A stretch of 64,000 bases of DNA from an uncultured Eubacteriales bacterium (GTDB lineage: Bacteria; Bacillota; Clostridia; Lachnospirales; Lachnospiraceae). Position numbers and translations under genes: made by a program. Position 1 is the stretch's first letter, and each line of letters opens with the position of its first letter. Under the pieces are notes generated by a model. That model saw nothing but the letters and a program-made list of their open reading frames with translations. It was not told where the DNA came from and did no database searches. The stretch is taken from contig ONHA01000002.1 of the NCBI GenBank assembly GCA_900317515.1, positions 61,194-125,193 on the forward strand. Reading direction: 5' to 3'. Below, piece after piece: positions 1-64,000 of the stretch.

Positions 1-760
1 CCAGCGTAAGAATGATGTTCCACGTTTCCCAGTGGTAACGGTAGTAATACCCGTTCATGATCCCGTTTGACGCCCCGGAGTTGTAGAACGTCAGCCCGTC
101 GCTGACCTTCTCCAGGCTCTCGCCTCCTATGGAGTTGACCAGGTGCTTTCCGAGGATGCTTTTAGCGTCGCTGGATAATCCGTCACTTTTCGGGTTGATG
201 ACCTCATTTATGTCGATCGCGTTAAACTCCTCTTTCGTCATAGTCCTTGTCGGGTAGGGTTTTGAGACATTCCCCAGCCCGACCGCCTGGTCTATGTATC
301 TGAGATCATAGAAGCTGTTGCTTATTGTTTCGTAGGTCTGTGCGGAAGAGGTGCTGCCGAGGATCGCGTCCTTGCCGGTGGTCACGGCGGATGACATTTG
401 TGCCATCAGATAGCCGGATGAAGCCGTCGTGAGGACCAGGACAACCAGGTTTATGACAAGCTGCGGCTTCTTCTCGTGCCACAGGATAAATGTGATCCCC
501 AGCATCATGAGCGAGAGCATCATGATCGCCGTAAAGACCACTCCGGCGGACCGGATGAAGGTCCCGACTCTTGTGCTTGTCCCGAACGTCACAAGGTCGA
601 AAGCCGCGTCATAAAGACCTTCACAAGCCGCCGCGATCGGCGCGAGGATCTTGCTGACAAAGATCCATGTGAGATAACGGCAGCCGTCGACGATCATGTC
701 GTTTGTTATGAAGATCTCTCCGTTTTGTTTGATAATGTTAATAATTGCTGAATCGCCCAT
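1..760 (-). CDS. VirB6/TrbL-like conjugation membrane protein (partial)
   Basis: The reading frame is open from an ATG at 760 to the window edge, about 253 codons with no stop, so the C-terminal part is missing. The protein starts MGDSAIINII. It has hydrophobic stretches around residues 28-45, 70-95 and 105-125, each separated by polar loops, followed by a soluble segment. The length, topology and position directly downstream of the VirD4 gene (5 bp gap) match the polytopic VirB6/TrbL-type channel proteins of Gram-positive conjugative elements. These proteins form the inner-membrane part of the mating channel. The family assignment rests on context and topology, not on a catalytic motif. Confidence 0.6.
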   Translation of the reverse strand, partial: MGDSAIINIIKQNGEIFITNDMIVDGCRYLTWIFVSKILAPIAAACEGLYDAAFDLVTFGTSTRVGTFIRSAGVVFTAIMMLSLMMLGITFILWHEKKPQLVINLVVLVLTTASSGYLMAQMSSAVTTGKDAILGSTSSAQTYETISNSFYDLRYIDQAVGLGNVSKPYPTRTMTKEEFNAIDINEVINPKSDGLSSDAKSILGKHLVNSIGGESLEKVSDGLTFYNSGASNGIMNGYYYRYHWETWNIILTL

Positions 761-765
761 ATTGC

Positions 766-3351
766 TTATGCGCTTTCCTTTCTTATGCCTTTTCCAATGC
801 CGTAATTTATCATTGTGAGCAGCGTCTTCCGGTCATCCGGCCGGAGGACGGTGTCGGACTGGAGGATCCCGATCATGCTGTATATCGGCATGTCATCCCG
901 GATACCGGTCTCGTTTTCGTAATTTTTTCCGAAATGTTCGATCAAAAATTCTTTGATCGAGCTGTAATTCCCGTTGTCACGGAAGGTCTCGACCTCATCC
1001 CTCTCGTTTTTCGGTGCCGGCTGCTGCGTCTCATCATCCGGAAGAGATTGCGGGATCTGGTCGTTAAGGGAGTTCATCAAATTCTTCTGCTCCTCGATCA
1101 TGAGGCGTTCCTTCTGCCGCTGAAAAGTAGTCTTAAAATCCCATACGCGAGTCGTTAGATCTATCTTGCTGCGGTCCTCCGTGTTGACATCCCGGATGCT
1201 GTACGTATCCGGATCCGGGAATGTGTCCTTCAGGTACTGCCAGCGATATTTGAAGGCTGTACCTGTCTCAACGGAGTTGAAAATCGGGTGCGGGTGGACC
1301 GGATTGTGCTGAAGATCCTCTCGCTTCATGACTCTCTTCACGACGATCTCGCCGGGCAGAAGGCTCATCAGGCGGTTGGGATTTAGAAGCGGTTCCTCCT
1401 CCACGTTCTCCGTGAACTGCTTGTTAAGGGACATCTTTCCCCCGGAGCGCTGAAGCGAGATCCTGGTCCTTGAACCGATCAGCTTTGAGAAGGACTCCGC
1501 CGTTTGTGAGTCGTTGGTGAGGATGTAGATCTGGTTTCCACAGTTATCAACGATCGTCTCCATATCGTCGCCGTAGTGGGCTCGGAGCTGGGCGTAAGCC
1601 TGAATATACATGTCAAAGGAGATGTTTCGTCCCAGGCAGACCGTGATGATGGAGTCCATCGCCTCGATCGACGGGAGGTTTCCGAACTCGTCACAGATGA
1701 ACTTGACCTGCCTGGTGCATTTACCGGACTTTGTGTTGGTCGCCTCCTTTGCCAGGGCAAAGTAGACCTGCCTGATGAAGACCGACGCCAGGAAGTGCGT
1801 TGACTTGTCATAGTCCGGGATCCCGAGGAAGACCGCGACAGGCCGATCCCCGAAACCGATGTCACGGAGGTTGATCGTGCTCTCGCACGTCATCTTCGCG
1901 ACATTCTCAAAGGTAAAGATCGTGAAGTCGGCCAGCATACTTGCGTAAATGCTGCCTTTCGTCCGGTCGCCGGACAGCTCCACAGAACTGTACTTGATCT
2001 TCGCCCGGTCCATCTTCGGACGCTGGGTAAAGTAAAGATCAACCCCCGAGATGTTGGGATTATTTGTCCGGACGTTTGATAGCTCCGTGAAGTTGTTCAG
2101 GATCGAATAGATGTTGATCTTCTTCGCGTTGTCATCGCGGTACACGAACTCGTAGTCGTCCGGGATATACTCGATATCCGGATCCTGAAGGGGATCCACC
2201 TTGTCTTTCGTCGGGTCCTTTTTTCGCTCCTCTTCCTTCGCCTTCATGTACTCGCGGAAGTTGTAGCGCTCGTTGGCCTTATCTTCCTCTTCAAGCGCAT
2301 CGAATGCGCTGCGGCCCTGCTTCCATATCGCAAGGCGCTTCTTGTTTACTCTCTCGTCCTCCGCGATGCAGTCCTCGATCATGGCGATGATGAGGGCGGT
2401 CGAAAGTATCGTCGCGGTCTTAGTAAAGAACTCGTCCCCGCCGTTCTGCTGGGAGGAGTTGAAGACGGAGTAGGAAAAGCTGTTCGCCAGAAGCTCCGCG
2501 TTTGCGTAATCACCCTTTTTGTAGGCTTCCACGCAAAGCTTCAGCGGGTCGAACCCCATGCTGTGAAGCGGGTCGTCCAGGTTCATCAGGTATACGTCGT
2601 ACCCGCGCTCTTCCAGGGTCTTTTTTGAGCTCTTATAAAGCTCCATCTTCGGATCCGTGCAGATGAGAGACGGCTTTTGTGAGGATCTTGAATAGACGTC
2701 TATTGAGGGAAATACGTAGCACTCGCCCTTGCCGGAGCGGGTGATACCGATTATGAGGTTATTGACCGGTGAGTCGTCTATGTAGATCTTGTCCCCGATA
2801 TGGGCGACGATCGTTCCGGGCCGGCCCTCATAAGGCTTCTCCTTGTCGGGGATCTCCTTATACTGGGCCTTGATCTCCTCTACGGTCGTCCAGCGTTCCG
2901 ACCCGTGCTGACCCTTGTTAAGGATATCGGCGTGGGAGACATAGATCTTATAGCCATTCAGGATATCCAGCACGGCGATAGCCGCCGGCAGGATAAGTAA
3001 ATGCAGCACCCATCCGAAAGCCCCGAGGGCCCCGATGTTGCTGAAGTTGGGAAGGACGTTCCCGAGTCCGAGGTATCTCATCGGATTACCGGGATCGTTG
3101 GCAAGGCGCGCCAGGTTAAAAAGTGTATTGTAAGCCCAGTTCCAGGCCAGGAGGACAAGGACATCGACCACGGCCAGGAGGATGATCAGTTTCTTCGGAT
3201 CCGAGATCAGGCGGTTGATCTGCATGACCATCTTCGAGTCTTCGACGCCCTTCTGTGCCTGAAGGACGTCTTCGGTGGACGTTCCGGCCGGGGCCTTCGT
3301 GCCCTCCTGTTTTCTAATGTTACCCATGACATCAAATATATCGATCTTCAT
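766..3351 (-). CDS. virD4: VirD4/TraG-type coupling protein
   Basis: 861 aa. Type IV coupling proteins are hexameric membrane ATPases that bring the relaxase-DNA complex to the mating channel. Two N-terminal membrane spans lie near residues 53-75 and 105-130. The Walker A motif GITRSGKG is at about 202-209, and Walker B, FICDEFG, is at about 551-557. The long charged insertion between them (about 330-410, rich in K/E/D) makes the protein larger than the usual 600 aa. The gene lies in the transfer operon between two small ORFs and the VirB6-like gene. I am confident of the family; the insertion may be a substrate-binding all-alpha-like region. Confidence 0.93.
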   Translation of the reverse strand: MKIDIFDVMGNIRKQEGTKAPAGTSTEDVLQAQKGVEDSKMVMQINRLISDPKKLIILLAVVDVLVLLAWNWAYNTLFNLARLANDPGNPMRYLGLGNVLPNFSNIGALGAFGWVLHLLILPAAIAVLDILNGYKIYVSHADILNKGQHGSERWTTVEEIKAQYKEIPDKEKPYEGRPGTIVAHIGDKIYIDDSPVNNLIIGITRSGKGECYVFPSIDVYSRSSQKPSLICTDPKMELYKSSKKTLEERGYDVYLMNLDDPLHSMGFDPLKLCVEAYKKGDYANAELLANSFSYSVFNSSQQNGGDEFFTKTATILSTALIIAMIEDCIAEDERVNKKRLAIWKQGRSAFDALEEEDKANERYNFREYMKAKEEERKKDPTKDKVDPLQDPDIEYIPDDYEFVYRDDNAKKINIYSILNNFTELSNVRTNNPNISGVDLYFTQRPKMDRAKIKYSSVELSGDRTKGSIYASMLADFTIFTFENVAKMTCESTINLRDIGFGDRPVAVFLGIPDYDKSTHFLASVFIRQVYFALAKEATNTKSGKCTRQVKFICDEFGNLPSIEAMDSIITVCLGRNISFDMYIQAYAQLRAHYGDDMETIVDNCGNQIYILTNDSQTAESFSKLIGSRTRISLQRSGGKMSLNKQFTENVEEEPLLNPNRLMSLLPGEIVVKRVMKREDLQHNPVHPHPIFNSVETGTAFKYRWQYLKDTFPDPDTYSIRDVNTEDRSKIDLTTRVWDFKTTFQRQKERLMIEEQKNLMNSLNDQIPQSLPDDETQQPAPKNERDEVETFRDNGNYSSIKEFLIEHFGKNYENETGIRDDMPIYSMIGILQSDTVLRPDDRKTLLTMINYGIGKGIRKESA

Positions 3352-3363
3352 GCTGCCTCCTTC

Positions 3364-3507
3364 TTAATCTGCCCGCTGGATGGATTCCAGGCGTGCTTTT
3401 TGCGTAAGATCCACGGGCGGATTGTGGTTGTCCTCCGGGACCAGTTCCGGGGCGGGATAGATCTTCTCGACCATCCGGATGACCACATCAAACACTTTAT
3501 TGAGCAT
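3364..3507 (-). CDS. Small hypothetical protein of the transfer operon
   Basis: 47 aa, starting MLNKVFDVV. The start at 3507 overlaps the stop of the upstream small gene (3497-3499) by 11 bp, which suggests translational coupling. The frame could be extended upstream to 3549, but that would overlap the neighbour heavily. The product has an amphipathic N-terminus and a polar proline-containing tail. It has no recognisable domain. It lies 12 bp before the coupling protein gene and so is probably co-expressed with it. Confidence 0.5.
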   Translation of the reverse strand: MLNKVFDVVIRMVEKIYPAPELVPEDNHNPPVDLTQKARLESIQRAD

Positions 3508-3676
3508 TTCTGCTCTCCCGTTCCAGGAAGCGCATGAAATCGTCTTCAAGGCCCTTTTCCTTCAGGTATTTGCTATAACGATCGAAAAGGAGCATGTAGT
3601 CGTCGATCATGGATTCAAGCCGGTTCAGCAGCTCCAGCGGGGTCATTTCTTCCAGGTTCTTTTCTTTATTTGACAT
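3497..3676 (-). CDS. Small helical hypothetical protein
   Basis: 59 aa from the ATG at 3676; longer in-frame starts would run through the tRNA-like element and are unlikely. The sequence is rich in Glu, Lys, Leu and Asp in a heptad-like pattern, so a helical or coiled-coil accessory protein is likely. It has no known motif. It sits in the transfer operon between the tRNA-like element and the coupling protein gene. Confidence 0.55.
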   Translation of the reverse strand: MSNKEKNLEEMTPLELLNRLESMIDDYMLLFDRYSKYLKEKGLEDDFMRFLERESRNAQ

Positions 3677-3719
3677 TTTTGGTTTCTCCTTTATTTTTAC
3701 TTGCTTCCTTCCGTGCCGG

Positions 3720-3742
3720 ACCCGGCGTGACATTGCCGGGCC
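3720..3742 (-). other. GC-rich intergenic hairpin
   Basis: CCCGGC and GCCGGG arms flank an 8-nt loop (3721-3740), with flanking G/C bases extending the stem. No U-tract follows on either strand. Within the transfer operon it may stabilise or process the transcript between the tRNA-like element and the downstream small genes. Confidence 0.45.
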
Positions 3743-3773
3743 CGCGTGTTGTAATGTAAGGTAGGAAGCTGAA

Positions 3774-3853
3774 AGGGACGGCCGGATTTGAACCGGCACC
3801 TTCCGACACAGATGCTGCTATGCCGGATGCGCACCGAGCTGCGCCACGCCCCA
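3774..3853 (-). tRNA. tRNA-like element with extended anticodon arm
   Basis: Read on the minus strand, it folds as a cloverleaf. The acceptor TGGGGCG (3853-3847) pairs with CGTCCCT (3780-3774), apart from the terminal pair and one G-U. The D arm is GCGC/GCGC with a GG-containing loop. The T arm is GCCGG/CCGGC around the canonical TTCAAAT loop, and the variable region is short. The anticodon arm is abnormal. TCCGG...TCGGA encloses a further five pairs, CATAG...CTGTG, giving a ten-pair stem and a six-base loop CAGCAT. The stem ends resemble a Met-type arm. No CCA is encoded. It may be a degenerate tRNA, a non-decoding tRNA mimic or an RNA processing site. The sequence shows the fold; the function is unknown. 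Confidence 0.5.
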
Positions 3854-3884
3854 TCGGCACTGTTTTTAGCCTTGTGCCCGGCTG

Positions 3885-4019
3885 TTACGATTTTGGATAA
3901 GCTTTTAATTTTTTAAAAAACAGCAGCGCCCACACGGCCAAAAGGCCGGCTGCAAATTGTACCGGGATGGGCTGTCCTCCCTGAATCCCTCCCGTGCCGA
4001 TCCCGAGTAGTAGTTCCAT
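3885..4019 (-). CDS. Tiny single-span membrane protein
   Basis: 44 aa, starting MELLLGIGTGG and ending in a basic KKLKAYPKS tail. A hydrophobic stretch of about 16 residues (QFAAGLLAVWALLFF) forms one membrane span. The start is 2 bp after the stop of the ArdC-like gene, with GGAG seven bases upstream of the ATG, which supports translation. It is comparable in size and position with small membrane ORFs in other conjugative operons, but I do not recognise a family. Confidence 0.55.
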   Translation of the reverse strand: MELLLGIGTGGIQGGQPIPVQFAAGLLAVWALLFFKKLKAYPKS

Positions 4020-4021
4020 TT

Positions 4022-5026
4022 TTATCTCCCGATGCTCCTTTCTTCCGGGCCGATGACCGGCCCTTTCTCTACGCGCTCAATGGCTGCCTCGATCCCGCTC
4101 TTCCCGAAATCCTGTTCCGTCACCTGGTCCGGGATGACGATAAGGCTTGTGCAAGCCTCCTTCTCCTGCGTCCTTATCAGCTCCGCGTCGATCGTTTTGA
4201 TGATCTCCTGCGCCGCTGTCTGGATCGTATTCATGCTCGCCATTAGCTCGCTTGTATCCATTTTTTGGCTCCATCCGGCCACATAGCCGAATGAGTAGTC
4301 GGAGGAGTCGATCCCGTAATAGCTGCATACGGTGTATGCGACGCTTTCCGCCTCGATCTCCGCCTGTGTCGTCGGTATCTTCTTCAGCTTGTCGTGCTCC
4401 CGGTCCCAGTGCAGCCGGCTGTGTGCCGTCTCATGGATCAGGGTCTTCAGCGTATGGGCCTCAGAGAGGCCCGCCCGGACGACGATCTTGCCTTCCGTCG
4501 GGCTGAAGTAGCCGTTCGTGCTATCACGATACGGGATGTCCTCAATGTAGACCGGGACCGGTGCCGCCTTGATGATCGCGTCCCGCATCTCCTCAAAGCC
4601 GCTGATATCTGCTGTGAGCCGGTGCGCGAGGGACGGCAGCTCCTTTCCCTCCGTTTGGCTGACGTCAAAGACGGAAAGCGGCATGAATCCGACGATCCTC
4701 TGCTCCTCCCGGCCCGTATCCGGGTCGATCTCCTTCTTGATCCGGGGACCGAGGATCCGGAGAGCCTTTTCGCCTTTCTTGACGTTCCGGCCAAACTCAT
4801 CCTGCCATTTCCGATATCCGCAAACGAGGGAGGAGTCCGGCTTTTGGCAGAAGATTAAAATCTGGTTATTGACGCTGTAGTGCGGAAACTTCGACATGAA
4901 GGAGAGGTAGTCGGCAAATTTGCCGGATGTATAGATATCACGGATACCCTCTTCCAGCTTTTTCGTGATCTCCTCCACCCTCTCCGCGGCACTCTTTCCG
5001 GAGGAATAGTTCTTCTTCCAGGTCAT
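4022..5026 (-). CDS. ArdC-like antirestriction protein (ssDNA-binding, zincin)
   Basis: 334 aa from the ATG at 5026; a longer in-frame start at 5113 would overlap the upstream gene and lacks a good ribosome site. The N-terminal 100 residues match the ArdC/LtrC-type domain (helical segment, then HYSVNNQILIFCQKPDSSLVCGYRKW), which binds single-stranded DNA. A metallopeptidase-like region follows with HETAH at about 198-202 and a downstream Glu (EAES, near 225), the zinc ligands of this family. ArdC proteins protect incoming plasmid DNA from restriction in the recipient. The gene starts one base after the stop of the SpoVG-like gene, so the two are coupled. Confidence 0.8.
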   Translation of the reverse strand: MTWKKNYSSGKSAAERVEEITKKLEEGIRDIYTSGKFADYLSFMSKFPHYSVNNQILIFCQKPDSSLVCGYRKWQDEFGRNVKKGEKALRILGPRIKKEIDPDTGREEQRIVGFMPLSVFDVSQTEGKELPSLAHRLTADISGFEEMRDAIIKAAPVPVYIEDIPYRDSTNGYFSPTEGKIVVRAGLSEAHTLKTLIHETAHSRLHWDREHDKLKKIPTTQAEIEAESVAYTVCSYYGIDSSDYSFGYVAGWSQKMDTSELMASMNTIQTAAQEIIKTIDAELIRTQEKEACTSLIVIPDQVTEQDFGKSGIEAAIERVEKGPVIGPEERSIGR

Positions 5027-5027
5027 C

Positions 5028-5858
5028 TTAGTGGCCCCTTTCCGGTCCCAGCTCCGGAGCCGGGGCGGTCTTGTTGGCCCGCTCGACCGCCTCCTCCACG
5101 GCCTTCTCGACATGGTTTTTCTTGAAATCCGCTACAACGATATTGTTTACAAACGCTGCCGTGTTGCCGGGGAAGGCAACGACGTCCTCGAACTCCGCGC
5201 CCTTCCGGACAGAAGGCATCTGTGAGTAGTAATACCCGCGGTCACTCTTCCGGATCCGGACGTTGTTGATGGTGAAAAGGGACTTCTCAGCCCCCTCATG
5301 GGGCTCGATCCGGATGCTTGCCATGCCCTCGACACGGGCATCCTCGCGGGCCTTATAGGTCCGGACGTCGTACCAGACCTCTTTAGCTTCGGCTCCGGCA
5401 CTCTTGATCGCGTCGATCGTCTTCTGTCCGGTGGCGACACAGTAAGTGTCAGCCTTAATGATCGCCTCCGCCGTGAGCGCCCGGACTTCCCGGCTTACGC
5501 CGGTAATGAAATCGTGCCACTCTCCGGACCTGTCTTTATAGGCCGGGAAGGATACGGACGGAAAATGGATCCCGTCCGGAGTCTCGCGCTCATAGAGGGA
5601 GACGTCCCGGATCGTCACCGAGTTGTTGACCCGGATATCCGCCTTTCCGATAAGCCCGTTTTCCCGGGCCCTGCCCTGGGCCGGCTCGTAGGCCGTGACT
5701 TCCACCTGGATGTTTTCGCCGGCAGCCTTGTCAAAGACTTCCTTGCCGCTTCTTACCAGCATGTCAGCCATCTTCTGGAGCGTCGCGGCCGGCCTCTTGC
5801 CGGCTTCGGCCTTCTGGTAAGCAAGCACCGCGTCTGTATAACCATTGATTTTTGCCAT
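5028..5858 (-). CDS. Tandem SpoVG-domain protein
   Basis: 276 aa from the ATG at 5858, which has AGGAG seven bases upstream. After an N-terminal helical segment, two copies of a SpoVG-like fold can be read. One is at about 49-133 (VEVTAY, ADIRVNNSVTIRDVSLYE, FPSVSFPAYKD, WHDFITGVSREVRALTAEAI). The other is at about 161-245 (YDVRTYK, GMASIRI, FTINNVRIRK, YYSQMPSVRKGAEFEDVVAFP). SpoVG is normally a single-domain dimer of about 95 aa that binds nucleic acid. A covalent tandem inside a conjugative operon, next to an ssDNA-binding antirestriction gene, suggests a pre-assembled pseudodimer acting on transferred DNA or element mRNA. Domain calls are by eye. Confidence 0.65.
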   Translation of the reverse strand: MAKINGYTDAVLAYQKAEAGKRPAATLQKMADMLVRSGKEVFDKAAGENIQVEVTAYEPAQGRARENGLIGKADIRVNNSVTIRDVSLYERETPDGIHFPSVSFPAYKDRSGEWHDFITGVSREVRALTAEAIIKADTYCVATGQKTIDAIKSAGAEAKEVWYDVRTYKAREDARVEGMASIRIEPHEGAEKSLFTINNVRIRKSDRGYYYSQMPSVRKGAEFEDVVAFPGNTAAFVNNIVVADFKKNHVEKAVEEAVERANKTAPAPELGPERGH

Positions 5859-5874
5859 TGTTGATCTCCTTTCT

Positions 5875-5903
5875 GCTGCCGGGGGCGGCAACGCCCCGGC
5901 AGC
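5875..5903 (-). other. GC-rich hairpin before the SpoVG-like gene
   Basis: GCTGCCGGGG and CCCCGGCAGC arms form a ten-pair stem around a short loop, located between the pilin stop (5927) and the SpoVG-like start (5858). No T-tract follows, so a standard terminator is unlikely. It may protect or segment the operon transcript downstream of the pilin gene. Confidence 0.5.
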
Positions 5904-5926
5904 CTTAAACTGTCATTTTCTTCCGG

Positions 5927-6154
5927 TCAAAAAGTGATCTGTGATCCGATCCACTGGCCGAGGCTGACCGCTCCTATCACGAAAATCGAACCCACGATGA
6001 TGTAGGGCAGCGCCTTGATCGCCATCTGGTGCGTCCGATCCGACGGGATGATAAACATGACGCCGCAAGCGAGGAGCGCGACGGCTGCCAGCGCGTAGGT
6101 GTACGGCGCGATAGCTTTGCAGATGGTGACCAAAATGTTTGCAAACTGGGACAT
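5927..6154 (-). CDS. VirB2/TrbC-like pilin subunit
   Basis: 75 aa with two hydrophobic segments (about 12-33 and 46-70) separated by a short basic loop (SDRTHQMAIK). This is the usual topology of VirB2/TrbC-type pilins. In Gram-positive systems these probably line the mating channel. The ATG at 6154 has a GGAG-type site about ten bases upstream. It is flanked on both sides by GC-rich hairpins, which may give it its own expression level. An alternative is a Maff2-type small membrane protein, which fills the same place in related elements. Confidence 0.65.
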   Translation of the reverse strand: MSQFANILVTICKAIAPYTYALAAVALLACGVMFIIPSDRTHQMAIKALPYIIVGSIFVIGAVSLGQWIGSQITF

Positions 6155-6180
6155 AGATTTTTTTCTCCTTTTTCTTTTCT

Positions 6181-6203
6181 CCGGACCGAAAGATCCGGTC
6201 CGG
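6181..6203 (-). other. Perfect hairpin in the pilin leader
   Basis: CCGGACCG and CGGTCCGG pair perfectly around a seven-base loop. On the minus strand the hairpin lies just before the purine-rich ribosome site of the pilin gene. There is no U-tract. A 5' stem of this kind often stabilises an abundant mRNA segment, which would suit a pilin. Termination is less likely. Confidence 0.5.
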
Positions 6204-6241
6204 GCTACACCAAAAGCCTACGGGTTACTGCTTTTTTTCCG

Positions 6242-7324
6242 TCATGCCTCCTTTCCGTCTTTCTTATCCTTTTTCCCGGCTGCAAAAAGGATGAGCGATA
6301 CTGCTGCTGCAATAGCCACTATGCCGGCGCCGGCCAGCAGGGCTTTCGGCACGATGCTTTTAACGGGCGAATACACGCCCTCCGCGGTCACATGGACCGT
6401 CGCGATGCGGCCCATCCCGACAAGCTTAGACTCATCGGAGACGACCGTCTCGCACTCGATCTCAGCGGTCACGACATCCGGCTGCTCCACGGTGTGCGTC
6501 CCTCTGTAGTGGGCCGTCACCGCTGTGCTTCTCCTCGTTGCCGTGGCTGCTGCGTTACGCAGCAGCTCTCCGCCGGACTCATAGGGCGCTCCGGACCAGC
6601 GGTAATCCGTGATGGTCCAGTCGGCCGGATCCAGGGCCGCGGACGCGAGGATCTGACCTTCCAGCCCTTCAAGGGCCGGCCTCTCGTCGTTCCTGGGAAC
6701 TTGCGTCCCGCCGAAACTATACGTGTCAACGTCGTAATTGTGGTAGATGACCGGGATCTCCCTCGTTTCAGGAGCCTCCCCGGAGGCTTCCGTGCCGGTC
6801 AGGGTAAGACGTGCTTCAAAGCTTCCGTCTTCTCCTTCACGGGTCACGGTGATCTCCGCCGGGACCGATTCGCCGGCCGCGTAGCGGACATCCTCTGTGA
6901 TCTCTTCCGTCGCCGGTTTCGGCGCTCTCGCGGTCACATGGACGTCCTTGACGATGTATGTGACCCCGTTCTCCGTGATCTCATATCCGACTCCCGGGAG
7001 CTCGTCTTCCCTGATATCCGTAAGGGTGATGGTCTTGTCCTCGCCCTTCCAGGTTTCCTCGATATCATCCACGGTATAGAAGACATTCTCCAACGTGTAT
7101 TTTTTTCCGCCTTCTGTGATCTCATTTTCAAAAAGTCCCGCGCTTTCGTAGAGCTTTCGCTCCATGATGTCCGCGTCAAGCGTATTCGGGATCTCCTTCT
7201 CGTAGGTCGTTTTTTTGACGACCTGGCCGGAGTCCCCGGCAGCCATGACGGCTGCCGGACCGGCCTGGAGAAGTAAAAATGAGATAGCGGCGGCGGTCAC
7301 CGCTTTAGTTACCCATCTTTTCAA
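6242..7324 (-). CDS. Secreted, membrane-anchored surface protein of the element
   Basis: 360 aa. A signal peptide (basic MKRW, hydrophobic core, cleavage near AGPAAVMAA) is followed by an extracellular beta-rich region. A C-terminal membrane span near residues 325-350 ends in a lysine-rich cytoplasmic tail (GKKDKKDGKEA). There is no sortase motif, so it is anchored by the C-terminal helix. It overlaps the end of the giant adhesin gene by 20 bp, so the two are translated together and may cooperate at the cell surface, for example in mating contact. No enzymatic motif was seen and the family is not recognised. Confidence 0.65.
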   Translation of the reverse strand: MKRWVTKAVTAAAISFLLLQAGPAAVMAAGDSGQVVKKTTYEKEIPNTLDADIMERKLYESAGLFENEITEGGKKYTLENVFYTVDDIEETWKGEDKTITLTDIREDELPGVGYEITENGVTYIVKDVHVTARAPKPATEEITEDVRYAAGESVPAEITVTREGEDGSFEARLTLTGTEASGEAPETREIPVIYHNYDVDTYSFGGTQVPRNDERPALEGLEGQILASAALDPADWTITDYRWSGAPYESGGELLRNAAATATRRSTAVTAHYRGTHTVEQPDVVTAEIECETVVSDESKLVGMGRIATVHVTAEGVYSPVKSIVPKALLAGAGIVAIAAAVSLILFAAGKKDKKDGKEA

Positions 7325-10300
7325 TCTTTTTTCTCCTTATGATCGTGATTGTAAGTACCACAAGTGCCGCGGCTGCAAGCAGCACGTACAGCACTGCATT
7401 CGTTGTGTCGCCGGTCTTGACCGGAGGAGTCGTCTTCGTTACGGACGACGGCGGGACGGTGATATAGCCGTTGGGGATCTTCGGCACCGTCACTGTCTGA
7501 CCTTCATCATTCAGGTCCTTGTGCTCCGTGATCAGGATCCCGTTTCCGTCGTACAGCTCCTCGAACGCGACCAGGCTCCGGTTCTGGTACTTGTTAGTGT
7601 CGATTGTCATAATGACGTCGACGCTCATTTCAGAGCTTATCGCCTTGAAGCTTGTCTCGCCGGTGATCCCCGTATCGCTGCCGTTGCCCTTGTCCATCAT
7701 CGCGCCCTTAAGGGTGTAGATGTTGCCGACTGTGAGGCCCTTCAGGACGACCGAGTCGCGGATCTTGACGTTCTCACCGAGGGTGAGGGTCTTGCTACCT
7801 GTCCCGGCGTCCGTTGCCGTCGTACCCATGCTGATGACCGTGACCGTCTGGTCCTTGTCATTGATGTCCGCATGGACGGCAACCAGGATCCCGTCCTTGT
7901 AAAGCTCTTCAAATGCTACAAATGTCTTTCCGCCGAGGTTCCGGCCGTCGAATACGAACGTTACCTCTGCCTTGCCGTCTTCGGCTTCCGCCGTGAAGGT
8001 GCCGGTTGCGGTGACGGCCTTGCCGTTCACGACCAGCTCTTCGCCGGTGGCCTTATCGATCATTGTTCCCTTTACCTCGTAGGTCACGCCGGCAGTGAGG
8101 CCGTAATACTCGACTGTGTCCTTGATGCGGCAATCTGCTTCGGCTGCCACTTCGGATGTTCCGGTTTTCTCGCCTACGGCCTTTGTGCCGATCTTCGGGA
8201 TCGAGACCGTCTGCTCCGTGTCGTCGCGATCGACGTGCTGGGAGATCAGGACCTCCGTGCCGTCCGGCTTTACGATGTAATTGCGTTCCGTGATGTAGAC
8301 CTTCCGACCGGCGTACTCCGTCGCGTCGAACGGGATCTCGACCGTGTAGCTTCCGTCTTCGGAGACTGTCTGTGTGCCTCTGACCGTTGCCAGGACTTTG
8401 TCTTCCGCCGCCGTCGCGCCCTTCAGGACCGCTTCAGCGACCGTGACCACATCCTGGTTCTCCGGCATTTCCTTATACGTGACCGTATCAACGACGACCG
8501 CGTCTTTCGTTGCGGCGACCGTTTTTGTGCCGGTTGCCTTGTCGGCAGCCTTTGTGATGATCTCCGGGATCGGGACGATCTGGTTCTCATCATTGAGATC
8601 CGCGTGAATCGCGACTAAAAGGCCGTTATAGCGGACTTCCTCAAACGCTACAACTCTTCTGCCGGTGAGGCCGCTTCCGTCGAACGTGAAGACGACTTCC
8701 GCCTCCCCGTCTTCGGTCTCCGCCGTGAAGCTTCCGGACGCCGTGATCGTCTCGCCGTTTACGACCAGCTCCTTTCCGGTCTTCTGGTCGTAAAGCGTGC
8801 CCGCGACCTCGTAAGTCTTCCCGACTTCAAGGCCGATGTAGGGGACCTTATCAATGAGTGTCATGCCTTCGCGGCCCAGCGCGACGTGCGTCTCCGTCTC
8901 CTCATCTGTCAGTGTCGTTCCGATCTTCGGGACGGATACTGTCTGTGCCGTATCGTTTCTGTCAACGTGCTCCGAGATCAGGACTTCCGTGCCGTCCGGC
9001 TTCACGATGTAATTTCTTTCTGTCACATATACTTTCCGTCCGCCGTACGCTGTCGCGTCAAACGGGATCTCGACCGTGTAGGTTCCGTCTCCGGAGACCG
9101 TCTGTGTGCCTCTCACCGTTGCCAGGACCTCGTCTTCCGCCTCTGTCGCGCCCTTAAGGACCGCTTCAGCGACCGTGATGACTTCCTGGTCTTTCGGCAT
9201 CTCTTTGTAAGTGACCGTATCAACGACGACCGCGTCCTTTGTGGCGGCGACCGTCTTTGTCTTTGTCGCCTTGTCGGCGGCCTTCGTCAGAAGCTTCGGG
9301 AAATAGATCATCTCGCTCTCGACGTCATGATCCGTGTTGTGCTCGACATAGAGCTCGCCGTCCATATAGATCAGGGTCTCGATTGCGACCTTGTGGCCGG
9401 CCAGCCTCGAGCCATCGATCGTGAACGGAATCGTCACCTGGGCTCCGCCGTTCACGGCCTCGATCTCTGTCTCGACATGTTCTCTACCGGAAATCCGGAT
9501 ATAGCTGCCGGCGGTCACGTCATAAGCAGATGTGACTGCCGTGATATTCTTCTCGATACCGCTCACCGTCAGAAGATCCTCAAACTCTGCATTAGAAGCC
9601 AGCGCGTACTGACTGCCGGTGATCGTGTTGGAAACGACCGTGTCGGCTCCGGCGTCCGGATCCTCAATGTTTCCGAGATCTACGACGGTTCCGTTCTTTT
9701 CGACCTTCACCGTCATCGTGATGAGCTCCTTGCCTCTGTTAGTAGAAGCTCTCAGCTCCGTCAGGGTGTACGTGTCGTAGGGCAGCGCCCCATACTTATC
9801 GTTCGTGTGCAGCTTGTCCGCGTCTACCTTGCCCTCGAACCAGATACCGGCTGTCGGATCCAGTTTGGACTCGTCAAGCTTGCCGCCCGCGTATGCTGCA
9901 TCGTTGGCGTTTGTGTTGCTCGAATGCTTTGCAGCCTCCGTGGAAAACTTGCCGGCCGCGTCCGTGACGATGACGTGGCTCTCGCCGGTTGTTACGGATG
10001 TAAGGACGAACGGGACTCCCGGCATTGCCTTTCCGTCTTCGGAGACCTTGACAAATTTCAGCCCGCCGCGGACGATCTCATCTCCGACGGTCAGTTCCTC
10101 GTTGACTGCTCCTGTTGTAGCGATCTCCTGGATGTAATCATCATTGATCTGTCTCACCATCAGGATCGGATTCTCCGGGAGCTGATAGCCTGTCGGCGGG
10201 ACAGTCTCGACGACGGCAACGGTGCCGTAAGGGACAACGCCCTTGTTGGATCCAAGTTCATATAATTCGTCTGAAAGTTCTCCGATGACGCTGTTTGATA

Positions 10301-12800
10301 ATCTAAGTGATGCAAGATAATGACCGGTATTCTTATTTAGTAATGCTCTTACTGTCCACGTCCGGAAGGCTTCTGCCGGAAGAGTATCTTCGGTGTAATA
10401 ATCCGCATAATACCGGATCTCGAATTGAGCTCCTTCCAGCGTCGCGCCGCCGACTGCCTCGCCAGTCACTGCATCGACTTTATGGATCTCGATAACGACC
10501 GGGTCCGTCTTCGGGATGTCTTCCGCCTTGATGATCGCGGGTTTGTCTGCCGTGTTGGCTGTTGTGACCTTGATGGACTTGATCTCGTCGTTGAGGCCGT
10601 AGCCGGTGCCGGCAGCCAGTTCTTTGTAGTAGTAGGTTCCGACTTCTACGTTCACGGGCTTGCTCGTTCCTGTCAGCCGGTCTTCGGTGATCGAATCGAC
10701 GACCAGGCGGGCAACCTCGTTGGTCCCGGCCTTCGCGTCAGCTTCCGACTTATATAAACCGTAAGTTGTGCCGGTGAGGTCATAGCACGGATTGTTCTTG
10801 ACGATATCTTCCATACCGGCCGCAACGGACTTCTGGAGGACGACCGGATATCCGGACGGTTCTTCATCGACCGTAACGATCTTTCTGTTTTCCCATCCTC
10901 TCGCAAGGCCGGTGATTTCAACCGGTTCGGCCGGCTCATATCCTTCCGGGGCGACTGTCTCGACCACCCACAGAGATTTATATATAGGGACTGTCACAGC
11001 TTTCGTTCTTCCGGTAGCGTCCGTCGTCAATTTTCCGATGTAACCGGTGAAGTTATCGCCATCCTTCGCCTTGTAAATCTTAAATTCCGCGCCTTCAAGG
11101 CTTGCCTTGTAATCCGGATCAGCGGATTTCTTGACGATCTGAAGCCAGGCCGGCTCCATAGTGTCCGTAGACTCTGTTCTGACCGGAACTGTTTCTGTAT
11201 TGTTTTCGCTAACGGTGACGGTGTGTACCCGGCCATCAATGTTCAGGTTATTGTTTGAAACGGATACTTCTTTGACGTAATACGTCCCAACCGGAAGGGT
11301 CACGACATTTGAATAGCTTGTGTAGTATCCGTCCTTAACGGCCTGGGCCTGGTCGTTTCTGCCGCCCATCGTGAGCGCTGCCACTTCTCTTGTGCAGCCG
11401 GCATCGGAGTAGACCTTGTAGACAGTTCCACGCGGGGAGTACTCGCCGCCAATGAAATTAGCAGCCGTAGCTCCTTCCGGAGCACTCCCTTCCCAGTCAT
11501 CCCTGGGCTTTACGTACTTCACAACCTGGAGGCTGCCTCTCGGCGTATATGTCCAAAACATGAAGCTCTGCTGTTTTGCTGCCAGCGAGGGCACAATGAA
11601 GACCCTGAAGCCCGCCGGGGCGGCTGCCATCTCATAAGCCTTGTGAGCAACGGCCGGAGCTTTAGAAAGAGCATCCGTAAAGACGCCTTCCGCTCCAATC
11701 GCCCACAGCGAATTGTCGCCGCTGTAAGAGATCCTGTTCTTCATCTCACAAAACACAAAAGACAAAGCAACGTGGGAATACGCATAAGCAAGATTCGCTT
11801 CACTCTGCGGCGGATTTGTCTGCTTCCCAAGATCTGCTCTTACCCAGGACATCAGCAGATCATACGGTGCGTTACCGACGTTTCCGCCCGGAGCGCCGTA
11901 GGTGTAGTACATCATCTTTCGGATGTTCGCGCCCCATCCGCTCCAGGAGCTGTCCGTGATCTCGTATGCTGAACGGGTCTCGCTGGTAGCCACACCCGGG
12001 TACTCCGGCTCTACGCAATACGCGGTATAACTGCCGCCATTGAAGGAAGCCGTATATGCGCGGGTCCCGGCATAAACCATCGCCCCGCTCGCCGTCTGAG
12101 AGCCGTTGCCGTTGAAGTAAGGCCGGCCATCACCACCGTTGATAGCAGCCGCGCCTACATTAGTAAGCTGAGATGTGAGGCCGGAATCGACGGAACCAAC
12201 AAAGACCGGAGCATCAATCTCTTCGATCTCTTCGATGCTTTCCGCCTCAGCCTCTTCGCTCTCTGTGGTCTCTGCCGGTTCTTCGATTTCCTCGGAAGTT
12301 TCAACGACATCCTCGGTCTCTTCCGTGACCTCCTCGGTCACTTCGGCGGGGTCCGCTACAGCTTCATCTTCCGTCACTTCCGCGACGCTCTCGTCTACGA
12401 CTACGACTCCTTCCGTTGCGCCGCTGTCGATCGTCTCGGAGTATTCCCCGGCCTCATATCCTTCGCCGGAGGTCTCTTCTTCTTCCACGACAGCCGGCTC
12501 ACTCTCGACGACCTCGGGGATCGTCGCGGTCTCTTCTACGATGACCGCCTCCTGTTCCGGCTCCGGAGCCGTCTCTTCCGCAGCCGGTTCAGTTTCAACC
12601 GCGGCCGTGATCGATTCAACGGCAAGATCCGGATCTGATACGGCAGCAACCTCCGCGATCTCTTCTTCCTGGACCGCTTCTTCCACGGATCCAGTGTCGT
12701 CCGCAAGAGTATATGCAGCCGTGTTCCCCATGAGAGTTGTGACTGTGACCGCGATAGCCATCGCGCTTGCGGCGATCCTCTTTGCTAATCTGTTTTTCAT
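7305..12800 (-). CDS. Giant VaFE/Cna-B type LPXTG-like adhesin
   Basis: About 1831 aa from the ATG at 12800 (GGAG nine bases upstream). The order is a signal peptide (ending near TAAYTLADD), an acidic Val/Glu/Thr-rich stalk of about 200 residues, and a thioester-type head containing YCVEPE. Several Cna-B/SpaA-like domains follow (ETVAPEGYEP, KELAAGTGYGL, ETVPPTGYQLP). After these come at least six VaFE-like modules whose ends read FEELY...DLNDEGQTV; families of this type form Thr-Gln ester or Lys-Asn isopeptide crosslinks. The C-terminus PPVKTGD plus a span plus RRKK is a sortase-type anchor. It is probably an element-borne adhesin promoting mating contact or host binding. It is far longer than its neighbours and internally repeated. 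Confidence 0.85.
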   Translation of the reverse strand: MKNRLAKRIAASAMAIAVTVTTLMGNTAAYTLADDTGSVEEAVQEEEIAEVAAVSDPDLAVESITAAVETEPAAEETAPEPEQEAVIVEETATIPEVVESEPAVVEEEETSGEGYEAGEYSETIDSGATEGVVVVDESVAEVTEDEAVADPAEVTEEVTEETEDVVETSEEIEEPAETTESEEAEAESIEEIEEIDAPVFVGSVDSGLTSQLTNVGAAAINGGDGRPYFNGNGSQTASGAMVYAGTRAYTASFNGGSYTAYCVEPEYPGVATSETRSAYEITDSSWSGWGANIRKMMYYTYGAPGGNVGNAPYDLLMSWVRADLGKQTNPPQSEANLAYAYSHVALSFVFCEMKNRISYSGDNSLWAIGAEGVFTDALSKAPAVAHKAYEMAAAPAGFRVFIVPSLAAKQQSFMFWTYTPRGSLQVVKYVKPRDDWEGSAPEGATAANFIGGEYSPRGTVYKVYSDAGCTREVAALTMGGRNDQAQAVKDGYYTSYSNVVTLPVGTYYVKEVSVSNNNLNIDGRVHTVTVSENNTETVPVRTESTDTMEPAWLQIVKKSADPDYKASLEGAEFKIYKAKDGDNFTGYIGKLTTDATGRTKAVTVPIYKSLWVVETVAPEGYEPAEPVEITGLARGWENRKIVTVDEEPSGYPVVLQKSVAAGMEDIVKNNPCYDLTGTTYGLYKSEADAKAGTNEVARLVVDSITEDRLTGTSKPVNVEVGTYYYKELAAGTGYGLNDEIKSIKVTTANTADKPAIIKAEDIPKTDPVVIEIHKVDAVTGEAVGGATLEGAQFEIRYYADYYTEDTLPAEAFRTWTVRALLNKNTGHYLASLRLSNSVIGELSDELYELGSNKGVVPYGTVAVVETVPPTGYQLPENPILMVRQINDDYIQEIATTGAVNEELTVGDEIVRGGLKFVKVSEDGKAMPGVPFVLTSVTTGESHVIVTDAAGKFSTEAAKHSSNTNANDAAYAGGKLDESKLDPTAGIWFEGKVDADKLHTNDKYGALPYDTYTLTELRASTNRGKELITMTVKVEKNGTVVDLGNIEDPDAGADTVVSNTITGSQYALASNAEFEDLLTVSGIEKNITAVTSAYDVTAGSYIRISGREHVETEIEAVNGGAQVTIPFTIDGSRLAGHKVAIETLIYMDGELYVEHNTDHDVESEMIYFPKLLTKAADKATKTKTVAATKDAVVVDTVTYKEMPKDQEVITVAEAVLKGATEAEDEVLATVRGTQTVSGDGTYTVEIPFDATAYGGRKVYVTERNYIVKPDGTEVLISEHVDRNDTAQTVSVPKIGTTLTDEETETHVALGREGMTLIDKVPYIGLEVGKTYEVAGTLYDQKTGKELVVNGETITASGSFTAETEDGEAEVVFTFDGSGLTGRRVVAFEEVRYNGLLVAIHADLNDENQIVPIPEIITKAADKATGTKTVAATKDAVVVDTVTYKEMPENQDVVTVAEAVLKGATAAEDKVLATVRGTQTVSEDGSYTVEIPFDATEYAGRKVYITERNYIVKPDGTEVLISQHVDRDDTEQTVSIPKIGTKAVGEKTGTSEVAAEADCRIKDTVEYYGLTAGVTYEVKGTMIDKATGEELVVNGKAVTATGTFTAEAEDGKAEVTFVFDGRNLGGKTFVAFEELYKDGILVAVHADINDKDQTVTVISMGTTATDAGTGSKTLTLGENVKIRDSVVLKGLTVGNIYTLKGAMMDKGNGSDTGITGETSFKAISSEMSVDVIMTIDTNKYQNRSLVAFEELYDGNGILITEHKDLNDEGQTVTVPKIPNGYITVPPSSVTKTTPPVKTGDTTNAVLYVLLAAAALVVLTITIIRRKKIEKMGN
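8190..8560. repeat. Adhesin internal repeat, copy A
   Basis: This segment encodes a VaFE-like module (KDAVVVDTVTYKEMP ... VRGTQTVSEDGSYTVEIPFDAT ... VDRDDTEQTVSIPKIGT). It is closely matched by the segment at about 8925-9290, both in protein and in DNA. Such recent duplication permits length variation by recombination. Confidence 0.7.
8925..9290. repeat. Adhesin internal repeat, copy B
   Basis: Second copy of the module described at 8190-8560. Most differences between the copies are silent or conservative. A different VaFE module separates the two copies, so the repeat unit may be a two-module block. Confidence 0.7.
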
Positions 12801-12802
12801 AC

Positions 12803-13192
12803 TCAATTTTCTCCTTGAAATACTTTTATTGCTTCCGGCAAGCTCTCCGGACAAACCGGGAGCAGCTTGCTGTCTGTTTCAGGGCTGACCATCCGGATCA
12901 TCCGTCCGGGGCCTTCATATACCAGTTCCTCAATCCCTTCCGGTCCTTCCCGACAAGCGAACCGAACCGTTGCGGTGCTCCGCTTGCCTTCCTTCGCAAG
13001 CTCCTCCATCACGATTGCGATCTGACGATCCAGGAGACCGGGTAGGCTCCTTATTACCGGATATCGCTTGCCGTCGTGCATGATCGTCATGCAGCCACCG
13101 ATGTAGTCGAACTCCCGTCCATCGTCAGCAACGACAACTCCGGGGATATCCTGGTTCTTCAGGTCATCCAGCGTTTTGACTTTCCAGCTCAT
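12803..13192 (-). CDS. Hypothetical protein upstream of the adhesin
   Basis: 129 aa, starting MSWKVKTLDDLKNQ. Mixed alpha/beta composition with no signal peptide or membrane span. Its start overlaps the stop of the preceding gene by four bases (ATGA), and its stop is two bases before the adhesin start, so it belongs to the same operon. No motif was recognised. It may be a cytoplasmic regulator or accessory protein of the element. Confidence 0.6.
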   Translation of the reverse strand: MSWKVKTLDDLKNQDIPGVVVADDGREFDYIGGCMTIMHDGKRYPVIRSLPGLLDRQIAIVMEELAKEGKRSTATVRFACREGPEGIEELVYEGPGRMIRMVSPETDSKLLPVCPESLPEAIKVFQGEN

Positions 13193-13542
13193 GCTTCTCT
13201 GACCACCTCCTTATTCCACCAGCCCATGATTGTCATGATTTTCGAGGGATCGAACGCCGGAACAGAAAATTTGGCGACGCTGTCCCTCAGATCCGACCGG
13301 TATTTCAGGTAATCAACCAGGACAAGGACGTTCACCAGCACGACGTTCCCATCCCTCAGAACGGCGTACTCGTTATACCGCTTGCCCTTGCCGGACATCT
13401 CCTCGATCTCATCCACACGTTCCTTAACCGTTGTGCGCGAGAATCCGGTGAACTTAACCAGGTCCTTCTTCTGGAGATACGGGATCCCTCGCCAGTCAAG
13501 GAAGCGCATATTATCTAATGCTTCATCAGTCTTCTTTCCCAT
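13189..13542 (-). CDS. Small helix-turn-helix-like protein
   Basis: 117 aa. Residues 20-50 (IPYLQKKDLVKFTGFSRTTVKERVDEIEEM) read like a helix-turn-helix of the kind found in excisionase or replication-control proteins. The rest is mixed. Translational coupling to the next gene (ATGA overlap) and its place near the start of the transfer operon suggest a DNA-binding accessory role. The family is not certain. Confidence 0.55.
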   Translation of the reverse strand: MGKKTDEALDNMRFLDWRGIPYLQKKDLVKFTGFSRTTVKERVDEIEEMSGKGKRYNEYAVLRDGNVVLVNVLVLVDYLKYRSDLRDSVAKFSVPAFDPSKIMTIMGWWNKEVVREA

Positions 13543-13560
13543 GATTTCCTTCCATGCAAA

Positions 13561-13758
13561 TTACTTTTTTGAAACTTGTATTTGGGAATCTTTCGCCGGA
13601 TCAAACATTCGTTTGACAGCATCAAATCTTAATAAGACACCGTCCGCGACTCCCCGAAAATAATCTCCGCCAGCATCCGTCCTCTTAAGCTGGATACCGG
13701 CTTCGATTGCCTCTCGCAAATCGATATTCTGTCCCATTTCTTCATTACTCTCGCTCAT
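13561..13758 (-). CDS. First small gene of the transfer operon
   Basis: 65 aa from the ATG at 13758, preceded by a strong AAAGGAGG site. Longer in-frame starts would read through the promoter and are rejected. The product is polar (MSESNEEMGQNIDLREAIEAG) with no known motif. As the first gene after the repressed promoter it may be an early regulator, but this is inference. Confidence 0.6.
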   Translation of the reverse strand: MSESNEEMGQNIDLREAIEAGIQLKRTDAGGDYFRGVADGVLLRFDAVKRMFDPAKDSQIQVSKK

Positions 13759-13788
13759 GTGTACCTCCTTTAAAAAAACCGTTTCGCT

Positions 13789-13838
13789 GAATACATTATA
13801 GTATTCTTTGAATACCTCGTCAACATTTTTTAGTATTC
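13789..13838. promoter_or_regulatory. Repressor operator cluster (GAATAC/GTATTC)
   Basis: Half-sites GAATAC at 13789 and 13810 and GTATTC at 13801 and 13833 make overlapping inverted repeats. GAATAC-6-GTATTC spans 13789-13806, and GTATTC-TTT-GAATAC at 13801-13815 fills most of the spacer of the transfer promoter. The spacing suits a dimeric XRE repressor such as the adjacent gene product. Binding here would block the -10 and -35 of the transfer promoter. Confidence 0.7.
13795..13823 (-). promoter_or_regulatory. Transfer operon promoter
   Basis: Read on the minus strand, TTGACG (13823-13818) is separated by exactly 17 bases from the consensus TATAAT (13800-13795). The first ORF of the operon begins 37 bases downstream. 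The spacer contains an inverted repeat, so this near-consensus promoter is probably held off by the divergent repressor. Confidence 0.8.
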
Positions 13839-13855
13839 TTCGTGAACTTTTTTTA

Positions 13856-13884
13856 TTGAAATAACTATTGTCAAATGGTATTAT
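13856..13884 (+). promoter_or_regulatory. Promoter of the XRE repressor gene
   Basis: TTGAAA (13856-13861), a 17-base spacer and TATTAT (13879-13884) precede the repressor start at 13908 by 23 bases, with GAAAGGAAA as ribosome site. It is divergent from the transfer promoter and lies outside the operator half-sites, so the repressor may be made constitutively. Confidence 0.65.
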
Positions 13885-13907
13885 GTTTACAGAAAGGAAA
13901 CGTTGAT

Positions 13908-14381
13908 ATGGATAAAGCAGATAGAGTAAGAAACGTAAGATTATCAGAAGGCTTAACAATGGAAGCATTTGGAAAGCGCCTCGGTGTTGGACGTAGTGCA
14001 ATATCCAATATTGAAAACAGAAACAGAGACTTAACCGGCCAAATGGCTAAAGCTATATCCCGAGAATTTGGGGTTTCTTATGATTGGCTTATTTCTGGAT
14101 ATGGCGATATGCGTCCAACTAGCGCTTCCGGAACTGCCGCAAAAGTTGCCGCTATGCTAGACCTCAGCGATTGGGCAACACAGGCACTTACTAATTTTCT
14201 CCAGCTTGATGAGGCTAAGAGAAAAGAGTTCCTGGTCCTGATGGAAAAAACATTTGGATCCGCTAATGCAGATGAAATTCTCAGCCAGGAGGAATTAAAT
14301 GAGGTCAATGCCGCTGGGGAAGAAGCTAAATTAAAAAAAAGAGCTGAATTGCTTGATAAAGCTAAAGTAGAGGATGCATAA
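13908..14381 (+). CDS. XRE-family repressor of the conjugative element
   Basis: 157 aa from the ATG at 13908; an in-frame start at 13875 lies inside the -10 region and is rejected. Residues 5-65 form a typical XRE helix-turn-helix (RLSEGLTMEAFGKRLGVGRSAISNIENRNRDLTGQMAKAISREFGVSYDWLISG). The C-terminal part is helical and charged, probably for dimerisation. It is transcribed away from the transfer operon. With the operators at 13789-13838 it is the likely master switch of conjugation. No peptidase or ImmA partner is adjacent. The DNA is more AT-rich than the transfer genes. Confidence 0.85.
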   Translation: MDKADRVRNVRLSEGLTMEAFGKRLGVGRSAISNIENRNRDLTGQMAKAISREFGVSYDWLISGYGDMRPTSASGTAAKVAAMLDLSDWATQALTNFLQLDEAKRKEFLVLMEKTFGSANADEILSQEELNEVNAAGEEAKLKKRAELLDKAKVEDA

Positions 14382-14448
14382 TCAGCATCCTCTATCGATG
14401 TCGCTATAACGCAGCTAATCACACATGATTTGCTTATAGACACAAAAA

Positions 14449-14475
14449 AACCGCCCATTCCGGACGGTTCTTTTT
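14449..14475 (+). terminator. Terminator of the repressor gene
   Basis: AACCGCCC and GGACGGTT pair with one mismatch around a short loop and are followed by TTTTT, 68 bases after the repressor stop. This fits a Rho-independent terminator on the plus strand. Confidence 0.65.
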
Positions 14476-14501
14476 GTATGTCTTATTCGATATTGAAATA
14501 T

Positions 14502-15455
14502 TTATTTCTTTGCTCCGCAAGTTGCGCAGCGTGTCTCAGTATGAGTCACCGCATCGTGATGCACGGTCTCGTAAACTGCATCATAATGCACGGTCTTGTA
14601 CTCGGCGTCGTGGTGTACGTTCTTATACTCGGCCTCGTGATGGACAGTCTCATATACTGCATCATGATGGATTGTATCGACCTGAACCCGGACTGTATGA
14701 TATCCGCTTTGATGCTCAAAACAATGCTCGGTAATCGCATCTCCATCAAACGTAGTAAAATCACACTTATTACACTGATCCGCAAAATCATAAACCGGTT
14801 CATCCCATGCTTCGCTGACAAGTACCTGCTCGTCCCAGGCTTCCTTCACAAGCTGCTGCTCGTCCCAGGCTTCCCGGACAAGCTGCTGCTCGTCATACGC
14901 TTCCTTCACAAGCTGCTGCTCGTCATACGCTTCCCGATCCGTAACGGTGATCGTCTCCCAGGAATGCACGTGGGCCGGAGTGGCCGTCGGAGCTGCCGTC
15001 GGTTTCGGTGTTGCCGTCGGAGCTGCCGTCGGCTTCGGTGTTGCCGTCGGAGCTGCCGTCGGCTTCGGCGTTGCCGTTGGTGCTGCCGTCGGCTTCGGCG
15101 TTGCCGTTGGTGCTGCCGTCGGCTTCGGCGTCGCTGTGGGAGCTGCCGTCGGCTTCGGCGTTGCTGTCGGGGTGGCCGTTGCCTTCGGCGTTGCCGTCGG
15201 GGTGGCCGTTGCCTTCGGTGTTGCTGTCGGGGTGGCCGTTGCTTTCGGTGTCGCTGTCGGCGTGGCCGTTGCTTTCGGTGTTGCTGTCGGCGTGGCCGTT
15301 GCTTTCGGTGTTGCTGTCGGCGTGGCCGTCGGATCCTCTGCCGGCGTCACTGCCGACGATGCAGCCGGCTCCGTGGCCGGTGCAGCATTCTGACAACCAG
15401 CGGCTCCGAATACGATCATAGCGGCCAGGATCGCAGCTGTAAGTTTTCTTTTCAT
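14502..15455 (-). CDS. Repeat-rich lipoprotein with His/Cys C-terminal region
   Basis: 317 aa. A lipoprotein signal (FGAAGC lipobox, Cys near residue 21) is followed by about 12 decapeptide repeats of the [20 protein letters not shown] type, which form a Pro/Thr-rich stalk. Then come five repeats of the (R/K)EA(W/Y)DEQQLV type, a CNKCDF motif, and repeats of the HHDAVYETV type that place many His-His pairs, ending in CATCGAKK. The Cys and His content suggests metal binding outside the membrane, on a wall-spanning stalk. I do not recognise a named family. It lies between the conjugative module and tRNA-Leu, so it is either cargo or chromosomal. Confidence 0.75.
14988..15339. repeat. 30-bp tandem repeats in the lipoprotein stalk
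   Basis: About a dozen 30-bp units, each encoding ten residues of the Thr/Pro/Ala stalk. Units come in two variants (Lys-Pro and Lys-Ala). The array is open in several frames on both strands, which makes false long ORFs. It is coding and not a CRISPR because there are no unique spacers. Confidence 0.85.
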
Positions 15456-15840
15456 TCCAATCTCCCTTCCGGGATCCTTTCCGGATCTCCTTCAGTGCTT
15501 AACACAAACTTTATTTTATTTTGACTATAACATCCTTTTTCAGATTTTTCAAGCAAATCTTTAAATTTCAAGATTATCTTGAATTTTCGGTATCGGCATC
15601 AAAAAAAATAGCGCGGCTTCCGCCTGGCGCCTCCCGTCCCTGCCCGTTTTCATGCAGCAATTCCTCTTCAGTGCCGCTCTCCCCGGGCGTAACCGCCCGG
15701 GGCCGCCGTAGGGCGCTGAAGGTGTCTTAAAAGTTTTTTTCCCTCACAATCTTTACTTTTGGCCCTTTTGTGCCATAGGTGGCAAAAGGGGGCAAAAAAA
15801 GGGCAGAATTGCTTCTGCCCCTCGTACCCCTTTGACAAAA
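15456..15840. other. Structured intergenic DNA between lipoprotein and tRNA-Leu
   Basis: No convincing gene was seen. The segment 15666-15723 is strongly self-complementary. CTTCAGTGC and GCGCTGAAG form an outer stem around a perfect inner hairpin, CCCCGGGCG-TAAC-CGCCCGGGG (15681-15702). A second imperfect hairpin (CCCTTTTG...CAAAAGGG) lies at about 15761-15790. The folding suggests a structured RNA, an old mobile-element end or a transfer origin, but none can be chosen from sequence alone. Confidence 0.45.
15794..15820 (-). terminator. Distal terminator, minus strand
   Basis: GGGCAGAA-TTGC-TTCTGCCC is a perfect eight-pair hairpin (15801-15820). On the minus strand it is followed by seven T residues. 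It backs up the terminator that directly follows tRNA-Leu. Confidence 0.7.
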
Positions 15841-15879
15841 AAATCTCCGAAATGCCTTTATTTATAAGGCTTTTCGGAG
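15836..15879 (-). terminator. Terminator of tRNA-Leu
   Basis: On the minus strand CTCCGAAA/TTTCGGAG with inner GCCTT/AAGGC pairs forms a long stem, followed by ATTTTTTT. It begins 31 bases after the tRNA 3' end and is a normal Rho-independent terminator for it. Confidence 0.8.
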
Positions 15880-15909
15880 TCCTTTGTACACCTTTTGCAT
15901 GTATCTGAA

Positions 15910-15994
15910 TGCGGAAGAAGGGACTTGAACCCTCACGACTGCAATAGCCACTAGATCCTTAGTCTAGCTCGTCTGCCAATTCCGACACTTCCGC
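15910..15994 (-). tRNA. tRNA-Leu (anticodon AAG)
   Basis: An 85-nt cloverleaf. The acceptor GCGGAAG/CTTCCGC is complete. The anticodon stem CTAGA/TCTAG encloses CTAAGGA, which places AAG at positions 34-36. A long variable arm typical of Leu tRNAs is present, and the T loop is TTCAAGT. CCA is not encoded. The 3' end faces the conjugative element, the usual orientation for integration into a tRNA 3' end. Confidence 0.92.
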
Positions 15995-16037
15995 GAACCG
16001 TTGACTTGTTTTTTTGTTTACCGCGTCAACAAATGCT

Positions 16038-16066
16038 ATTATAGTCACCTCTCCCCCATTTGTCAA
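16038..16066 (-). promoter_or_regulatory. Consensus promoter of tRNA-Leu
   Basis: On the minus strand TTGACA (16066-16061), a 17-base spacer and TATAAT (16043-16038) form a perfect sigma-A promoter, 43 bases before the tRNA 5' end. Confidence 0.9.
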
Positions 16067-16329
16067 CACCTTTTTTCAAAATTTTTAAAACAATTTATCG
16101 CTGTCCAATCGCACAAATTGCACCCGCGTTTTCATTTACATCTCGTGCAATTCTCACAATTCAAATTGATTCTTATGCGCATACATGTTAAAATAAACGT
16201 AACTATTCAGCACCCCCTATTCGCAGCCGCTGCGCGGCTGCTTCATGTGGCGGTCAGAGGCGCTTCGCGCCTTGCCCGCCCCCTGTGGTATATTATGCTT
16301 TTCATTTTTTACTATAAAGGAGACCTTCT
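16067..16329. other. Leader region of the oxidoreductase gene
   Basis: No gene was seen in this 263-bp gap. It has an AT-rich half and then two GC-rich hairpins, GCAGCCGC-TGC-GCGGCTGC (about 16222-16240) and GGCGC-TTC-GCGCC (about 16259-16271). TATATTAT-like -10 candidates lie near 16290. The ribosome site AAAGGAG precedes the ATG at 16330. The hairpins resemble small palindromic repeat elements. Confidence 0.4.
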
Positions 16330-19164
16330 ATGCCTGTAATGTTCGAAAATGACCCGAAAAACAAAGAGCGCCTGGCCAAATGGAAGCTCGGCGACCCGAT
16401 GATCAACGAGCGGGACTTCTGGCAGGACGAGAACTACGTCGCGCCTGACAAGGAAAAGGAAAAAATGGTCCTGAAGCTCGCCATGATGATCACCGACCGC
16501 TACATCAAGCGCTACACCCGCACGGTCAACAACCGTGACCCGGAGTACTGGGCCCTCGACCGCATCCTGACCAAGGATGAGGTCCGCTTCCTCCTGAACT
16601 TCAAGAAGACCCGCGTGCCCTACACGGTCAGCCAGCTCGCGAAAATGAACGGCATGAGCTTCGAGGACACGAAGAAAATGATCGAGCGCTTAAGCTGGAT
16701 CGGCATGATAGAAATGACCCGCCGCAAGAAACCGCCCCATGTCAAGATGTGGAACCTTCCGATCTTCGTGCCGGGCAGCGCCGAGTTCATGGTCATGAAC
16801 GACAAGCTGACGGACGAGCATCCGGAGCTCTTCACATTCTTCAACCTGATGACCCAGCTCCCGCTCGCGGGCGTCACCCAGATGGTTCCGGAAGGCGGCG
16901 CCGGCATCGGCATGCACGTCATCCCGGTCGAGAAGGCCATCGAGACCGAGAACAAATCCGTGAACCTCGAGCACATCTCCCACTGGCTCGACAAGTACGA
17001 CAAGATCTCCGTCGGCATCTGCACCTGCCGCAAGCAGCAGACCCACCGCGGCGAAGGCTCCGGCGAGATCGAGGGCGAGTACTGCATGGGCCTCGGCGAC
17101 CTCGCCGAATGGATGATCAGCCGCGACATGGGCCGCTACGTCACCAAGGAGGAGGCTCTGGAGATCCTGGCCCGCGCCGAGCGCAAGGGCTTCGTCCACC
17201 AGGTCACCAACATCGACGGCGAGGACAAGATCGTCGCGATCTGCAACTGCGCTCCGGGCGTCTGCAACGCTCTCCGCACCTCCCAGCTCTACAACACCCC
17301 GAATATGTCCGCCTCCGCCTACCGCGCCAAGGTCGACAAGGAGAAATGCGTCGCCTGCGGCAAATGCGTCGAAGTATGTCCGGTGGGAGCCGCCCGTCTC
17401 GGCCAGAAGCTCTGCACGAAGCACGGCGAGGTCACGTATCCGGTCAGCGAGCTCCCGAACAGCAATGTCTGGGGCCCGGACAAGTGGAACTACAACTACC
17501 GCGACACATCCAAGCTGAACGTCTACGACACCGGCACGGCTCCCTGCAAAACCGCATGTCCGGCTCACCTGGCGATCCAGGGCTACATCAAGATGGCCGC
17601 CGAAGGCCGCTACCGCGAGGCGCTCGAGCTCATCAAGCAGGACAACCCGTTCCCGGCAGTCTGCGGCTCCGTCTGCAACCGCCGCTGCGAGGACGCCTGC
17701 ACGCGCGGCACGATCGACCAGCCGCTCGCGATCGACGAGATCAAGAAATACATCGCCTCCCTCGATCTGAACGCCGAGGACCGCTATATCCCGCTCTGCG
17801 AGAACGGTGAAGGCAAGGAGTGGACCGACTACAAGATCGCGGTCATCGGCTCCGGCCCGGCAGGTCTCTCCGCAGCTTACTATCTCCGCCGCGAAGGTTA
17901 CCCGGTCACCGTCTTCGAGAAGGAGCCGGTTCCGGGCGGCATGCTGATCAACGGCATTCCGAGCTTCCGCCTCGAGAAGGACATCCTGAAGGCTGAGATC
18001 GACGTCATCCGCGAGATGGGCGCCGAGATCCGCTGCGGCGTTGAGGTCGGCAAGGACGTAACGCTCGACGAGCTCCGCGCTGAAGGCTACAAGGCCTTCT
18101 ACATCGCGATCGGCGCCCAGGGCGGCCGCATGACCGGCGTTCTGGGCGAGGATGCCGAGGGCGTTGAGACCGGTGTTCATTTCCTGCGCCGCGTGAACCT
18201 TGACCACACGGTTCGCCTTGAAGGCCGCACGGTCGTTGTCGGCGGCGGCAATGTCGCGGTCGACGTCGCCCGCACTGCCCTCCGCACCGGCACGGAGTCC
18301 GTCACGATGCTCTGCCTTGAGTCCGAAAATGAAATGCCCGCCGCTCGCGACGAGGTCGAAGAGGCCCGCGAGGAAGGCATCAGGGTCATGAACGGCTGGG
18401 GCCCGAAGGAGGTCCTCACGAAGGACGGCCGCGTGACCGGCATCGTCTTCAAGAAGTGCATCTCCGTCTACGATGCGGATCACCGCTTCAGCCCGGTCTA
18501 TGATGAAAATGAAACCATCACCATCGAGTGCGAGAATATCCTTCTCTCCATCGGCCAGAGCATCGAGTGGGGCGATCTCCTCAAGGGATCCAGGGTCGAG
18601 CTCAACCGCAACGGCACGGCTAAGGCGGATCCGGTGACCTATCAGACCGCTGAGCCGGACATCTTCGTCGGCGGCGACGTCTACTCCGGACCGAAGTTCG
18701 CGATCGACGCGATCGCGGCAGGCCGCGAGGGCATGGTCTCCATCAACCGCTTCGTCCACCCGGGCAACTCTCTCACGATCAACCGTGACCTCCGCCTCTT
18801 CAAGGAGCTCAACAAGGATGATATCTACGTGGAGACCTTCGACAACGCGAAGCGCCAGATCCCGGGCAAAAAGGCCGGTATCGCCGCGAAGACCTTCGAC
18901 GATCTCCGCCTGACCCTCACCGAGGAGCAGGTGAAGACAGAGGCGGCAAGATGCCTCGGCTGCGGTGCCTCCAAGGTCGACGAGAACCGCTGCATCGGCT
19001 GCGGACTCTGCACGACCCGCTGTAATTTCGACGCGATCCACCTCGAGAGGACGCATCCGAACGCAACCCACATGATCCGGTGCGAGGACAAGCTTCCGCT
19101 CATCGCCTCCTACGCGGCGAAGCGCGGCGCGAAGATCGCGATCAAGAAGATCACCGGAAAATAA
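16330..19164 (+). CDS. Large Fe-S flavoprotein NAD(P)-dependent oxidoreductase (GltD-like)
   Basis: 944 aa. The N-terminal 110 residues contain a winged-helix-like segment (VPYTVSQLAKMNGMSFEDTKKMIERLSWIGMIEM). A Cys-rich region follows (ICTCRKQQTH, ICNCAPGVCN), then a ferredoxin motif CVACGKCVEVCP. Next is a GltD-type Fe-S domain (CKTACPAHLAIQGY...CGSVCNRRCEDAC), an FAD site (VIGSGPAGLSAAYYL) and an NAD(P) site (VVVGGGNVAVDVARTA). A second CIGCGLCTTRC motif lies at the end. GltD-like proteins carry electrons between NAD(P)H, FAD and Fe-S partners. Glutamate synthase small subunits are about 480 aa, so this is a fused form. No large subunit is adjacent, so glutamate synthesis should not be assumed. 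AAAGGAG supports the start at 16330. Confidence 0.85.
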   Translation: MPVMFENDPKNKERLAKWKLGDPMINERDFWQDENYVAPDKEKEKMVLKLAMMITDRYIKRYTRTVNNRDPEYWALDRILTKDEVRFLLNFKKTRVPYTVSQLAKMNGMSFEDTKKMIERLSWIGMIEMTRRKKPPHVKMWNLPIFVPGSAEFMVMNDKLTDEHPELFTFFNLMTQLPLAGVTQMVPEGGAGIGMHVIPVEKAIETENKSVNLEHISHWLDKYDKISVGICTCRKQQTHRGEGSGEIEGEYCMGLGDLAEWMISRDMGRYVTKEEALEILARAERKGFVHQVTNIDGEDKIVAICNCAPGVCNALRTSQLYNTPNMSASAYRAKVDKEKCVACGKCVEVCPVGAARLGQKLCTKHGEVTYPVSELPNSNVWGPDKWNYNYRDTSKLNVYDTGTAPCKTACPAHLAIQGYIKMAAEGRYREALELIKQDNPFPAVCGSVCNRRCEDACTRGTIDQPLAIDEIKKYIASLDLNAEDRYIPLCENGEGKEWTDYKIAVIGSGPAGLSAAYYLRREGYPVTVFEKEPVPGGMLINGIPSFRLEKDILKAEIDVIREMGAEIRCGVEVGKDVTLDELRAEGYKAFYIAIGAQGGRMTGVLGEDAEGVETGVHFLRRVNLDHTVRLEGRTVVVGGGNVAVDVARTALRTGTESVTMLCLESENEMPAARDEVEEAREEGIRVMNGWGPKEVLTKDGRVTGIVFKKCISVYDADHRFSPVYDENETITIECENILLSIGQSIEWGDLLKGSRVELNRNGTAKADPVTYQTAEPDIFVGGDVYSGPKFAIDAIAAGREGMVSINRFVHPGNSLTINRDLRLFKELNKDDIYVETFDNAKRQIPGKKAGIAAKTFDDLRLTLTEEQVKTEAARCLGCGASKVDENRCIGCGLCTTRCNFDAIHLERTHPNATHMIRCEDKLPLIASYAAKRGAKIAIKKITGK

Positions 19165-19173
19165 TAACCAGGA

Positions 19174-19209
19174 CAAAAAAAGCAGCTCTCGTCAAGAGAG
19201 CTGTTTTTT
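19174..19209. terminator. Bidirectional terminator
   Basis: CAGCTCTC and GAGAGCTG pair around GTCAA, with seven A residues before and seven T residues after the hairpin. It can end transcription of the oxidoreductase (plus) and of the membrane protein gene that converges from the right. Confidence 0.85.
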
Positions 19210-19229
19210 TGTATGAAAACATTTTCCGT

Positions 19230-20129
19230 TCACTTCCCCGGAACAGGCGGCTTCCCCATCGGCGGCATCGGCACGCTCACATTGAACACCAGCTTGATCA
19301 GCCAGACAAAGAACACCAGCACCAGGATCGGAATCACGCAGGAGGTCACGATCATCACCGCCAGCGCCTCGATCATGTTGTTCAGGACCCTCTCAAAGGT
19401 AGAGGTCGCCACCGTGACCTTGTCCTTCGCCGCCTCGATGATATCTCCCGCAGCGGATGTCACGGTCCCGGTCAGTCTCTCCCACCAGGAGAGCTCCGAT
19501 TCGGTGCTCTCCGCCCCTTCTGAGGCATTTTCGGCCGCCTCCGCGACTGCGGACTCCGCGTTGGACTCCAGGTCCTCCACGGTCTCCGTGGCGGCCTCCA
19601 GCGTCGCGTTGATCGACTCCCCGTAGGTTGTCTCGATCATATCCGAAACCCATGCGCTTGCGGGTACGATCAGCATGATCGCTGCCGCAAATGCAAACAG
19701 CTTCAGCGCCGTCGTTTTAAGAAAAGGCTTTTTCCAGAAGGGCGTCAGAGCCCACATAACGCATCCCAGCGGTATCAGAACTTTGCACGCCGCAGCTCCA
19801 AGGATCGTGAGCAAATATTTCTCCAGATAGAGCGCGCAGATCACGATCACAAAATACCCGCTGATATCGGCCAGTTTGGTCGCGATCGGGGTCGCCACAT
19901 CCCCCGGGATCAGCGTGATCGCAGCCGAGGCCGCCGTGGAAGCCGCCGTGAGCTCCATCACGTTCTGCTTCTTTTCATCGAGCGATGCGATCGTCTTCGC
20001 ATAGGTGTCTACATTTGTCGCCCATTTTGCGGCTACGAAAAATGACAGGCATGCGATAATGAGAGGAATCACAACCGTCAGTACTTTCTTCACCCGCGGG
20101 TCCACGTTGATAAGATTCTTCTCTTCCAT
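19230..20129 (-). CDS. Multi-span membrane protein of unknown function
   Basis: 299 aa. Hydrophobic spans lie near residues 18-37, 88-110, 115-130, 138-158 and 250-280. A long Ala/Glu-rich soluble segment lies between the last two (about 170-235, ATETVEDLESNAESAVAEAAENA) and has coiled-coil character. The protein ends in a proline-rich tail, VPMPPMGKPPVPGK. No catalytic motif was seen and no family is recognised. The gene starts three bases after the esterase stop, so the two form an operon. Confidence 0.6.
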   Translation of the reverse strand: MEEKNLINVDPRVKKVLTVVIPLIIACLSFFVAAKWATNVDTYAKTIASLDEKKQNVMELTAASTAASAAITLIPGDVATPIATKLADISGYFVIVICALYLEKYLLTILGAAACKVLIPLGCVMWALTPFWKKPFLKTTALKLFAFAAAIMLIVPASAWVSDMIETTYGESINATLEAATETVEDLESNAESAVAEAAENASEGAESTESELSWWERLTGTVTSAAGDIIEAAKDKVTVATSTFERVLNNMIEALAVMIVTSCVIPILVLVFFVWLIKLVFNVSVPMPPMGKPPVPGK

Positions 20130-20132
20130 CCC

Positions 20133-21029
20133 TTAGCCCTCCAGGAAGAACCTGCACTCGTCGTCATTGCAGATCTTCGCCTCTTCCGTCTTGATGTTGC
20201 AGTGGAAAACATGATTAAGCGGCTCTTCCTCCGTCCCGTAGGTCTTATCGACAAATGAAACGCCCACAGCCGCCAGTTTCTCCGCAAGATGCTTCTGTGC
20301 CGGCGGCCCCGCGAGCGGGTCCTTATTTGCCGTCATGATATACGCTCTGGGGAATTTCTCATTGATAAAGGGAATCGGATTGATGAGTGCGATCTCCTCA
20401 TCGCTTCCGTGTTCCGCAAGCAGGGCATCCATCAGGCCTTTTGTCAGGGCGGACGTGTCCTTACTCCCGAGGTCGATCTCATAGATACCGCAGTTGAGCC
20501 CGACCGCCGCCGGCACGAACGGCCGCCCGTCCGGGTATCTCGGCGTCTCAAAGCCCATGCGGGCCGCATAGGAGGGATCCGTGCAGGCCGCCGAGTAGAT
20601 CGTCAGCATATGGGCGCCGGCAGAATCTCCGACCGCATAGATTTTCTCCATGTCAAACCACTCATCATTCCGAAACATCCACTCAAACACCAGATTTGTG
20701 TCGACCAGGCCTGCAGGGAACTTGAACTCAGGCGCCACCCGGTAGGTGAAATTGACAACCGCAAATCCCCTCTGGGCAAGGTTCATGCAGTACCACTGGT
20801 AGCGCTCCTTGTCCCCGTAGGTCCAACCGCCGCCGTGAATGCTCACGATCACAGGGAGTTTCCCTGCCGTTCCCTTCGGGCGGTAGACATCCAGCTTCTG
20901 CCAGGCCGCATCCGTCCCGTAGAGGATGTTGTCACGGCGCTCGATGTCCGGCGGCGTTGTGAGCCCTTTGTCCCGCTTGTCGTCGCCTGCCTTGAAGGAT
21001 CTCCTCAGCATTTCGGTCATAAATGTCAT
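20133..21029 (-). CDS. Alpha/beta hydrolase, HSL-type esterase
   Basis: 298 aa. The oxyanion motif HGGGW (in VSIHGGGWTYGDK, about residue 67) and the nucleophile motif GDSAG (about 153-157) identify the hormone-sensitive-lipase group of alpha/beta hydrolases, which hydrolyse short-chain carboxylic esters. A catalytic His is likely near NHVFH at the C-terminus. There is no signal peptide, so it acts in the cytoplasm. AAAGGAG precedes the ATG. It lies five bases after the histidine kinase stop, so it may be co-transcribed with it. Confidence 0.85.
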   Translation of the reverse strand: MTFMTEMLRRSFKAGDDKRDKGLTTPPDIERRDNILYGTDAAWQKLDVYRPKGTAGKLPVIVSIHGGGWTYGDKERYQWYCMNLAQRGFAVVNFTYRVAPEFKFPAGLVDTNLVFEWMFRNDEWFDMEKIYAVGDSAGAHMLTIYSAACTDPSYAARMGFETPRYPDGRPFVPAAVGLNCGIYEIDLGSKDTSALTKGLMDALLAEHGSDEEIALINPIPFINEKFPRAYIMTANKDPLAGPPAQKHLAEKLAAVGVSFVDKTYGTEEEPLNHVFHCNIKTEEAKICNDDECRFFLEG

Positions 21030-21034
21030 TGCTT

Positions 21035-23035
21035 TTACTCCTTTATGTCTGTCAAATCTTTAAATATTTTGATCTGTGTCTCCAGTTCGTCATAGAGTGC
21101 TTCCATGTCCAGCGGCTTGGTGATATACCCCGTCATCCCGCACTCCCTGGCTTTGATGATCGATTCGTCAAACACATCCGCGGACATCGCGATGATCGGG
21201 ACTGTTTTCGCGTCGTCCCTGTCCATCGCCCGGATCTTCCGGGTAGCCATGAGTCCGTTCATGACAGGCATGTGGATATCCATCAGGATCGCCCCGTAGC
21301 AGCCTTCCGGCGAGTTCTGGAACATGTCGGCCGCAGCCTCACCGTTGTCCGCCACATCGACGCAGATATCGACCCGCCCGAGAATACCGCAGGCCACCTT
21401 CTGGTTGATCACATTGTCCTCCGCGAGAAGAACCCTCATCCCCCGGATCAGGTCATATGTTTTCGGCTCCCGGCGTTCTTTTTCCACGGCAGGCGAGACC
21501 GGACAGCAGGCAGGAAAATCAACGGTTACGTAAAATGCGGTTCCCTCTCCTTCCTTGCTCTCCACCCGGATATCTCCGCCCATCATCTGTATGAGCGTCC
21601 TTGTGATCGTGAGCCCGAGGCCCGTCCCGCTGCCGTATTTGGACGGATTCCGGTTCTCCTGGGCAAACGGAACAAATATGCTGGGCAGGAACGACTCGCT
21701 GATCCCGCAGCCGTCGTCTGTTATCGTAAACGTGTTTCTGATATTGCCCTCCAAAAGCTCCTGCCCGACAGAGAGGTTGATGTGGCCGCCCCGCTCCGTG
21801 AATTTCACGGCGTTGTTGAGCAGATTGATGAGGATCTGCTTCAAACGGACAATATCGAAGCACATGTCCTCGTAGAGGATGCCCTTCTCATCCATAACCA
21901 CCGAGATGCCCTTCTTGAGAGCCAGCGGATCGATGATCGCATGCATCTCCCTGAAAAGACTTTTAAGGTTTGACTCCACCGGATTCAGCTTCACATCGCC
22001 GGCTTCCGCCTTGTTGAGCTCCAGCACCTCGTTGATGATCGAGAGCAGGTACCGGCCGGAGATGCGGATATTTTCCAGATAGTTTTTTGCTCCTTCCAGC
22101 GTCTCCTGCTCAAGTCCGAGCGCCGAGAGGCCGATCACCGCGTTCATCGGGGTCCGAAGCTCGTGGCTCAGGCGGGACATGAACCGTCCCATATCAGCAT
22201 TGAGCTGCTTCTCCTTCTCAAGAGAGCGGGCGAGCTCCTTGGAGAGCTCCTCTATCTTTCTTTGCTGCGAGAGCGTCTCCGTCGCATCCAGAAACGTTCC
22301 CACGAGACCGATGATCGTATCCCCGTCATAGGCAGGCGCCTTGGTCGCAAAGATATCCCTGTTTTCCCCGTGGACCCGGCACGTGCCCCGGGCAAGCCTC
22401 ACGCTGGCGCCCTTAAGGACTCTCTCCTCGTCCTTGCGGAAGGGCTCCGGATCGTCATGCCAGCCCATATCCTCGTCCGTCTTGCCGATCAGAACATCCT
22501 CCGAAGGAAAGCCGTAGAAATCGAGGAATGCCTGATTGACGCCCACGAACCTGCGCTCCGTATCCTTCCAGAACATGCAGGTCTGGGTGGTGTCGAGCAC
22601 CTTCGCAAGAAGAATGTCACGGACCTTGTCCCGGGCATGCCGGTTGTGGTCCTCCGTGATATCCATGGTCGTGACATAGATCAGCTTTCCGCCGTCGTCC
22701 GCCTCCCGGGCTTCCATATTTCCCCGAAACCAGCGGTACTCTCCGTTCACGTTGAGCCGCATGCGGAACGGATAAAGCGTTCCGGGAGCCCTGAGCATCT
22801 CATACAGCTTGCTCTCAAGGCTGATCCTGTCGTCCGGATGGAAGAACACATTCAGGTTATTGAAAAAATATTCCTCAAAAGTCTCCCTCTGAAGCTGCAG
22901 GGCCTCAAGGAACCGGTCCGTGATCATGACAAGCTCATATCGGTTGTTCTTTGAATAAAAGATAACCGTACAGTTCGGTATGCGCTCCATCTCGGAACGG
23001 ATCTCATCAGCCATATGGTACATTTTATCAGCCAT
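21035..23035 (-). CDS. PAS-domain hybrid histidine kinase/response regulator
   Basis: 666 aa with no membrane span, so it senses a cytoplasmic signal. It has two PAS-like domains (about 15-125, with FHPDDR and FRMRLNVNGEYRWFRG, and 140-255, with DTERRFVGVNQAFLDFYGFP). These are followed by HisKA with the phosphorylated His in SHELRTPMN (about 290), then HATPase with N box NLLNNAVKFT, G1 DDGCGI and G2 GTGLGLT. A C-terminal receiver domain has ILMDIHMPVMNG and TGYITKPLD. No Hpt domain or output protein is adjacent, so the target is unknown. The start at 23035 is supported by GGGAGG. Confidence 0.92.
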   Translation of the reverse strand: MADKMYHMADEIRSEMERIPNCTVIFYSKNNRYELVMITDRFLEALQLQRETFEEYFFNNLNVFFHPDDRISLESKLYEMLRAPGTLYPFRMRLNVNGEYRWFRGNMEAREADDGGKLIYVTTMDITEDHNRHARDKVRDILLAKVLDTTQTCMFWKDTERRFVGVNQAFLDFYGFPSEDVLIGKTDEDMGWHDDPEPFRKDEERVLKGASVRLARGTCRVHGENRDIFATKAPAYDGDTIIGLVGTFLDATETLSQQRKIEELSKELARSLEKEKQLNADMGRFMSRLSHELRTPMNAVIGLSALGLEQETLEGAKNYLENIRISGRYLLSIINEVLELNKAEAGDVKLNPVESNLKSLFREMHAIIDPLALKKGISVVMDEKGILYEDMCFDIVRLKQILINLLNNAVKFTERGGHINLSVGQELLEGNIRNTFTITDDGCGISESFLPSIFVPFAQENRNPSKYGSGTGLGLTITRTLIQMMGGDIRVESKEGEGTAFYVTVDFPACCPVSPAVEKERREPKTYDLIRGMRVLLAEDNVINQKVACGILGRVDICVDVADNGEAAADMFQNSPEGCYGAILMDIHMPVMNGLMATRKIRAMDRDDAKTVPIIAMSADVFDESIIKARECGMTGYITKPLDMEALYDELETQIKIFKDLTDIKE

Positions 23036-23133
23036 CTTGTCCTCCCTGTTTACGATTATTATGTGACTATTGTAGCATAAACGGACATTTTCCGCACAGA
23101 TAATTAGATAGATTTATGATATTTTTTCCATTT

Positions 23134-23166
23134 AAAAAGAGGACCGCCCTTCCGGACAGTCCTCTT
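23134..23166 (-). terminator. Terminator of the metallophosphoesterase gene
   Basis: On the minus strand AGAGGAC and GTCCTCT pair at the base of a stem and are followed by TTTTT. It starts a few bases after the stop at 23173. Confidence 0.75.
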
Positions 23167-23172
23167 ACGCTT

Positions 23173-24375
23173 TTATTTCGTAAAATAAACATTTACCACC
23201 ATGATCTCGCTGTCGCAGCCTACCCGAAGAGGCGGACCGTAATAGCCGACACCCGACGTGACGACCGTCTGGAGGTCATCCACAACCTTGAACCCGTAAT
23301 TGTTCTCATTGAAGAACGGCGTGAACAGGGTTGCGGGGAATATCTGGCCGGCATGCGTGTGGCCGCTCAGCGCAAGGTCGGCGCCGTTTGCCTTCAGGTT
23401 CTTATAATCAACCGGCTCATGCTCAAGCACCAGAACCGGCAGCGAGGTATCGATTCCCTTCATGAGCTCCGAAGCCGTAAGGCGCTCCTCAGTGCCTCTG
23501 CCGGACTTCTCGCCGTCCTCACGCAGAACCAGAACGATTGAATCGTCCACGACCTTTACGACCTCATCCGAAAGCACCTCCATACCGCAGCCGCAGATGA
23601 AATCCGTCACTTCCTTGCTTCTCACGGCGTCCTCGACCGCCGTCATGGGGAATCCTCCGAAGAGAGGCTCCTCGACATCGTGGTTCCCGTAGACGCCGTA
23701 GCTGCCGTATCTGGACTTGATCCCCTTCAGGATCTCCTGGTAGACTTCCGGCTCTCTCAGGCCATAATAGGTGCTTGTCAGGAAGTCCCCGGCGGTGAGC
23801 ACCAGGTCCGCGTCCTGTGCATTGACGAGGTCGACCATCTTCTGCATGGTCTCGGGGTGCGAGTTGACGCTCATGTGCAGGTCACCGAGCAGGACAACCT
23901 TGAGCGGCCTCTCGCCCAGATCCGTTTTCAGCTCCTTATCGATCGTCACATCAAGCGAGTGCACCTTCACATCCTGCGCATGGACGAGACCGTACGCGTT
24001 CACGAGGATCGTTCCCAGGCAGACTACTGCAAGAAGCACCCTTGCCGCCGCCATGAGAGCCTCTCTCTTGCCGCTTCCAAAGAGGAAAATGAGAAGCAGC
24101 AGAAGCCAGGCTGCAAGCTCAAGGAGTATCATGTAGAAAAGGAAGCCCAGGATCACATTTCCGATCCGCATCATGAAGAATTTGAACGCGGAATCCGGAA
24201 GAAATGCCCCCAGAACGGGAGGCAGTACGCCGATGAGAAGCAGCAATACCACCGCCACGGCAAACCCCTTATGGTCCCTGTAGGAGGGAAATGCAAAGAG
24301 AAACAGGCCGTGCAGCATCAAAGTCATCAGAATATAAGTCACTACATAAGCAGATGGTATCAGGTATGTATACAT
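23173..24375 (-). CDS. Membrane-anchored metallophosphoesterase (YkuE-like)
   Basis: 400 aa. The first 130 residues hold four hydrophobic spans. A calcineurin-type phosphoesterase domain follows, with metal ligands in GDLHM (about 168), LVLTAGDF (about 196), GVYGNHD (about 232), an EHEP His near 305 and SGHTHAGQ (about 330). Proteins of this type act on nucleotides or lipid-linked phosphates near the membrane. The substrate cannot be told from sequence. It is followed by its own terminator and preceded by the DUF975-type gene 39 bp away. Confidence 0.87.
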   Translation of the reverse strand: MYTYLIPSAYVVTYILMTLMLHGLFLFAFPSYRDHKGFAVAVVLLLLIGVLPPVLGAFLPDSAFKFFMMRIGNVILGFLFYMILLELAAWLLLLLIFLFGSGKREALMAAARVLLAVVCLGTILVNAYGLVHAQDVKVHSLDVTIDKELKTDLGERPLKVVLLGDLHMSVNSHPETMQKMVDLVNAQDADLVLTAGDFLTSTYYGLREPEVYQEILKGIKSRYGSYGVYGNHDVEEPLFGGFPMTAVEDAVRSKEVTDFICGCGMEVLSDEVVKVVDDSIVLVLREDGEKSGRGTEERLTASELMKGIDTSLPVLVLEHEPVDYKNLKANGADLALSGHTHAGQIFPATLFTPFFNENNYGFKVVDDLQTVVTSGVGYYGPPLRVGCDSEIMVVNVYFTK

Positions 24376-24414
24376 TTATGTCAGTCCTCCGGGCCAGATT
24401 ACCCCGGCAATCGC

Positions 24415-26307
24415 CTAGTCTGTCCGACTCTCCTCTCCTTCATTTGTTGTCTCGGCGCCGCCGGGCTCGATATCCGTGATGCCTTCACCCATATTCGGAT
24501 GCTTCGATGAATATGTATTGTCCACGAGGAACACGCACATAACAACCGCCACCGCGATCGTAAAAGCCTTGACCGGAAGCTGTCTCGTCATCGTGTCAAG
24601 AGCCGGAGCCAGCAGGTAAATGATGACCGATCCCAGGATTCCGAATGCAAGCAGGCCTTCCGCACAGACCCTGCCCTGAATATTCAGGAAGTATCCGGAA
24701 TAATCCCACCACTTCTGACCGTCATGCGTCATTTCAAGGAACCATCCCGTAAAATATTCCACAAATCCGCAGAGAACGATCGACGCCGCAAAATGAAGCG
24801 GCAGATTGCTGCGGAGCTTCTTGAGGAACAGTATAACGATGATGGCGCCTGTTCCGTAGATCGGCAGCCAGGGACCGTGCAGAACGCCGCGGTTGACGAA
24901 TTTACCTGTCTCAATGAGATGCAGGGAGACCTCCCAGAGCCAGCCGGTAAACGAAAGAATGAGGAACAGGAAGCAGATCGTTGTGAGCGAATAGTTTCTC
25001 ATGTAATAGATACCTTCTGCTCTCGGATCCTTCACGCGCCCCGGGGCGACAACCAGGCGCACCGGGTAAGATTCCTTTGCGAGAACGCTCTTAGCTTCGA
25101 TAAGACGCGCTTTGGTCGCCTGGCTTCTCTCATAAGCCTCCTCTTCCGGCGTCTGTTTCAGAACCACACCGAACCAGTCCGCAACAAAGTTGAAGAAACC
25201 CATCCTGCGCGGCTCTTCCGGCTGCGGGGACTCAAGCTCGGCTCTCTCCACGGCATAGACGCCGGCCAGGCTCCCGTCATCCGCTTTCTCGTAGAGCCAG
25301 GTATCATTCAGCAGTTCGGCGTTCATGATCTGCTTCGCCTTCGCCTCGTCCCTGAGCTTAACGTAGTATTCGGTCATGGAAGCCGCTATATACGGATTGA
25401 GGAACAGAACGTTTACGATTCCGTACGAAAACGCGTCCAGAATATACCATCCTATAAATGATAGCTGCTTGACGAAGAGATCCCATTTGTGACCTTTCAT
25501 CATCTCGCGGGACAGCCTGATGGCATCTCTGGCCCGGATATCCGGATTCTCGGCAACGATATAGGGAACCATATAGTAGGAAAAATACTTGATGGGACCG
25601 CCTATGATCGTTAAGCTCCACAGCATGAGCCGGATTTCCGTAAGGACCAGCGTTTTGGTTGCTTTTACCCAGCAGCGGATCTGATGAAAATACAGGAAGC
25701 GGGTATACGGCACCCTCTTATAAGTGCGGGCTTCCAGGAAAAACCGGCACATGACCGCCTCGTAGAACTTCTGGACGAAAGCCCAGTAAAAGAGGTAAAC
25801 CATAAGAGCCCCGAGGATCGCGATCAGGGCGGAAATCGTGTCCGAATGGTTGATCTGCATCATCGCGGAGACAAGCTTCACCCAGAGCGCCCCCGAGGAG
25901 AGCGTATTGATTGCCGCGGAAAGGTAGCCTCTTGTTCTTCCGAAGGAAGGATCCTTCGCATTTTCGATGGCCTGCGCCTGAATCTGCTGCGAAAGCTCAT
26001 CGCCCCGTTCCACGCCTTCGAGCAGCATACTGGTCAGAACACTTGTAGCTGTCTGATTCCCCAGCATGCCGGTGCTAACCGGTTCATTGTCCGAGGCCAG
26101 CTCAGCCTGCACATCGGAAATGACGCCCTCGGAATTACCTGTTATCACGTTCTGAATTCTGTTGAAGGCGTCCGTATATCTGGTGTGCAGAAGCGCGGCC
26201 AGCAGACAGACCATGACCAGCAGGGCGTAATGGTGCTTCAGCGTATGAAGAGCGGCTTTTTTCATTTCTCTGGAAGTCATAAACTTTTTCTTCTCGTTCT
26301 TCATCAT
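24415..26307 (-). CDS. DUF975 and CmpB-type membrane protein fusion
   Basis: 630 aa. The N-terminal part (about 1-320) matches the DUF975 type: a membrane entry helix, then FLYFHQIRCWVKATKTL, SYYMVPYIVAENPDIRARDAIRLSREMMKGHKWDLF. The C-terminal part (about 440-590) has GWLWEVSLHLIETGKFVNRGVLHGPWLPIYG and a further set of spans, matching the putative ABC-transporter permease family (CmpB type). Both halves are usually separate proteins. No ATPase is adjacent. The function is unknown; membrane-envelope homeostasis is a guess. Confidence 0.75.
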   Translation of the reverse strand: MMKNEKKKFMTSREMKKAALHTLKHHYALLVMVCLLAALLHTRYTDAFNRIQNVITGNSEGVISDVQAELASDNEPVSTGMLGNQTATSVLTSMLLEGVERGDELSQQIQAQAIENAKDPSFGRTRGYLSAAINTLSSGALWVKLVSAMMQINHSDTISALIAILGALMVYLFYWAFVQKFYEAVMCRFFLEARTYKRVPYTRFLYFHQIRCWVKATKTLVLTEIRLMLWSLTIIGGPIKYFSYYMVPYIVAENPDIRARDAIRLSREMMKGHKWDLFVKQLSFIGWYILDAFSYGIVNVLFLNPYIAASMTEYYVKLRDEAKAKQIMNAELLNDTWLYEKADDGSLAGVYAVERAELESPQPEEPRRMGFFNFVADWFGVVLKQTPEEEAYERSQATKARLIEAKSVLAKESYPVRLVVAPGRVKDPRAEGIYYMRNYSLTTICFLFLILSFTGWLWEVSLHLIETGKFVNRGVLHGPWLPIYGTGAIIVILFLKKLRSNLPLHFAASIVLCGFVEYFTGWFLEMTHDGQKWWDYSGYFLNIQGRVCAEGLLAFGILGSVIIYLLAPALDTMTRQLPVKAFTIAVAVVMCVFLVDNTYSSKHPNMGEGITDIEPGGAETTNEGEESRTD

Positions 26308-26335
26308 GTCCCCCCTTCAGCTTACAGCATCCCTT

Positions 26336-26527
26336 TTACGGGAGGCTGTTCTCATGAATAATCACAATATTGTTTTCAAGATCGATGCTTTTTATGGTCC
26401 CGATGATTTCCTTCCGGATACCGAAAAGATCGCGGAAAACAAGCTTGTCTCCCTCCACTTTCACGGAGGATGTACTGCTCATGATAAGCTTTTTATCGAT
26501 GTCAGTATAAACATTTGCAAGGCACAT
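26336..26527 (-). CDS. cooT: CooT-family nickel-binding protein
   Basis: 63 aa. The start MCLANVY is the signature of CooT, in which Cys2 of a dimer binds nickel for CO dehydrogenase maturation. The remainder (KLVFRDLFGIRKEIIGTIKSIDLENNIVIIHE) is the small beta-rich CooT fold. A GGGGG ribosome site precedes the ATG. It is the last gene of an eight-gene minus-strand operon that also has a CooC-type ATPase and an AcsB/CdhC-like gene, so a nickel delivery role is likely. No CO dehydrogenase catalytic gene is seen in the window. Confidence 0.8.
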   Translation of the reverse strand: MCLANVYTDIDKKLIMSSTSSVKVEGDKLVFRDLFGIRKEIIGTIKSIDLENNIVIIHENSLP

Positions 26528-26544
26528 GTCAATATTCCCCCTTT

Positions 26545-26814
26545 TCAGAGCAATTCAGCCGCTTTTTTAAGCTTCTCATTTCCTTCTTTGAAGCTGTCGG
26601 CCGCCTGCCTGATGAGTTCCGCCGCCTCCGCACAACCGTCTGCGGCAAGCGCTTCAGCCATCTCCCGGATCTCCTCCGCGTGATGCTCGTTGTGGCTTAA
26701 GAGGTAACCCAGCATGGTTTTTCTCTTTTCCTGTTCACTCATACCGCCGGGGAGCTCTTCCCCGTGATGATGTCCGTGCCCATGTTCATGCCTGTGTGCT
26801 TCCTCGTGTCCCAT
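26545..26814 (-). CDS. Histidine-rich small protein, possible nickel store or chaperone
   Basis: 89 aa from the ATG at 26814, which has GAGGTG six bases upstream. The N-terminus is HEEAHRHEHGHGHHHGEE, followed by a helical charged domain (LLSHNEHHAEEIREMAEAL...) that may form a hairpin. His clusters of this kind bind Ni or Zn, as in CooJ or HypB. The position between CooT and the AcsB-like gene supports nickel storage or delivery. Homology to CooJ cannot be claimed because the order of domains differs. Confidence 0.6.
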   Translation of the reverse strand: MGHEEAHRHEHGHGHHHGEELPGGMSEQEKRKTMLGYLLSHNEHHAEEIREMAEALAADGCAEAAELIRQAADSFKEGNEKLKKAAELL

Positions 26815-26824
26815 CTCAATCACC

Positions 26825-27538
26825 TCATTTTCCTTTTTTGAGAGCCTTCAGGTGCTCTTCCCGCATCCCGTCGACCTCATCACAGACCGGCTTCATGCTG
26901 CAGTGACTGCAGTCAAGGCTTAATCCGTCCATGATGTGCGTCAGCGTCTTTGTGATGTCGTCCGTCTTTTTTGCGTTCGGTACAAGCGCATTTACCAGAG
27001 CCTCGTCCGTGATGAAGATGATCCGGACATTCCTGACGCCCGGGATCTCCTTGTAACGGGCGATATAGTCCGCCCCGACTCCGGAAAATGAAATTCCCGC
27101 GCGAGCTGCCTTCGCACTCACCCGGACCTGCTCCTTGTAGGAGGTCGTCGAGACCCTGACCATGTAGCCCTTCGGAAAAACGTGATATCTCACAAACTCC
27201 ATCTTCCGGATGGCGTCATGGGCCGCCTCGTCCTCCCCGAGCTCCTCCGTGCCGAGAATGGCGATGCGGGCGAAGGCTGTGTCGGACCTGACAGTCGGAA
27301 GGTCCCGGCCGACGATCAGGATCTCGTCCTCCGAAAAGTCCGGGGCCGTCGTCACGCAGGTATAGTTGACCGAGGGCTTTCCGCTGCCTCCCAGCTCGAA
27401 CACGGCCTCCCGCTGCATGACAAGCTCGCTGCTGCCGCTGTCCGGCCAGGGCCGGGCGGAGGCGCCGCCGATGCGGCGCACATCTCCTTTCCCGATCTCC
27501 AGCATCGTCTCCTTAATGATCTTATCGTATATGTTCAT
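26825..27538 (-). CDS. CdhC/AcsB-like protein (CODH/ACS beta-subunit family, orphan)
   Basis: 237 aa. The text MQREAVFELGGSGKPSVNYTCVTT and the C-terminal CSHCSMKPVCDEVDGMREEH recall segments of the CO dehydrogenase/acetyl-CoA synthase beta subunit, but the protein is about one third of its length. The three Cys in CSHCSMKPVC could bind a metal or Fe-S cluster. It sits in the same operon as CooC, CooT and an HgdC activator and not beside acsA, acsC or acsD. It is probably a derived stand-alone domain. Assignment is from memory of the family and is moderate. Confidence 0.5.
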   Translation of the reverse strand: MNIYDKIIKETMLEIGKGDVRRIGGASARPWPDSGSSELVMQREAVFELGGSGKPSVNYTCVTTAPDFSEDEILIVGRDLPTVRSDTAFARIAILGTEELGEDEAAHDAIRKMEFVRYHVFPKGYMVRVSTTSYKEQVRVSAKAARAGISFSGVGADYIARYKEIPGVRNVRIIFITDEALVNALVPNAKKTDDITKTLTHIMDGLSLDCSHCSMKPVCDEVDGMREEHLKALKKGK

Positions 27539-27548
27539 ATCTTTACCA

Positions 27549-27716
27549 TCAGAAATTCAGGTCTTCCTTCTTGCGGTCGAACAGTTCGTTCACCCTGCGG
27601 TAAGCCCACTCCATGAGCTTCTGGTCAAGGTTCCAGAAATAAATGACGAACAGTATGCCGGTCGCCGCGGCAAGGACCTTGAACGTCTTCCAGATGATCC
27701 TGAAAAATGTTTTCAT
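27549..27716 (-). CDS. Tiny single-span membrane protein of the reductase operon (copy 1)
   Basis: 55 aa. A basic start (MKTFFRIIWKTFKVLA) is followed by one membrane span (AATGILFVIYFW) and a charged C-terminus. GAGGTGA precedes the ATG by seven bases. The plus-strand operon has a matching small gene at 35550. The two share the layout K(T/V)xF(R/K)II(W)K(T)xKVLA...V...FxFxxDxKxxxY. Presence in both operons implies a real role, perhaps tethering the soluble reductase to the membrane. Confidence 0.65.
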   Translation of the reverse strand: MKTFFRIIWKTFKVLAAATGILFVIYFWNLDQKLMEWAYRRVNELFDRKKEDLNF

Positions 27717-27745
27717 TGTCAAATCACCTCTCTTCTGCGATCATC

Positions 27746-28546
27746 TCAGGCTTTCTTCGCCAGACCTTTCTGGCGGGCATACTCTGCCGCTCCGAGAGCC
27801 CCCATGAGCTGCGGATCCGTGGACAGATCCACGACCTTCAGCTTCAGGACTCGCTCGATGGCGGCTTTCAGGCCGTCATTCTTCGCGCAGCCGCCGGTCA
27901 GCGTGATGGAATCCGTGGCGCCCGCCTTCTTCGACATGACGAAGCAGCGCTTTGCGACCGCCATCTGGATACCTGCCGCGATCTCATCCATCGGCTTTCC
28001 CTCGCCGACGAGCGTGATGACCTCGGACTCCGCGAAGACCGTGCACTGAGCCGTGATCGGGATGACGTTCTTGGCCGTCAGGGACAGCTTCGAGAACTCG
28101 GGCAGGCTCATCTCGAAGGAGCGGGCCATGGCCTCGTAGAAGCGTCCGGTACCGGCCGCGCACTTGTCGTTCATGGCAAAGTTCTTGACCGTGCCGTCCG
28201 TGTCGATGGAGATGCCCTTGATGTCCTGGCCTCCGATATCGATGATCGCCTTCACGTTCGGGTTGGTCACATGGACGCCCATCGCGTGGCAGGAGATCTC
28301 GGAAATGTTCTCGTCCGCAAAAGGAACCTTGTTTCTGCCGTAGCCGGTGCCGATCAGGTAGGCAAGGTCTTCCGACTTCTCAAGTCCGGGAACCTGGTCA
28401 AGAACTTCCTTCATCGCGAGCTCCGCTGACTCCTTCGCGTTGATCTTGCTCTTCAGGGTCGTATCCGCAACGATCTTTCCGTTCTCATCGATAATAACAG
28501 CCTTAGTGTATGTGGATCCTACGTCGCATCCGCCGAAATATTTCAT
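27746..28546 (-). CDS. HgdC/BcrA-type ATP-dependent activator
   Basis: 266 aa from the ATG at 28546 (GGAG nine bases upstream; the in-frame TTG at 28561 is less likely). This is an ASKHA-fold ATPase. The phosphate-1 motif GGCDVGSTYTKAV lies at the N-terminus, and the phosphate-2 and adenosine motifs are IDIGGQDIKG and LTGGCAKNDGL. The two Cys that hold a [4Fe-4S] cluster at the dimer interface are in NDKCAAGTGRF and AQCTVFAES. In HAD and BCR systems this protein hydrolyses ATP to inject one low-potential electron into the catalytic subunits. It follows the HgdA-like gene by 30 bp and is the only activator for both reductase pairs seen here. Confidence 0.93.
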   Translation of the reverse strand: MKYFGGCDVGSTYTKAVIIDENGKIVADTTLKSKINAKESAELAMKEVLDQVPGLEKSEDLAYLIGTGYGRNKVPFADENISEISCHAMGVHVTNPNVKAIIDIGGQDIKGISIDTDGTVKNFAMNDKCAAGTGRFYEAMARSFEMSLPEFSKLSLTAKNVIPITAQCTVFAESEVITLVGEGKPMDEIAAGIQMAVAKRCFVMSKKAGATDSITLTGGCAKNDGLKAAIERVLKLKVVDLSTDPQLMGALGAAEYARQKGLAKKA

Positions 28547-28576
28547 AATTATATTCTCCAATCTTCTTAATCTGCT

Positions 28577-30352
28577 TTACCAGGAGGCATCATCTTCAAA
28601 ATCTACGAGCGACGGATCGAGCGGCTCCTCCCGCATGACCGTGCGCATGTATTCATTTACCTTGGACCGCATATCCTTGCGGGATACCGTGCGCGGATCC
28701 ATCAGGTCGTGCTCGATCCAAATGAGCCGCACGCCGTGCTCTCTCGCCTGCTCGTCGAAGAGTCCGTTCAGTGTGGACATGTTCTTGCAGGAGACATGCT
28801 GATACATGATGACGATATCGGGCTTCCAGATCTCCACCTGACGGAAGAGCTCCGTTAAGACGTGGTCGTAGCCGCCGTTCGTGTGGCGCCTCATGACCAT
28901 GCGCTCGTAGAGGCGGGCCATGTCGCGGAGAGCTTCCTCCTTGTCCTCGGTCTCAAGCGGCTTCGTGAAGTTCAGGCTCTCCATCTCCACGAGGACGTTG
29001 ATGCCCCAGCAGTTGGCCAGCCAGTTCGAGAAGTTTGCATAGTAGTGAGCCGGCACGCTCCAGACGATCGCGCGGTGACGCATCTTGCCGCGCCAGGGCT
29101 CCTCGCGGTTCTCGTAGGCCTGCTTCATGAGCCGGTCGACCTTCTTGAAGGTCTTTAAGATGCGCGGGTCGAGGCCGCCGTCCATCTCGTAGTTCCATTT
29201 TCTGAAGAGCTCGTAGCACGGGCCGATCAGCTGCGGGTACGGAGTCTGGTTGACTTCCCATTTTTCAAGCTCGTACTTCGTCTCCTCGTTGAAGCGCTTC
29301 ATCGCTGCAAAATAGGCGTCCCAGTTCCACTTCGCACCGGTCTGCTCCTCGATGAAGCGGATGCAGGCCTTGATATCCTGAACGGCCGCGTCCATGATGG
29401 ACTCGTCCTCGTAGCGGACCGGGAAGGCCAGATGGAAGGTCGGCAGATCCTTGAAGCGCCTCGACGTGTAGGACGAGGCCATGACGGAGCCGTCGCAGGG
29501 CATCGAGCTGGAAATGAAGCACGCTCCCAGATGCGGCAGCGCATCGATGACGCAGGCGCCGCACTCCGATGTCGGAACCGGACATGTGTCCGAGGGCAGT
29601 CCGTAGGACTCAACCGCATCGATGTAGGGCATGCAGGCAAGCTGGTCGATCTCGGAGAGCAGGAATACCGGCATGAGCTGGTAGGGAATACCCGCAAGGT
29701 CCGGGAAGCCCGCCATGATCTGGGCCATGGTCATCTCGTCGAGCAGGACGATCTTCCTGGAGAGATCCGTGCTGTTGCCGCCCTTGACGTCCGCCTTCAT
29801 GAGGAGGACCAGGTTCTCGGCGACGTAACGGAAGATCGCGTAGATGAGCTCGTGGTGCATCTTGAGCGCCTTGCCGCGAAGTCCCAGCGTGTTCTTGTCC
29901 ATGAAGGAGTGGCAGCAGAAGTAGGAGATCATCCAGCGGTAATGCAGGGCTCCGTTAAGAGACGGAACGAGGTCCTTGCCGAAGGTGGCGAGGAGCATGC
30001 CCCACATCTTCGCCCACTCGTAAAAGTCGGCGCCTGTGTCCTTGATGCCTCTCCACTCGCGGCGGACGGTTGCCATCTTGCCGTTTCTATAGAGCTTGCC
30101 CAGCTGCTTTTCGCCGTTGATCATGAAGTCCTTGAACTCTTCCGGACTCATTTTCGCGAGGAGGCCTGCCTCATACTTCACTCGCTTTGCGAAGGCCTTC
30201 GCATCCCCTGCCGCATCTTTGCCGACATCCTTCCAGTCGGTCTCCTTCAGCATATCTTTGATAATGCCGCCGACCTCCTTCAGGTTTTCGGCCTGGAGCT
30301 TCAGGTTCATGTGATCCTTCATTCTGAAGAATTTCGGATTCGGGTATTTCAT
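28577..30352 (-). CDS. HgdA/BcrB-like reductase subunit (copy 1)
   Basis: About 591 aa from the ATG at 30352 with AAGGAGG ten bases upstream. It belongs to the 2-hydroxyacyl-CoA dehydratase family. Candidate cluster ligands are in DTCPVPTSECGAC, MPCDGSVMASS and HVSCKNMS. The N-terminal 100 residues are a Lys-rich helical extension not usual in the family. The C-terminus, EEPLDPSLVDFEDDASW, is almost identical in the paralogue at 33774. Family members transfer ATP-primed electrons to CoA-thioesters or, in double-cubane proteins, small molecules. The substrate is unknown. Confidence 0.88.
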   Translation of the reverse strand: MKYPNPKFFRMKDHMNLKLQAENLKEVGGIIKDMLKETDWKDVGKDAAGDAKAFAKRVKYEAGLLAKMSPEEFKDFMINGEKQLGKLYRNGKMATVRREWRGIKDTGADFYEWAKMWGMLLATFGKDLVPSLNGALHYRWMISYFCCHSFMDKNTLGLRGKALKMHHELIYAIFRYVAENLVLLMKADVKGGNSTDLSRKIVLLDEMTMAQIMAGFPDLAGIPYQLMPVFLLSEIDQLACMPYIDAVESYGLPSDTCPVPTSECGACVIDALPHLGACFISSSMPCDGSVMASSYTSRRFKDLPTFHLAFPVRYEDESIMDAAVQDIKACIRFIEEQTGAKWNWDAYFAAMKRFNEETKYELEKWEVNQTPYPQLIGPCYELFRKWNYEMDGGLDPRILKTFKKVDRLMKQAYENREEPWRGKMRHRAIVWSVPAHYYANFSNWLANCWGINVLVEMESLNFTKPLETEDKEEALRDMARLYERMVMRRHTNGGYDHVLTELFRQVEIWKPDIVIMYQHVSCKNMSTLNGLFDEQAREHGVRLIWIEHDLMDPRTVSRKDMRSKVNEYMRTVMREEPLDPSLVDFEDDASW

Positions 30353-30357
30353 GTTGC

Positions 30358-31551
30358 TCAAGCCTCCTTTCCGCCGTGAATTCTCTTGATCTCAAGGGCC
30401 TCCACAAACGCCTGGAAACGGGTCCTCAGCTGGCCGGAGTTGCGGACATTGTACGGGCGGTCGATGGAGAGGACGGGCCATCCGTACTCCTCCTTAAGAA
30501 TATGGCTGGCCAGCGGCCGCTCAAACGCCCAGAAATCACAGAATTTCATCTGCTCGTAGATGATTCCGTCCGCCCCGTATTCCCTTGCGAGGTAATCCGC
30601 GGTGTCTCTTCTCTGCTTTACCTTCTCCTCGCTCATGTAGCGGGCGCACTCGGAAGTCTTCATATAATGAAGGACGATCTGGCGGAGAATGTTCTCGTTC
30701 GGATCGATCTTAATCTCCTCCCGGCCGGGCTTGGAGCCGTAGCAGTAGCGGTCCGCCACGACCATCGCGCCTGCCTCCTCGAGAAGTCTTGTAAAATCAA
30801 GATCGTCGATCTCGGACCCCACAACGGCCACTCTGGCGCGGAACGCGGGCTTCTCGTCCGGCTCACGGCTTTTGATCTCCTCGAGCGTCTCCCGCAGCAT
30901 CGGCAGGATCAGACGCTTCGGGCAGCAGTAGGTGACAAGACAGAGCACATGGTACTCGTAGCCGGTGATCGGCGGGTTCGGGAGCTTGCGCATGTCCCCG
31001 ATCTCCGTCATGATCCGACATACCTCATTGTGCTCCTCAACCGCCTTGAGGAGGGCCTCATCGGAGGTGTCGACCCCGTACTTCTCCGTAAGAACATCGA
31101 GGAGGCGGAGCCGCATCTGGATCTCCATCTGGTCGACCGTATAGCTCTCGATCTTGTAGGGGATGTCGCAGTGGGTGATGAAGAAATTCGGCTTGTCACA
31201 GCACTTCAGTATCTCAAAGTGCTCGTAGCAGCGGTTCATCGCGGAGCACGCGTCCACACCCGCGATGCCGTCGAGGAACTGGTAGCCGCCTTCGATGGCT
31301 CTCTCGAGAAGCGAGCGGCAGTATTCGCAGGTATAATTCGACATATAGTAGGTCGCGATATCGATTGAAGATGATCTGGGCGCTCTCAGACGGACCGAGA
31401 AACAGTTGCCGACGTTTAAGAGCACTTCCGGCATGTGATAGCAGGTGTAGCCGATGGCAAGATCGCCGTCCGCCTGCGCTTTCTTTACAAGCTCGTTGTC
31501 CGCGTTCTCCAGCAGATTCTCAAATTCAATCAGGTATTTGAGATCTTTCAA
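30358..31551 (-). CDS. HgdB/BcrC-like reductase subunit (copy 1)
   Basis: 397 aa, starting with TTG at 31551. This is the only in-frame start; an AAGGAGGG site is seven bases upstream, and the paralogue has ATG at the same residue (MRDLKH). It is in the 2-hydroxyacyl-CoA dehydratase family. Cys positions shared with the paralogue are in GYTCYHMPEVLL, SNYTC and EQMKFCDFW, the likely ligands of the cluster in this subunit. The stop is five bases before the HgdA-like start, so the two subunits are coupled. The gene is 14 bp after the CooC-type gene. Confidence 0.88.
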   Translation of the reverse strand: MKDLKYLIEFENLLENADNELVKKAQADGDLAIGYTCYHMPEVLLNVGNCFSVRLRAPRSSSIDIATYYMSNYTCEYCRSLLERAIEGGYQFLDGIAGVDACSAMNRCYEHFEILKCCDKPNFFITHCDIPYKIESYTVDQMEIQMRLRLLDVLTEKYGVDTSDEALLKAVEEHNEVCRIMTEIGDMRKLPNPPITGYEYHVLCLVTYCCPKRLILPMLRETLEEIKSREPDEKPAFRARVAVVGSEIDDLDFTRLLEEAGAMVVADRYCYGSKPGREEIKIDPNENILRQIVLHYMKTSECARYMSEEKVKQRRDTADYLAREYGADGIIYEQMKFCDFWAFERPLASHILKEEYGWPVLSIDRPYNVRNSGQLRTRFQAFVEALEIKRIHGGKEA

Positions 31552-31565
31552 AAATCATCCCTCCT

Positions 31566-32330
31566 TTACTTCAAGATCGTAAGTCCTTTGAGCGCACTCC
31601 TTGCGCCCTCAAGGATCATTGCATCCCTCGGCAGGTCGAATACGCTTCTGCCCTCCACATCGTTTTCGATCTGGCGCTCATCGGTGCCGATCACGGCGAC
31701 GATCTTCATTTTCCCGATGTGATCCTCCGTGATCCTTTCCGGAAACAGCACCCGGTTCAGCACTGCTCCGACCTCGTCATACATCACCATATTCTCGGCG
31801 ACATTCTGGATCGTCTCGATGATGGAGATGCCCTTCCGGCTCTGGTCGGATACACAGAGGAGGTGGGTCACACGCTCCATCACGCGGCGGTTGATCTGCT
31901 CGATGCCCGCCTCGCCGTCGATGACCACATAGTCAAATTCTCCCGCGAGAAGGCCGATCACCTGGCGGAGATATGTGTTGATCGCACAGTAGCAGCCGGC
32001 CGCTTCCGGTCTTCCGATTGCGAGAAATGCAAACCCGTTCTTCTCCTCCATCGCCTCGAAGATCCGGAACCTTGCCTCCGCCAGTATATCCTGGGTCTCC
32101 GAGAGTCCTTCCGTCACATCCTTTGCCACCCTGAGCCGGATGTCGTCCAGCGTCTCCGTCACCTGAACGCCGAGAGCGGTTGCGAGGCCTACGGCCGGAT
32201 CCGCGTCGATCGCAAGGATCCGCGCCTCCGGCTTCTCTTCGACAAGGAGTCTTATGATCGCCGCGGAGAGTGATGTCTTTCCCACGCCTCCCTTGCCGGT
32301 CAATGCCAGGATGGTTGTCTTTCTATCCAT
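31566..32330 (-). CDS. cooC: CooC-type nickel-insertion ATPase
   Basis: 254 aa from the ATG at 32330 (AAGGAGG ten bases upstream); in-frame starts farther up fall in the promoter region. The SIMIBI P-loop GKGGVGKT is near residue 12. AIDADPA and a later VVIDGEAGIE (near residue 130) complete the nucleotide site. The motif GCYCAIN places two Cys one residue apart, the metal-binding CxC of CooC dimers that insert nickel into CO dehydrogenase. It is the first gene of the minus operon. Because no CO dehydrogenase is nearby, the client may be one of the reductase or AcsB-like proteins. Confidence 0.85.
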   Translation of the reverse strand: MDRKTTILALTGKGGVGKTSLSAAIIRLLVEEKPEARILAIDADPAVGLATALGVQVTETLDDIRLRVAKDVTEGLSETQDILAEARFRIFEAMEEKNGFAFLAIGRPEAAGCYCAINTYLRQVIGLLAGEFDYVVIDGEAGIEQINRRVMERVTHLLCVSDQSRKGISIIETIQNVAENMVMYDEVGAVLNRVLFPERITEDHIGKMKIVAVIGTDERQIENDVEGRSVFDLPRDAMILEGARSALKGLTILK

Positions 32331-32574
32331 GGGCAAAGCCCTCCTTATTATGCAATTATACATATTCAAGCATAACACACTTGTGCGCATTTTACAAGAT
32401 TGTATATAATATACGGACATAAACCCATATTTTTACACAATATCCGGTATGATACGTTTGTAATTTTCAACAAAATATGTTACTTTTAGTATATAGTGTT
32501 ATTTCATTTTTTCAGCTGCCTGCAACGTTATGCCAGACATCTCCTCTCTCAAAGAAGATGCGGAAAGGAGCCTT
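32331..32574. promoter_or_regulatory. Divergent promoter region of the two reductase operons
   Basis: An AT-rich 244-bp gap without a gene. For the plus operon, TTGTGC (32381-32386), an 18-base spacer and TATAAT (32405-32410) give a long leader of about 160 bases. For the minus operon a TATAAT lies at 32360-32355 (minus strand), 25 bases before the CooC start, with a weak -35. A CACACTTGTG palindrome at about 32376-32385 lies between them and could be a shared operator. Co-regulation of both operons is likely. Confidence 0.55.
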
Positions 32575-33777
32575 ATGAGGGATCTCAAACACATTATTGA
32601 ACTGGAGCAGCTGCTGCTCGAGGCCAACAACGACCTCGTGCGGCAGGCAAAAGCGGAAGGAAAACGGGCTTTGGGCTACACCTGCTCCTTCATGCCTGAG
32701 GTGCTGCTCGACCTGCCGGGATGTTTCTCCGTGCGCCTTCGGGCACCGAGGAGCGGCTCTCCGGACATTGCGACCTACTATATGTCCAACCGGACCTGCA
32801 TGTTCGGCCGCTGCCTCCTTGAGCGCGCGCTGGAGGGCGGTTTTAATTTCCTTGACGCCGAGATGGCGACGGAGACCTGCACCGTCACCTGCCGCTTCCA
32901 GGAGCACCTGCAGATGATGGATGTGATCCAGAATCCCGACTTTTTCTGCGAGTTCACGGATGTTCCCTTCAAGAAGAATCAGAACTCCATCGACCACTAC
33001 ACCACCCAGCTCCGGGCACACGTGCTTACGCCGCTCCATGAGCGTTTCGGGATCGATGTCTCCGACGACGCCCTCAGGGCCGCCGTCGCGGAGCACAACG
33101 AGGTCTGCCGCCTCATCACGGAGATCGGCAGCTACCGCAAGAAGGACATTCCGACCATTACGGGCTTTGAGTTCCAGCTCATCCAGCTCTCGACCCTCGT
33201 ATGTCCCAAGTACCTCATTCTTCCGATTCTCCGGGATATCGCCGAGGACCTTAAGACCCGCGAGCCAGATGCCCGCATCCCGTGGCGCTGCAAGGTCGTT
33301 CTCGCCGGTTCGGAAAATGACGACCCCTACTTCACCCAGCTCATCGAGGAGTGCGGCGCCCTGGTCGTCGCCGACCGTCACTGCTTCGGCTCTCTCCCGG
33401 GACGCGAGGAGATAGAGCTTCCCGAGGGCAAGGATGTGCTGACCGCCATCGCGGAGCACTATCTCCTCCACGAGCAGTGCCCCCGCTTCATGGAGCAGCA
33501 CACCATGCGCGAGCGCAAGGAGTATCTTGCAAATCTCGCGAAAGAGTACAAGGCAGACGGCATCATCATCGAGCAGATGAAGTTCTGTGAGTACTGGAGC
33601 TACGAGCGCACGATCGACACCATCGTGATTCCGCGCGACTACGGCATCCCGGTATGTTCCATCGAGAAGGAATATGTCAATACCGCGATCGGCCAGCTCC
33701 GGACTCGTTTTCAGGCATTCATCGAGAGCATTGAGATCAAGAAGATCCAGAAAGAAAGGGAAGGAGCGGCTATATGA
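32575..33777 (+). CDS. HgdB/BcrC-like reductase subunit (copy 2)
   Basis: 400 aa from the ATG at 32575 with AAAGGAG upstream; the in-frame ATG at 32530 lacks a site and is not conserved in the paralogue. It is closely related to the 30358-31551 product (LGYTC..MPEVLL, RLRAPRS, DIATYYMSN.TC, EQMKFC.YW). Additional Cys in CMFGRC and CTVTC differ from copy 1. It belongs to the 2-hydroxyacyl-CoA dehydratase family. The stop overlaps the start of the partner gene by four bases (ATGA), showing tight coupling of the two subunits. Confidence 0.88.
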   Translation: MRDLKHIIELEQLLLEANNDLVRQAKAEGKRALGYTCSFMPEVLLDLPGCFSVRLRAPRSGSPDIATYYMSNRTCMFGRCLLERALEGGFNFLDAEMATETCTVTCRFQEHLQMMDVIQNPDFFCEFTDVPFKKNQNSIDHYTTQLRAHVLTPLHERFGIDVSDDALRAAVAEHNEVCRLITEIGSYRKKDIPTITGFEFQLIQLSTLVCPKYLILPILRDIAEDLKTREPDARIPWRCKVVLAGSENDDPYFTQLIEECGALVVADRHCFGSLPGREEIELPEGKDVLTAIAEHYLLHEQCPRFMEQHTMRERKEYLANLAKEYKADGIIIEQMKFCEYWSYERTIDTIVIPRDYGIPVCSIEKEYVNTAIGQLRTRFQAFIESIEIKKIQKEREGAAI

Positions 33778-35507
33778 GCGAACGCACAATTAAGGAGACA
33801 GCGGCCGAGCGCGCAAAAGCTGCAAAAAATGCCGCAAAGGCAGCAGCTTCAAAGCTCCGGCACGCCGATTACAAAAAAGCTGCCGAATCGGTCCGTGAGA
33901 AGGCAAGGACTTTTGACATCAAAAAGGCCGCCCGGGATTTCTGGTACGGCAAGCCCCACGAGGAGAGACGGCTCGGCGACCTCTACATCGGCAACACCGG
34001 CCTCTACAAGCACCGTGAGTGGCGCGGCTTCAAGGACACCATGTACTATTTCCATATGATCTGGCTTTACAACTACGTTCATATGGTGACCGACATCCTC
34101 TCGGGCGACGATCCCCTTTCCTTCTTTGCGGGAACCATGCGCTACCGCTGGATGGGGCAGACTTATCTCACCGTCATGCACTGGTTCGACCGCGGACTTG
34201 AGGGCCTGCGCGGCCCGGCTCTCGCGGCCTCCGCCTGGCACTACCGCGGCATGACCAATGAAACCATCCGCCAGTTCATGCGCATGTTCGCTGCCGACAA
34301 GAAGCTTCACGGCGGCAAGGAAAACAAATACTGGAAGAACACCATCGCCCACGATGAGACCGTCTCCGGCAACATCTTCTATCCCTGGAGAGACGTCATG
34401 GATGATGTTGCACTGCAGATGATCCCCTATTTCGTCACCTGCCACGTCAACAACCATACCGTCTTAAACTACATCGATGCGATGCAGTCCATCGGCCTCC
34501 CGGCGGATCCCTGCCCGATGTGCCAGGCCGAGGCCGGCATCTTCGTGCTGGATGACTACCCGGATTACAGCCCGGTCATGGTCACCTCCAACGAGGCCTG
34601 CGACGGCTCCGTGGCGACCTCCGTCATCCAGGACTGGTTCCTGAACCGCCCGCTCTTTGCGATGCCGCAGCCGATGCGCTTCGACGATCCGCTGGTCCAG
34701 AAGCACTGCCAGGAGGAGATCGAGGAGTGCTGGAAGTTCGTCGAGGAGCAGACCGGCCATCCGTTCAACTGGGAGGAGTACAAGAAGCATGCGGAGAGCT
34801 TCAACAAGCTCACCGACTTCGAGCATGAAAAATGGGACGTCGCCGCCAACACCCCCTACTACCCGATCAACGGTGTCGCCCAGGCGCTCTACCGCATCTA
34901 CTATTCCCAGGACGGCGACCGCCCGATCTGGCATTTCGTTGATGCGCATGTGAGAAAGATCATGAACAAGACGGTCAAAAACAAGATCGTGACCTTCCCG
35001 AAGACCCGCCACCGCGCGATCGCGTGGAGCTGCGCACCGCTCTACTACTCCAACTGGTGCACATGGGCCTATAACTGCTGGGGCATCAACACGATCATCA
35101 ACATGGACTCCCTGATGTTCGACCAGTACCTCCGCACGGACACCTACGAGCACGCGCTCGAGGACCTCGCGACCTTCAACGAGCTCGCTCCGATGCGCTC
35201 CATGGCGGTCGGCGGCCACGAGCATATTTTCCGCCTCTGGGAGTTCATGGAGAAGTTCAACTGCGATTTCGTCGTCATGTACGACCAGCTGCAGTGCAAG
35301 GGCATGCAGGGCATCCACGGCATGTTCGAGGATGAGTTCAGAAAGCGCAACATCCACGCGGTCTGGGTGCCGCACGCGCTTCCGGACAAGCGCACCGTCT
35401 CCCGCAAGGAGATCCGCAAGATCATCAGCGACTACATGTACACGGTCATGCACGAGGAACCGCTCGATCCGTCGCTGGTCGACTTCGACGATTCCGAATC
35501 CTGGTAA
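33774..35507 (+). CDS. HgdA/BcrB-like reductase subunit (copy 2)
   Basis: 577 aa. The N-terminal 60 residues are Ala/Lys-rich and helical (ERAKAAKNAAKAAASKLRHADYKKAAESV). The catalytic part has the same Cys landmarks as copy 1: DPCPMC, NEACDGSVATS and QLQCKGMQG. It shares NCWGIN and the C-terminal EEPLDPSLVDFDD. It is a member of the 2-hydroxyacyl-CoA dehydratase family. Its operon has no activator gene, so it probably depends on the HgdC-like protein of the divergent operon. It could form a mixed or second reductase with a different substrate. Confidence 0.88.
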   Translation: MSERTIKETAAERAKAAKNAAKAAASKLRHADYKKAAESVREKARTFDIKKAARDFWYGKPHEERRLGDLYIGNTGLYKHREWRGFKDTMYYFHMIWLYNYVHMVTDILSGDDPLSFFAGTMRYRWMGQTYLTVMHWFDRGLEGLRGPALAASAWHYRGMTNETIRQFMRMFAADKKLHGGKENKYWKNTIAHDETVSGNIFYPWRDVMDDVALQMIPYFVTCHVNNHTVLNYIDAMQSIGLPADPCPMCQAEAGIFVLDDYPDYSPVMVTSNEACDGSVATSVIQDWFLNRPLFAMPQPMRFDDPLVQKHCQEEIEECWKFVEEQTGHPFNWEEYKKHAESFNKLTDFEHEKWDVAANTPYYPINGVAQALYRIYYSQDGDRPIWHFVDAHVRKIMNKTVKNKIVTFPKTRHRAIAWSCAPLYYSNWCTWAYNCWGINTIINMDSLMFDQYLRTDTYEHALEDLATFNELAPMRSMAVGGHEHIFRLWEFMEKFNCDFVVMYDQLQCKGMQGIHGMFEDEFRKRNIHAVWVPHALPDKRTVSRKEIRKIISDYMYTVMHEEPLDPSLVDFDDSESW

Positions 35508-35549
35508 AAAAAGATGCGGCCCCGCAGGCGGAGCCGGAAAGGAGAATTC

Positions 35550-35741
35550 ATGTTAAAAGTCTTGTTCAAGATTATCAAGGTCCTGGCCGTCGTCTGGGTC
35601 GTGCTCTTCACGGTCTTCTTCTTCGACCTCGACGGGAAGTTCCTCTACTATGTGTGGGAGCCGATGATGATCAAGCGGTTCGACAATATGAAGCGTCCGG
35701 ATCTCACCGGGACACCTTACGAGAGGAAGGAGCCGGTCTGA
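35550..35741 (+). CDS. Tiny single-span membrane protein of the reductase operon (copy 2)
   Basis: 63 aa from the ATG at 35550 with AAAGGAG upstream. A basic amphipathic start (MLKVLFKIIKVLA) is followed by a span (VVWVVLFTVFFF), then DLDGKFLYYVWEPMM and a polar tail. It matches the arrangement of the 27549-27716 product. It is the last gene of the plus operon, before a terminator. Confidence 0.7.
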   Translation: MLKVLFKIIKVLAVVWVVLFTVFFFDLDGKFLYYVWEPMMIKRFDNMKRPDLTGTPYERKEPV

Positions 35742-35751
35742 TCAGCATGAG

Positions 35752-35787
35752 AAAGCCCTCGGAGAGCAGCTCCGGGGGCTTTTTTAG
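35752..35787 (+). terminator. Terminator of the plus-strand reductase operon
   Basis: AAAGCCCTCGGAG and CTCCGGGGGCTTT pair with one G-T position and run into TTTTTT, about 15 bases after the stop at 35741. Confidence 0.85.
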
Positions 35788-35820
35788 TTCCTGCCATATG
35801 ATTCAAGGCTCAAATACATA

Positions 35821-36387
35821 TTATTTCCTGTTCAGCAGATACCCCGCCGCCGAACCCACAAGCCCGCCCACGATGTGGGAGAGGTTCGAGACCGAGTCCC
35901 GGAGGAAGATCCCCTCGTAGACCTGCTGGCCGATGAAGATCGCCGCCACCAGGATAAACGAGAGCGGAATCTCGCCCTTCGAGAACCCGGTGAACGAGGT
36001 CATCAGGATAAATGCAAACACCACGCCGCTCGCGCCGCAAAGCCCGGTCGCCGGAAACAGAATGAAATTGATGAGCCCCGTCACGACCGCCGTGAGCGCG
36101 ATCACCTCCGCCATCGTCCGGACACCGTACTTCTCCTCCAGCATCGGGCCTAAGAGCAGCAGGTAAGCACCGTTCCCGATAAAGTGCTCCCAGCCCTCAT
36201 GCCCGAAGACATGGGTGAGCAGCCGCACATAGGTGAGCGGATTCAAGAGCGAGCCGCGATAGGTCATGAAAAGCACCCGGTTGCTGGCGCCGCGGGTGAT
36301 GTAGTTTAAGAGCGTCGCACCCGCACAGATGAAGACGAAGATCAGCGTGACGGGCGCGTTCAGGGTGATTTTAAATTTGTTTTTCAT
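35821..36387 (-). CDS. Rhomboid-family intramembrane serine protease
   Basis: 188 aa from the ATG at 36387 (GAGG upstream). Six hydrophobic spans fill the chain. The catalytic Ser is in GASGVVFAF (about residue 116) and the catalytic His in LSHIVGGLVG near the C-terminus. HVFGHEGWEHFIGN is the usual upstream loop and helix. Rhomboids cleave membrane helices of substrate proteins. No substrate gene is evident nearby. Confidence 0.88.
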   Translation of the reverse strand: MKNKFKITLNAPVTLIFVFICAGATLLNYITRGASNRVLFMTYRGSLLNPLTYVRLLTHVFGHEGWEHFIGNGAYLLLLGPMLEEKYGVRTMAEVIALTAVVTGLINFILFPATGLCGASGVVFAFILMTSFTGFSKGEIPLSFILVAAIFIGQQVYEGIFLRDSVSNLSHIVGGLVGSAAGYLLNRK

Positions 36388-36400
36388 AATTTGTGCCTCT

Positions 36401-36709
36401 TCAGATGAAATGTTTGACCGTCTCAAGCGTCTCCTCGCTGAAATCGCCGACGTCATCCACAGTAATCACACCCTCCCGCACAAGGTCGATAAGGTCAAAA
36501 AGCATCTCCTCCTCGTTCGGGACGAGCGTGAGCCCGATGCCGGCAAAATCAGCCTCGGTGCGACCCTTAAGGGCCGCCAGCCTCTCGGCCGCGCTCCCCT
36601 TCCCGGTGAGAATCTTCATATACTCTTTTATAAGCCGGTCGGCATAGTCCTCCTGCCATTTTCCCAGCTTGCTCTTATAGAGTTCCCAGTCCTTCTCCTG
36701 ATTTTCCAT
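36401..36709 (-). CDS. Hypothetical partner of the XRE-AbrB regulator
   Basis: 102 aa from the second ATG (MENQEKDW), which has AGGAAGG at normal spacing. The protein is acidic and helical with no known motif. It overlaps the 3' end of the regulator gene by about 35 bp, so they are translated together. It may modulate the regulator; this is inferred only from the linkage. Confidence 0.65.
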   Translation of the reverse strand: MENQEKDWELYKSKLGKWQEDYADRLIKEYMKILTGKGSAAERLAALKGRTEADFAGIGLTLVPNEEEMLFDLIDLVREGVITVDDVGDFSEETLETVKHFI

Positions 36710-37148
36710 TTTCATTTCCTTCCTGATTGTTCTTCATATTCCGCACCATCTCGGAAAATGCAAGGATCCTCTCCTCCTTCAAAATCGCAAGACCCTGCTC
36801 CTCGTCGCCCAGAACGACCAACCGGTCGCCCGCTGCGATCCCAAACAGTTTTCTCGCCTTCGCCGGGATGACGATCTGGCCCTTGTCGCCCACCGTCACA
36901 ACACCGAAGAGATGCTTCCCCTTCGGCGGCAGGCCGAGCCCCAGACTCTCCTCCGGCTCATATTTGGCCAGGTCATCCAGCGACACCCCGAAAAGGTCCG
37001 CCAGCATTCTGCACCGGTCAATGTCGGGCACGGTCTCACCTGCCTCCCATTTTGCAACAGTCTGCCTTGTCACGTCAAGCCTTTCCGCGATATCTTCCTG
37101 GGTGAGCCGCCTGAGCTTCCGCATTTTGACAAGATTGTCTCTGAACAT
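36675..37148 (-). CDS. XRE helix-turn-helix fused to AbrB/SpoVT domain
   Basis: 157 aa. Residues 1-65 are an XRE domain (MRKLRRLTQEDIAERLDVTRQTVAKWEAGETVPDIDRCRMLADLFGVSLDDLAKY). Residues 80-130 are an AbrB-type swapped-hairpin domain (GVVTVGDKGQIVIPAKARKLFGIAAGDRLVVLGDEEQGLAILK). Having two DNA-binding folds in one chain is a known Clostridia regulator type. The target is probably its own operon with the small partner; GGAGG supports the start. Confidence 0.85.
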   Translation of the reverse strand: MFRDNLVKMRKLRRLTQEDIAERLDVTRQTVAKWEAGETVPDIDRCRMLADLFGVSLDDLAKYEPEESLGLGLPPKGKHLFGVVTVGDKGQIVIPAKARKLFGIAAGDRLVVLGDEEQGLAILKEERILAFSEMVRNMKNNQEGNENGKSGEGLGTL

Positions 37149-37166
37149 ACACGCCCTCCAAAAAAG

Positions 37167-38264
37167 TTATCCTTCCTTCTTCTTTCCGATGCCGAGCACC
37201 GCCCATCTCATAAACGGAATCCGGGAAATGATCTCATAAAGCCCGTATCCGAACACAAACCCCATGACAAGGCTTAAAAGATAGCAGGCCGCCGGCGGAA
37301 GAAGCCCCGGTTTCGCAAAAAGAAGCGCAACCGACGAGATTCCCAGATAGTGAAACACATACAGGCCAAAGCTCTTTCTGCTCATCCAACCGGTAAATGA
37401 ACTGCTGAAATCGCCGAACCTCGCCATCCCCACAAGCATCGCCAGCGACCCGAACCAGGCGCACGCCGCATAGAGGACTCCCCGGTTGACCGGCTTGTCC
37501 GCGTAGTTTGCGCCTCCCCGGATCCCGAAATTCAGAACGGTAAAAACCGTGCAGAGCAAAACTCCGGCCAGGATCAGCGGAACCGCCGCCCGTTTGAGCT
37601 TCTCCGTCACCTCGTCACCTGAGAAAACGTAGTACCCCAGCACAAAAAACACAAAGTAAAATGAAACCCGGTACACCGTTATGATCGGAGTGTTTAGGAC
37701 CTGCCCCGCACCCCAAACCGGAAGAAAGAATGCCGCGATCATCCACAGCGGCGTCTTTTCCCCGATTTTCAGCAGCCTCCCCTTCTCGATCTTTCTTATA
37801 AAAATGAGAACCGCACTGTAAACCCAGAGAAGATGCATAAACCAGAGCACACCGCTCCCGGAGGCGACCATGATGAGGAACAAAACCGGCTTCGGAACCC
37901 CTGCCGCGCCGAGCTCCGTGAATGCCGGGCCGAGCGACATGGACACGTACCCCTGAATGAACTGGAAGGCAAAGAGGCCGACCGTCGACGGCACCAGAAG
38001 CTTTAAAGTCCTCGCCTTGAAAAACTCCTTCTCCGTGTGCCTGTCAAGATACAGCTTCGAGCTGATCCCCGCCGTAATAAACAGCACCGGCATAAACCAG
38101 GGATACACGAAATACATAAACGCGTCATAGGGCTGAACGCTCAGATTTGTGATCCTGCCGGCCCCTCCCAGTATTCCCTCCGCATTGTACATGTAGAGCA
38201 CATGATAGAACACCACGATGACGACTGTCATCCACCTCACATTATCCAGGTAATATTTTCTCAT
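37167..38264 (-). CDS. Acyltransferase family 3 membrane protein
   Basis: 365 aa from the ATG at 38264. About ten spans. The start YYLDNVRWMTVVIVVFYHVLYMYN has the His of the acyltransferase-3 family, and PWFMPVLFITAGIS follows as in other members. These proteins O-acylate sugars or peptides at the cell surface. The ribosome site AAAGGTGGG lies in one arm of a long hairpin (38271-38317), so translation may be controlled. No glycan cluster is adjacent. Confidence 0.85.
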   Translation of the reverse strand: MRKYYLDNVRWMTVVIVVFYHVLYMYNAEGILGGAGRITNLSVQPYDAFMYFVYPWFMPVLFITAGISSKLYLDRHTEKEFFKARTLKLLVPSTVGLFAFQFIQGYVSMSLGPAFTELGAAGVPKPVLFLIMVASGSGVLWFMHLLWVYSAVLIFIRKIEKGRLLKIGEKTPLWMIAAFFLPVWGAGQVLNTPIITVYRVSFYFVFFVLGYYVFSGDEVTEKLKRAAVPLILAGVLLCTVFTVLNFGIRGGANYADKPVNRGVLYAACAWFGSLAMLVGMARFGDFSSSFTGWMSRKSFGLYVFHYLGISSVALLFAKPGLLPPAACYLLSLVMGFVFGYGLYEIISRIPFMRWAVLGIGKKKEG

Positions 38265-38270
38265 AAAAAT

Positions 38271-38317
38271 CCCACCTTTGCAACTATTTTTAACATTACT
38301 ATAGCTGCAAGGGTGGG
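38271..38317 (-). promoter_or_regulatory. Hairpin covering the acyltransferase ribosome site
   Basis: Two 17-base arms (38271-38287 and 38301-38317) pair with one G-U and one mismatch around a 13-base loop. On the minus strand the distal arm holds AAAGGTGGG, the ribosome site before the ATG at 38264, so the folded RNA would hide it. Equally, the DNA inverted repeat could be an operator over a promoter in the AT-rich centre (TATAGT). Confidence 0.55.
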
Positions 38318-38363
38318 AATTGTCTATCAACGAAAGCTGACATTCCGGGGCTTCTTTTGTTAA

Positions 38364-40694
38364 TTACAGTTGCTTTTTATAGGAGCAGGCCTCCCCGTTC
38401 TCTCTTTCTGCCCGGATCGTAAGCTCTCTTCCGGTCACCAGAACCGCCGCAAGGCTCCGTCCATAAAAGGTCCGGTATTCACCGCTGTGGAAAACCTCTT
38501 CCGTGCAGGGTCTCGCGCTCCCGAAGGCCAGCAGCGTGCCGCCCGTGACAGAAACATGCAGATTCTCATCCGCATTGCTCTCCGCCGCGCCGTTCTCACC
38601 GCGCAGGGAAATATCAGCAAACAGGACTTTTCCGATCTCCGGCTCTTCTTCCGGTGTGATGACCGGACGGACCGTTCCTTCGGCGGAACAAAGCGTGCTC
38701 TCTGTCCGGACTCCATCCGGCCCGTAAGCCGCCGCTTTCAGTTCGCCCGGCTGATACCGGACCTTAAAGAGGGCCATACCGTCGACGGTTTCCGCCTTTC
38801 CGAGCGGCTGCCCATTGAGGAAGAGCTCAACAAAATCCGCCTTTGAGTAGACTTCCACTTCTGTCTCAAGCCCCTCCAGGCCGCGCCAGCTCCAGGAAGG
38901 AATCGCATTGCTGCCGCGCCATGCGGCATGATACCAGCTCTCCCCCGGCTTAATGATCGGCCGAACCGCGATATAGGGGGTCTTGCGCGCACCCCAGATG
39001 ACAGAAGCCATGCCGGCTTCGGCGGTTTCATTTCCCAGAATATCCAGCGCTCCGGTGTCGCCCAGCTTCCAGGGGTAAGGCTTGGCAAAGCCCTGCTGCC
39101 CGGGATCGGCAACCCAGCCGCCGATGCCGACCTCGCCGAGATAGTCCCAGGCGGTCCACATGAAGTCTCCGATGACCCAGGGGCATTTCTCCACAAGCGC
39201 CCAGTTTCCGGGCAGATCCTGCGGAAATGTCTCGCTCCCGACCACAATGCGGTCCGGGTGCAGCTCCCGCTCCTTCTCATAACGGCTCTGGGCGTAGTTA
39301 TACCCCGCGATATCGAGGAGATCCAGCACCGGGGAAGATGCTTCATCCCCTTCCGGACTGGCTGCCGCAGCCATCATTCTCTTGCCGAGTCCCGCGGCCA
39401 TCTCATTGAACTCGGCGCTGCTGACCTGATCCTCTCCTCCGCCTCCGTTAAAGTTTACACCTTTGGCCGCCATCAGGATCAGAGTGATATTCATGCCGCC
39501 CGTGACAGGCCTTGTGACGTCAAAACGCTTGATTTCCTTAATGATATCCGCCGCAAGCGCAACGCCCTCGGGCTTCGCGGGTTCCGTGACCTCATTTCCG
39601 ATGGAATAGAGGATCACGGAAGGATGGTTGTAATCCTTGGCGATCATTTGCCTGACATCCTGCCGCCAGTTTTCCGGGAAGCGCTCCGCGTAGTCATGGT
39701 CCGTCTTCTTCTTGTCCCACATATCCCAGGTCTCATCCATGACATATATGCCCAGCGCATCGCAGGCTTCCAGCGCGGCGCGGCAGAGCGGGTTGTGCGC
39801 CGAGCGGATGGCGTTGAAGCCATACTCCTTAAGGCGCTTCACGCGGCGCCATTCTGCCTCGTCGAAGCTTCGGGCGCCGAGGATACCGTTGTCGCTGTGG
39901 ATACAGCCGCCCCTGAGCTTTACGCTCTGTCCGTTGACAAAGAGCCCTTCCGTGCTGAACGTGATCTGCCGGATCCCGAAGCGGGTCTCCGCTTCGTCGG
40001 CCGTCTCTCCGCCCTCAATAAGCCTCACCCGGCAGGTGTAGAGATTCGGATGCTCCGCGTCCCAGAGCTTTGCATCCGGAACCGCAAGATCGACGCTTCC
40101 GCCCTCACCGGAAGCAACGACGTGATTCCCGTCGAGGATCTCCACGGAAACATCCGCACTTCCTTCGTACTCTGTCTCGACCCGGACAACAGCTGGGTCT
40201 GTCGACAGCGTCGTCACCCGGATCCCGTCGTGCAGGATGCGTACTTCCCCGCCCATCATGAGCCAGACCGGCCGATAAATGCCCGCTCCGGCGTACCAGC
40301 GGCTGTTCGGCGTCCTGCTGTTGTCGGCGATGACGGTAATTTCATTTTTCTCTCCGTACCGAAGGCCGCAGAGGGGCACTTCGAACTGGCTGTAGCCGTA
40401 GGCGCAGCCGCCGATTTCCTGCCCGTTAAGGAGCACCTTCGATTTTGGATAAACGCCCTCAAAGAGCAGGGAGACCGTCTGTCCCCGCCAGCTCTCCGGA
40501 ACGTCGATCGTCCTTGAATATTCATATGAGCCGCCCAGATAATAAGCTCCGCCGGTTCCTGACGGCGCGTCAGCCGCCCGACCCTCATACTGGGTGGCGT
40601 CGTGCGGGAGCAGGACCGGCTTTTTCTCTTTACCGGACTTTCCGAATAACCAGTTTTCGCAAAATGCAATCTTCTTCAAGTCTTTTTCCTCCAT
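38364..40694 (-). CDS. Glycoside hydrolase family 2 (beta-galactosidase-like)
   Basis: 776 aa. An N-terminal jelly-roll domain contains NSRWYAGAGIYRPVWL. An immunoglobulin-like domain follows, then a TIM barrel with HNPLC, the acid/base in ILYSIGNEV (Glu) and a probable nucleophile in VVGSETFPQD. A C-terminal beta domain completes it. There is no signal peptide, so it acts on imported oligosaccharide. The ATG at 40694 has no ribosome site, whereas a TTG five codons on has GGAGG at good spacing, so the true start may be 40679. It is in one operon with the rhamnosidase (32 bp gap). Confidence 0.88.
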   Translation of the reverse strand: MEEKDLKKIAFCENWLFGKSGKEKKPVLLPHDATQYEGRAADAPSGTGGAYYLGGSYEYSRTIDVPESWRGQTVSLLFEGVYPKSKVLLNGQEIGGCAYGYSQFEVPLCGLRYGEKNEITVIADNSRTPNSRWYAGAGIYRPVWLMMGGEVRILHDGIRVTTLSTDPAVVRVETEYEGSADVSVEILDGNHVVASGEGGSVDLAVPDAKLWDAEHPNLYTCRVRLIEGGETADEAETRFGIRQITFSTEGLFVNGQSVKLRGGCIHSDNGILGARSFDEAEWRRVKRLKEYGFNAIRSAHNPLCRAALEACDALGIYVMDETWDMWDKKKTDHDYAERFPENWRQDVRQMIAKDYNHPSVILYSIGNEVTEPAKPEGVALAADIIKEIKRFDVTRPVTGGMNITLILMAAKGVNFNGGGGEDQVSSAEFNEMAAGLGKRMMAAAASPEGDEASSPVLDLLDIAGYNYAQSRYEKERELHPDRIVVGSETFPQDLPGNWALVEKCPWVIGDFMWTAWDYLGEVGIGGWVADPGQQGFAKPYPWKLGDTGALDILGNETAEAGMASVIWGARKTPYIAVRPIIKPGESWYHAAWRGSNAIPSWSWRGLEGLETEVEVYSKADFVELFLNGQPLGKAETVDGMALFKVRYQPGELKAAAYGPDGVRTESTLCSAEGTVRPVITPEEEPEIGKVLFADISLRGENGAAESNADENLHVSVTGGTLLAFGSARPCTEEVFHSGEYRTFYGRSLAAVLVTGRELTIRAERENGEACSYKKQL

Positions 40695-40726
40695 CAGTCA
40701 GTCAATTAACCGCAAGATCATGTACC

Positions 40727-42898
40727 TTACCGCACTTCGTTCTCCCAGAATGTATAGCTTCCGGCAGGAACTTCCCGGGTTTCATTTCCCACCATGAGAG
40801 CCGCCGGAACCGGCGTCGCAAGCTTGTACCGAACGCTCTCGCCCTCAAAGCGCCAGGCTGCCCGGATCATACCGTGTCTCGTCATAAGATTCGCTTCCAG
40901 AAAACCGATACGACGGTCGGGATGCGGCGCGTAAACCAGCTTTGAAAAGCCGGGAGCGTCCTCCTCATGGCGGATGCCTGCCGCCTTCTCAAAAACCCAG
41001 TCCGCCACAGCGCCGTAGGCATAGTGATTGAAGGAGTTCATATCGGTGCTCCAGAAGCTTCCGTCCTCCTTCGCGCCGTCCCAGTGCTCCCAGATCGTGG
41101 TCGCTCCCTTCGTGACCGAGTAGAGCCAGCCCGGGTACGCCTTGCGGAGCAGCAGATCCCAGGCAAGATCGGCATGGCCGTAGTCGGAAAGGACATGCAG
41201 AAGATACGGCGTGCCCACAAAGCCGGTGCGGAGCTGCCTGCCGTCGGCAGTGATCATGTCCGCCAGGGCATCCGCGGCTGCCTGCGGATTTTCGGCAAGA
41301 TGAAAATGAACCGCCAGCACATGCTCTGTCTCGGTCCGATACTCCGGAAACGCGCTGCGGAATGCCTTGACAATGCGCCGATACAGCTTCTCGTACTCCG
41401 TCACATCGCGTCCGAGCAGCTTTCCGGTTTTGACCACCAGTTCTGCGGAATGCGCATAAAACGCAGTCGCGATGAAATCCTCCCGGCTCGAACCCTTGTA
41501 GCTGCCCTCCGGGGCATCGAGGCCCAGCCAGTCGCCGAAATGGAAATGCCCCGTCCAGAGATCCGGCGTCTCTGTGGCCGACGTGATATAGTCCACCCAC
41601 TTTTTCATGCTCTCGAACTGTTCGGAAAGCACCGCCGGATCGCCGTAAGTCTGGTAGATCGTCCACGGACAGATGACCGCAGCATCGCCCCAGGCGGCAC
41701 TGCCGGGAGCCGTCGGCATCACATCCGGGATCACCTGGCCGACCTCGCCGCTTTCGCGCTGGTCGGCGGCAAGGTCCCGCAGCCATTTGCGGAAGAAGCG
41801 CTCCACATCGTAGAAATACGACGCGGTACGCACAAATACCTGTGCGTCGCCTGTCCAGCCCAGTCTCTCATCCCGCTGCGGGCAGTCTGTCGGCACATCG
41901 AGGAAATTGCTGCGCTGGCCCCAGACAATGTTGGAAAAGAGCTGATTAAGGAGCGGATCGCCGGACGCAAGATTCCCTGTCCGCTTCATATCCGAGTGAA
42001 CGACAATAGCGGTGAAATCCTCCGCCTTCGCCTCACCCGGCCAGGCGAGGAGCTTGATGTAACGGAATCCGAAGAAGGTAAGGCGAGGGTGCCAGGTCTG
42101 CCGGCCGTCTTTGCAGCGATAGCGGACTTCGGCCTTCGCGCTGCGGTAGTTGGCGTTGTAGAAATTACCGTCGCTGTCAAGCATCTCTCCGTGCGTAAAA
42201 TGAACTTCTTCTCCCTCCCGGGCTCCGACCGAAAATTCCACATAGCCGGTGACTTCCTGCCCGAAATCGATGAGCGTCTCCCCGGCCGGGGTGTGGATAA
42301 CTTCCTTCGCGGACACCCGCTCTGTCTCCCGGATGATCTCGCCCTCCTGCGGGATCAGGATCTCTTTGGACCAGTCCAGAATGCGGGCGTTTTCCCATTT
42401 TGCGGAAACAAAACCGGCATCATAGTGCTCGCCGTCGTAGATCTCACTGAACCGGACAGGGCTCTCGGCGAACTTCCAGCTCTCATCCGTGCCGAAGACC
42501 TCCTCGCTTCCGTCGGCATAGCGGACGCAAAGCTCTGCGATAAGCCCGCAGGGCTGCCCATGGCGGCGTCTTTTGTCCTCTGTATCCTCCCAGCCCGGCA
42601 TGGGCGAGCGGAACCAGCCGCGGCCCACGGTGACTGTCAGTGTATTCTGCCTTAAGAGGAGCCCGGTCACATCGTAGGTCTGCACCTGCAGGCGGTGGTC
42701 ATAGCTGGTCCAGCCGGGCGCCAGGACGTAATCGCCCACGCGCGCTCCGTTCAGTTTGGCTTCATAGACACCGAGGGCCGTGATCGTAAGCTCCGCGGAA
42801 GCAACTGTCTTATCGGTTTGAAAGTTTTTGGAAAAAACCGGGCACACGTTGCCGAGGTCCCGGGCGGTTGTGATCCACTGAGAATTATTCATGTTCAT
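40727..42898 (-). CDS. Alpha-L-rhamnosidase, glycoside hydrolase family 78
   Basis: 723 aa. N-terminal beta-sandwich segments (ALGVYEAKLNGARVGDYVLAPGWTSYDHRLQVQTYDVT) precede the (alpha/alpha)6 barrel. DVPTDCPQRDERLGWTGDAQVF is the conserved catalytic stretch with its acidic residues, and TTIWEHWDG lies near the end. The enzyme removes terminal rhamnose from plant glycosides or pectin side chains. There is no signal peptide. GGAGG precedes the ATG by seven bases. The promoter carries the 28-bp conserved box at 42994-43021. Confidence 0.92.
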   Translation of the reverse strand: MNMNNSQWITTARDLGNVCPVFSKNFQTDKTVASAELTITALGVYEAKLNGARVGDYVLAPGWTSYDHRLQVQTYDVTGLLLRQNTLTVTVGRGWFRSPMPGWEDTEDKRRRHGQPCGLIAELCVRYADGSEEVFGTDESWKFAESPVRFSEIYDGEHYDAGFVSAKWENARILDWSKEILIPQEGEIIRETERVSAKEVIHTPAGETLIDFGQEVTGYVEFSVGAREGEEVHFTHGEMLDSDGNFYNANYRSAKAEVRYRCKDGRQTWHPRLTFFGFRYIKLLAWPGEAKAEDFTAIVVHSDMKRTGNLASGDPLLNQLFSNIVWGQRSNFLDVPTDCPQRDERLGWTGDAQVFVRTASYFYDVERFFRKWLRDLAADQRESGEVGQVIPDVMPTAPGSAAWGDAAVICPWTIYQTYGDPAVLSEQFESMKKWVDYITSATETPDLWTGHFHFGDWLGLDAPEGSYKGSSREDFIATAFYAHSAELVVKTGKLLGRDVTEYEKLYRRIVKAFRSAFPEYRTETEHVLAVHFHLAENPQAAADALADMITADGRQLRTGFVGTPYLLHVLSDYGHADLAWDLLLRKAYPGWLYSVTKGATTIWEHWDGAKEDGSFWSTDMNSFNHYAYGAVADWVFEKAAGIRHEEDAPGFSKLVYAPHPDRRIGFLEANLMTRHGMIRAAWRFEGESVRYKLATPVPAALMVGNETREVPAGSYTFWENEVR

Positions 42899-42958
42899 AT
42901 GTAAGCCTCCTTTTTCCTGCTGTAAGACATATATAAGGCGTAATAATTATCTTCAGCC

Positions 42959-43021
42959 AGTATATACGGTTTTCCGTACTGTAAAAAGGCCATGATTTGC
43001 TATTTCAGGCAATAAATCGCC
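42959..43021 (-). promoter_or_regulatory. Promoter and conserved box of the rhamnosidase operon
   Basis: A -10 of TATACT (minus strand, 42964-42959) lies within CCGTATATACTGG. No good -35 follows. A 28-bp box at 42994-43021 (forward GATTTGCTATTT then GGCAATAAATCGCC) starts 35 bases above. Nearly the same box, at almost equal spacing, lies before the gene at 43036-44580. The layout fits an activator such as the adjacent AraC-family protein. Confidence 0.65.
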
Positions 43022-43035
43022 TTACTTTTGAAAGG

Positions 43036-44580
43036 TTACATTTTCATAGCCAGCACCGCCAGCCCCTCTTTCCCGGGCAGGCGAATAATGGTCTCTCCGC
43101 TGACATCCTCTTCGATAACGGTCCTTGTCATCTCCCACACATCGATGAGTTCGACGCGGAAATGCCCATCCTCCGGCAGGCGAAGCGTCTGCTCGCCGAA
43201 GCACATAAGGTCGTTAAACCAGAGGAATGCCTCCTCCCCGACGTGAGCAGCCCATTCATGCTCGCCTCCGATGTGAGCCGTCCGGTCATCGACCCGCATG
43301 CGGCCGATGCTCGCCGCAATCATGCGAATAAAGTCCCTTAAATCCTCCGGCTGCTGAGCCATTCCCTTCTCCATCTCCTCCGGAGACATCTGAGCGAGTT
43401 CAACAATGCCCCCGTCTGCCGGCACAAGCGGTCCCGGCAGGCTCTCCATGATCTCCCGTAAAAATGCAATGCGCCTCGGGCTCTCTCCCTTTAGTACACC
43501 GCCTTTTGCCCACCAGACCACATCATCGTCCGAAAGATAGGTCTCACCGTGCGTGCAGTATGCTCCGCTCGCAAAGGTGCGCCAGAAGCGGAACACCATC
43601 TCCCTCGCCGAGAGGCTCCCCCAGAACTGAGGGAGATTTCCCTCGTAACAGCACTCGTCGATCATGACCGGCTTCTTGCATTCTTTTATCCAGCGCGGTA
43701 TTTCCGTGAGGCTTTTGGTCTGGAGGCTCGCATGGGTAACATTTTCGCGCTTCGTATCCCAGTGACAGAAACAGTTGTGGCAGGATAAAAGGTGCCCATA
43801 GGGGTCATTCTTCGCCACGTACTCCTCGATCTCTTCCCAGTCCCTGAGGGACTTAGTCCTGGAGAGGTCATATTCGTTGGCGAGCGACCACCAGATCCCC
43901 GGCTTCGCCGCAAGTCTCCTGAGAAGATAGTCCAGATAGATATAATTATCCGCCTGTTGCATCGCGTCAAATCCCCAGCGGTCATAGGGGTGGAACAGGA
44001 TAAGATCCACCTGGATCCCCATGGCTGTTATCCGGTCAAGGATGTTCTCAAAGCGGAGCCAGAATTGAATGCAGGGCCGGCTCGCATCAAAGGCGCCGTC
44101 CGCCTTTTTCTCAAAGGCATAGCAGGGCGGCTCATTCTTATTGTATAGATAATCTTTCGGGAACACACACATCCGGATCTTGTTGAACGGCGCGGCGCCA
44201 AGGGTCTTCAGCGTCTCTTCCACCAGCGCATCCTCCTGATGAGCCAGAGCGTACACGGTCGTGCCGAAGGGAATAAACCTCGTTCCGTCCTCGAACTCAA
44301 AATGCGTATCGACCGCTTTCACCATACCGTGATGCGCTTCGTCCGCCGGGTCGCAGTACTCATGGCCTTCTGCGTTCACGATACCGGAGACCTTCCAGGT
44401 GTACTCCCCGGGCTTCCTCGGAAGAAAGCGGATTTTGTACACACCCTCACCGTCATAGAAGCCCCTCACAACTTTTTTCTCTTCGCCGCAGGTAAACTCG
44501 GCCGATATATTGCATTCAAAAGCATTCTCATGGTTTTCATTTTCCGTAAAATGAAGTTCAAATGTTTCGTACTGCCTCAT
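43036..44580 (-). CDS. DUF5060/apiosidase-like glycoside hydrolase
   Basis: 514 aa. The N-terminal 80 residues match the DUF5060 beta domain (VVRGFYDGEGVYKIRFLPRKPGEYTWKV). A TIM-barrel region follows with RFIPFGTTVYALAHQ, DLILFHPYDRWGF, WWSLANEYDL (candidate acid/base Glu) and KPVMIDECCYEG (candidate nucleophile Glu). A C-terminal beta domain ends the protein. This arrangement is found in apiosidase and related enzymes acting on branched plant glycosides. There is no signal peptide. GGAGG is at the start. Confidence 0.78.
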   Translation of the reverse strand: MRQYETFELHFTENENHENAFECNISAEFTCGEEKKVVRGFYDGEGVYKIRFLPRKPGEYTWKVSGIVNAEGHEYCDPADEAHHGMVKAVDTHFEFEDGTRFIPFGTTVYALAHQEDALVEETLKTLGAAPFNKIRMCVFPKDYLYNKNEPPCYAFEKKADGAFDASRPCIQFWLRFENILDRITAMGIQVDLILFHPYDRWGFDAMQQADNYIYLDYLLRRLAAKPGIWWSLANEYDLSRTKSLRDWEEIEEYVAKNDPYGHLLSCHNCFCHWDTKRENVTHASLQTKSLTEIPRWIKECKKPVMIDECCYEGNLPQFWGSLSAREMVFRFWRTFASGAYCTHGETYLSDDDVVWWAKGGVLKGESPRRIAFLREIMESLPGPLVPADGGIVELAQMSPEEMEKGMAQQPEDLRDFIRMIAASIGRMRVDDRTAHIGGEHEWAAHVGEEAFLWFNDLMCFGEQTLRLPEDGHFRVELIDVWEMTRTVIEEDVSGETIIRLPGKEGLAVLAMKM

Positions 44581-44626
44581 CTGATTCCTCCTTCCGTCAC
44601 ACCAGCATACAATTTTCGTTTGTACC

Positions 44627-44690
44627 AGTATATACGGATTCCCAGCACTTGGAAAAGGTCCCGATTTGCTATTTTAAGCAAAAAATCGCC
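44627..44690 (-). promoter_or_regulatory. Promoter and conserved box of the DUF5060 gene
   Basis: TATACT (minus strand, 44632-44627) sits in the same CCGTATATACTGG context as the rhamnosidase promoter. The box at 44663-44690 contains an inverted repeat, TTTGCT-6-AGCAAA. Spacing from the -10 is 36 bases against 35 in the other copy, so it is probably bound by the same regulator. Confidence 0.65.
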
Positions 44691-44705
44691 AGATTTATGA
44701 GGGCA

Positions 44706-44735
44706 AAAACGGACCGTCCTGCCGGTCCGTTTTTT
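44706..44735. terminator. Terminator of the AraC-family gene
   Basis: AAACGGACCG and CGGTCCGTTT pair around TCCTG. On the minus strand it is followed by T residues; on the plus strand by TTTTT. It lies directly after the stop at 44741. Confidence 0.8.
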
Positions 44736-44740
44736 CCCTC

Positions 44741-45994
44741 TTATGATTGTCCTCTTGTCTCCCGGTAGCGCCTTGGCGACATGCCCACCTCCTGCCGGAA
44801 CACGCGGTCAAAATAGCTGCGGCTCCCGAACTGAAGCTCCTCGCTGATCTGCTGGATATCCTTCCGCGAAGTCAGCAGCATAACCCTGGCCGCGTCAAGA
44901 CGGACCGCCCGGATATAATCCGTCAGCTTCATGCCGGTTTCTTTTGCGAATTTTCTCGTCAGATAGTATTCCGTGTATCCGCAGTGGCGGGCGATCTCCT
45001 CCGTGGTGAGGGCCTTTGTGTAATTCAGACGTATATATTCCCGGCAGTCACGCACCGCCTTCGAGAAGTCGCTGCTCTCGCGGATCCGCCTGATCTGCTC
45101 CTGAAATGAGCCGTACATCTCCTGTACCGTGCGGCTGATCCCCCCGAAGCTGCGGACCGCTTCGATCCGGCGGATCCATTCCCCCTCCATGGTTTTGCCG
45201 ATGTACAGCGGCACGCCGGCTCTGATGGCTCTGCGGGCACATAAGCCCGTAAAGATGATGATGTTGTCTTTCATTTCCCGAAGATGGTCATTCATTTTAA
45301 AATCCTGCACATCTCCGCCGTAGCGGTTGCTGCTGTCTCCCGGAGACACGCCGTCCGCCAGGCAGTTGAGCAGGTAGTTTTCATGCTCCGCCATCCGGGC
45401 ATAATCATTTGCCAAAGCTGCTGTTTTATCCGCCGCATCGCCGGCGATATTCGTCTCTTCAATCACCGGAGCACTCTCCGTCTCCTCGTAGAGCACATCT
45501 TCCCGGCTCAGATTTTCTTCATAGCAGGCAAAATGGAGCATGCAGGCATACTGCATGAGCGTCTCGCTGTGCAGGGCGGGAACATCACCAAGAACCGTCA
45601 TATAATGGCGCCGTTCCGAAGGCGTGATTCCCTTTTGGTCCAGGCGGCCGAGGCTTTCGGCAACGGAGTGCTTGTGAAGATAGGCCGGCCCCAGAACGAC
45701 CAGCAGCTGCCCTCCGTTCTGCAGATTTACCCACTCGCTGATCCAGCCGAGGCCGAGTCCCCCGCTTAAAATGAAAGGCTTCGCCGGTATGTCCTTCCTG
45801 GCCATGGCCGCATCCAGGCAGCCGCCGGTCTCGAGCAGCTTCCGGTATTCCTCCTTGTGCGATGCTGTACTCATGAAAAACTGTCTCTCGGAGCCGTAGC
45901 ACCATGCTCCGAGCCGGCAGGCTGCATATAACATCCCCTGAAGATCATTTAACCGGTATTCTACATTCGGATGAGCAAGTTTCATTTTCCGCAC
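44741..45994 (-). CDS. AraC-family transcriptional regulator
   Basis: 417 aa. The last 100 residues are a double helix-turn-helix of the AraC type (CREYIRLNYTKALTTEEIARHCGYTEYYLTRKFAKETGMKLTDYIRAVRLDAARVMLLTSRKDIQQISEELQFGSRSYFDRVFRQEVGMSPRRYR). The long N-terminal part (about 1-310) has no cupin motif and may be a PocR-like or other ligand-sensing domain. The first codon may be GTG at 45994 or ATG at 45985. Located in the middle of the glycosidase locus, it is the likely reader of the two conserved boxes. Confidence 0.88.
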   Translation of the reverse strand: MRKMKLAHPNVEYRLNDLQGMLYAACRLGAWCYGSERQFFMSTASHKEEYRKLLETGGCLDAAMARKDIPAKPFILSGGLGLGWISEWVNLQNGGQLLVVLGPAYLHKHSVAESLGRLDQKGITPSERRHYMTVLGDVPALHSETLMQYACMLHFACYEENLSREDVLYEETESAPVIEETNIAGDAADKTAALANDYARMAEHENYLLNCLADGVSPGDSSNRYGGDVQDFKMNDHLREMKDNIIIFTGLCARRAIRAGVPLYIGKTMEGEWIRRIEAVRSFGGISRTVQEMYGSFQEQIRRIRESSDFSKAVRDCREYIRLNYTKALTTEEIARHCGYTEYYLTRKFAKETGMKLTDYIRAVRLDAARVMLLTSRKDIQQISEELQFGSRSYFDRVFRQEVGMSPRRYRETRGQS

Positions 45995-46022
45995 CCCACT
46001 TTCTCAGTATCTATATAGTATA

Positions 46023-46062
46023 AACCAAAAATAGAGGCGGCGCCATACTTCGGCACCGCCTG
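46023..46062 (-). terminator. Terminator of the GPH symporter gene
   Basis: On the minus strand AGGCGGTGCC and GGCGCCGCCT pair around seven bases and are followed by CTATTTTT. It lies 12 bases after the stop at 46074. The AraC-gene promoter (TATACTATATAG) follows directly. Confidence 0.8.
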
Positions 46063-46073
46063 ATTTAAAATTC

Positions 46074-47471
46074 TTATTTATTTTCGGTCTGAGCAGCCTT
46101 TGCCGCAGCGCGATTTGCTTCATTTGTCTTCTTGATTTCCGGCATCATTTTGTCCAGCTTATAGAAGCGGCAGACTAAGTATACGATGATGTACATTCCG
46201 GCGGGGATCAGCGAGTAGAGCAGACGCACCATCGTGATGGCGGAAGCAGGCTGCACAGCCAGATTGCCGTCATAGCCGGCCATGCCGATCAGAATACCGA
46301 GCAGACCTGCGCCAAGACCCGCGCCGACCTTCTTTGCAAATCCGTTAACGGCGCCGAGCGTACCTTCCAGACGGCGGATGCCGATGTACTCGTTATAGTC
46401 AGCACACTCGATGATGACAAGCGCGGCCAGCATGGAGATCGGAACCGCACCGCCGCCGGTGAGAAGGTTGCCGATGATGAGGAGCACAAGATTGCTGCCG
46501 GCAAAGAAGTTGATGGTGAAGCCGACTATTGTGCAGATGACGCCGATGCGGATGAGCTTCATGACGGAAATCTTTTTCAGGATCTGCGGGAAAATGAACA
46601 TCAGCGGCAGGATAATGAACTGGGTGGCTGCCAGAACGCCCATGAGCCCGACATTGCCGACGATATCCGTGAAGTAGAAGACATTCACACCCATGTTCGT
46701 GATGATGTTCATAACCAGAGATGCCAGAGAAAGAATGTAGATGTACGGATTCCTTTTCAGAACTTCAAGGATGTCCTTGAGTTCTACTTTCTGGTGTTCC
46801 GCCTTAACGTCGACGTCGTTGGTCTCTTTGACAACGAAGAACCGGAGCATGCCAAGAAGCGTCATGGGAACCGCGAAGATCGCAACCAGTTTGATCCAGC
46901 CTGCCTGGCTGGTAGCGAGGCTGCCCATCAGGCTCGGGAAAACGATGTTGAACACAGCCACCAGCAGCATCGGAACAACACCGCCGTAAGTGGAGAGTGA
47001 CACATACTGTTTCTCATTCGAGAACGCGCGGACCATGTAGACCGTACCGTTCGCGTTGAGGAACGTGTAGAAGATCGAGTTGGCAAACAGATACATAAGA
47101 AGGATCCAGATGGATTTTACTGTATTGTTCGCGGCAGCGGGGACGCAGAACATCAGAAGCGTCGTGAGCCACATGCCGACCACGCACCACTCGTAGGGAC
47201 GGCCTTTGCCCCATTTTGTTCTCGTGTTGTCCACGATATAGCCGGCAAACAGGTCTGTCACGCCGTCGATGAGCTTGCTGGCAAGCAGCAGGGTGCCGAC
47301 CAGGGCGGCGGGCATCTTCATGGTATTGACCGCAAATACGGTGAGGTAGCCCATGATCATCGTTGCAATGCCGGTGGAGGCGGGACGCAGGGACCAGGCC
47401 ATCAGGGTACCGAAGCCGACGCCCTTATCTTTCTTGTCAACAGCAGCGGTGGTTTTCACTTCTTCGCTCAT
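46074..47471 (-). CDS. GPH-family sugar:cation symporter
   Basis: 465 aa with 12 spans. The N-terminal loop KLIDGVTDLFAGYIVDNTRTKWGKGRPYEW is the signature of the glycoside-pentoside-hexuronide symporters (MelB, XynB type), with the cation-site Asp. Residues after span 6 form the central loop VKAEHQKVELKDILEVLKRNPY. It probably imports the rhamnosyl or other glycoside that the locus degrades. The gene has its own ribosome site and terminator. Confidence 0.92.
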   Translation of the reverse strand: MSEEVKTTAAVDKKDKGVGFGTLMAWSLRPASTGIATMIMGYLTVFAVNTMKMPAALVGTLLLASKLIDGVTDLFAGYIVDNTRTKWGKGRPYEWCVVGMWLTTLLMFCVPAAANNTVKSIWILLMYLFANSIFYTFLNANGTVYMVRAFSNEKQYVSLSTYGGVVPMLLVAVFNIVFPSLMGSLATSQAGWIKLVAIFAVPMTLLGMLRFFVVKETNDVDVKAEHQKVELKDILEVLKRNPYIYILSLASLVMNIITNMGVNVFYFTDIVGNVGLMGVLAATQFIILPLMFIFPQILKKISVMKLIRIGVICTIVGFTINFFAGSNLVLLIIGNLLTGGGAVPISMLAALVIIECADYNEYIGIRRLEGTLGAVNGFAKKVGAGLGAGLLGILIGMAGYDGNLAVQPASAITMVRLLYSLIPAGMYIIVYLVCRFYKLDKMMPEIKKTNEANRAAAKAAQTENK

Positions 47472-47582
47472 TTTTTTCTCCTCTCTTTCTTAACAATTCG
47501 CTGAGCTTCATGTCTATATTGTAAAATTTTCAGAAATGAATTCTATGAAATGATTGGTCTTCTTTTTCCAAAATTCGTTCTG

Positions 47583-49673
47583 TCATTCAACGATCACGCG
47601 CACGCGGTCAAGGTTCAGAACCTGGGTAAACAGCTCATCCTTATTCCCCTCGCGCTGGGAGGATACCCTTGTCGAGACAAAATAGGTGCCCGGCTCATCA
47701 AAGCGGTAAATGATCTCCGACCATGCTCCTTTGACGCCGTTCTCTTCCGTGCGCACCACCTTGCCCTGTACCGGGAACAGCCCTTTGAGCTTCTCCGGGA
47801 AGCCCCAGCGGTCGCGGAAATCGAAGGCGATCTTCGTGATCTCGCCGGCATTTTCCGGGAGCGTCGCCTCGGTGCGAAGAACGAACTCGCCGCCGGCACG
47901 CACATGGATGCATTTCTGACCGTTGGCTGTCAGCACCACGCCGGCCTGCATGCCGCCGCGTTTGGACGCGTCCGCCTCCTCAACGATCTGGCCGCCTTCG
48001 CGCTCATAAACGGTCGTCTTCAGCGGCTCCTTTCCGTTCTCAAGCCAGTCAGCCATATCGAGCAGAGCCTGATAGAGCGCACCCATATAATTGACCACCA
48101 TATTGTTCGCGGAGTCGTTTGAGTTGTTGTGCATGCAGCGCTGCATATAGTAGAGGCGGAAATCATCCTCATTTCCTTTTGCCTCGATGACCTTGTTTCG
48201 GTACCAGTCGCCGCACCACGGGCAGGTCGATTCATCCATCAGAGCCTGGATGACCATGACCTTGCCCTGGATCTGTCCGTCCTGCGGGCGGCCGGTTCCG
48301 TTCAGCGAGTAGCCCATCACATTGCGGCGCTGCGGCAGAGCCGGCGTTCCGTCTTCCTTGCGGAACTGATCCCAGGCGTGGAAGCTCGCATCCGGCACCT
48401 GATGGCGGTAATAATGCTGGATGGCAATATAATCGGAGTTGTCCATAAGGAGCTCATCGCCGGGTTTGACGCGCGAGAGCGCTTCATTTAGATCAGCCAT
48501 GCCGAAGCACATGCCGATCGTGAGGAAACCGCCGCCTGTCGTCTCATCCCGCCTCATATCACCGAGAAGCAGCGTCATTCCTTTTGCATCGCCCGTCTCA
48601 AAGGTCATGTTCACGCCTTTAAGGTACAGGTCGTCACCCTCGGGAAGCTTTTCGAGCTCGATCCAGGCATCTTTCCCGTCGGTGAGCATCTTCTTCCAGG
48701 CGTCGTCCACGCCGTTGCGGCTCTCAAGCTCCTGCTCCTCGGCCGCACTCTCCGGCCTGCCCGGCAGGTGAACACGTTTCACGACTCCCTTAAACTGCAG
48801 GCGGTCTTTCACGGCGCTGCTTTCCGGGTCGGCGCCCGCATAGCCGGGAACCTTCCAGAAATCTTCGAAAAATCCCGGATCTGCCCGCTTCACACCGGGT
48901 GAGAGCACCGGCAGAGAGCCGTCATCGATTTTGCCGCCGGCTTCCAGGTACCAGGCCATGGGCGGGAACCCCATATCCGTGAGCTCGCGGAGCATAGCCG
49001 CTTCCATCTCATTGAGACCGTCATACATGTTTCCGCTGCCGCCCGGCTCCAGGTTGTCAATGATCCTGCCGAAGCAGTTCCGAAGAACGCGCTGCCCCTG
49101 GGCATGCATCGTGATCGTGTTGGGCAGGCTTGCTGGAGAGCCGATGACGAACGGCACCGCGCCTTCCCACGCATCGGTATTCTCGATGCAGGCCATGGTC
49201 TTGTAGCCGCCGCCGCTGCCGCCGAAGACGATGCCGACCGGGCGGGAGCCTCCGTAGATCTCCTGCGCCTTCTTGCGGCTGTACTCCGCCACCGCGGCGC
49301 TGGATTTCCAGCGGTCTTTGTCGTCGCCGTTCGGTCCGAACATGACCACGGAGCCCATATTGCTCTCTACAAAATACGCGCCGTTCAGGAGCGAGAAGCC
49401 GATCATATCGTCCGCACCTTTTTTATTCAGGCTCGCCATCTCCTCATCCGGGCCCGGGAACGGCGAGAGATACTGGAAGAAACGTCCCTTATAGGCATCC
49501 CGCCGCGGGAAACAGAAGCTGAACTTAACTTTCTTGGCCTTGAATCCGCCGTGGACATAGCGGTAGGCAAGTTCCGTTCCGTCATAAAGCACGCGGGTCC
49601 TCATTTCCTCCACATCCACATAGACATCCTGATAGTTCGGGTCTTCAAGAGCGTGATAGATTTCTTTTGCCAT
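47583..49673 (-). CDS. Large alpha/beta hydrolase of the glycoside locus (esterase/tannase-like)
   Basis: 696 aa. A nucleophile elbow GGSGGGYKTM near residue 152 and a later Asp (DESTCPWCGDW, about 475) and His-containing segment (QRCMHNNSNDSANN, about 505) suggest a Ser-Asp-His triad. Pieces resemble tannase/feruloyl-esterase-like hydrolases, but the length and the central domain do not fit neatly. The C-terminus has a beta-sandwich feel (YRFDEPGTYFVSTRVSSQ). No signal peptide, so a cytoplasmic esterase cleaving acyl groups from imported plant glycosides is plausible. The assignment is tentative. Confidence 0.6.
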   Translation of the reverse strand: MAKEIYHALEDPNYQDVYVDVEEMRTRVLYDGTELAYRYVHGGFKAKKVKFSFCFPRRDAYKGRFFQYLSPFPGPDEEMASLNKKGADDMIGFSLLNGAYFVESNMGSVVMFGPNGDDKDRWKSSAAVAEYSRKKAQEIYGGSRPVGIVFGGSGGGYKTMACIENTDAWEGAVPFVIGSPASLPNTITMHAQGQRVLRNCFGRIIDNLEPGGSGNMYDGLNEMEAAMLRELTDMGFPPMAWYLEAGGKIDDGSLPVLSPGVKRADPGFFEDFWKVPGYAGADPESSAVKDRLQFKGVVKRVHLPGRPESAAEEQELESRNGVDDAWKKMLTDGKDAWIELEKLPEGDDLYLKGVNMTFETGDAKGMTLLLGDMRRDETTGGGFLTIGMCFGMADLNEALSRVKPGDELLMDNSDYIAIQHYYRHQVPDASFHAWDQFRKEDGTPALPQRRNVMGYSLNGTGRPQDGQIQGKVMVIQALMDESTCPWCGDWYRNKVIEAKGNEDDFRLYYMQRCMHNNSNDSANNMVVNYMGALYQALLDMADWLENGKEPLKTTVYEREGGQIVEEADASKRGGMQAGVVLTANGQKCIHVRAGGEFVLRTEATLPENAGEITKIAFDFRDRWGFPEKLKGLFPVQGKVVRTEENGVKGAWSEIIYRFDEPGTYFVSTRVSSQREGNKDELFTQVLNLDRVRVIVE

Positions 49674-49920
49674 AATGCCTCCTTTTTTAGTGGTGATTTC
49701 GTTTCCTTGTAAGTCAAGAATAGCAAAAGCCTAAGTCCGAAAATATGAAATCTCTCGCCATTTTTGTCCATTTTTCGCTATCCGTTCCGGCGGTCCGCGC
49801 TGCTTCGGAATGAACGAATTTTGAGTAAAAAAAACGGATTTTGGAATAGAAGCTTCTTAATATAATCGGCATAATAAAGCCATGACATTTCGATAAAACA
49901 TAAAGAAAGGAAATGAAAAC
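49674..49920. promoter_or_regulatory. Divergent promoter region, esterase and GH3
   Basis: This 247-bp gap has no gene. A TATAAT at 49861-49866 on the plus strand serves the GH3 gene with no clear -35. Repeated ATTTTT tracts at about 49760-49785 are AT-rich. No full copy of the 28-bp box seen at 42994 and 44663 is present, only a short AATAGCAAA near 49719. Confidence 0.4.
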
Positions 49921-52164
49921 ATGAACGCAAAGGAAATACTGAATGCAATGACCCTTGAGGAAAAAGCCGCCTTCTGCTCCGGCCGGGACTTCTGGCACAC
50001 AAAGGCGATTGAGCGTCTGGGCGTACCGTCCGTGATGATGTGTGACGGCCCTCACGGCCTGCGCAAACAGGAGGGCGAAGGCGATCACCTGGGCATCAAC
50101 AAGAGCATCGAGACCGTCTGCTATCCTACCGCGGCAGCTCTGGCATCCTCATTTGACAGAGACGTGATGCGGCAGCTCGGCGAAGCCCTGGGACAGGAAT
50201 GCCAGGCGGAAAATGTCGCCATGCTGCTCGGCCCCGGCCTCAACATCAAGCGCAGTCCCTTATGCGGCCGGAACTTCGAGTATTTCTCCGAAGACCCGTA
50301 CCTGGCCGGCGAGATGGGCTCTTCCTATGTAAAAGCGCTGCAGTCGAAAGGCGTTGCCGCCTGCGCAAAGCACTTTGCCTGCAACAACCAGGAGACACGG
50401 CGTATGTCCGGCTCGTCCCAGGTTGACGAGCGGACCCTTCACGAGATCTACCTGCCCGCCTTTGAGGCTGTTGTGAAAAACGGCAAAACCCGCAGCCTGA
50501 TGTGCGCCTACAATGCCGTCAACGGTGAATTCTGTGCGGAAAATAAAATGCTCCTGACCGACACCCTCCGTGAAAAATGGGGTTTCGACGGCTTCGTCGT
50601 CACCGACTGGGGCGCTGTTAAAGGCCGCGCCGAAGGTATCGCATCCGGCCTCGATCTGGAAATGCCCGGCGGTCCCAACGCCACCGGCGAAAAACTCATC
50701 GAAGCGGTCAAAGCCGGCACGCTCTCCGAAACCGATCTCGATAAGGCCGTCTTAAACATCCTTCATTTTGTGGAGACCGCGCTGGCAGAGCGGGATGAGA
50801 ACGCCGTTATCGACCGCGATGCCTGCCGGGAGCTTGCGGGAAAGCTTGCCGGAGAGTGTGCGGTACTGCTGAAAAATGAAGACATCCTGCCGCTTCAAAA
50901 AGGTCGGAAAGCCGTCTTTATCGGAGAGTTTGCGGCAAATCCGCGCTATCAGGGTGCGGGCTCGAGCCACATCAACGTTCCTCACCCCGTAAGTGCGCTC
51001 GAAGCAGCCGGTGACGCTGTCACGTACGCGAGAGGTTATGATGCCCACAGCAGTAAGACAGATGAAGCTCTGCTCGCCGAGGCATTAAACGCTGCAAAGG
51101 ACGCGGAAGCCGCCGTGATCTTCGCCGGACTTCCCGATGCGTTTGAGTCCGAAGGCGCCGACCGGGATCATATGCGCCTGCCGGATAATCAAAATGAACT
51201 GATTGCGGCGGTCTCGGCAGTCAATCCTCATACGGTGGTCGTCCTTCACGGCGGCTCTCCCGTAGAGCTTCCGTGGCTCGACAAGGTTCCTGCGGTCCTT
51301 CTTATGTACCTTGGCGGCGAGCGTGTCGGCGCAGCCGCGGCAGACCTCCTCTGGGGCAAGGTCAATCCTTCGGGCCATCTTGCCGAAACCTGGCCGATCC
51401 GCCTTGAGGACAACCCCTCCTACCTGAACTTCCCGGGCGAGGACGGCGTGGTCACCTACGCCGAAGGCATTTTCGTCGGCTACCGTTATTATGATAAGAA
51501 GAAAATGCCCGTAAACTTCCCCTTCGGCCACGGTCTCTCCTACACTGACTTTTCCTTCTCCAACCTGACAGCCGACAAGGAAAAGCTGACGGATCGGGAG
51601 ACCGTCACCGTCAGCGTGGATGTGACCAACGAAGGCACATCAGCGGGCAAGGCTGTCGTCCAGCTCTACGTGCGCGATGTAAAGAGCACGGTGCGCCGCC
51701 CGGTCCGGGAGCTCAAAGACTTCGCGAAAGCCGCTCTCGAGCCCGGCGAGACCAGGACCGTGACCTTCACGCTGGATAAGCGCGCTTTCGCTTACTATGA
51801 GCCGAAAGTACACGATTTCTTTGTCGAAAGCGGTGAATTTGCCGTCGAGATCGGCCTTAGCTGCCGCGATATCCGCCTTGCAAAGTCCGTTCACGTTGAG
51901 GGCACCGCAGAGATAAGCTTCACGATCGATGCAAACACCACCATCGGCCAGCTGATGAAGCACCCGAAAGGAGCCGCCTTCATCCGTCAGATGATGGGTA
52001 AGTCCAACGGCCCCTCCGATTCCGAGCAGGCCGAGGCCATGGGTGAGGGAAGCGAAAAAATCATGCAGCAGATGATGTTTGAAATGCCGCTGGGTTCTCT
52101 GGTCAGCTACGGGAGGATGACGAGCGGACAGCTCAGGGGATTGATTGCGTCGTTGAATTCATAA
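49921..52164 (+). CDS. Beta-glucosidase, glycoside hydrolase family 3
   Basis: 747 aa. The (alpha/beta)8 domain has SVMMCDGPHGLR, NVAMLLGPGLNIKRSPLCGRNFEYFSEDPYLAG, KHFACNNQE and the nucleophile Asp in GFVVTDWGAV (about residue 227). The second domain, with KPVFIGEFA and GADRDH, and a fibronectin-like C-terminal domain (VTNEGTSAGKAVVQLYV) follow. The last 80 residues (IGQLMKHPKGAAF...MMQ) are an extra helical tail found in many Clostridia forms. No signal peptide. It hydrolyses terminal beta-glucosides, completing the plant-glycoside pathway. Confidence 0.93.
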   Translation: MNAKEILNAMTLEEKAAFCSGRDFWHTKAIERLGVPSVMMCDGPHGLRKQEGEGDHLGINKSIETVCYPTAAALASSFDRDVMRQLGEALGQECQAENVAMLLGPGLNIKRSPLCGRNFEYFSEDPYLAGEMGSSYVKALQSKGVAACAKHFACNNQETRRMSGSSQVDERTLHEIYLPAFEAVVKNGKTRSLMCAYNAVNGEFCAENKMLLTDTLREKWGFDGFVVTDWGAVKGRAEGIASGLDLEMPGGPNATGEKLIEAVKAGTLSETDLDKAVLNILHFVETALAERDENAVIDRDACRELAGKLAGECAVLLKNEDILPLQKGRKAVFIGEFAANPRYQGAGSSHINVPHPVSALEAAGDAVTYARGYDAHSSKTDEALLAEALNAAKDAEAAVIFAGLPDAFESEGADRDHMRLPDNQNELIAAVSAVNPHTVVVLHGGSPVELPWLDKVPAVLLMYLGGERVGAAAADLLWGKVNPSGHLAETWPIRLEDNPSYLNFPGEDGVVTYAEGIFVGYRYYDKKKMPVNFPFGHGLSYTDFSFSNLTADKEKLTDRETVTVSVDVTNEGTSAGKAVVQLYVRDVKSTVRRPVRELKDFAKAALEPGETRTVTFTLDKRAFAYYEPKVHDFFVESGEFAVEIGLSCRDIRLAKSVHVEGTAEISFTIDANTTIGQLMKHPKGAAFIRQMMGKSNGPSDSEQAEAMGEGSEKIMQQMMFEMPLGSLVSYGRMTSGQLRGLIASLNS

Positions 52165-52180
52165 ATAAATCATTTAAGCA

Positions 52181-52211
52181 AGGGGCAGCGTTCATATGCT
52201 GCCCCTTTTTT
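52181..52211 (+). terminator. Terminator of the GH3 gene
   Basis: GGGGCAGC and GCTGCCCC pair around eight bases and are followed by TTTTTT, 17 bases after the stop. Confidence 0.9.
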
Positions 52212-52309
52212 ACGGTATTTCCTCTTGACAGAATATAAAAATAATGAAAGAATGAATAACGCGGTTTTCATTTCACAAAATTAGAGCCGTGATGTACTTA
52301 GGAGGTTCT

Positions 52310-53443
52310 ATGGAAGAAAAAGAAAAAATCATTTCATCCGAAACACTGCCGGAAGATCAGGTGCCGGAGACTGTTGCGCCTGAGAGCAACGAGCAGGATA
52401 ATGAAGCGCCGGGAATCGCGCCGGACGGTTATTACCGCGGGGCAAATGTACTGAAGTTCTTACTTATGCCGTTTGTCTGTATTGCATCTTTCGGGTTCCC
52501 GGGACCGTTCGGAGATATCGTCTCACGTTTCTGCCTTTTTGCCCCGATTGCCTTCTATATACTCTGCGGTTTCACTCTTGCAGCCAATGAGGAAGAAGAG
52601 CCTGGCATCTATGGCCGGATGATCGGCCGGACCGTCAAACAATTCGCCGTCATATTTATGATTCTCATCGTTATGAATCTGTTTCTTATGTGGCTCACCG
52701 GTTCACTTGGCTCGATAAGCTCCCTGCTTCACTCAAGGAGATCCTGGTTCAACATCGTTGTCCTGTGCACATGGCCGTTCCCGATCGGCGAGACGATCTG
52801 GTTCATCCAGTCGCTTCTTTATGCCAGGATCATCCTGTTTATCATGGACCGGATTGGCCTGATGCGGCACTACAAGATCGTTCTGATCGTCACTGCCCTT
52901 CTGACCGTGCTGCTCGGCGAGTTTGCGGGGATCATTCGTTTTCATTTCCTTGGGTACTATTATATTCCGGGAAATGCCATCACCCGCGCACTCCCCTACA
53001 TGCTGTTCGGAAGACTGCTTTATGAGAAGCGTGACTCGCTCTTCAAACGCTCCTTCTGGTTCTATCGTGCAGGTTTCATCGTTGGGATACTTGCAGCGCT
53101 CGGAGAAATGTTTTTGCTGGCAGCGACAGGTCTCCTGATTTACACCGGGCATATGATCGGGTTCGGCGTGATGGCATTTTCCGCCTGCTGCCTCTTCCTT
53201 AAGAAGACCTATCCGGAAGAGAATTTCCTGGTCATGCACGGACGGACCTACCCCTGGCGCATATATGTGCTCAGCCAGCCCGTCGGGAATCTGCTGGTGC
53301 TCTGGGGGGCGATTTCAAGTCCCGCCTTCTACGGTGTGATGAGGACATGGGGCGGCATAATCGTATATATCGTATGTCTGGGGATTGCTTTCAGAACCAG
53401 ATACATCCTGCATCTGCTCCGCCCGGTCCCGGTTATGCAGTAA
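52310..53443 (+). CDS. Acyltransferase-3-like membrane protein
   Basis: 377 aa from the ATG at 52310 (AGGAGG six bases upstream). A Glu-rich soluble N-terminus of about 45 residues precedes about ten spans. Overall topology resembles acyltransferase-3 membrane proteins, but the usual catalytic His near span 1 is not evident (the span reads LKFLLMPFVCIASFGFPG). It is followed by the PqqD gene after about 30 bp and may belong to that unit. Confidence 0.6.
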   Translation: MEEKEKIISSETLPEDQVPETVAPESNEQDNEAPGIAPDGYYRGANVLKFLLMPFVCIASFGFPGPFGDIVSRFCLFAPIAFYILCGFTLAANEEEEPGIYGRMIGRTVKQFAVIFMILIVMNLFLMWLTGSLGSISSLLHSRRSWFNIVVLCTWPFPIGETIWFIQSLLYARIILFIMDRIGLMRHYKIVLIVTALLTVLLGEFAGIIRFHFLGYYYIPGNAITRALPYMLFGRLLYEKRDSLFKRSFWFYRAGFIVGILAALGEMFLLAATGLLIYTGHMIGFGVMAFSACCLFLKKTYPEENFLVMHGRTYPWRIYVLSQPVGNLLVLWGAISSPAFYGVMRTWGGIIVYIVCLGIAFRTRYILHLLRPVPVMQ

Positions 53444-53470
53444 TTCATTAGAAGGAGGTCGATCGGTAAA

Positions 53471-53743
53471 ATGAAATTACGGTATGAGTTCACCATGATG
53501 GATATGGGCGGCGAGATTGCCGCTGTGCCGACGGGCGACAACGCCGCCGAGTTTCACGGCGTTTTGAAGCTTAATGATGTGGCGAAGGATATTCTGGAAC
53601 AGCTTGTCGAGGATACGACCCCCGGGAAGGTCCACGCGTATCTCAAGGAGAAGTACCCCGAGTCCACGGACCAGGAGATCGGCGAGACGCTCGTGGAGTT
53701 TCTGAATCAGCTGCTGCGCGAGGGGCTTCTGATAGCGCCTTGA
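53471..53743 (+). CDS. PqqD-family peptide chaperone
   Basis: 90 aa. The chain LNDVAKDILEQLVEDTTPGKVHAYLKEKYP...EIGETLVEFLNQLLREGLL is the winged-helix PqqD/RRE fold, which binds leader peptides in RiPP pathways. AAGGAGG is present before the ATG. The neighbours (HprK-like kinase, S26-like peptidase, ABC exporter, all converging from the right) fit a modified-peptide system. No radical SAM, lanthipeptide or lasso synthetase gene is present in this window. Confidence 0.85.
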   Translation: MKLRYEFTMMDMGGEIAAVPTGDNAAEFHGVLKLNDVAKDILEQLVEDTTPGKVHAYLKEKYPESTDQEIGETLVEFLNQLLREGLLIAP

Positions 53744-53769
53744 TTCATTGGATCCGGGTAGACAGATTT

Positions 53770-53807
53770 GGGGGCGGTTCTTTTCTTAAACGAAAAGAAC
53801 CGCCCCC
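53770..53807. terminator. Long perfect hairpin between convergent genes
   Basis: Sixteen-base arms (53770-53785 and 53792-53807) pair perfectly around a six-base loop. It lies 27 bases after the PqqD stop and 36 bases before the end of the small minus ORF. No strong T-tract is present, but the stem ends contain AAAAG/CTTTT. It probably separates convergent transcription or blocks exonuclease decay. Confidence 0.65.
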
Positions 53808-53843
53808 ATATCCGTTGAATACATATGTCCTGGCACGGAATCG

Positions 53844-53972
53844 TCATCGAATCTCCCATATCACGGTCACGGTATCCTCTGCCTCGATCTCATCCGGCTC
53901 AATATCCATGTCAAAGCCTGCCGCCTTGGCAGCCATCGGCGCCGCAGCGTCCGCCATGCGCATCCGGTTCAC
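53844..53972 (-). CDS. Possible small ORF after the HprK-like gene
   Basis: 42 codons from a GTG at 53972 (open a few codons farther but without a standard start), ending MDIEPDEIEAEDTVTVIWEIR. It is acidic at the C-terminus, has an Ala-rich first half, and starts 16 bp after the HprK-like stop. There is no clear ribosome site, though coupling is possible. It may be a precursor peptide, a short regulatory protein or the remains of a longer gene. Confidence is low. Confidence 0.35.
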   Translation of the reverse strand: MNRMRMADAAAPMAAKAAGFDMDIEPDEIEAEDTVTVIWEIR

Positions 53973-53988
53973 GGGACGAACTTCAAAA

Positions 53989-54723
53989 TCAATCTCTCAT
54001 CATCGCCTCCGCCGCAACGAGAGCCGCCTCCGGCTCCATATTGCAGGCGAGCAGATAGATGCGGACGCTCTCCCCCAACCTCCGGATGAGCTCCATCGTC
54101 TTTTTGACCGTCTCCGCCTCTGTCGGCCTGTAGATCTGCTGAAAGAGGTGCGGATATGCTTCAAGAAATGACATCTCTCTGATGGTATTTTTCTCCCCCC
54201 TGGTGAGCAGGCAGATGGCTTTGAGCGGAACGATCACGTTCGTGTTCATGGCTTCCTTCCCCGCCCAGGGGGTTCCGCAGGCTTCCGTGAAGCCGTCCCG
54301 CACCCGAACGAGGGGCTTGTCGCCGTTTACGACGTAGGCGCCGGGTATATTTTCGAGCCACAGTCTCGTGTGGGTCGTCTTGCCCGTGCCCGAAGGCGCC
54401 GTAAAAAGGAAGGCCTCGCCGGACACGGCCACCACAGAGCCGTGCATGAGGAACGTGTCATGCTTCAGCATTTCCACGGCGATCTTCCGGTAAACGGCCA
54501 GCGTCTCGAGATAGGGATCCGGGTAAATCGTCGGCTTAAGGTGCTCCAGGATCGCCTCCCGGATCGATTTCTCACATTCGAAGGCGATGTCGGTCTCCGA
54601 GGTCGTGACCGTGAAATCCGCCGGTCCTCCCTCCGCCAGATAATCTTTGCACATCTTATATATTTCATCGTGAATGCTGTTTATTTCGATCCGTAAACCG
54701 GCCAGTTTTATTGTAAAATGCAT
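53989..54723 (-). CDS. HprK-like P-loop kinase (PEPCK fold)
   Basis: 244 aa. The P-loop APSGTGKTTHTRLW (about residue 111) and HGSVVAVSGEAFLF are of the HPr-kinase/PEP-carboxykinase fold, with NGDKPLVRV as the second metal site. It lacks the N-terminal HprK domain (usual HprK is about 310 aa) and the full capsule motif, so the HPr protein is unlikely to be its substrate. Short homologues occur in peptide clusters with PqqD and lasso systems, where they phosphorylate or modify peptides. GGGGAG precedes the ATG. Confidence 0.8.
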   Translation of the reverse strand: MHFTIKLAGLRIEINSIHDEIYKMCKDYLAEGGPADFTVTTSETDIAFECEKSIREAILEHLKPTIYPDPYLETLAVYRKIAVEMLKHDTFLMHGSVVAVSGEAFLFTAPSGTGKTTHTRLWLENIPGAYVVNGDKPLVRVRDGFTEACGTPWAGKEAMNTNVIVPLKAICLLTRGEKNTIREMSFLEAYPHLFQQIYRPTEAETVKKTMELIRRLGESVRIYLLACNMEPEAALVAAEAMMRD

Positions 54724-54747
54724 TTCTCCCCGCTTCTATATCTTCTC

Positions 54748-55200
54748 TCACAAAATCCTCTTCAGGAATCCTTTGACCCGGCCGGCAAATCTCCGCACTC
54801 TCAGCACGAAAAACCGCAGATGGTACGGCGCGCACCAAAGCCTCACGTAAGCGCGATACTTTAGGTCCATATTTTTGATCATCTTCCCGTCCCGCACGAC
54901 TCCGGTCAGAACGCCCAGGATATTCTTTCGCTCCACGGTCTCGCCAAAGACACAGTTGTCCCCCACGATCCAGTATTTTCCGTCCGGTCTTATTTTCAGG
55001 ATGCGGTGCAGGACATAAGCTCCTCTGCCGGATACCCCCTCTCTCTTAAAGAGGACGGCGTCAAGCGGCTTTAAGACATCGGTTTTCTCGATCAGCATCA
55101 CATCCCTTCCCTCGCGGAGGAGGGGGAGCATGCTTACGCCAACGTTGGTGTAGACCAGCTTTCCGTTTTGTTCGAGTTCTTCTTCAAATGTTGTGTACAT
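54748..55200 (-). CDS. S24/S26-like peptidase (signal-peptidase fold)
   Basis: 150 aa from the ATG at 55200 (an in-frame TTG at 55227 is also open). The motif NVGVSMLPLLREGRDVMLIEK carries the nucleophilic Ser, KPLDAVLFKRE and AYVLHRILKI the second box, and YWIVGDN the third. A His in VLHRI, rather than a Lys, suggests the Ser-His type of S26 enzyme. A hydrophobic/basic C-terminus (YHLRFFVLRVRRFAG) may contact the membrane. It probably removes a leader peptide, consistent with PqqD and the exporter next to it. Confidence 0.8.
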   Translation of the reverse strand: MYTTFEEELEQNGKLVYTNVGVSMLPLLREGRDVMLIEKTDVLKPLDAVLFKREGVSGRGAYVLHRILKIRPDGKYWIVGDNCVFGETVERKNILGVLTGVVRDGKMIKNMDLKYRAYVRLWCAPYHLRFFVLRVRRFAGRVKGFLKRIL

Positions 55201-55216
55201 ACCACAATTCCCTGCA

Positions 55217-57025
55217 TCAAAAATCAATCGCCATCCGCCCGGCTTCCTCCTCGTCCAGCTCCGTCACCTTCGTCTGCATGACCCGGTACACCCGCTGGCA
55301 GAGATTCAGGACGCTCGGCCGGTGGGTCGTCACGATCACCGTCCGGTTCGGCTGCCGCTGCACGATGTTCCGCAGCACCTGCCGCTCCGTCGTCACGTCA
55401 AGCGCACTCGTCGCCTCGTCGAGAAGCAGGATCGGTGCGCCAGCAACGATCGCCCGCGCGATGCTGAGACGCTGGGCCTGCCCGGCGGAAAATCCCCTGC
55501 CGTTCTCTCCCACCTTCGCCTCGAGGCCGCCCGGCTTTCTGGAGACGAAATCCCAGGCGCAGGCCATTTTCAGCGCTTCGATGAGCTCCTCATCGGTCGC
55601 ATTTTCATTGACCATGCGCAGGTTCTCCGCGACGGTTCCGGTCAGGATTGCATTTGTCTGGGGCACGTAGGCAAAGAGATGGCGCGTGTTTGCATTTGCC
55701 TCAACCTTCTGTCCGCCGGATTCGATTGTGACCTGACCTTCATTCGGCCGGATCAGGCCGAGCACCAGCCGGATCATGGTCGTCTTGCCCTCGCCCGAAG
55801 GCCCGACCAGCGCGACGATCTCGCCCGGATTCGCGACAAAATCCGAGTTCGTGATGACCTTCTGATCCTCCATATAAGCAAAATTCACATCGTTCATGCG
55901 GATCGAGAAGCCCTTGTCGATATACGCGTCCATCTCGCTGCTCTCCGGGATGTGAACCTCCTTGGGCAGCTCAACAAGCTCGCGGATACGGTGCGCCGAC
56001 ACCGAGCTCTGCAGAAATGCCGGGATGATCCCGACAAGGCTGTGGAATGCGCTCGAAAGCGCCGACCTCTGCTGCAGGAACAGCGTCATCGTACCGTATG
56101 TGATCGAATGCCGCCACAAAAGGAACAGGCAGTAGCAGAATGCGATCAGCTGGATTGTCGTTCCGAGAAGCGACAGGAATATGTTCGTCTTGATCTGGAA
56201 CATATTGTACTTGAGAGAGATTTCCTTGAACTTCTGCTGCCAGCCCCTCAGCTTTCCGCTGTACTTGCCCGCGATGCCGAAGCTCTTGATCGTATCAAAA
56301 TTGTAAAATGTCTCCACCTCAAAGCTCATCATCTGGGAGGACATTTCCTTGACCTTCTTGCTGTACTCCCTCTGCTTGGAGATCAGATAATGTGACGAAA
56401 GCATCAAAAACGGCGCGCTCGCAAATGCCAGAACCGCCATCACCACATCGTAATGCAGAATGACGAAGAATGTCGCGATGAAATGATACACCGCGATAAT
56501 GATCGACGGCAGCCAGGAGATCGCATTTCCCGAGACGGTGGAAACGTCGGCGTTGAAGCGGTTCAGCACGTCGCCGTTATTGTATTTGTTCATTGCCAGC
56601 CAGTCGGAATCGATGATTTTGTCAAATATATCCGCCTGGATCGCGTTGTTGATATTGATGCCTAATTTCAGCGTGATGCGGCTCAGCACACTGCCCACGA
56701 CCAGAGAAAAGATCGTCGAGCCGATCATCACCGCGAGGAGCAGCGCGAATTTGTCTGTCTTGTACCCCGTGATGATGTCGATCAAGTACTTGCTTGCGAT
56801 ACTGCCGACAAGCCCCATCGTCGTGCTCACAATACCTAGGATGATGTAAAATAAAATCGCCCCTTTGTACCGTGCGCTGTAGGTGAAGATCCACTTCCAG
56901 TCGTCCACGATTTCCCTGAATGTGCCGTCGTGCCAGGAGGCGAGCAGCGCTTTCGCGGCTTCCATCGAGCTGCTTAAGTTTACTCCCTGCAGCGTGTCTT
57001 TTAATTCTTTGTTTTCCTCTCCCAT
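55217..57025 (-). CDS. ABC exporter, fused membrane and ATPase domains
   Basis: 602 aa. Six spans (about 50-340) are followed by an ATPase domain with Walker A GPSGEGKTT (about 418), a C-loop reading FSAGQ (instead of LSGGQ) and Walker B ILLLDEATSALD. No N-terminal C39 peptidase is present, so leader removal must come from another enzyme, such as the S26-like protein. It is likely to export the modified peptide. GGGGGG precedes the ATG. Confidence 0.9.
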   Translation of the reverse strand: MGEENKELKDTLQGVNLSSSMEAAKALLASWHDGTFREIVDDWKWIFTYSARYKGAILFYIILGIVSTTMGLVGSIASKYLIDIITGYKTDKFALLLAVMIGSTIFSLVVGSVLSRITLKLGININNAIQADIFDKIIDSDWLAMNKYNNGDVLNRFNADVSTVSGNAISWLPSIIIAVYHFIATFFVILHYDVVMAVLAFASAPFLMLSSHYLISKQREYSKKVKEMSSQMMSFEVETFYNFDTIKSFGIAGKYSGKLRGWQQKFKEISLKYNMFQIKTNIFLSLLGTTIQLIAFCYCLFLLWRHSITYGTMTLFLQQRSALSSAFHSLVGIIPAFLQSSVSAHRIRELVELPKEVHIPESSEMDAYIDKGFSIRMNDVNFAYMEDQKVITNSDFVANPGEIVALVGPSGEGKTTMIRLVLGLIRPNEGQVTIESGGQKVEANANTRHLFAYVPQTNAILTGTVAENLRMVNENATDEELIEALKMACAWDFVSRKPGGLEAKVGENGRGFSAGQAQRLSIARAIVAGAPILLLDEATSALDVTTERQVLRNIVQRQPNRTVIVTTHRPSVLNLCQRVYRVMQTKVTELDEEEAGRMAIDF

Positions 57026-57079
57026 GAGCGCCCCCCTTCTATCCGATACGTTTCATTAAATAGTAGTTTTGGGGTGTTG

Positions 57080-58036
57080 TCAAGAACGTTTCATCGACGC
57101 ATTCACGATCACAATACCCGCACTCACCAGCAAAAGCGCCAGAAGTCCGCTCGCCGAGAACGCCTCTCTCCCCTCCCCGAGGAAGACCGCGGAGAGCAGC
57201 ACCCCCATCACCGGGTTGATGAAGCCCAGGATCGACACGCGGCTCACCGGGTTGTACTTGAGGAGAACACCCCAGAGCGTGTAGGCTCCCGCGGAAATGA
57301 ACCCCATGTAGACGAGATTCAGCACGCAACCGGTACTGTAGAAGACCAGAGAGCCGCCCATAAGCGATCCGATGATAAGGAGCACGATCCCGCCGATAAA
57401 GAACTGCCAGCCGCTCAGGGCCGCGGGGTTCTCATTTTTCGAAAATACCTTGATCAGGCACCCGGAGAGCCCGTAGAAGAGGTCCGCCGCGATCATCGCG
57501 CCCTCGCCCGCGAGTGTGACCGCACCGCCCTCCATGAGCGCCCTGCCGCCTCCCAGGATCATGACGATCCCCGCAAAGCCCACGATGCAGCCAAGAAGTT
57601 TTTGCAGGGTCATTTTCTCGAATCTGAAAATGTAAACCGCGTACAGGATCGCGATGAAATTCCCCGACGCGTTGATGATCGAGCCCCGGACACCCGACGT
57701 GTTCGCCAGCGCCGTGAAAAAGAAGTAATACTGAAACACGGTCTGGACCAGCGAGAGGGTCAGGACATTTTTCCAGGACTCCTTCTTCGGGAGCAGTACC
57801 TTGCGGTTTAAGACAGACCCAAACAGGATCGTCATAAGCCCCGCGATCACAAACCGGCCGCCGGCCAGCATGATTCGCGAGGCGGTGTCCTCCGGTCCGA
57901 TCCGAAAGAGCTCGTAGGCGATCTTGATGGCCGGGGAGGCGCTGCCCCACAGGACGCAGCAGAAGAACGCCGTGATGAAGGTTACGGGGAACCAGGACCA
58001 GATGGTTCCTTCATGTTTGGATATCTTTAATTCCAT
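57080..58036 (-). CDS. EamA/DMT-family transporter
   Basis: 318 aa with ten spans in two repeats (GSASPAIKIAYELFRIGP... and GLSGCLIKVFSK...). NPVSRVSILGFINPVMGVLLSAVFLGE is typical of the EamA second half. It exports or imports small metabolites. It stands between the ABC exporter and the M28 peptidase and may be self-standing. Confidence 0.9.
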   Translation of the reverse strand: MELKISKHEGTIWSWFPVTFITAFFCCVLWGSASPAIKIAYELFRIGPEDTASRIMLAGGRFVIAGLMTILFGSVLNRKVLLPKKESWKNVLTLSLVQTVFQYYFFFTALANTSGVRGSIINASGNFIAILYAVYIFRFEKMTLQKLLGCIVGFAGIVMILGGGRALMEGGAVTLAGEGAMIAADLFYGLSGCLIKVFSKNENPAALSGWQFFIGGIVLLIIGSLMGGSLVFYSTGCVLNLVYMGFISAGAYTLWGVLLKYNPVSRVSILGFINPVMGVLLSAVFLGEGREAFSASGLLALLLVSAGIVIVNASMKRS

Positions 58037-58091
58037 TGCTCAGATGTTTGTCCTTTCATTTTTAATGGGAGAGCTGCCGTATGCACAAAGG

Positions 58092-59162
58092 TCAGTCGAA
58101 TTTCTCCCAATCATATTCCTTAAGCATTGCATGGAGGAGCTTTGAGTAAGCGGCCAGAGCATTCCGCCCTCTCTCGCCGTACTCCTTCTCGATGAACGCA
58201 AGATCATCTCTTTCGGTGTGCATGATGAGTCCGTGTTCCTGTGTTTCGATCGGAGACCCGGTTTCCCAGTTATTCGCCTCGAAATACACATAGGGAATGC
58301 CGGCATCGCTGAAGGGGGCATGGTCGCTTCTCTTCTGGCCGGTTGGATACGGATAGTCCTCATTTCCTTCCGGCACGAGCTGTATCGCAAGCCCGCTCTC
58401 ATCTGCGATTTCTGCCGCTCTCATGACCGGTTCGGTGTCGACAATTTTCCCGTCCGGGTTGATGCGCCCGCCGTAGATATACATATGATCACCCGCGAGA
58501 ACACTGTCGATGTTGATCATCAGGACAATGTTCTCCTTATCTTTTTTAGAGAGCTGCTCGACATAGGCTCTTGATCCGCACATCCCAATCTCTTCCGCCC
58601 CGAAGAACACATACCGGATCGTATAACCGGGTTCGGCATTCGCCATCCTGAGGGCGCTCTCCAGCGCCACGGAGACCCCGGAACCGTTGTCGTCAACACC
58701 GTGCGTTCCCGCGCTGTCATAATGCGCGCCGACGACGATCGTTTTTTCGCTTTTGCCCTTTATGACCGCTTCGATATTCCGGCTTGTGCCGCTTTTCTCT
58801 CCCCCGTCGAATATCTGCGCCTCTCCTGCCTCCATTGCGGGAGCTGCGGTCGGTATCGAAAACGGCTGTACGTTTATATTCTTTTCGGAATATCCGCCGT
58901 TCAGGAGAACGGATAATACAAAGAGGGCCGTTTCCTTCTCTTTCTCAGAGCCTGCAATGCGTCCGGGATAATTCTGCTGAATGGATTCAAGTATCGCTGT
59001 GGCTGTAGTGCCATAGTTGTCCTCCGTGAACGCAGCCGGAATTTCCTGAGTCATATCCATCCCTCTGGCTTCCGCGATCAGCTCCGAGTGAGTCTGTCCG
59101 CCGCAGCCGGCTGCAAGGAGCATCATCGCGATACACAGTGCCGGCAATGTTCTTTTCATCAT
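58092..59162 (-). CDS. M28-family zinc peptidase lipoprotein
   Basis: 356 aa. The lipobox LLAAGC (Cys near 20) anchors it outside the membrane. Zinc ligands are in GAHYDS, VDDNGSGV, FFGAEEIG and RSDHAPFSDAGIP (dinuclear site). It is an aminopeptidase-type enzyme releasing N-terminal residues from peptides. GGAGG is at the start. It could process the exported peptide or serve nutrition; both are inference. Confidence 0.9.
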   Translation of the reverse strand: MMKRTLPALCIAMMLLAAGCGGQTHSELIAEARGMDMTQEIPAAFTEDNYGTTATAILESIQQNYPGRIAGSEKEKETALFVLSVLLNGGYSEKNINVQPFSIPTAAPAMEAGEAQIFDGGEKSGTSRNIEAVIKGKSEKTIVVGAHYDSAGTHGVDDNGSGVSVALESALRMANAEPGYTIRYVFFGAEEIGMCGSRAYVEQLSKKDKENIVLMINIDSVLAGDHMYIYGGRINPDGKIVDTEPVMRAAEIADESGLAIQLVPEGNEDYPYPTGQKRSDHAPFSDAGIPYVYFEANNWETGSPIETQEHGLIMHTERDDLAFIEKEYGERGRNALAAYSKLLHAMLKEYDWEKFD

Positions 59163-59354
59163 GTCGCCTCCGATCGGTCGTAAGTTCTCTCAGCCTGCAC
59201 TGATTATAGCACGGAGCGTTTTGTGTGTCACCGTAAAGGATTCTATCGGCGGGCAGAAAAAGTTTTTTCATTTTGCGTCACAAATAAAGCTCCGCTTTCG
59301 TCTATAATATGAATGCAAACATGTTTGTAAAGGCTCTTTTGAAAGGAGACGCCA

Positions 59355-59849
59355 ATGGAAATAAAAACCGAGCGAGACCTGGAGACGCTGGTGCGCCGTT
59401 ACCAGGAGCCGCTTCTTCGCTACTGCACAGGTATCACCGGAAACCGGGAGGATGCCGAGGATGTGGTGCAGACCGCCTTTATAAAGGCATGGATGAAACG
59501 GGACAGCCAGAGAAAGAGCGGATCCCTCAAAAGCTGGCTCTTCCGCATCGCCTACACCACCTCTGTGGATTTCCTCAGGGCAAGACGCCGGACGAACGAG
59601 CTCCCGGACAGCCTGGCGGAGCAGGCAGCTAAGGGTCGTGACCCCGGGATCTCCGATGAGATGCGGGCTGCCCTCGCCTCATTAAGCGTCCTTGACCGTG
59701 CGATCGTCGAAGAGCGGATCCTTATGGAAATGTCCTACGAAGAGATGGCGGAGATTCACCATCTGCCCGCAGCAGCTCTCCGCAAGCGGTACAGCCGCGC
59801 CAGACAAAAACTTCAAAAGCTTTTGGCAAAGGAGGAACATCATGCGTAA
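59355..59849 (+). CDS. ECF sigma factor
   Basis: 164 aa. Region 2 (LLRYCTGITGNREDAEDVVQTAFIKAWMKRD...LKSWLFRIAYTTSVDFLRARRR) and region 4 (LASLSVLDRAIVEERILMEMSYEEMAEIHHLPAAALRKRYSRARQKLQ) fit an ECF-type sigma-70. AAAGGAG lies before the ATG. A -10-like CGTCTATAAT is present near 59302. It overlaps the next gene by eight bases, in the usual sigma/anti-sigma arrangement. Confidence 0.92.
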   Translation: MEIKTERDLETLVRRYQEPLLRYCTGITGNREDAEDVVQTAFIKAWMKRDSQRKSGSLKSWLFRIAYTTSVDFLRARRRTNELPDSLAEQAAKGRDPGISDEMRAALASLSVLDRAIVEERILMEMSYEEMAEIHHLPAAALRKRYSRARQKLQKLLAKEEHHA

Positions 59850-60969
59850 AGAAATGAACATCACATTGGATCATGAAGAACGGATCCTTCAGAAAAAAAT
59901 GAAAGACAGCTTCTCCCCCGCGGAGAAGGATCTCTGGCCGGCGATTCAGAAGGCAATCGCCAGGGAGCCTGCCGTAAATGAGATCGCAGCCAAAAGAGGC
60001 ATGCGCGGCTCCCGCCGCCTGCTCATCACGGCGGCCGCACTCGTCGCAGTGCTGGGCCTCATTGGTGCGGGGATTCTGAGACACTGGTGCGTCTACAACA
60101 GCAGCGGAGACAAGACGACACTGGCGGAAGACGAGGGGCTTCTCCCCGGCGGCGGGTATGCAGCCATAAAACCGGACATGGACACCTCTCTTCCGGCAGA
60201 GGAAGACCTCTATTTCGCCTACGACTGGGTGGAAAATAAAGAACTGATCCCGGGCGGGCTCCAGATTCCCGGAAGAACGCCCGAAGAAAGCGACATTCCG
60301 GAGCTTAAGGAATCCCTGGAGAAGCTTCCCCGGGGAACCTTCGTGGACTTGCAGGTGAACGGTACTCAGTACACCGCCATTCAGGGCTTCTTCACCGAAG
60401 ACTATGAGACCTGCAAAAATGAAACCCATAACAACACCCTGGGCATCCGGCTGCCGGATGCGGCCGCGATCCCGGCGGACTACAGCGAGCATCTCTCCTT
60501 CACGGTCGGCTATTATATGACAGACAAGGATTATGCTTCCCGTAAGGAGCTGAACTCGGAGAAAACAGAACGTTATGCGCTTCAGACCTGGCTTCTGCCG
60601 GAGACTGTTAAGGACCAGATCGGACAGTATGCGCTGGAATGGTTCCGAACGGATAAACAACCGATCACCTGTACCGCACATCTAGCGGCGACCGATGAGA
60701 TGTATATCCCGACAACCGATGCTTCGGTTACCGTGCGGCCGCTGACCGTCAAAGGGTTTGACAAAGCGCTTTACCTTGAGCAGTACAATGCGGCGTTTGA
60801 TGCGCAGGAGATTTCCGTTATGCTCTGGCAGAGGATCGATCCCGTTACGGTCCTCACGCCCGGCTTCCACGCCGCACCGGTCCCTGAAGAAAAACATTAC
60901 ATCGTCTATATCCTTGATGCGGTGGGAGTCACCGAAGAGGAGACGGTAAGGATCGCGGAAGCCTGGTAA
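59842..60969 (+). CDS. Membrane-anchored putative anti-sigma factor
   Basis: 375 aa from the ATG at 59842 (GGAGG upstream; overlaps the sigma gene by 8 bp). A cytoplasmic N-terminus of about 55 residues precedes one span (LLITAAALVAVLGLIGAGIL). A large extracytoplasmic region follows with no motif I recognise. The linkage with an ECF sigma factor and the single-span topology indicate that the N-terminus holds the sigma factor until an envelope signal is sensed. There is no zinc-binding HxxxCxxC motif. Confidence 0.75.
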   Translation: MRKEMNITLDHEERILQKKMKDSFSPAEKDLWPAIQKAIAREPAVNEIAAKRGMRGSRRLLITAAALVAVLGLIGAGILRHWCVYNSSGDKTTLAEDEGLLPGGGYAAIKPDMDTSLPAEEDLYFAYDWVENKELIPGGLQIPGRTPEESDIPELKESLEKLPRGTFVDLQVNGTQYTAIQGFFTEDYETCKNETHNNTLGIRLPDAAAIPADYSEHLSFTVGYYMTDKDYASRKELNSEKTERYALQTWLLPETVKDQIGQYALEWFRTDKQPITCTAHLAATDEMYIPTTDASVTVRPLTVKGFDKALYLEQYNAAFDAQEISVMLWQRIDPVTVLTPGFHAAPVPEEKHYIVYILDAVGVTEEETVRIAEAW

Positions 60970-60988
60970 ACGAAAGACAGTTCAAGAA

Positions 60989-61023
60989 AACAAGCCCGCC
61001 GGATCAAATCCGACGGGCTTGTT
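60989..61023. terminator. Terminator of the sigma/anti-sigma operon
   Basis: AACAAGCCCG and CGGGCTTGTT pair with inner partial pairs. It lies 19 bases after the stop and overlaps the end of the truncated LytTR frame on the other strand. Confidence 0.7.
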
Positions 61024-61093
61024 CTACTTCCCGGGTATGAATTTCCACATGGTTCTCTTCCATTTCCGGATCTACGATAATAGTTATTTTCAT
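61004..61093 (-). pseudogene. Truncated LytTR-type regulator N-terminus
   Basis: A 29-codon frame, MKITIIVDPEMEENHVEIHTREVEQARRI, resembles the first residues of LytTR-domain regulators of Clostridia. It has a GGGGGAA site before the ATG and stops inside the terminator hairpin. The DNA-binding part is missing. It is probably the 5' remnant of a gene removed by a rearrangement that joined the sigma-operon terminator to it. Confidence 0.45.
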
Positions 61094-61359
61094 TTTCCCC
61101 CTGATCAAACGCGGAGTTTTCCTAAGTGACAGCTGATACTGATGGTCTACACAATGAAGTCGCACTGACTGCATTATCTCATAGCCGCTGCTTCGGGTTG
61201 AAGGGCCTCCGGAAATCTGATAAAATCTTCCTGAGGGATCGCATGGATTGTGGAAAGAGGCGGAAATGACCTTCTCGAATGGAACCTGTAAGCACACCTT
61301 ACAGCCGCTTCGCATCCGAAAAAACCGAATCAGACTGGAACAGGAGGCAGAAGAACCGT
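61094..61359. other. Gap before asparaginase with no gene
   Basis: This 266-bp segment has no supported gene. A plus-strand frame continuous with asparaginase begins at 61279 but has no ribosome site. It may include the asparaginase promoter (TGATAAAAT near 61217) and the promoter of the truncated LytTR frame. Confidence 0.35.
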
Positions 61360-62391
61360 ATGATGCAGAAAAAAGCCAAAATCCTGATCATTTATACCGG
61401 CGGGACCATCGGCATGATGAAAACTCCCCGGGGATACGCGCCTCAGAAGGAGGCATTTCATCGTCTGCTGGAAGAGATCCCGGAGCTGAGGAGTGATTCC
61501 ATGCCCCTCTGGGATATCGTAGATCTGGACCCGCTGTTGGATTCCTCCAATATCACGGTTCTGGAGTGGAACCGGATCGGACAGAGAATTGCCTCGCACT
61601 ACGATGCCTACGCTGGCTTTGTGGTTCTCCATGGAACAGATACCATGGCCTATACGGCTTCGGCCCTGTCCTTCATGCTGCGGAACAACCGGAAGCCGGT
61701 GATACTGACCGGATCCCAAATCCCTCTGTGCGAAATCCGCACGGATGCCAGGGACAACCTGATTACCGCCATGCTGTTAGCAGCCGATGAGATGGTTCAC
61801 GAGGTCTGCCTATACTTTGGCGGGAAGCTGCTTCGCGGAAACCGCTCAATGAAGATTTCAGCGGATGATCTGATTGCCTTCGATTCCCCGAATTATCCGC
61901 CTCTGGCTGAAGCCGGGATCGATATAAGATATCACACATCTGCTCTGCTGCCGCCCTGCAGCGGGCAGTTCTCTCTCCAGATCCTGAAGAACATCCCGAT
62001 CGGCGTCATCAAGGTATTCCCTGGAATTCAGTTTGAACTGTTTGACTCCATTATGACAGACTCCCTGAAGGGGATTGTCGTGGAGACCTTCGGAGCCGGC
62101 AACATCCCGGGGGGAGGAGACAAGCTCCTTCCCATCATCCGGAAAGCGGCGGAAAACGGCACCATACTGATTATCTGCTCCCAGTGCCCTCATGGGACTG
62201 TGGCTCTTGGCGCTTATGAAACCTCCTCTTCTCTGAAAGAGGCCGGTGCAGTCAGCGGATATGATATTACGACAGAGGCAGCCGTGGCAAAGCTGTACTA
62301 CCTTTTCAGCAGAGGGCTTGGCCGCGAGGAAATCAAGAGTCGGATGGAGAGAAGTCTGCGCGGCGAAATTACCATTCCTTCCAGGACATGA
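61360..62391 (+). CDS. ansA: Type I L-asparaginase
   Basis: 343 aa from the ATG at 61360 (AGGAGG 12 bases upstream; MMQKK). The first catalytic Thr motif ILIIYTGGTIGMM and the second VLHGTDTMAY, along with SQIPL and GNIPGGG, define bacterial type I asparaginases. There is no signal peptide, so the enzyme is cytoplasmic and converts L-asparagine to aspartate and ammonia. It stands alone. Confidence 0.92.
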   Translation: MMQKKAKILIIYTGGTIGMMKTPRGYAPQKEAFHRLLEEIPELRSDSMPLWDIVDLDPLLDSSNITVLEWNRIGQRIASHYDAYAGFVVLHGTDTMAYTASALSFMLRNNRKPVILTGSQIPLCEIRTDARDNLITAMLLAADEMVHEVCLYFGGKLLRGNRSMKISADDLIAFDSPNYPPLAEAGIDIRYHTSALLPPCSGQFSLQILKNIPIGVIKVFPGIQFELFDSIMTDSLKGIVVETFGAGNIPGGGDKLLPIIRKAAENGTILIICSQCPHGTVALGAYETSSSLKEAGAVSGYDITTEAAVAKLYYLFSRGLGREEIKSRMERSLRGEITIPSRT

Positions 62392-62537
62392 GGCTGGAGG
62401 CGGCGGAGTGCTGTCCGCCAATCCCCGGATCCGGGAAACTGGGACATGGGGACGTATCTCCTTGTTCCGGTTACTGGAAATGCTTGCAGATCCGGATATT
62501 TCCGTGCACCGTTTTTTTCAAGCATAATGTCTCAAAA

Positions 62538-63032
62538 TTATCCTTCACACTTTAAGACCATCCTGATTTCAGTGGCTCCGATATTTGAACTGATCAGTTC
62601 CTCTCCGTTTGGGACGAAACCGCACTTCTCATAGAAGCGGATGGCTCTTTTATTCTCTTTGAGAACCCAAAGACAGACCTGCGGGTAGTTCATAAGCTGC
62701 TGAAGCCCTGCTTTCATCAACTTTTGTGCCACACCTTTTCCGTAATACTCTGCCAGCACATACAGAGCAAAGATTTCTCCGGTATTCGGAGTTTCATTAC
62801 CACAATCACCATATCCGACAAAACCGATGACACGGCCATTATCCTTTGCAACGATAAGGTTGTCCGGCCAGCTGTAAGCTATCTTCTCGCACTTTTCAAG
62901 CGTCATATCTTCGAGATACCCCTGATCCACAAGACCGGGGTAAGCCTCGTGCCAAGCCTTCCAATGGACATAAGCTTTGCCTCTGATCTCATCGTCAGTT
63001 TCCATCTTTTTTACTTTGAGATTATTGACCAT
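62538..63032 (-). CDS. GNAT-family N-acetyltransferase
   Basis: 164 aa. The acetyl-CoA motif LYVLAEYYGKGVAQKLMKAG (near 95-110) and ENKRAIRFYEKCGFVPNGEE are classic GNAT elements. The substrate cannot be deduced. GGAG precedes the ATG. The base composition is lower in GC than the core genes to the left. Confidence 0.9.
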   Translation of the reverse strand: MVNNLKVKKMETDDEIRGKAYVHWKAWHEAYPGLVDQGYLEDMTLEKCEKIAYSWPDNLIVAKDNGRVIGFVGYGDCGNETPNTGEIFALYVLAEYYGKGVAQKLMKAGLQQLMNYPQVCLWVLKENKRAIRFYEKCGFVPNGEELISSNIGATEIRMVLKCEG

Positions 63033-63244
63033 CTATTTTCTCCAAGTCCCTTCCAGGGGACCTCCACCGAAAATACCAGAGGGACTAGAACTTTGAGATA
63101 GGTTACCAAGATAAAAAAGTCCTCAGAGAAATCGATCTTTAACTGATATTTCTTCGATATTCATCATCACTATAAAAAATAAACACCCTCACAAATATCG
63201 ATTTCTACCCTGAGTCGAGTAGGCAAGGTATTCGAAGGCAGCAA
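63033..63244. other. Intergenic gap, no gene seen
   Basis: 212 bp of AT-rich DNA between two minus-strand genes. A GAGTCGAGTAGGCAAGG stretch is present, but no clear promoter, terminator or repeat was recognised. Confidence 0.3.
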
Positions 63245-63661
63245 CTAAAATACGTACCTTGTACCATGCGAAAGCAATAATCCATCTGTCAATTTGATAC
63301 ACAAGATGATCGTGTTTTCATCGGAAAAATCATTATGTCCATTGTCAATCCACTCCGCAAAAACATCTCTTAGCTTTGCCGCTATTTGCTTATTCTCTGG
63401 TTTTTCAAAATAACCCAAATTTATTCCTTTTCCATGTGCAGTAAACCATTCTCCAGTAACTGCTACAACAGGGTTATTGCGAATTTGCTGTATTTTGTTC
63501 GAAAGTGCGTAGGTAATAACATAAAAGCATTCATCCTCATAATATGCATTCACATAACGGACATATGGGATTCCATTTTCTTCTGTTGCTAAAGCAATCA
63601 CGCTGTCTTTTCCAAAGCGCTCTTTCATTATTTGTTCAGCTTCAATACTTAGTCTTTTCAT
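63245..63661 (-). CDS. Pyridoxamine 5'-phosphate oxidase-family protein
   Basis: 138 aa. The split-barrel pattern DSVIALATEENGIPYVRYVNAYYEDECFYVITYALSNKIQQIRNNPVVAVTGEWFTAHGKG fits the PNPOx-like FMN-binding family. Such short members reduce or bind flavin and F420 substrates; the role here is unknown. The start has GGAGAG. AT-rich base use suggests recent gain compared with the neighbours. Confidence 0.85.
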   Translation of the reverse strand: MKRLSIEAEQIMKERFGKDSVIALATEENGIPYVRYVNAYYEDECFYVITYALSNKIQQIRNNPVVAVTGEWFTAHGKGINLGYFEKPENKQIAAKLRDVFAEWIDNGHNDFSDENTIILCIKLTDGLLLSHGTRYVF

Positions 63662-64000
63662 GGCTGCTCTCCAATTCTTTTGTTTTTAGCACTGTTTTAG
63701 ATGGCTTGCATCTTTCGGTTCATAGGGTACTGATATGAACTCTTTCTTTTGGTGGTACAAGCAGCATACCGTCTCGACGTGGCTTGAGACCACGATACGA
63801 CTAACTCATTTTTCCGACTGTTCGCGGAAACTTGTCCATGATATCGACCGTTCGCTAATCGGCGCCCGGGAACATCTGCCCGTTCGCGGAAACAAGTCGA
63901 GAAATCGTTAAGGAAAGAATCGAAGATGGTGCAAACGAAAAAGCAGCCTTGAACTCTTCGACAACTGCCTTTTCGTTTGCATCAATTTCGATTTTTCCTG
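63662..64000. other. Repeat-containing end region
   Basis: No complete gene. GTTCGCGGAAAC occurs at about 63823 and 63883, with a half copy (GTTCGC) at 63850. A CGTGG-7-CCACG hairpin lies at about 63778-63794. A larger inverted repeat (GCAAACGAAAAAGCAG with CTGCCTTTTCGTTTGC) lies at about 63938-63981. A minus-strand frame from the window edge to a stop at 63855 (48 codons, with GKIEIDANEKAVVEEF) could be the end of a gene, perhaps a recombinase. The window ends before this can be judged. Confidence 0.35.

Follow-up and report, generated by a model that had tools for sequence, protein, structure and literature searches.

Gene content of the locus

Positions 26336 to 35741 of the window, the 64,000-nucleotide stretch of DNA from an uncultured Lachnospiraceae bacterium that was analysed, contain two divergent gene groups with the following features:

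26336..26527, minus strand: CooT, putative CooT-like nickel-binding protein, 63 aa (PF10133)
26545..26823, minus strand: HisR, His-rich small protein, CooJ-like by composition only
26825..27538, minus strand: CdhCl, truncated acetyl-CoA-synthase (ACS)-like protein, 237 aa, with ACS middle domain and CxxCx5C motif
27549..27722, minus strand: TM1, 57 aa, single hydrophobic stretch, paralogue of TM2
27746..28561, minus strand: Act, BcrA/HgdC-type ATP-dependent activase, 271 aa (TIGR00241)
28577..30361, minus strand: B1, catalytic-type HGD/BCR subunit, 594 aa, with a long N-terminal helical extension (HGD-D)
30358..31551, minus strand: A1, double-cubane-type HGD/BCR subunit, 397 aa (HGD-D)
31566..32330, minus strand: CooC-type ATPase, 254 aa (match to CooC 3kje)
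32331..32574, no strand: divergent intergenic region, 244 bp
32575..33777, plus strand: A2, second double-cubane-type subunit (HGD-D)
33774..35507, plus strand: B2, second catalytic-type subunit, 577 aa (HGD-D)
35514..35741, plus strand: TM2, small membrane-type protein, paralogue of TM1 by similarity

The start of the CooC gene was set at the ATG at 32330, which is preceded by AGGAGG. The 244-bp divergent gap given in the first-pass annotation is correct if A2 starts at the ATG at 32575, preceded by AAGGAG, and becomes 199 bp if the start of the longer A2 open reading frame (32530) is used. The inventory of that annotation, namely two HgdAB-like pairs, an activator, CooC, CooT, a His-rich protein and an ACS-like domain, was found to be present in full and conserved.

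Paired subunits and their activase

All four large subunits matched HGD-D above the Pfam cut-off (E-values of 2e-91 for A1, 7e-84 for A2, 2e-35 for B1 and 1.6e-26 for B2). A1 and A2 share 50% identity over 397 aa, B1 and B2 34% over 569 aa, and TM1 and TM2 29% over 51 aa (E 5e-5), and EEPLDPSLVDF lies near the C terminus of B1 and B2 alike. These identities, and the retention of the cluster cysteines in both pairs, bear out the proposal that the pairs are paralogous.

The ligands of the BzdN [8Fe-9S] and BzdO [4Fe-4S]-OH2 clusters were taken from PMC11971306. Both A subunits match BzdN (E 9e-27 for A1 and 4e-27 for A2), and C37, C75, C102, C270, C302 and C338 of A1 are aligned to the six BzdN [8Fe-9S] ligands; these six cysteines are conserved in each aligned row with a letter there (78 rows for A1 and 48 for A2). 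On the same count, C260, C289 and C525 of B1 are conserved in 82 rows and C247, C276 and C508 of B2 in 45 rows, and both triads fit the three-ligand [4Fe-4S] pattern of BzdO, the DCCP and MbdO anchor alignments being short and weak. Because the six BzdN and three BzdO ligands are kept, A1-B1 and A2-B2 each resemble a dimer of the class I BCR type.

The predicted fold of B1 matched chains of HadBC, BzdNO, DCCP and MbdON, with HadB on top. The equivalent of BzdO His131, an acid/base residue three residues past the second ligand, is absent from B1, which reads C289-D-G-S; HadB carries Ala at this position (PMC11971306). None of the curated BCR models was matched above its cut-off, the best for A1 being bzdN at 101 vs 453.8 bits, and the A subunits scored 136 and 123 bits against the DCCP model NF040772, under its 350-bit cut-off. 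C451 of B1 is invariant across B1, B2 and a third pair type, an invariance that does not extend to more distant B subunits. One divergent system (L194) lacks three of the ligands in A and one in B in the alignment.

Act scored 214.5 bits against TIGR00241, above the NCBIfam cut-off of 125.4; its best PDB match was MbdQ (E 4e-61), it is also close to HadI and HgdC, and across 68 rows 193 of its 271 positions reach an invariance of 97% or more. The earlier suggestion of a low-potential, ATP-driven reductase is well supported, as a prediction, by the ligand cysteines, the fold and this activase.

The class I BCRs BzdNO(PQ) and MbdONPQ likewise have a six-Cys double-cubane subunit, a three-Cys catalytic subunit and an ATP-dependent activase, but they have two activase genes where the window has one, and the locus adds the long N-terminal extension of B, the membrane peptides and CooC/CdhCl/CooT. 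DCCP shares the six cysteines of A, whereas the locus is heteromeric, with a catalytic-type B subunit.

Conservation and gene neighbours

The gene order CooC-A1-B1-activase-TM1-CdhCl was identical in every one of the 56 related loci with enough sequence to display it. The activase adjoins in 15 of the 15 loci with a short CdhCl that were opened, the window being the fifteenth; among the 14 other genomes of this kind, HGD genes were present in 12/12 with a contig reaching far enough and CooC in 13/13. Within the genus, 8 of the 10 genomes that have a B gene also encode CdhCl, vs none of the 27 that lack one (Fisher p 1.2e-6). More distant BCR/HAD systems also have the CooC/CdhCl couple, and the gene set of CooC/CdhCl with a BCR-like reductase is conserved in gut and rumen bacteria. 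Pair relatives also exist without the couple adjoining, since tblastn found neither CooC nor CdhCl in five stretches with a third-type A/B pair (L109-L113).

The remaining parts of the design vary. The second pair occurs often but not always, and CooT was detected in 30 and HisR in 29 of 41 long loci. Similarly, two modules sharing one activator describe the window correctly but are not a general arrangement: four relatives (G260, G371, G388 and G278) have one pair each within the 12-20 kb taken, and in L075 a second activase adjoins A2-B2, which points to a lineage-specific design. The B1 tree groups by family, with at least three forced label changes each for Lachnospiraceae and Oscillospiraceae; these changes are no proof of gene transfer, and a tblastn search of 72,556 plasmid records gave no B1 match.

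The most recurrent neighbours were OYE (flavin ene-reductase) genes, found within 2 kb downstream in 32/49 loci and immediately upstream in 10/65; identity to the query is 54-100% for the downstream genes and 28-31% for the upstream ones. OYE was absent from 8 of 41 long loci and is not linked to the locus in its own genome. The first-pass annotation had noted that the locus has no CoA-transferase or dehydrogenase genes, and no CoA-transferase or 2-hydroxyacid dehydrogenase was recognised by eye among the neighbour clusters recurring in at least 4 of 80 loci, in which antisense ORFs may mask genes.

These neighbours bear on whether the pairs could belong to amino-acid fermentation as an ordinary 2-hydroxyacyl-CoA dehydratase. 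The family membership, the HadB top fold match and an activase near HadI and HgdC would fit this, the fold and activase being what the locus shares with the 2-hydroxyisocaproyl-CoA dehydratase HadBC, and a 3-hydroxyacyl-CoA-dehydrogenase-like ORF was seen by eye near one locus (L193, genome G886). However, A keeps six double-cubane ligands, compared with the [4Fe-5S] remnant described for HAD (PMC11971306), the partners are CooC, CdhCl and OYE, and all four HGD-D matches (E ≤ 0.001) in the genome of the window lie within the locus. An ordinary dehydratase was therefore rejected on cluster ligands and gene context, and we consider it very improbable.

Another reading is that CooC, CooT and HisR serve a distant CODH or [NiFe]-hydrogenase and lie here by accident. 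The genome of the window and 8 of 11 other carriers tested each have a match to the [NiFe]-hydrogenase large subunit, and nickel may thus serve elsewhere. No CODH match was found in the genome of the window, however. Of 35 genomes tested, 30 gave none above cut-off; in the other five, CODH was on a different contig in four and at least about 0.4 Mb away in the fifth, never near the core. The Coo hydrogenase of R. rubrum is described as not being matured by CooC, CooT and CooJ (PMC6006190). With the core order kept in 56/56 loci and the CooC/CdhCl couple present in distant BCR-like loci, an accidental location is extremely improbable, and chance linkage to a CODH, which the first-pass annotation had raised against itself, was rejected, given its rarity and distance. 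Compared with the cooC, cooT and cooJ genes that accompany CODH, the locus has the CooC and CooT families and a His-rich protein (HisR by composition only), but here they seem to serve a BCR/HAD-type reductase as client.

CooC, CdhCl and the proposed role of nickel

In the PDB, the CooC-type ATPase was best matched by CooC 3kje (E 6e-15), to which both its CYC motif and its Walker A GKGGVGKT are aligned; the NCBIfam matches were weak and generic, and its being merely a MinD/ParA protein was rejected. C113 and C115 are conserved in 71 rows, and the CxC was kept in 8/8 proteins compared, including the window and divergent systems. CooT matched PF10133 above the Pfam cut-off (E 1.3e-16, 61 bits vs 27), and its C2 is present in 33/33 aligned rows. 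HisR matched no Pfam or NCBIfam family above cut-off, and its H16, H44 and H48 are conserved through 24 aligned rows. One relative (L135) also encodes HypA within its operon.

Of 37 members of the CdhCl family, 36 reached E ≤ 0.01 against models of ACS, the best value being 3e-14, though under the cut-offs. The AlphaFold2 model of CdhCl (pLDDT 85.9, with a Cys tail of 47-58) had 23 PDB fold matches at E ≤ 1e-3, all of them ACS, and the predicted fold is that of the ACS middle (A2) domain. Three A-cluster cysteines, C210, C213 and C219, are conserved in 64 rows and kept in 9/9 proteins compared together with divergent members. Although CdhCl shares the middle domain and first A-cluster cysteines of AcsB/CdhC, it has about one third of the length and lacks the N-terminal domain and the nickel-binding CGC, the protein stopping 18 residues past the third motif Cys; in L139, the CGC of ACS is at 574-576.

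Sequence supports the assignment of the cluster ligands, the fold, the activase, the derivation of CdhCl from ACS and the conserved linkage, and we infer nickel, the client of CooC/CdhCl and a conjugated, aromatic or enoate-type substrate. The link to nickel maturation genes claimed in the first-pass annotation is thus strong as a genomic association, and the use of nickel itself is the inferred part.

Fe-S roles occur in the larger ATPase family of which CooC is a member. It is possible, though on balance unlikely, that CooC (NifH/Mrp-like) and CdhCl (an [8Fe-9S] scaffold) are Fe-S assembly factors for an Fe-only, BCR-like reductase. Since none of the nine known cluster ligands has been lost, no vacant nickel site is obvious; CdhCl retains only Fe-S-type cysteines, and CooT and HisR were undetected in about a quarter of long loci. 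Against this stand the CxC of CooC, the recurrence of CooT and a His-rich protein, HypA in the L135 operon, and the finding that E. coli with a bzdNO plasmid yielded BzdNO containing both clusters (PMC11971306).

Alternatively, CdhCl could itself be the client, as a small Ni/Fe-S redox or acyl-binding subunit kept super-reduced by the activase and A/B, in the way that RACo or the MCR activation complex serves its client. The ACS fold and three invariant cysteines agree with such a role, CooC/AcsF-type proteins serve ACS in acetogens, and ATP-driven activation has been described for corrinoids and MCR; the missing CGC, the low-confidence Cys tail and the catalytic-type ligands kept in A and B make it distinctly unlikely.

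The reading that we favour, and hold to be probable though far from certain, is an ATP-driven, class I BCR-like double-cubane reductase with CODH/ACS-type metallochaperone maturation and an OYE-type ene-reductase partner. In this mechanism, the activase would use ATP hydrolysis to move electrons, supplied by a donor of the ferredoxin type, to the [8Fe-9S] double-cubane in subunit A; from there they would pass to the three-Cys [4Fe-4S] site of subunit B, where the substrate would be reduced. Docking of the pairs is the probable role of the small membrane proteins. CooC and CdhCl, aided by CooT and HisR (and HypA in L135), would assemble or load a metal centre of the reductase, the metal most likely being nickel, and the product would probably be reduced further by the OYE-type enzyme, which is linked in many relatives and unlinked here.

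To our knowledge, the BCR/HAD/DCCP superfamily has no nickel member, and we know of no ACS fragment that serves another enzyme. A bolder and somewhat doubtful possibility is that the pairs are the first Ni-Fe-S members, with CooC and the severed ACS domain putting nickel into the double-cubane or active-site cubane, and the heterometal cluster reducing unactivated C=C bonds or aromatics in gut bacteria. Quinate/shikimate or cinnamate reduction is rumen chemistry and was considered for the substrate, but drew no support from the analysis; fatty-acid biohydrogenation in Butyrivibrio, for which a brief literature search found no gene, is speculation.

The putative isoprene reductase operon of IsrA is similar in that nickel chaperones accompany a flavin/Fe-S reductase and a corresponding hydrogenase is missing, but the account in PMC10134865 does not name a BCR/HAD pair, activase, CooC or CdhCl for it. 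Putative IsrA-like genes, so labelled from their architecture and a HypA neighbour, adjoin, together with HypA, the core in L135 and a third-type A/B pair in L110.

The coupling of CooC with a truncated ACS alongside BCR-like reductases, which spans two classes of the phylum, would represent a new principle of maturation. The gene set points to an undescribed, possibly nickel-dependent reduction of hard substrates, and the question looks directly testable because the carriers include named Butyrivibrio strains without a metagenome label (L057, L061-L065). Such a system may define an electron sink of rumen and gut bacteria and may supply mild enzymatic reductions of hard substrates.

Two subunit pairs and their conserved neighborhood

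The minus strand of the window carries cooC, A1, B1, act, TM1, cdhCl, hisR and cooT with intergenic gaps of -4 to 23 bp, and the plus strand carries A2, B2 and TM2, spaced by -4 and 6 bp. Here, A1/B1 and A2/B2 are subunit pairs of the benzoyl-CoA reductase/2-hydroxyacyl-CoA dehydratase (BCR/HAD) type, Act is a BcrA/HgdC-type activase, TM1 and TM2 are small membrane-type proteins, CdhCl is a short protein resembling acetyl-CoA synthase (ACS), and HisR is a small His-rich protein. The first-pass annotation had described two paralogous pairs sharing a 244-bp divergent region. The paralogy was borne out, with identities of 50% (A1/A2), 34% (B1/B2) and 29% (TM1/TM2) and with HGD-D above the Pfam cut-off in all four A and B proteins; the divergence was also seen, its size being 199 to 244 bp depending on the A2 start chosen. 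These four proteins were the only HGD-D matches (E ≤ 0.001) in the genome to which the window belongs, an assembly of 2.72 Mb that is 94% complete. A rhomboid-family protease gene (PF01694; window:35821-36456, minus strand) adjoins TM2, and a similar ORF was seen by eye in a related locus (L075:425-997).

The co-occurrence of these genes across genomes, proposed earlier as a check, was evaluated in one scan that gave 80 loci among 193 relatives, with B1 identities of 69-96%. The loci came mostly from rumen/gut metagenome genomes and from some named strains, and were labeled Lachnospiraceae, Oscillospiraceae, Butyrivibrio, Solobacterium or Mogibacterium. It was found that the order CooC-A1-B1-Act-TM1-CdhCl (the core) was kept in all 56 loci where more than 2.6 kb precedes and more than 2.1 kb follows B1, the activase reading as two pieces in one of them; the remaining 24 loci were cut by contig ends, and all six core genes were still seen in three. 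Among the 41 loci extending 5.5 kb or more beyond the core on each side, A2 or B2 was present in 36, CooT in 30, HisR in 29 and OYE (a flavin ene-reductase gene often adjoining the core) in 33, counts in which BLAST may miss small genes. Because the position and orientation of the second pair vary from locus to locus, these data suggest selection for the set.

Other genes were seen at some of these loci. Twelve have an HtpG/Hsp90 gene (for example L073:4410-6299, with PF00183 checked for L073), which in some, such as L073 and L103, separates A2-B2-TM2 from the CooC operon. A CsoR/RcnR-type metal-sensing repressor (PF02583) with a His-rich N terminus lies beside a second activase and A2-B2 in L075:16270-16602.

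Predicted cluster ligands, fold and type of the reductase subunits

The best solved-structure match of A1 and A2 was BzdN of the class I BCR BzdNO (E 9e-27 and 4e-27), for which the [8Fe-9S] ligands are reported as Cys36/73/100/263/293/327, and for its partner BzdO the [4Fe-4S] ligands are reported as Cys95/128/380 (PMC11971306). A1 residues C37/75/102/270/302/338 align onto the BzdN set, and no aligned row with a residue at one of these six positions departs from Cys (78 rows for A1 and 48 for A2, the window counted in). Residues C260/289/525 of B1 and C247/276/508 of B2 show the BzdO pattern and are equally invariant wherever a row has a residue (82 and 45 rows). Direct alignments of B to the double-cubane cluster protein (DCCP; E 0.008) and to MbdO of the class I BCR MbdON (E 0.02) were short and weak. 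All 20 fold hits of the B1 AF2 model (pLDDT 82.2) at E ≤ 1e-3 were chains of 2-hydroxyisocaproyl-CoA dehydratase (HadBC), BzdNO, MbdON or DCCP, with HadB first, and the activase was nearest to MbdQ, followed by HadI and HgdC. From the ligand conservation, the B fold matches and the relationships of the activase, each pair is built like a class I BCR-type dimer, with A as a predicted double-cubane electron store and B as a predicted three-Cys catalytic cubane.

The locus differs from class I BCR in the long N-terminal extension of B, mostly helical in the AF2 model, in the membrane peptides and in the single activase gene. B has no His after the second ligand, a place where HadB has Ala. Because all scores against curated BCR, HAD and DCCP equivalog models were below cut-off, the pairs are not assigned to any of these families.

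Nickel-type genes and their distribution

The nickel-type gene set that the first-pass annotation had placed beside the activator was confirmed. CooC aligns with the CooC structure 3kje (E 6e-15), CxC site included, and CooT scores above its family cut-off and has Cys2, a residue implicated in nickel binding (PMC6006190). HisR is rich in His, and no family scored over cut-off for it. CdhCl is homologous to the ACS middle domain: 36/37 members match ACS models at E ≤ 0.01, the CdhCl profile retrieves long ACS genes, and all 23 PDB hits of the CdhCl model at E ≤ 1e-3 were ACS. In alignment with real ACS, the motif C-x2-C-x8-C-x9-C of ACS corresponds to C-x2-C-x5-C in CdhCl, where CdhCl stops, and the CGC motif of ACS is absent; the Cys tail of the model is poorly predicted (pLDDT 47-58).

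A link of CooC/CooT to a CODH elsewhere in the genome, the alternative raised earlier, did not hold up. CODH scored over cut-off in 1/10 genus genomes, a genome other than that of the window (G035 had three weak matches below cut-off), in 0/18 other carriers (one weak match) and in 4/7 distant carriers. Of the five positive genomes, four are drafts with CODH on a different contig, and in the fifth, the complete genome G260, it lies at least about 0.4 Mb from the core. CooT without CODH is already on record, since 111 CooT homologues and 85 CooT-containing proteomes with CODH are reported in PMC6006190. A [NiFe]-hydrogenase large-subunit match was found in 9/12 carriers, including the window's own genome, over cut-off but covering only the first 70 of 508 positions; maturation of the R. 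rubrum Coo hydrogenase is reported not to involve CooC, CooT or CooJ (PMC6006190).

The CdhCl profile matched 12 of 391 genomes of the class (seven with short CdhCl, five in ORFs of at least 537 aa, taken as ACS) and 58 of 398 genomes of the phylum, where short CdhCl was found in the window's own genome and G622 and the other matches were in ORFs of at least 396 aa, mostly over 700. It also matched 77 of 97 genomes of the class of G622 (six short) and five of 67 of the order of G260 (four short). With the window excluded, activase lay beside CdhCl in 14/14 short-CdhCl loci, a TM gene intervening in some, and HGD genes and CooC were present in 12/12 and 13/13, respectively, of those whose contig reaches. 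In a comparison including divergent relatives, CxC of CooC was kept in 8/8, CxxCx5C of CdhCl in 9/9, and the nine ligands of the pair (six in A, three in B) in 7/8; the exception, L194, lacks four of them, three in A and one in B.

The three G622-type loci long enough to assess (G622, G877 and G886) carry, in this order, two acyl-CoA dehydrogenases, an unknown protein, A, B, two activases, CdhCl and CooC; the best match of the G622 dehydrogenases, below cut-off, was cyclohexane-carbonyl-CoA dehydrogenase. The protein between the dehydrogenases and the reductase has 594 aa and no family assignment (L159:14687-16471). In G886, the first set and CooC are immediately followed by another A, B and activase (L193:11300-14706), and a 3-hydroxyacyl-CoA-dehydrogenase-like ORF was seen by eye further on (16396-17259).

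Within the genus, CdhCl was found in 8/10 genomes with a B gene vs. 0/27 without (Fisher p 1.2e-6, relatedness ignored); the two B-positive genomes without it, with completeness of 71% and 78%, have contigs that break off within B1. A third type of A/B pair, in which B is without about 80 N-terminal residues, was found in five genus stretches (L109, L110, L111, L112 and L113), with no CooC or CdhCl in view, which speaks against strict coupling. G002 has only a third-type pair, with an activase about 2 kb from it, yet carries CdhCl on another contig.

Flavoenzyme neighbors and the proposed role of nickel

In 32/49 loci with room, the first 2 kb after CdhCl contain an OYE/FAD flavoenzyme gene (687-aa query; matches 54-100% identical), and a different OYE (28-31% identical) lies just upstream of CooC in 10/65. 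The nearest curated models were bilirubin reductase and BaiCD, both below cut-off, and the best solved relative was NCR (6qkg, E 3e-57), which we take to be 2-naphthoyl-CoA reductase. The window's own genome has one full-length copy (60% identity), unlinked to the locus. A gene of the LarA lactate racemase family, a nickel-enzyme family, follows OYE in L030:16344-17621 (Pfam checked for L030), with homologues in L029, L031 and L052. A flavin/Fe-S gene, IsrA-like by architecture, stands with HypA at the OYE place in L135, and two such genes come after the third-type pair in L110; the nickel chaperones HypA/HypB accompany IsrA, a putative isoprene reductase (PMC10134865). In L133, cooC is preceded by genes for ferredoxin, aldehyde ferredoxin oxidoreductase and alcohol dehydrogenase. 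The reductase may supply, or act in parallel with, C=C reduction of a substrate that is hard to reduce.

Of the nickel-using, low-potential reductase proposed earlier, the ligands, folds, activase, ACS origin of CdhCl and linkage are supported at the sequence level, and nickel itself stays conditional. Electrons would pass from a donor to the activase, the A double-cubane, the B cubane and the substrate, with TM1/TM2 possibly anchoring the pairs. CooC and CdhCl would assemble or load a metal centre of the reductase, and this metal may be nickel. E. coli with a bzdNO plasmid yielded BzdNO carrying both clusters (PMC11971306), so a CooC/CdhCl couple dedicated to the reductase speaks for more than the usual clusters. 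On the other side, the pairs lack no ligand and show no obvious extra site.

No description of this gene set was recognized in an open-access literature search, and the words "dehydratase" and "benzoyl" are absent from the main text of a survey of CODH neighborhoods (PMC13056359). The locus is a real, conserved BCR/HAD reductase variant, apparently undescribed so far, whose hallmark is the combination of CooC, A, B, activase and CdhCl. The nickel reading is a hypothesis, and the most interesting one.
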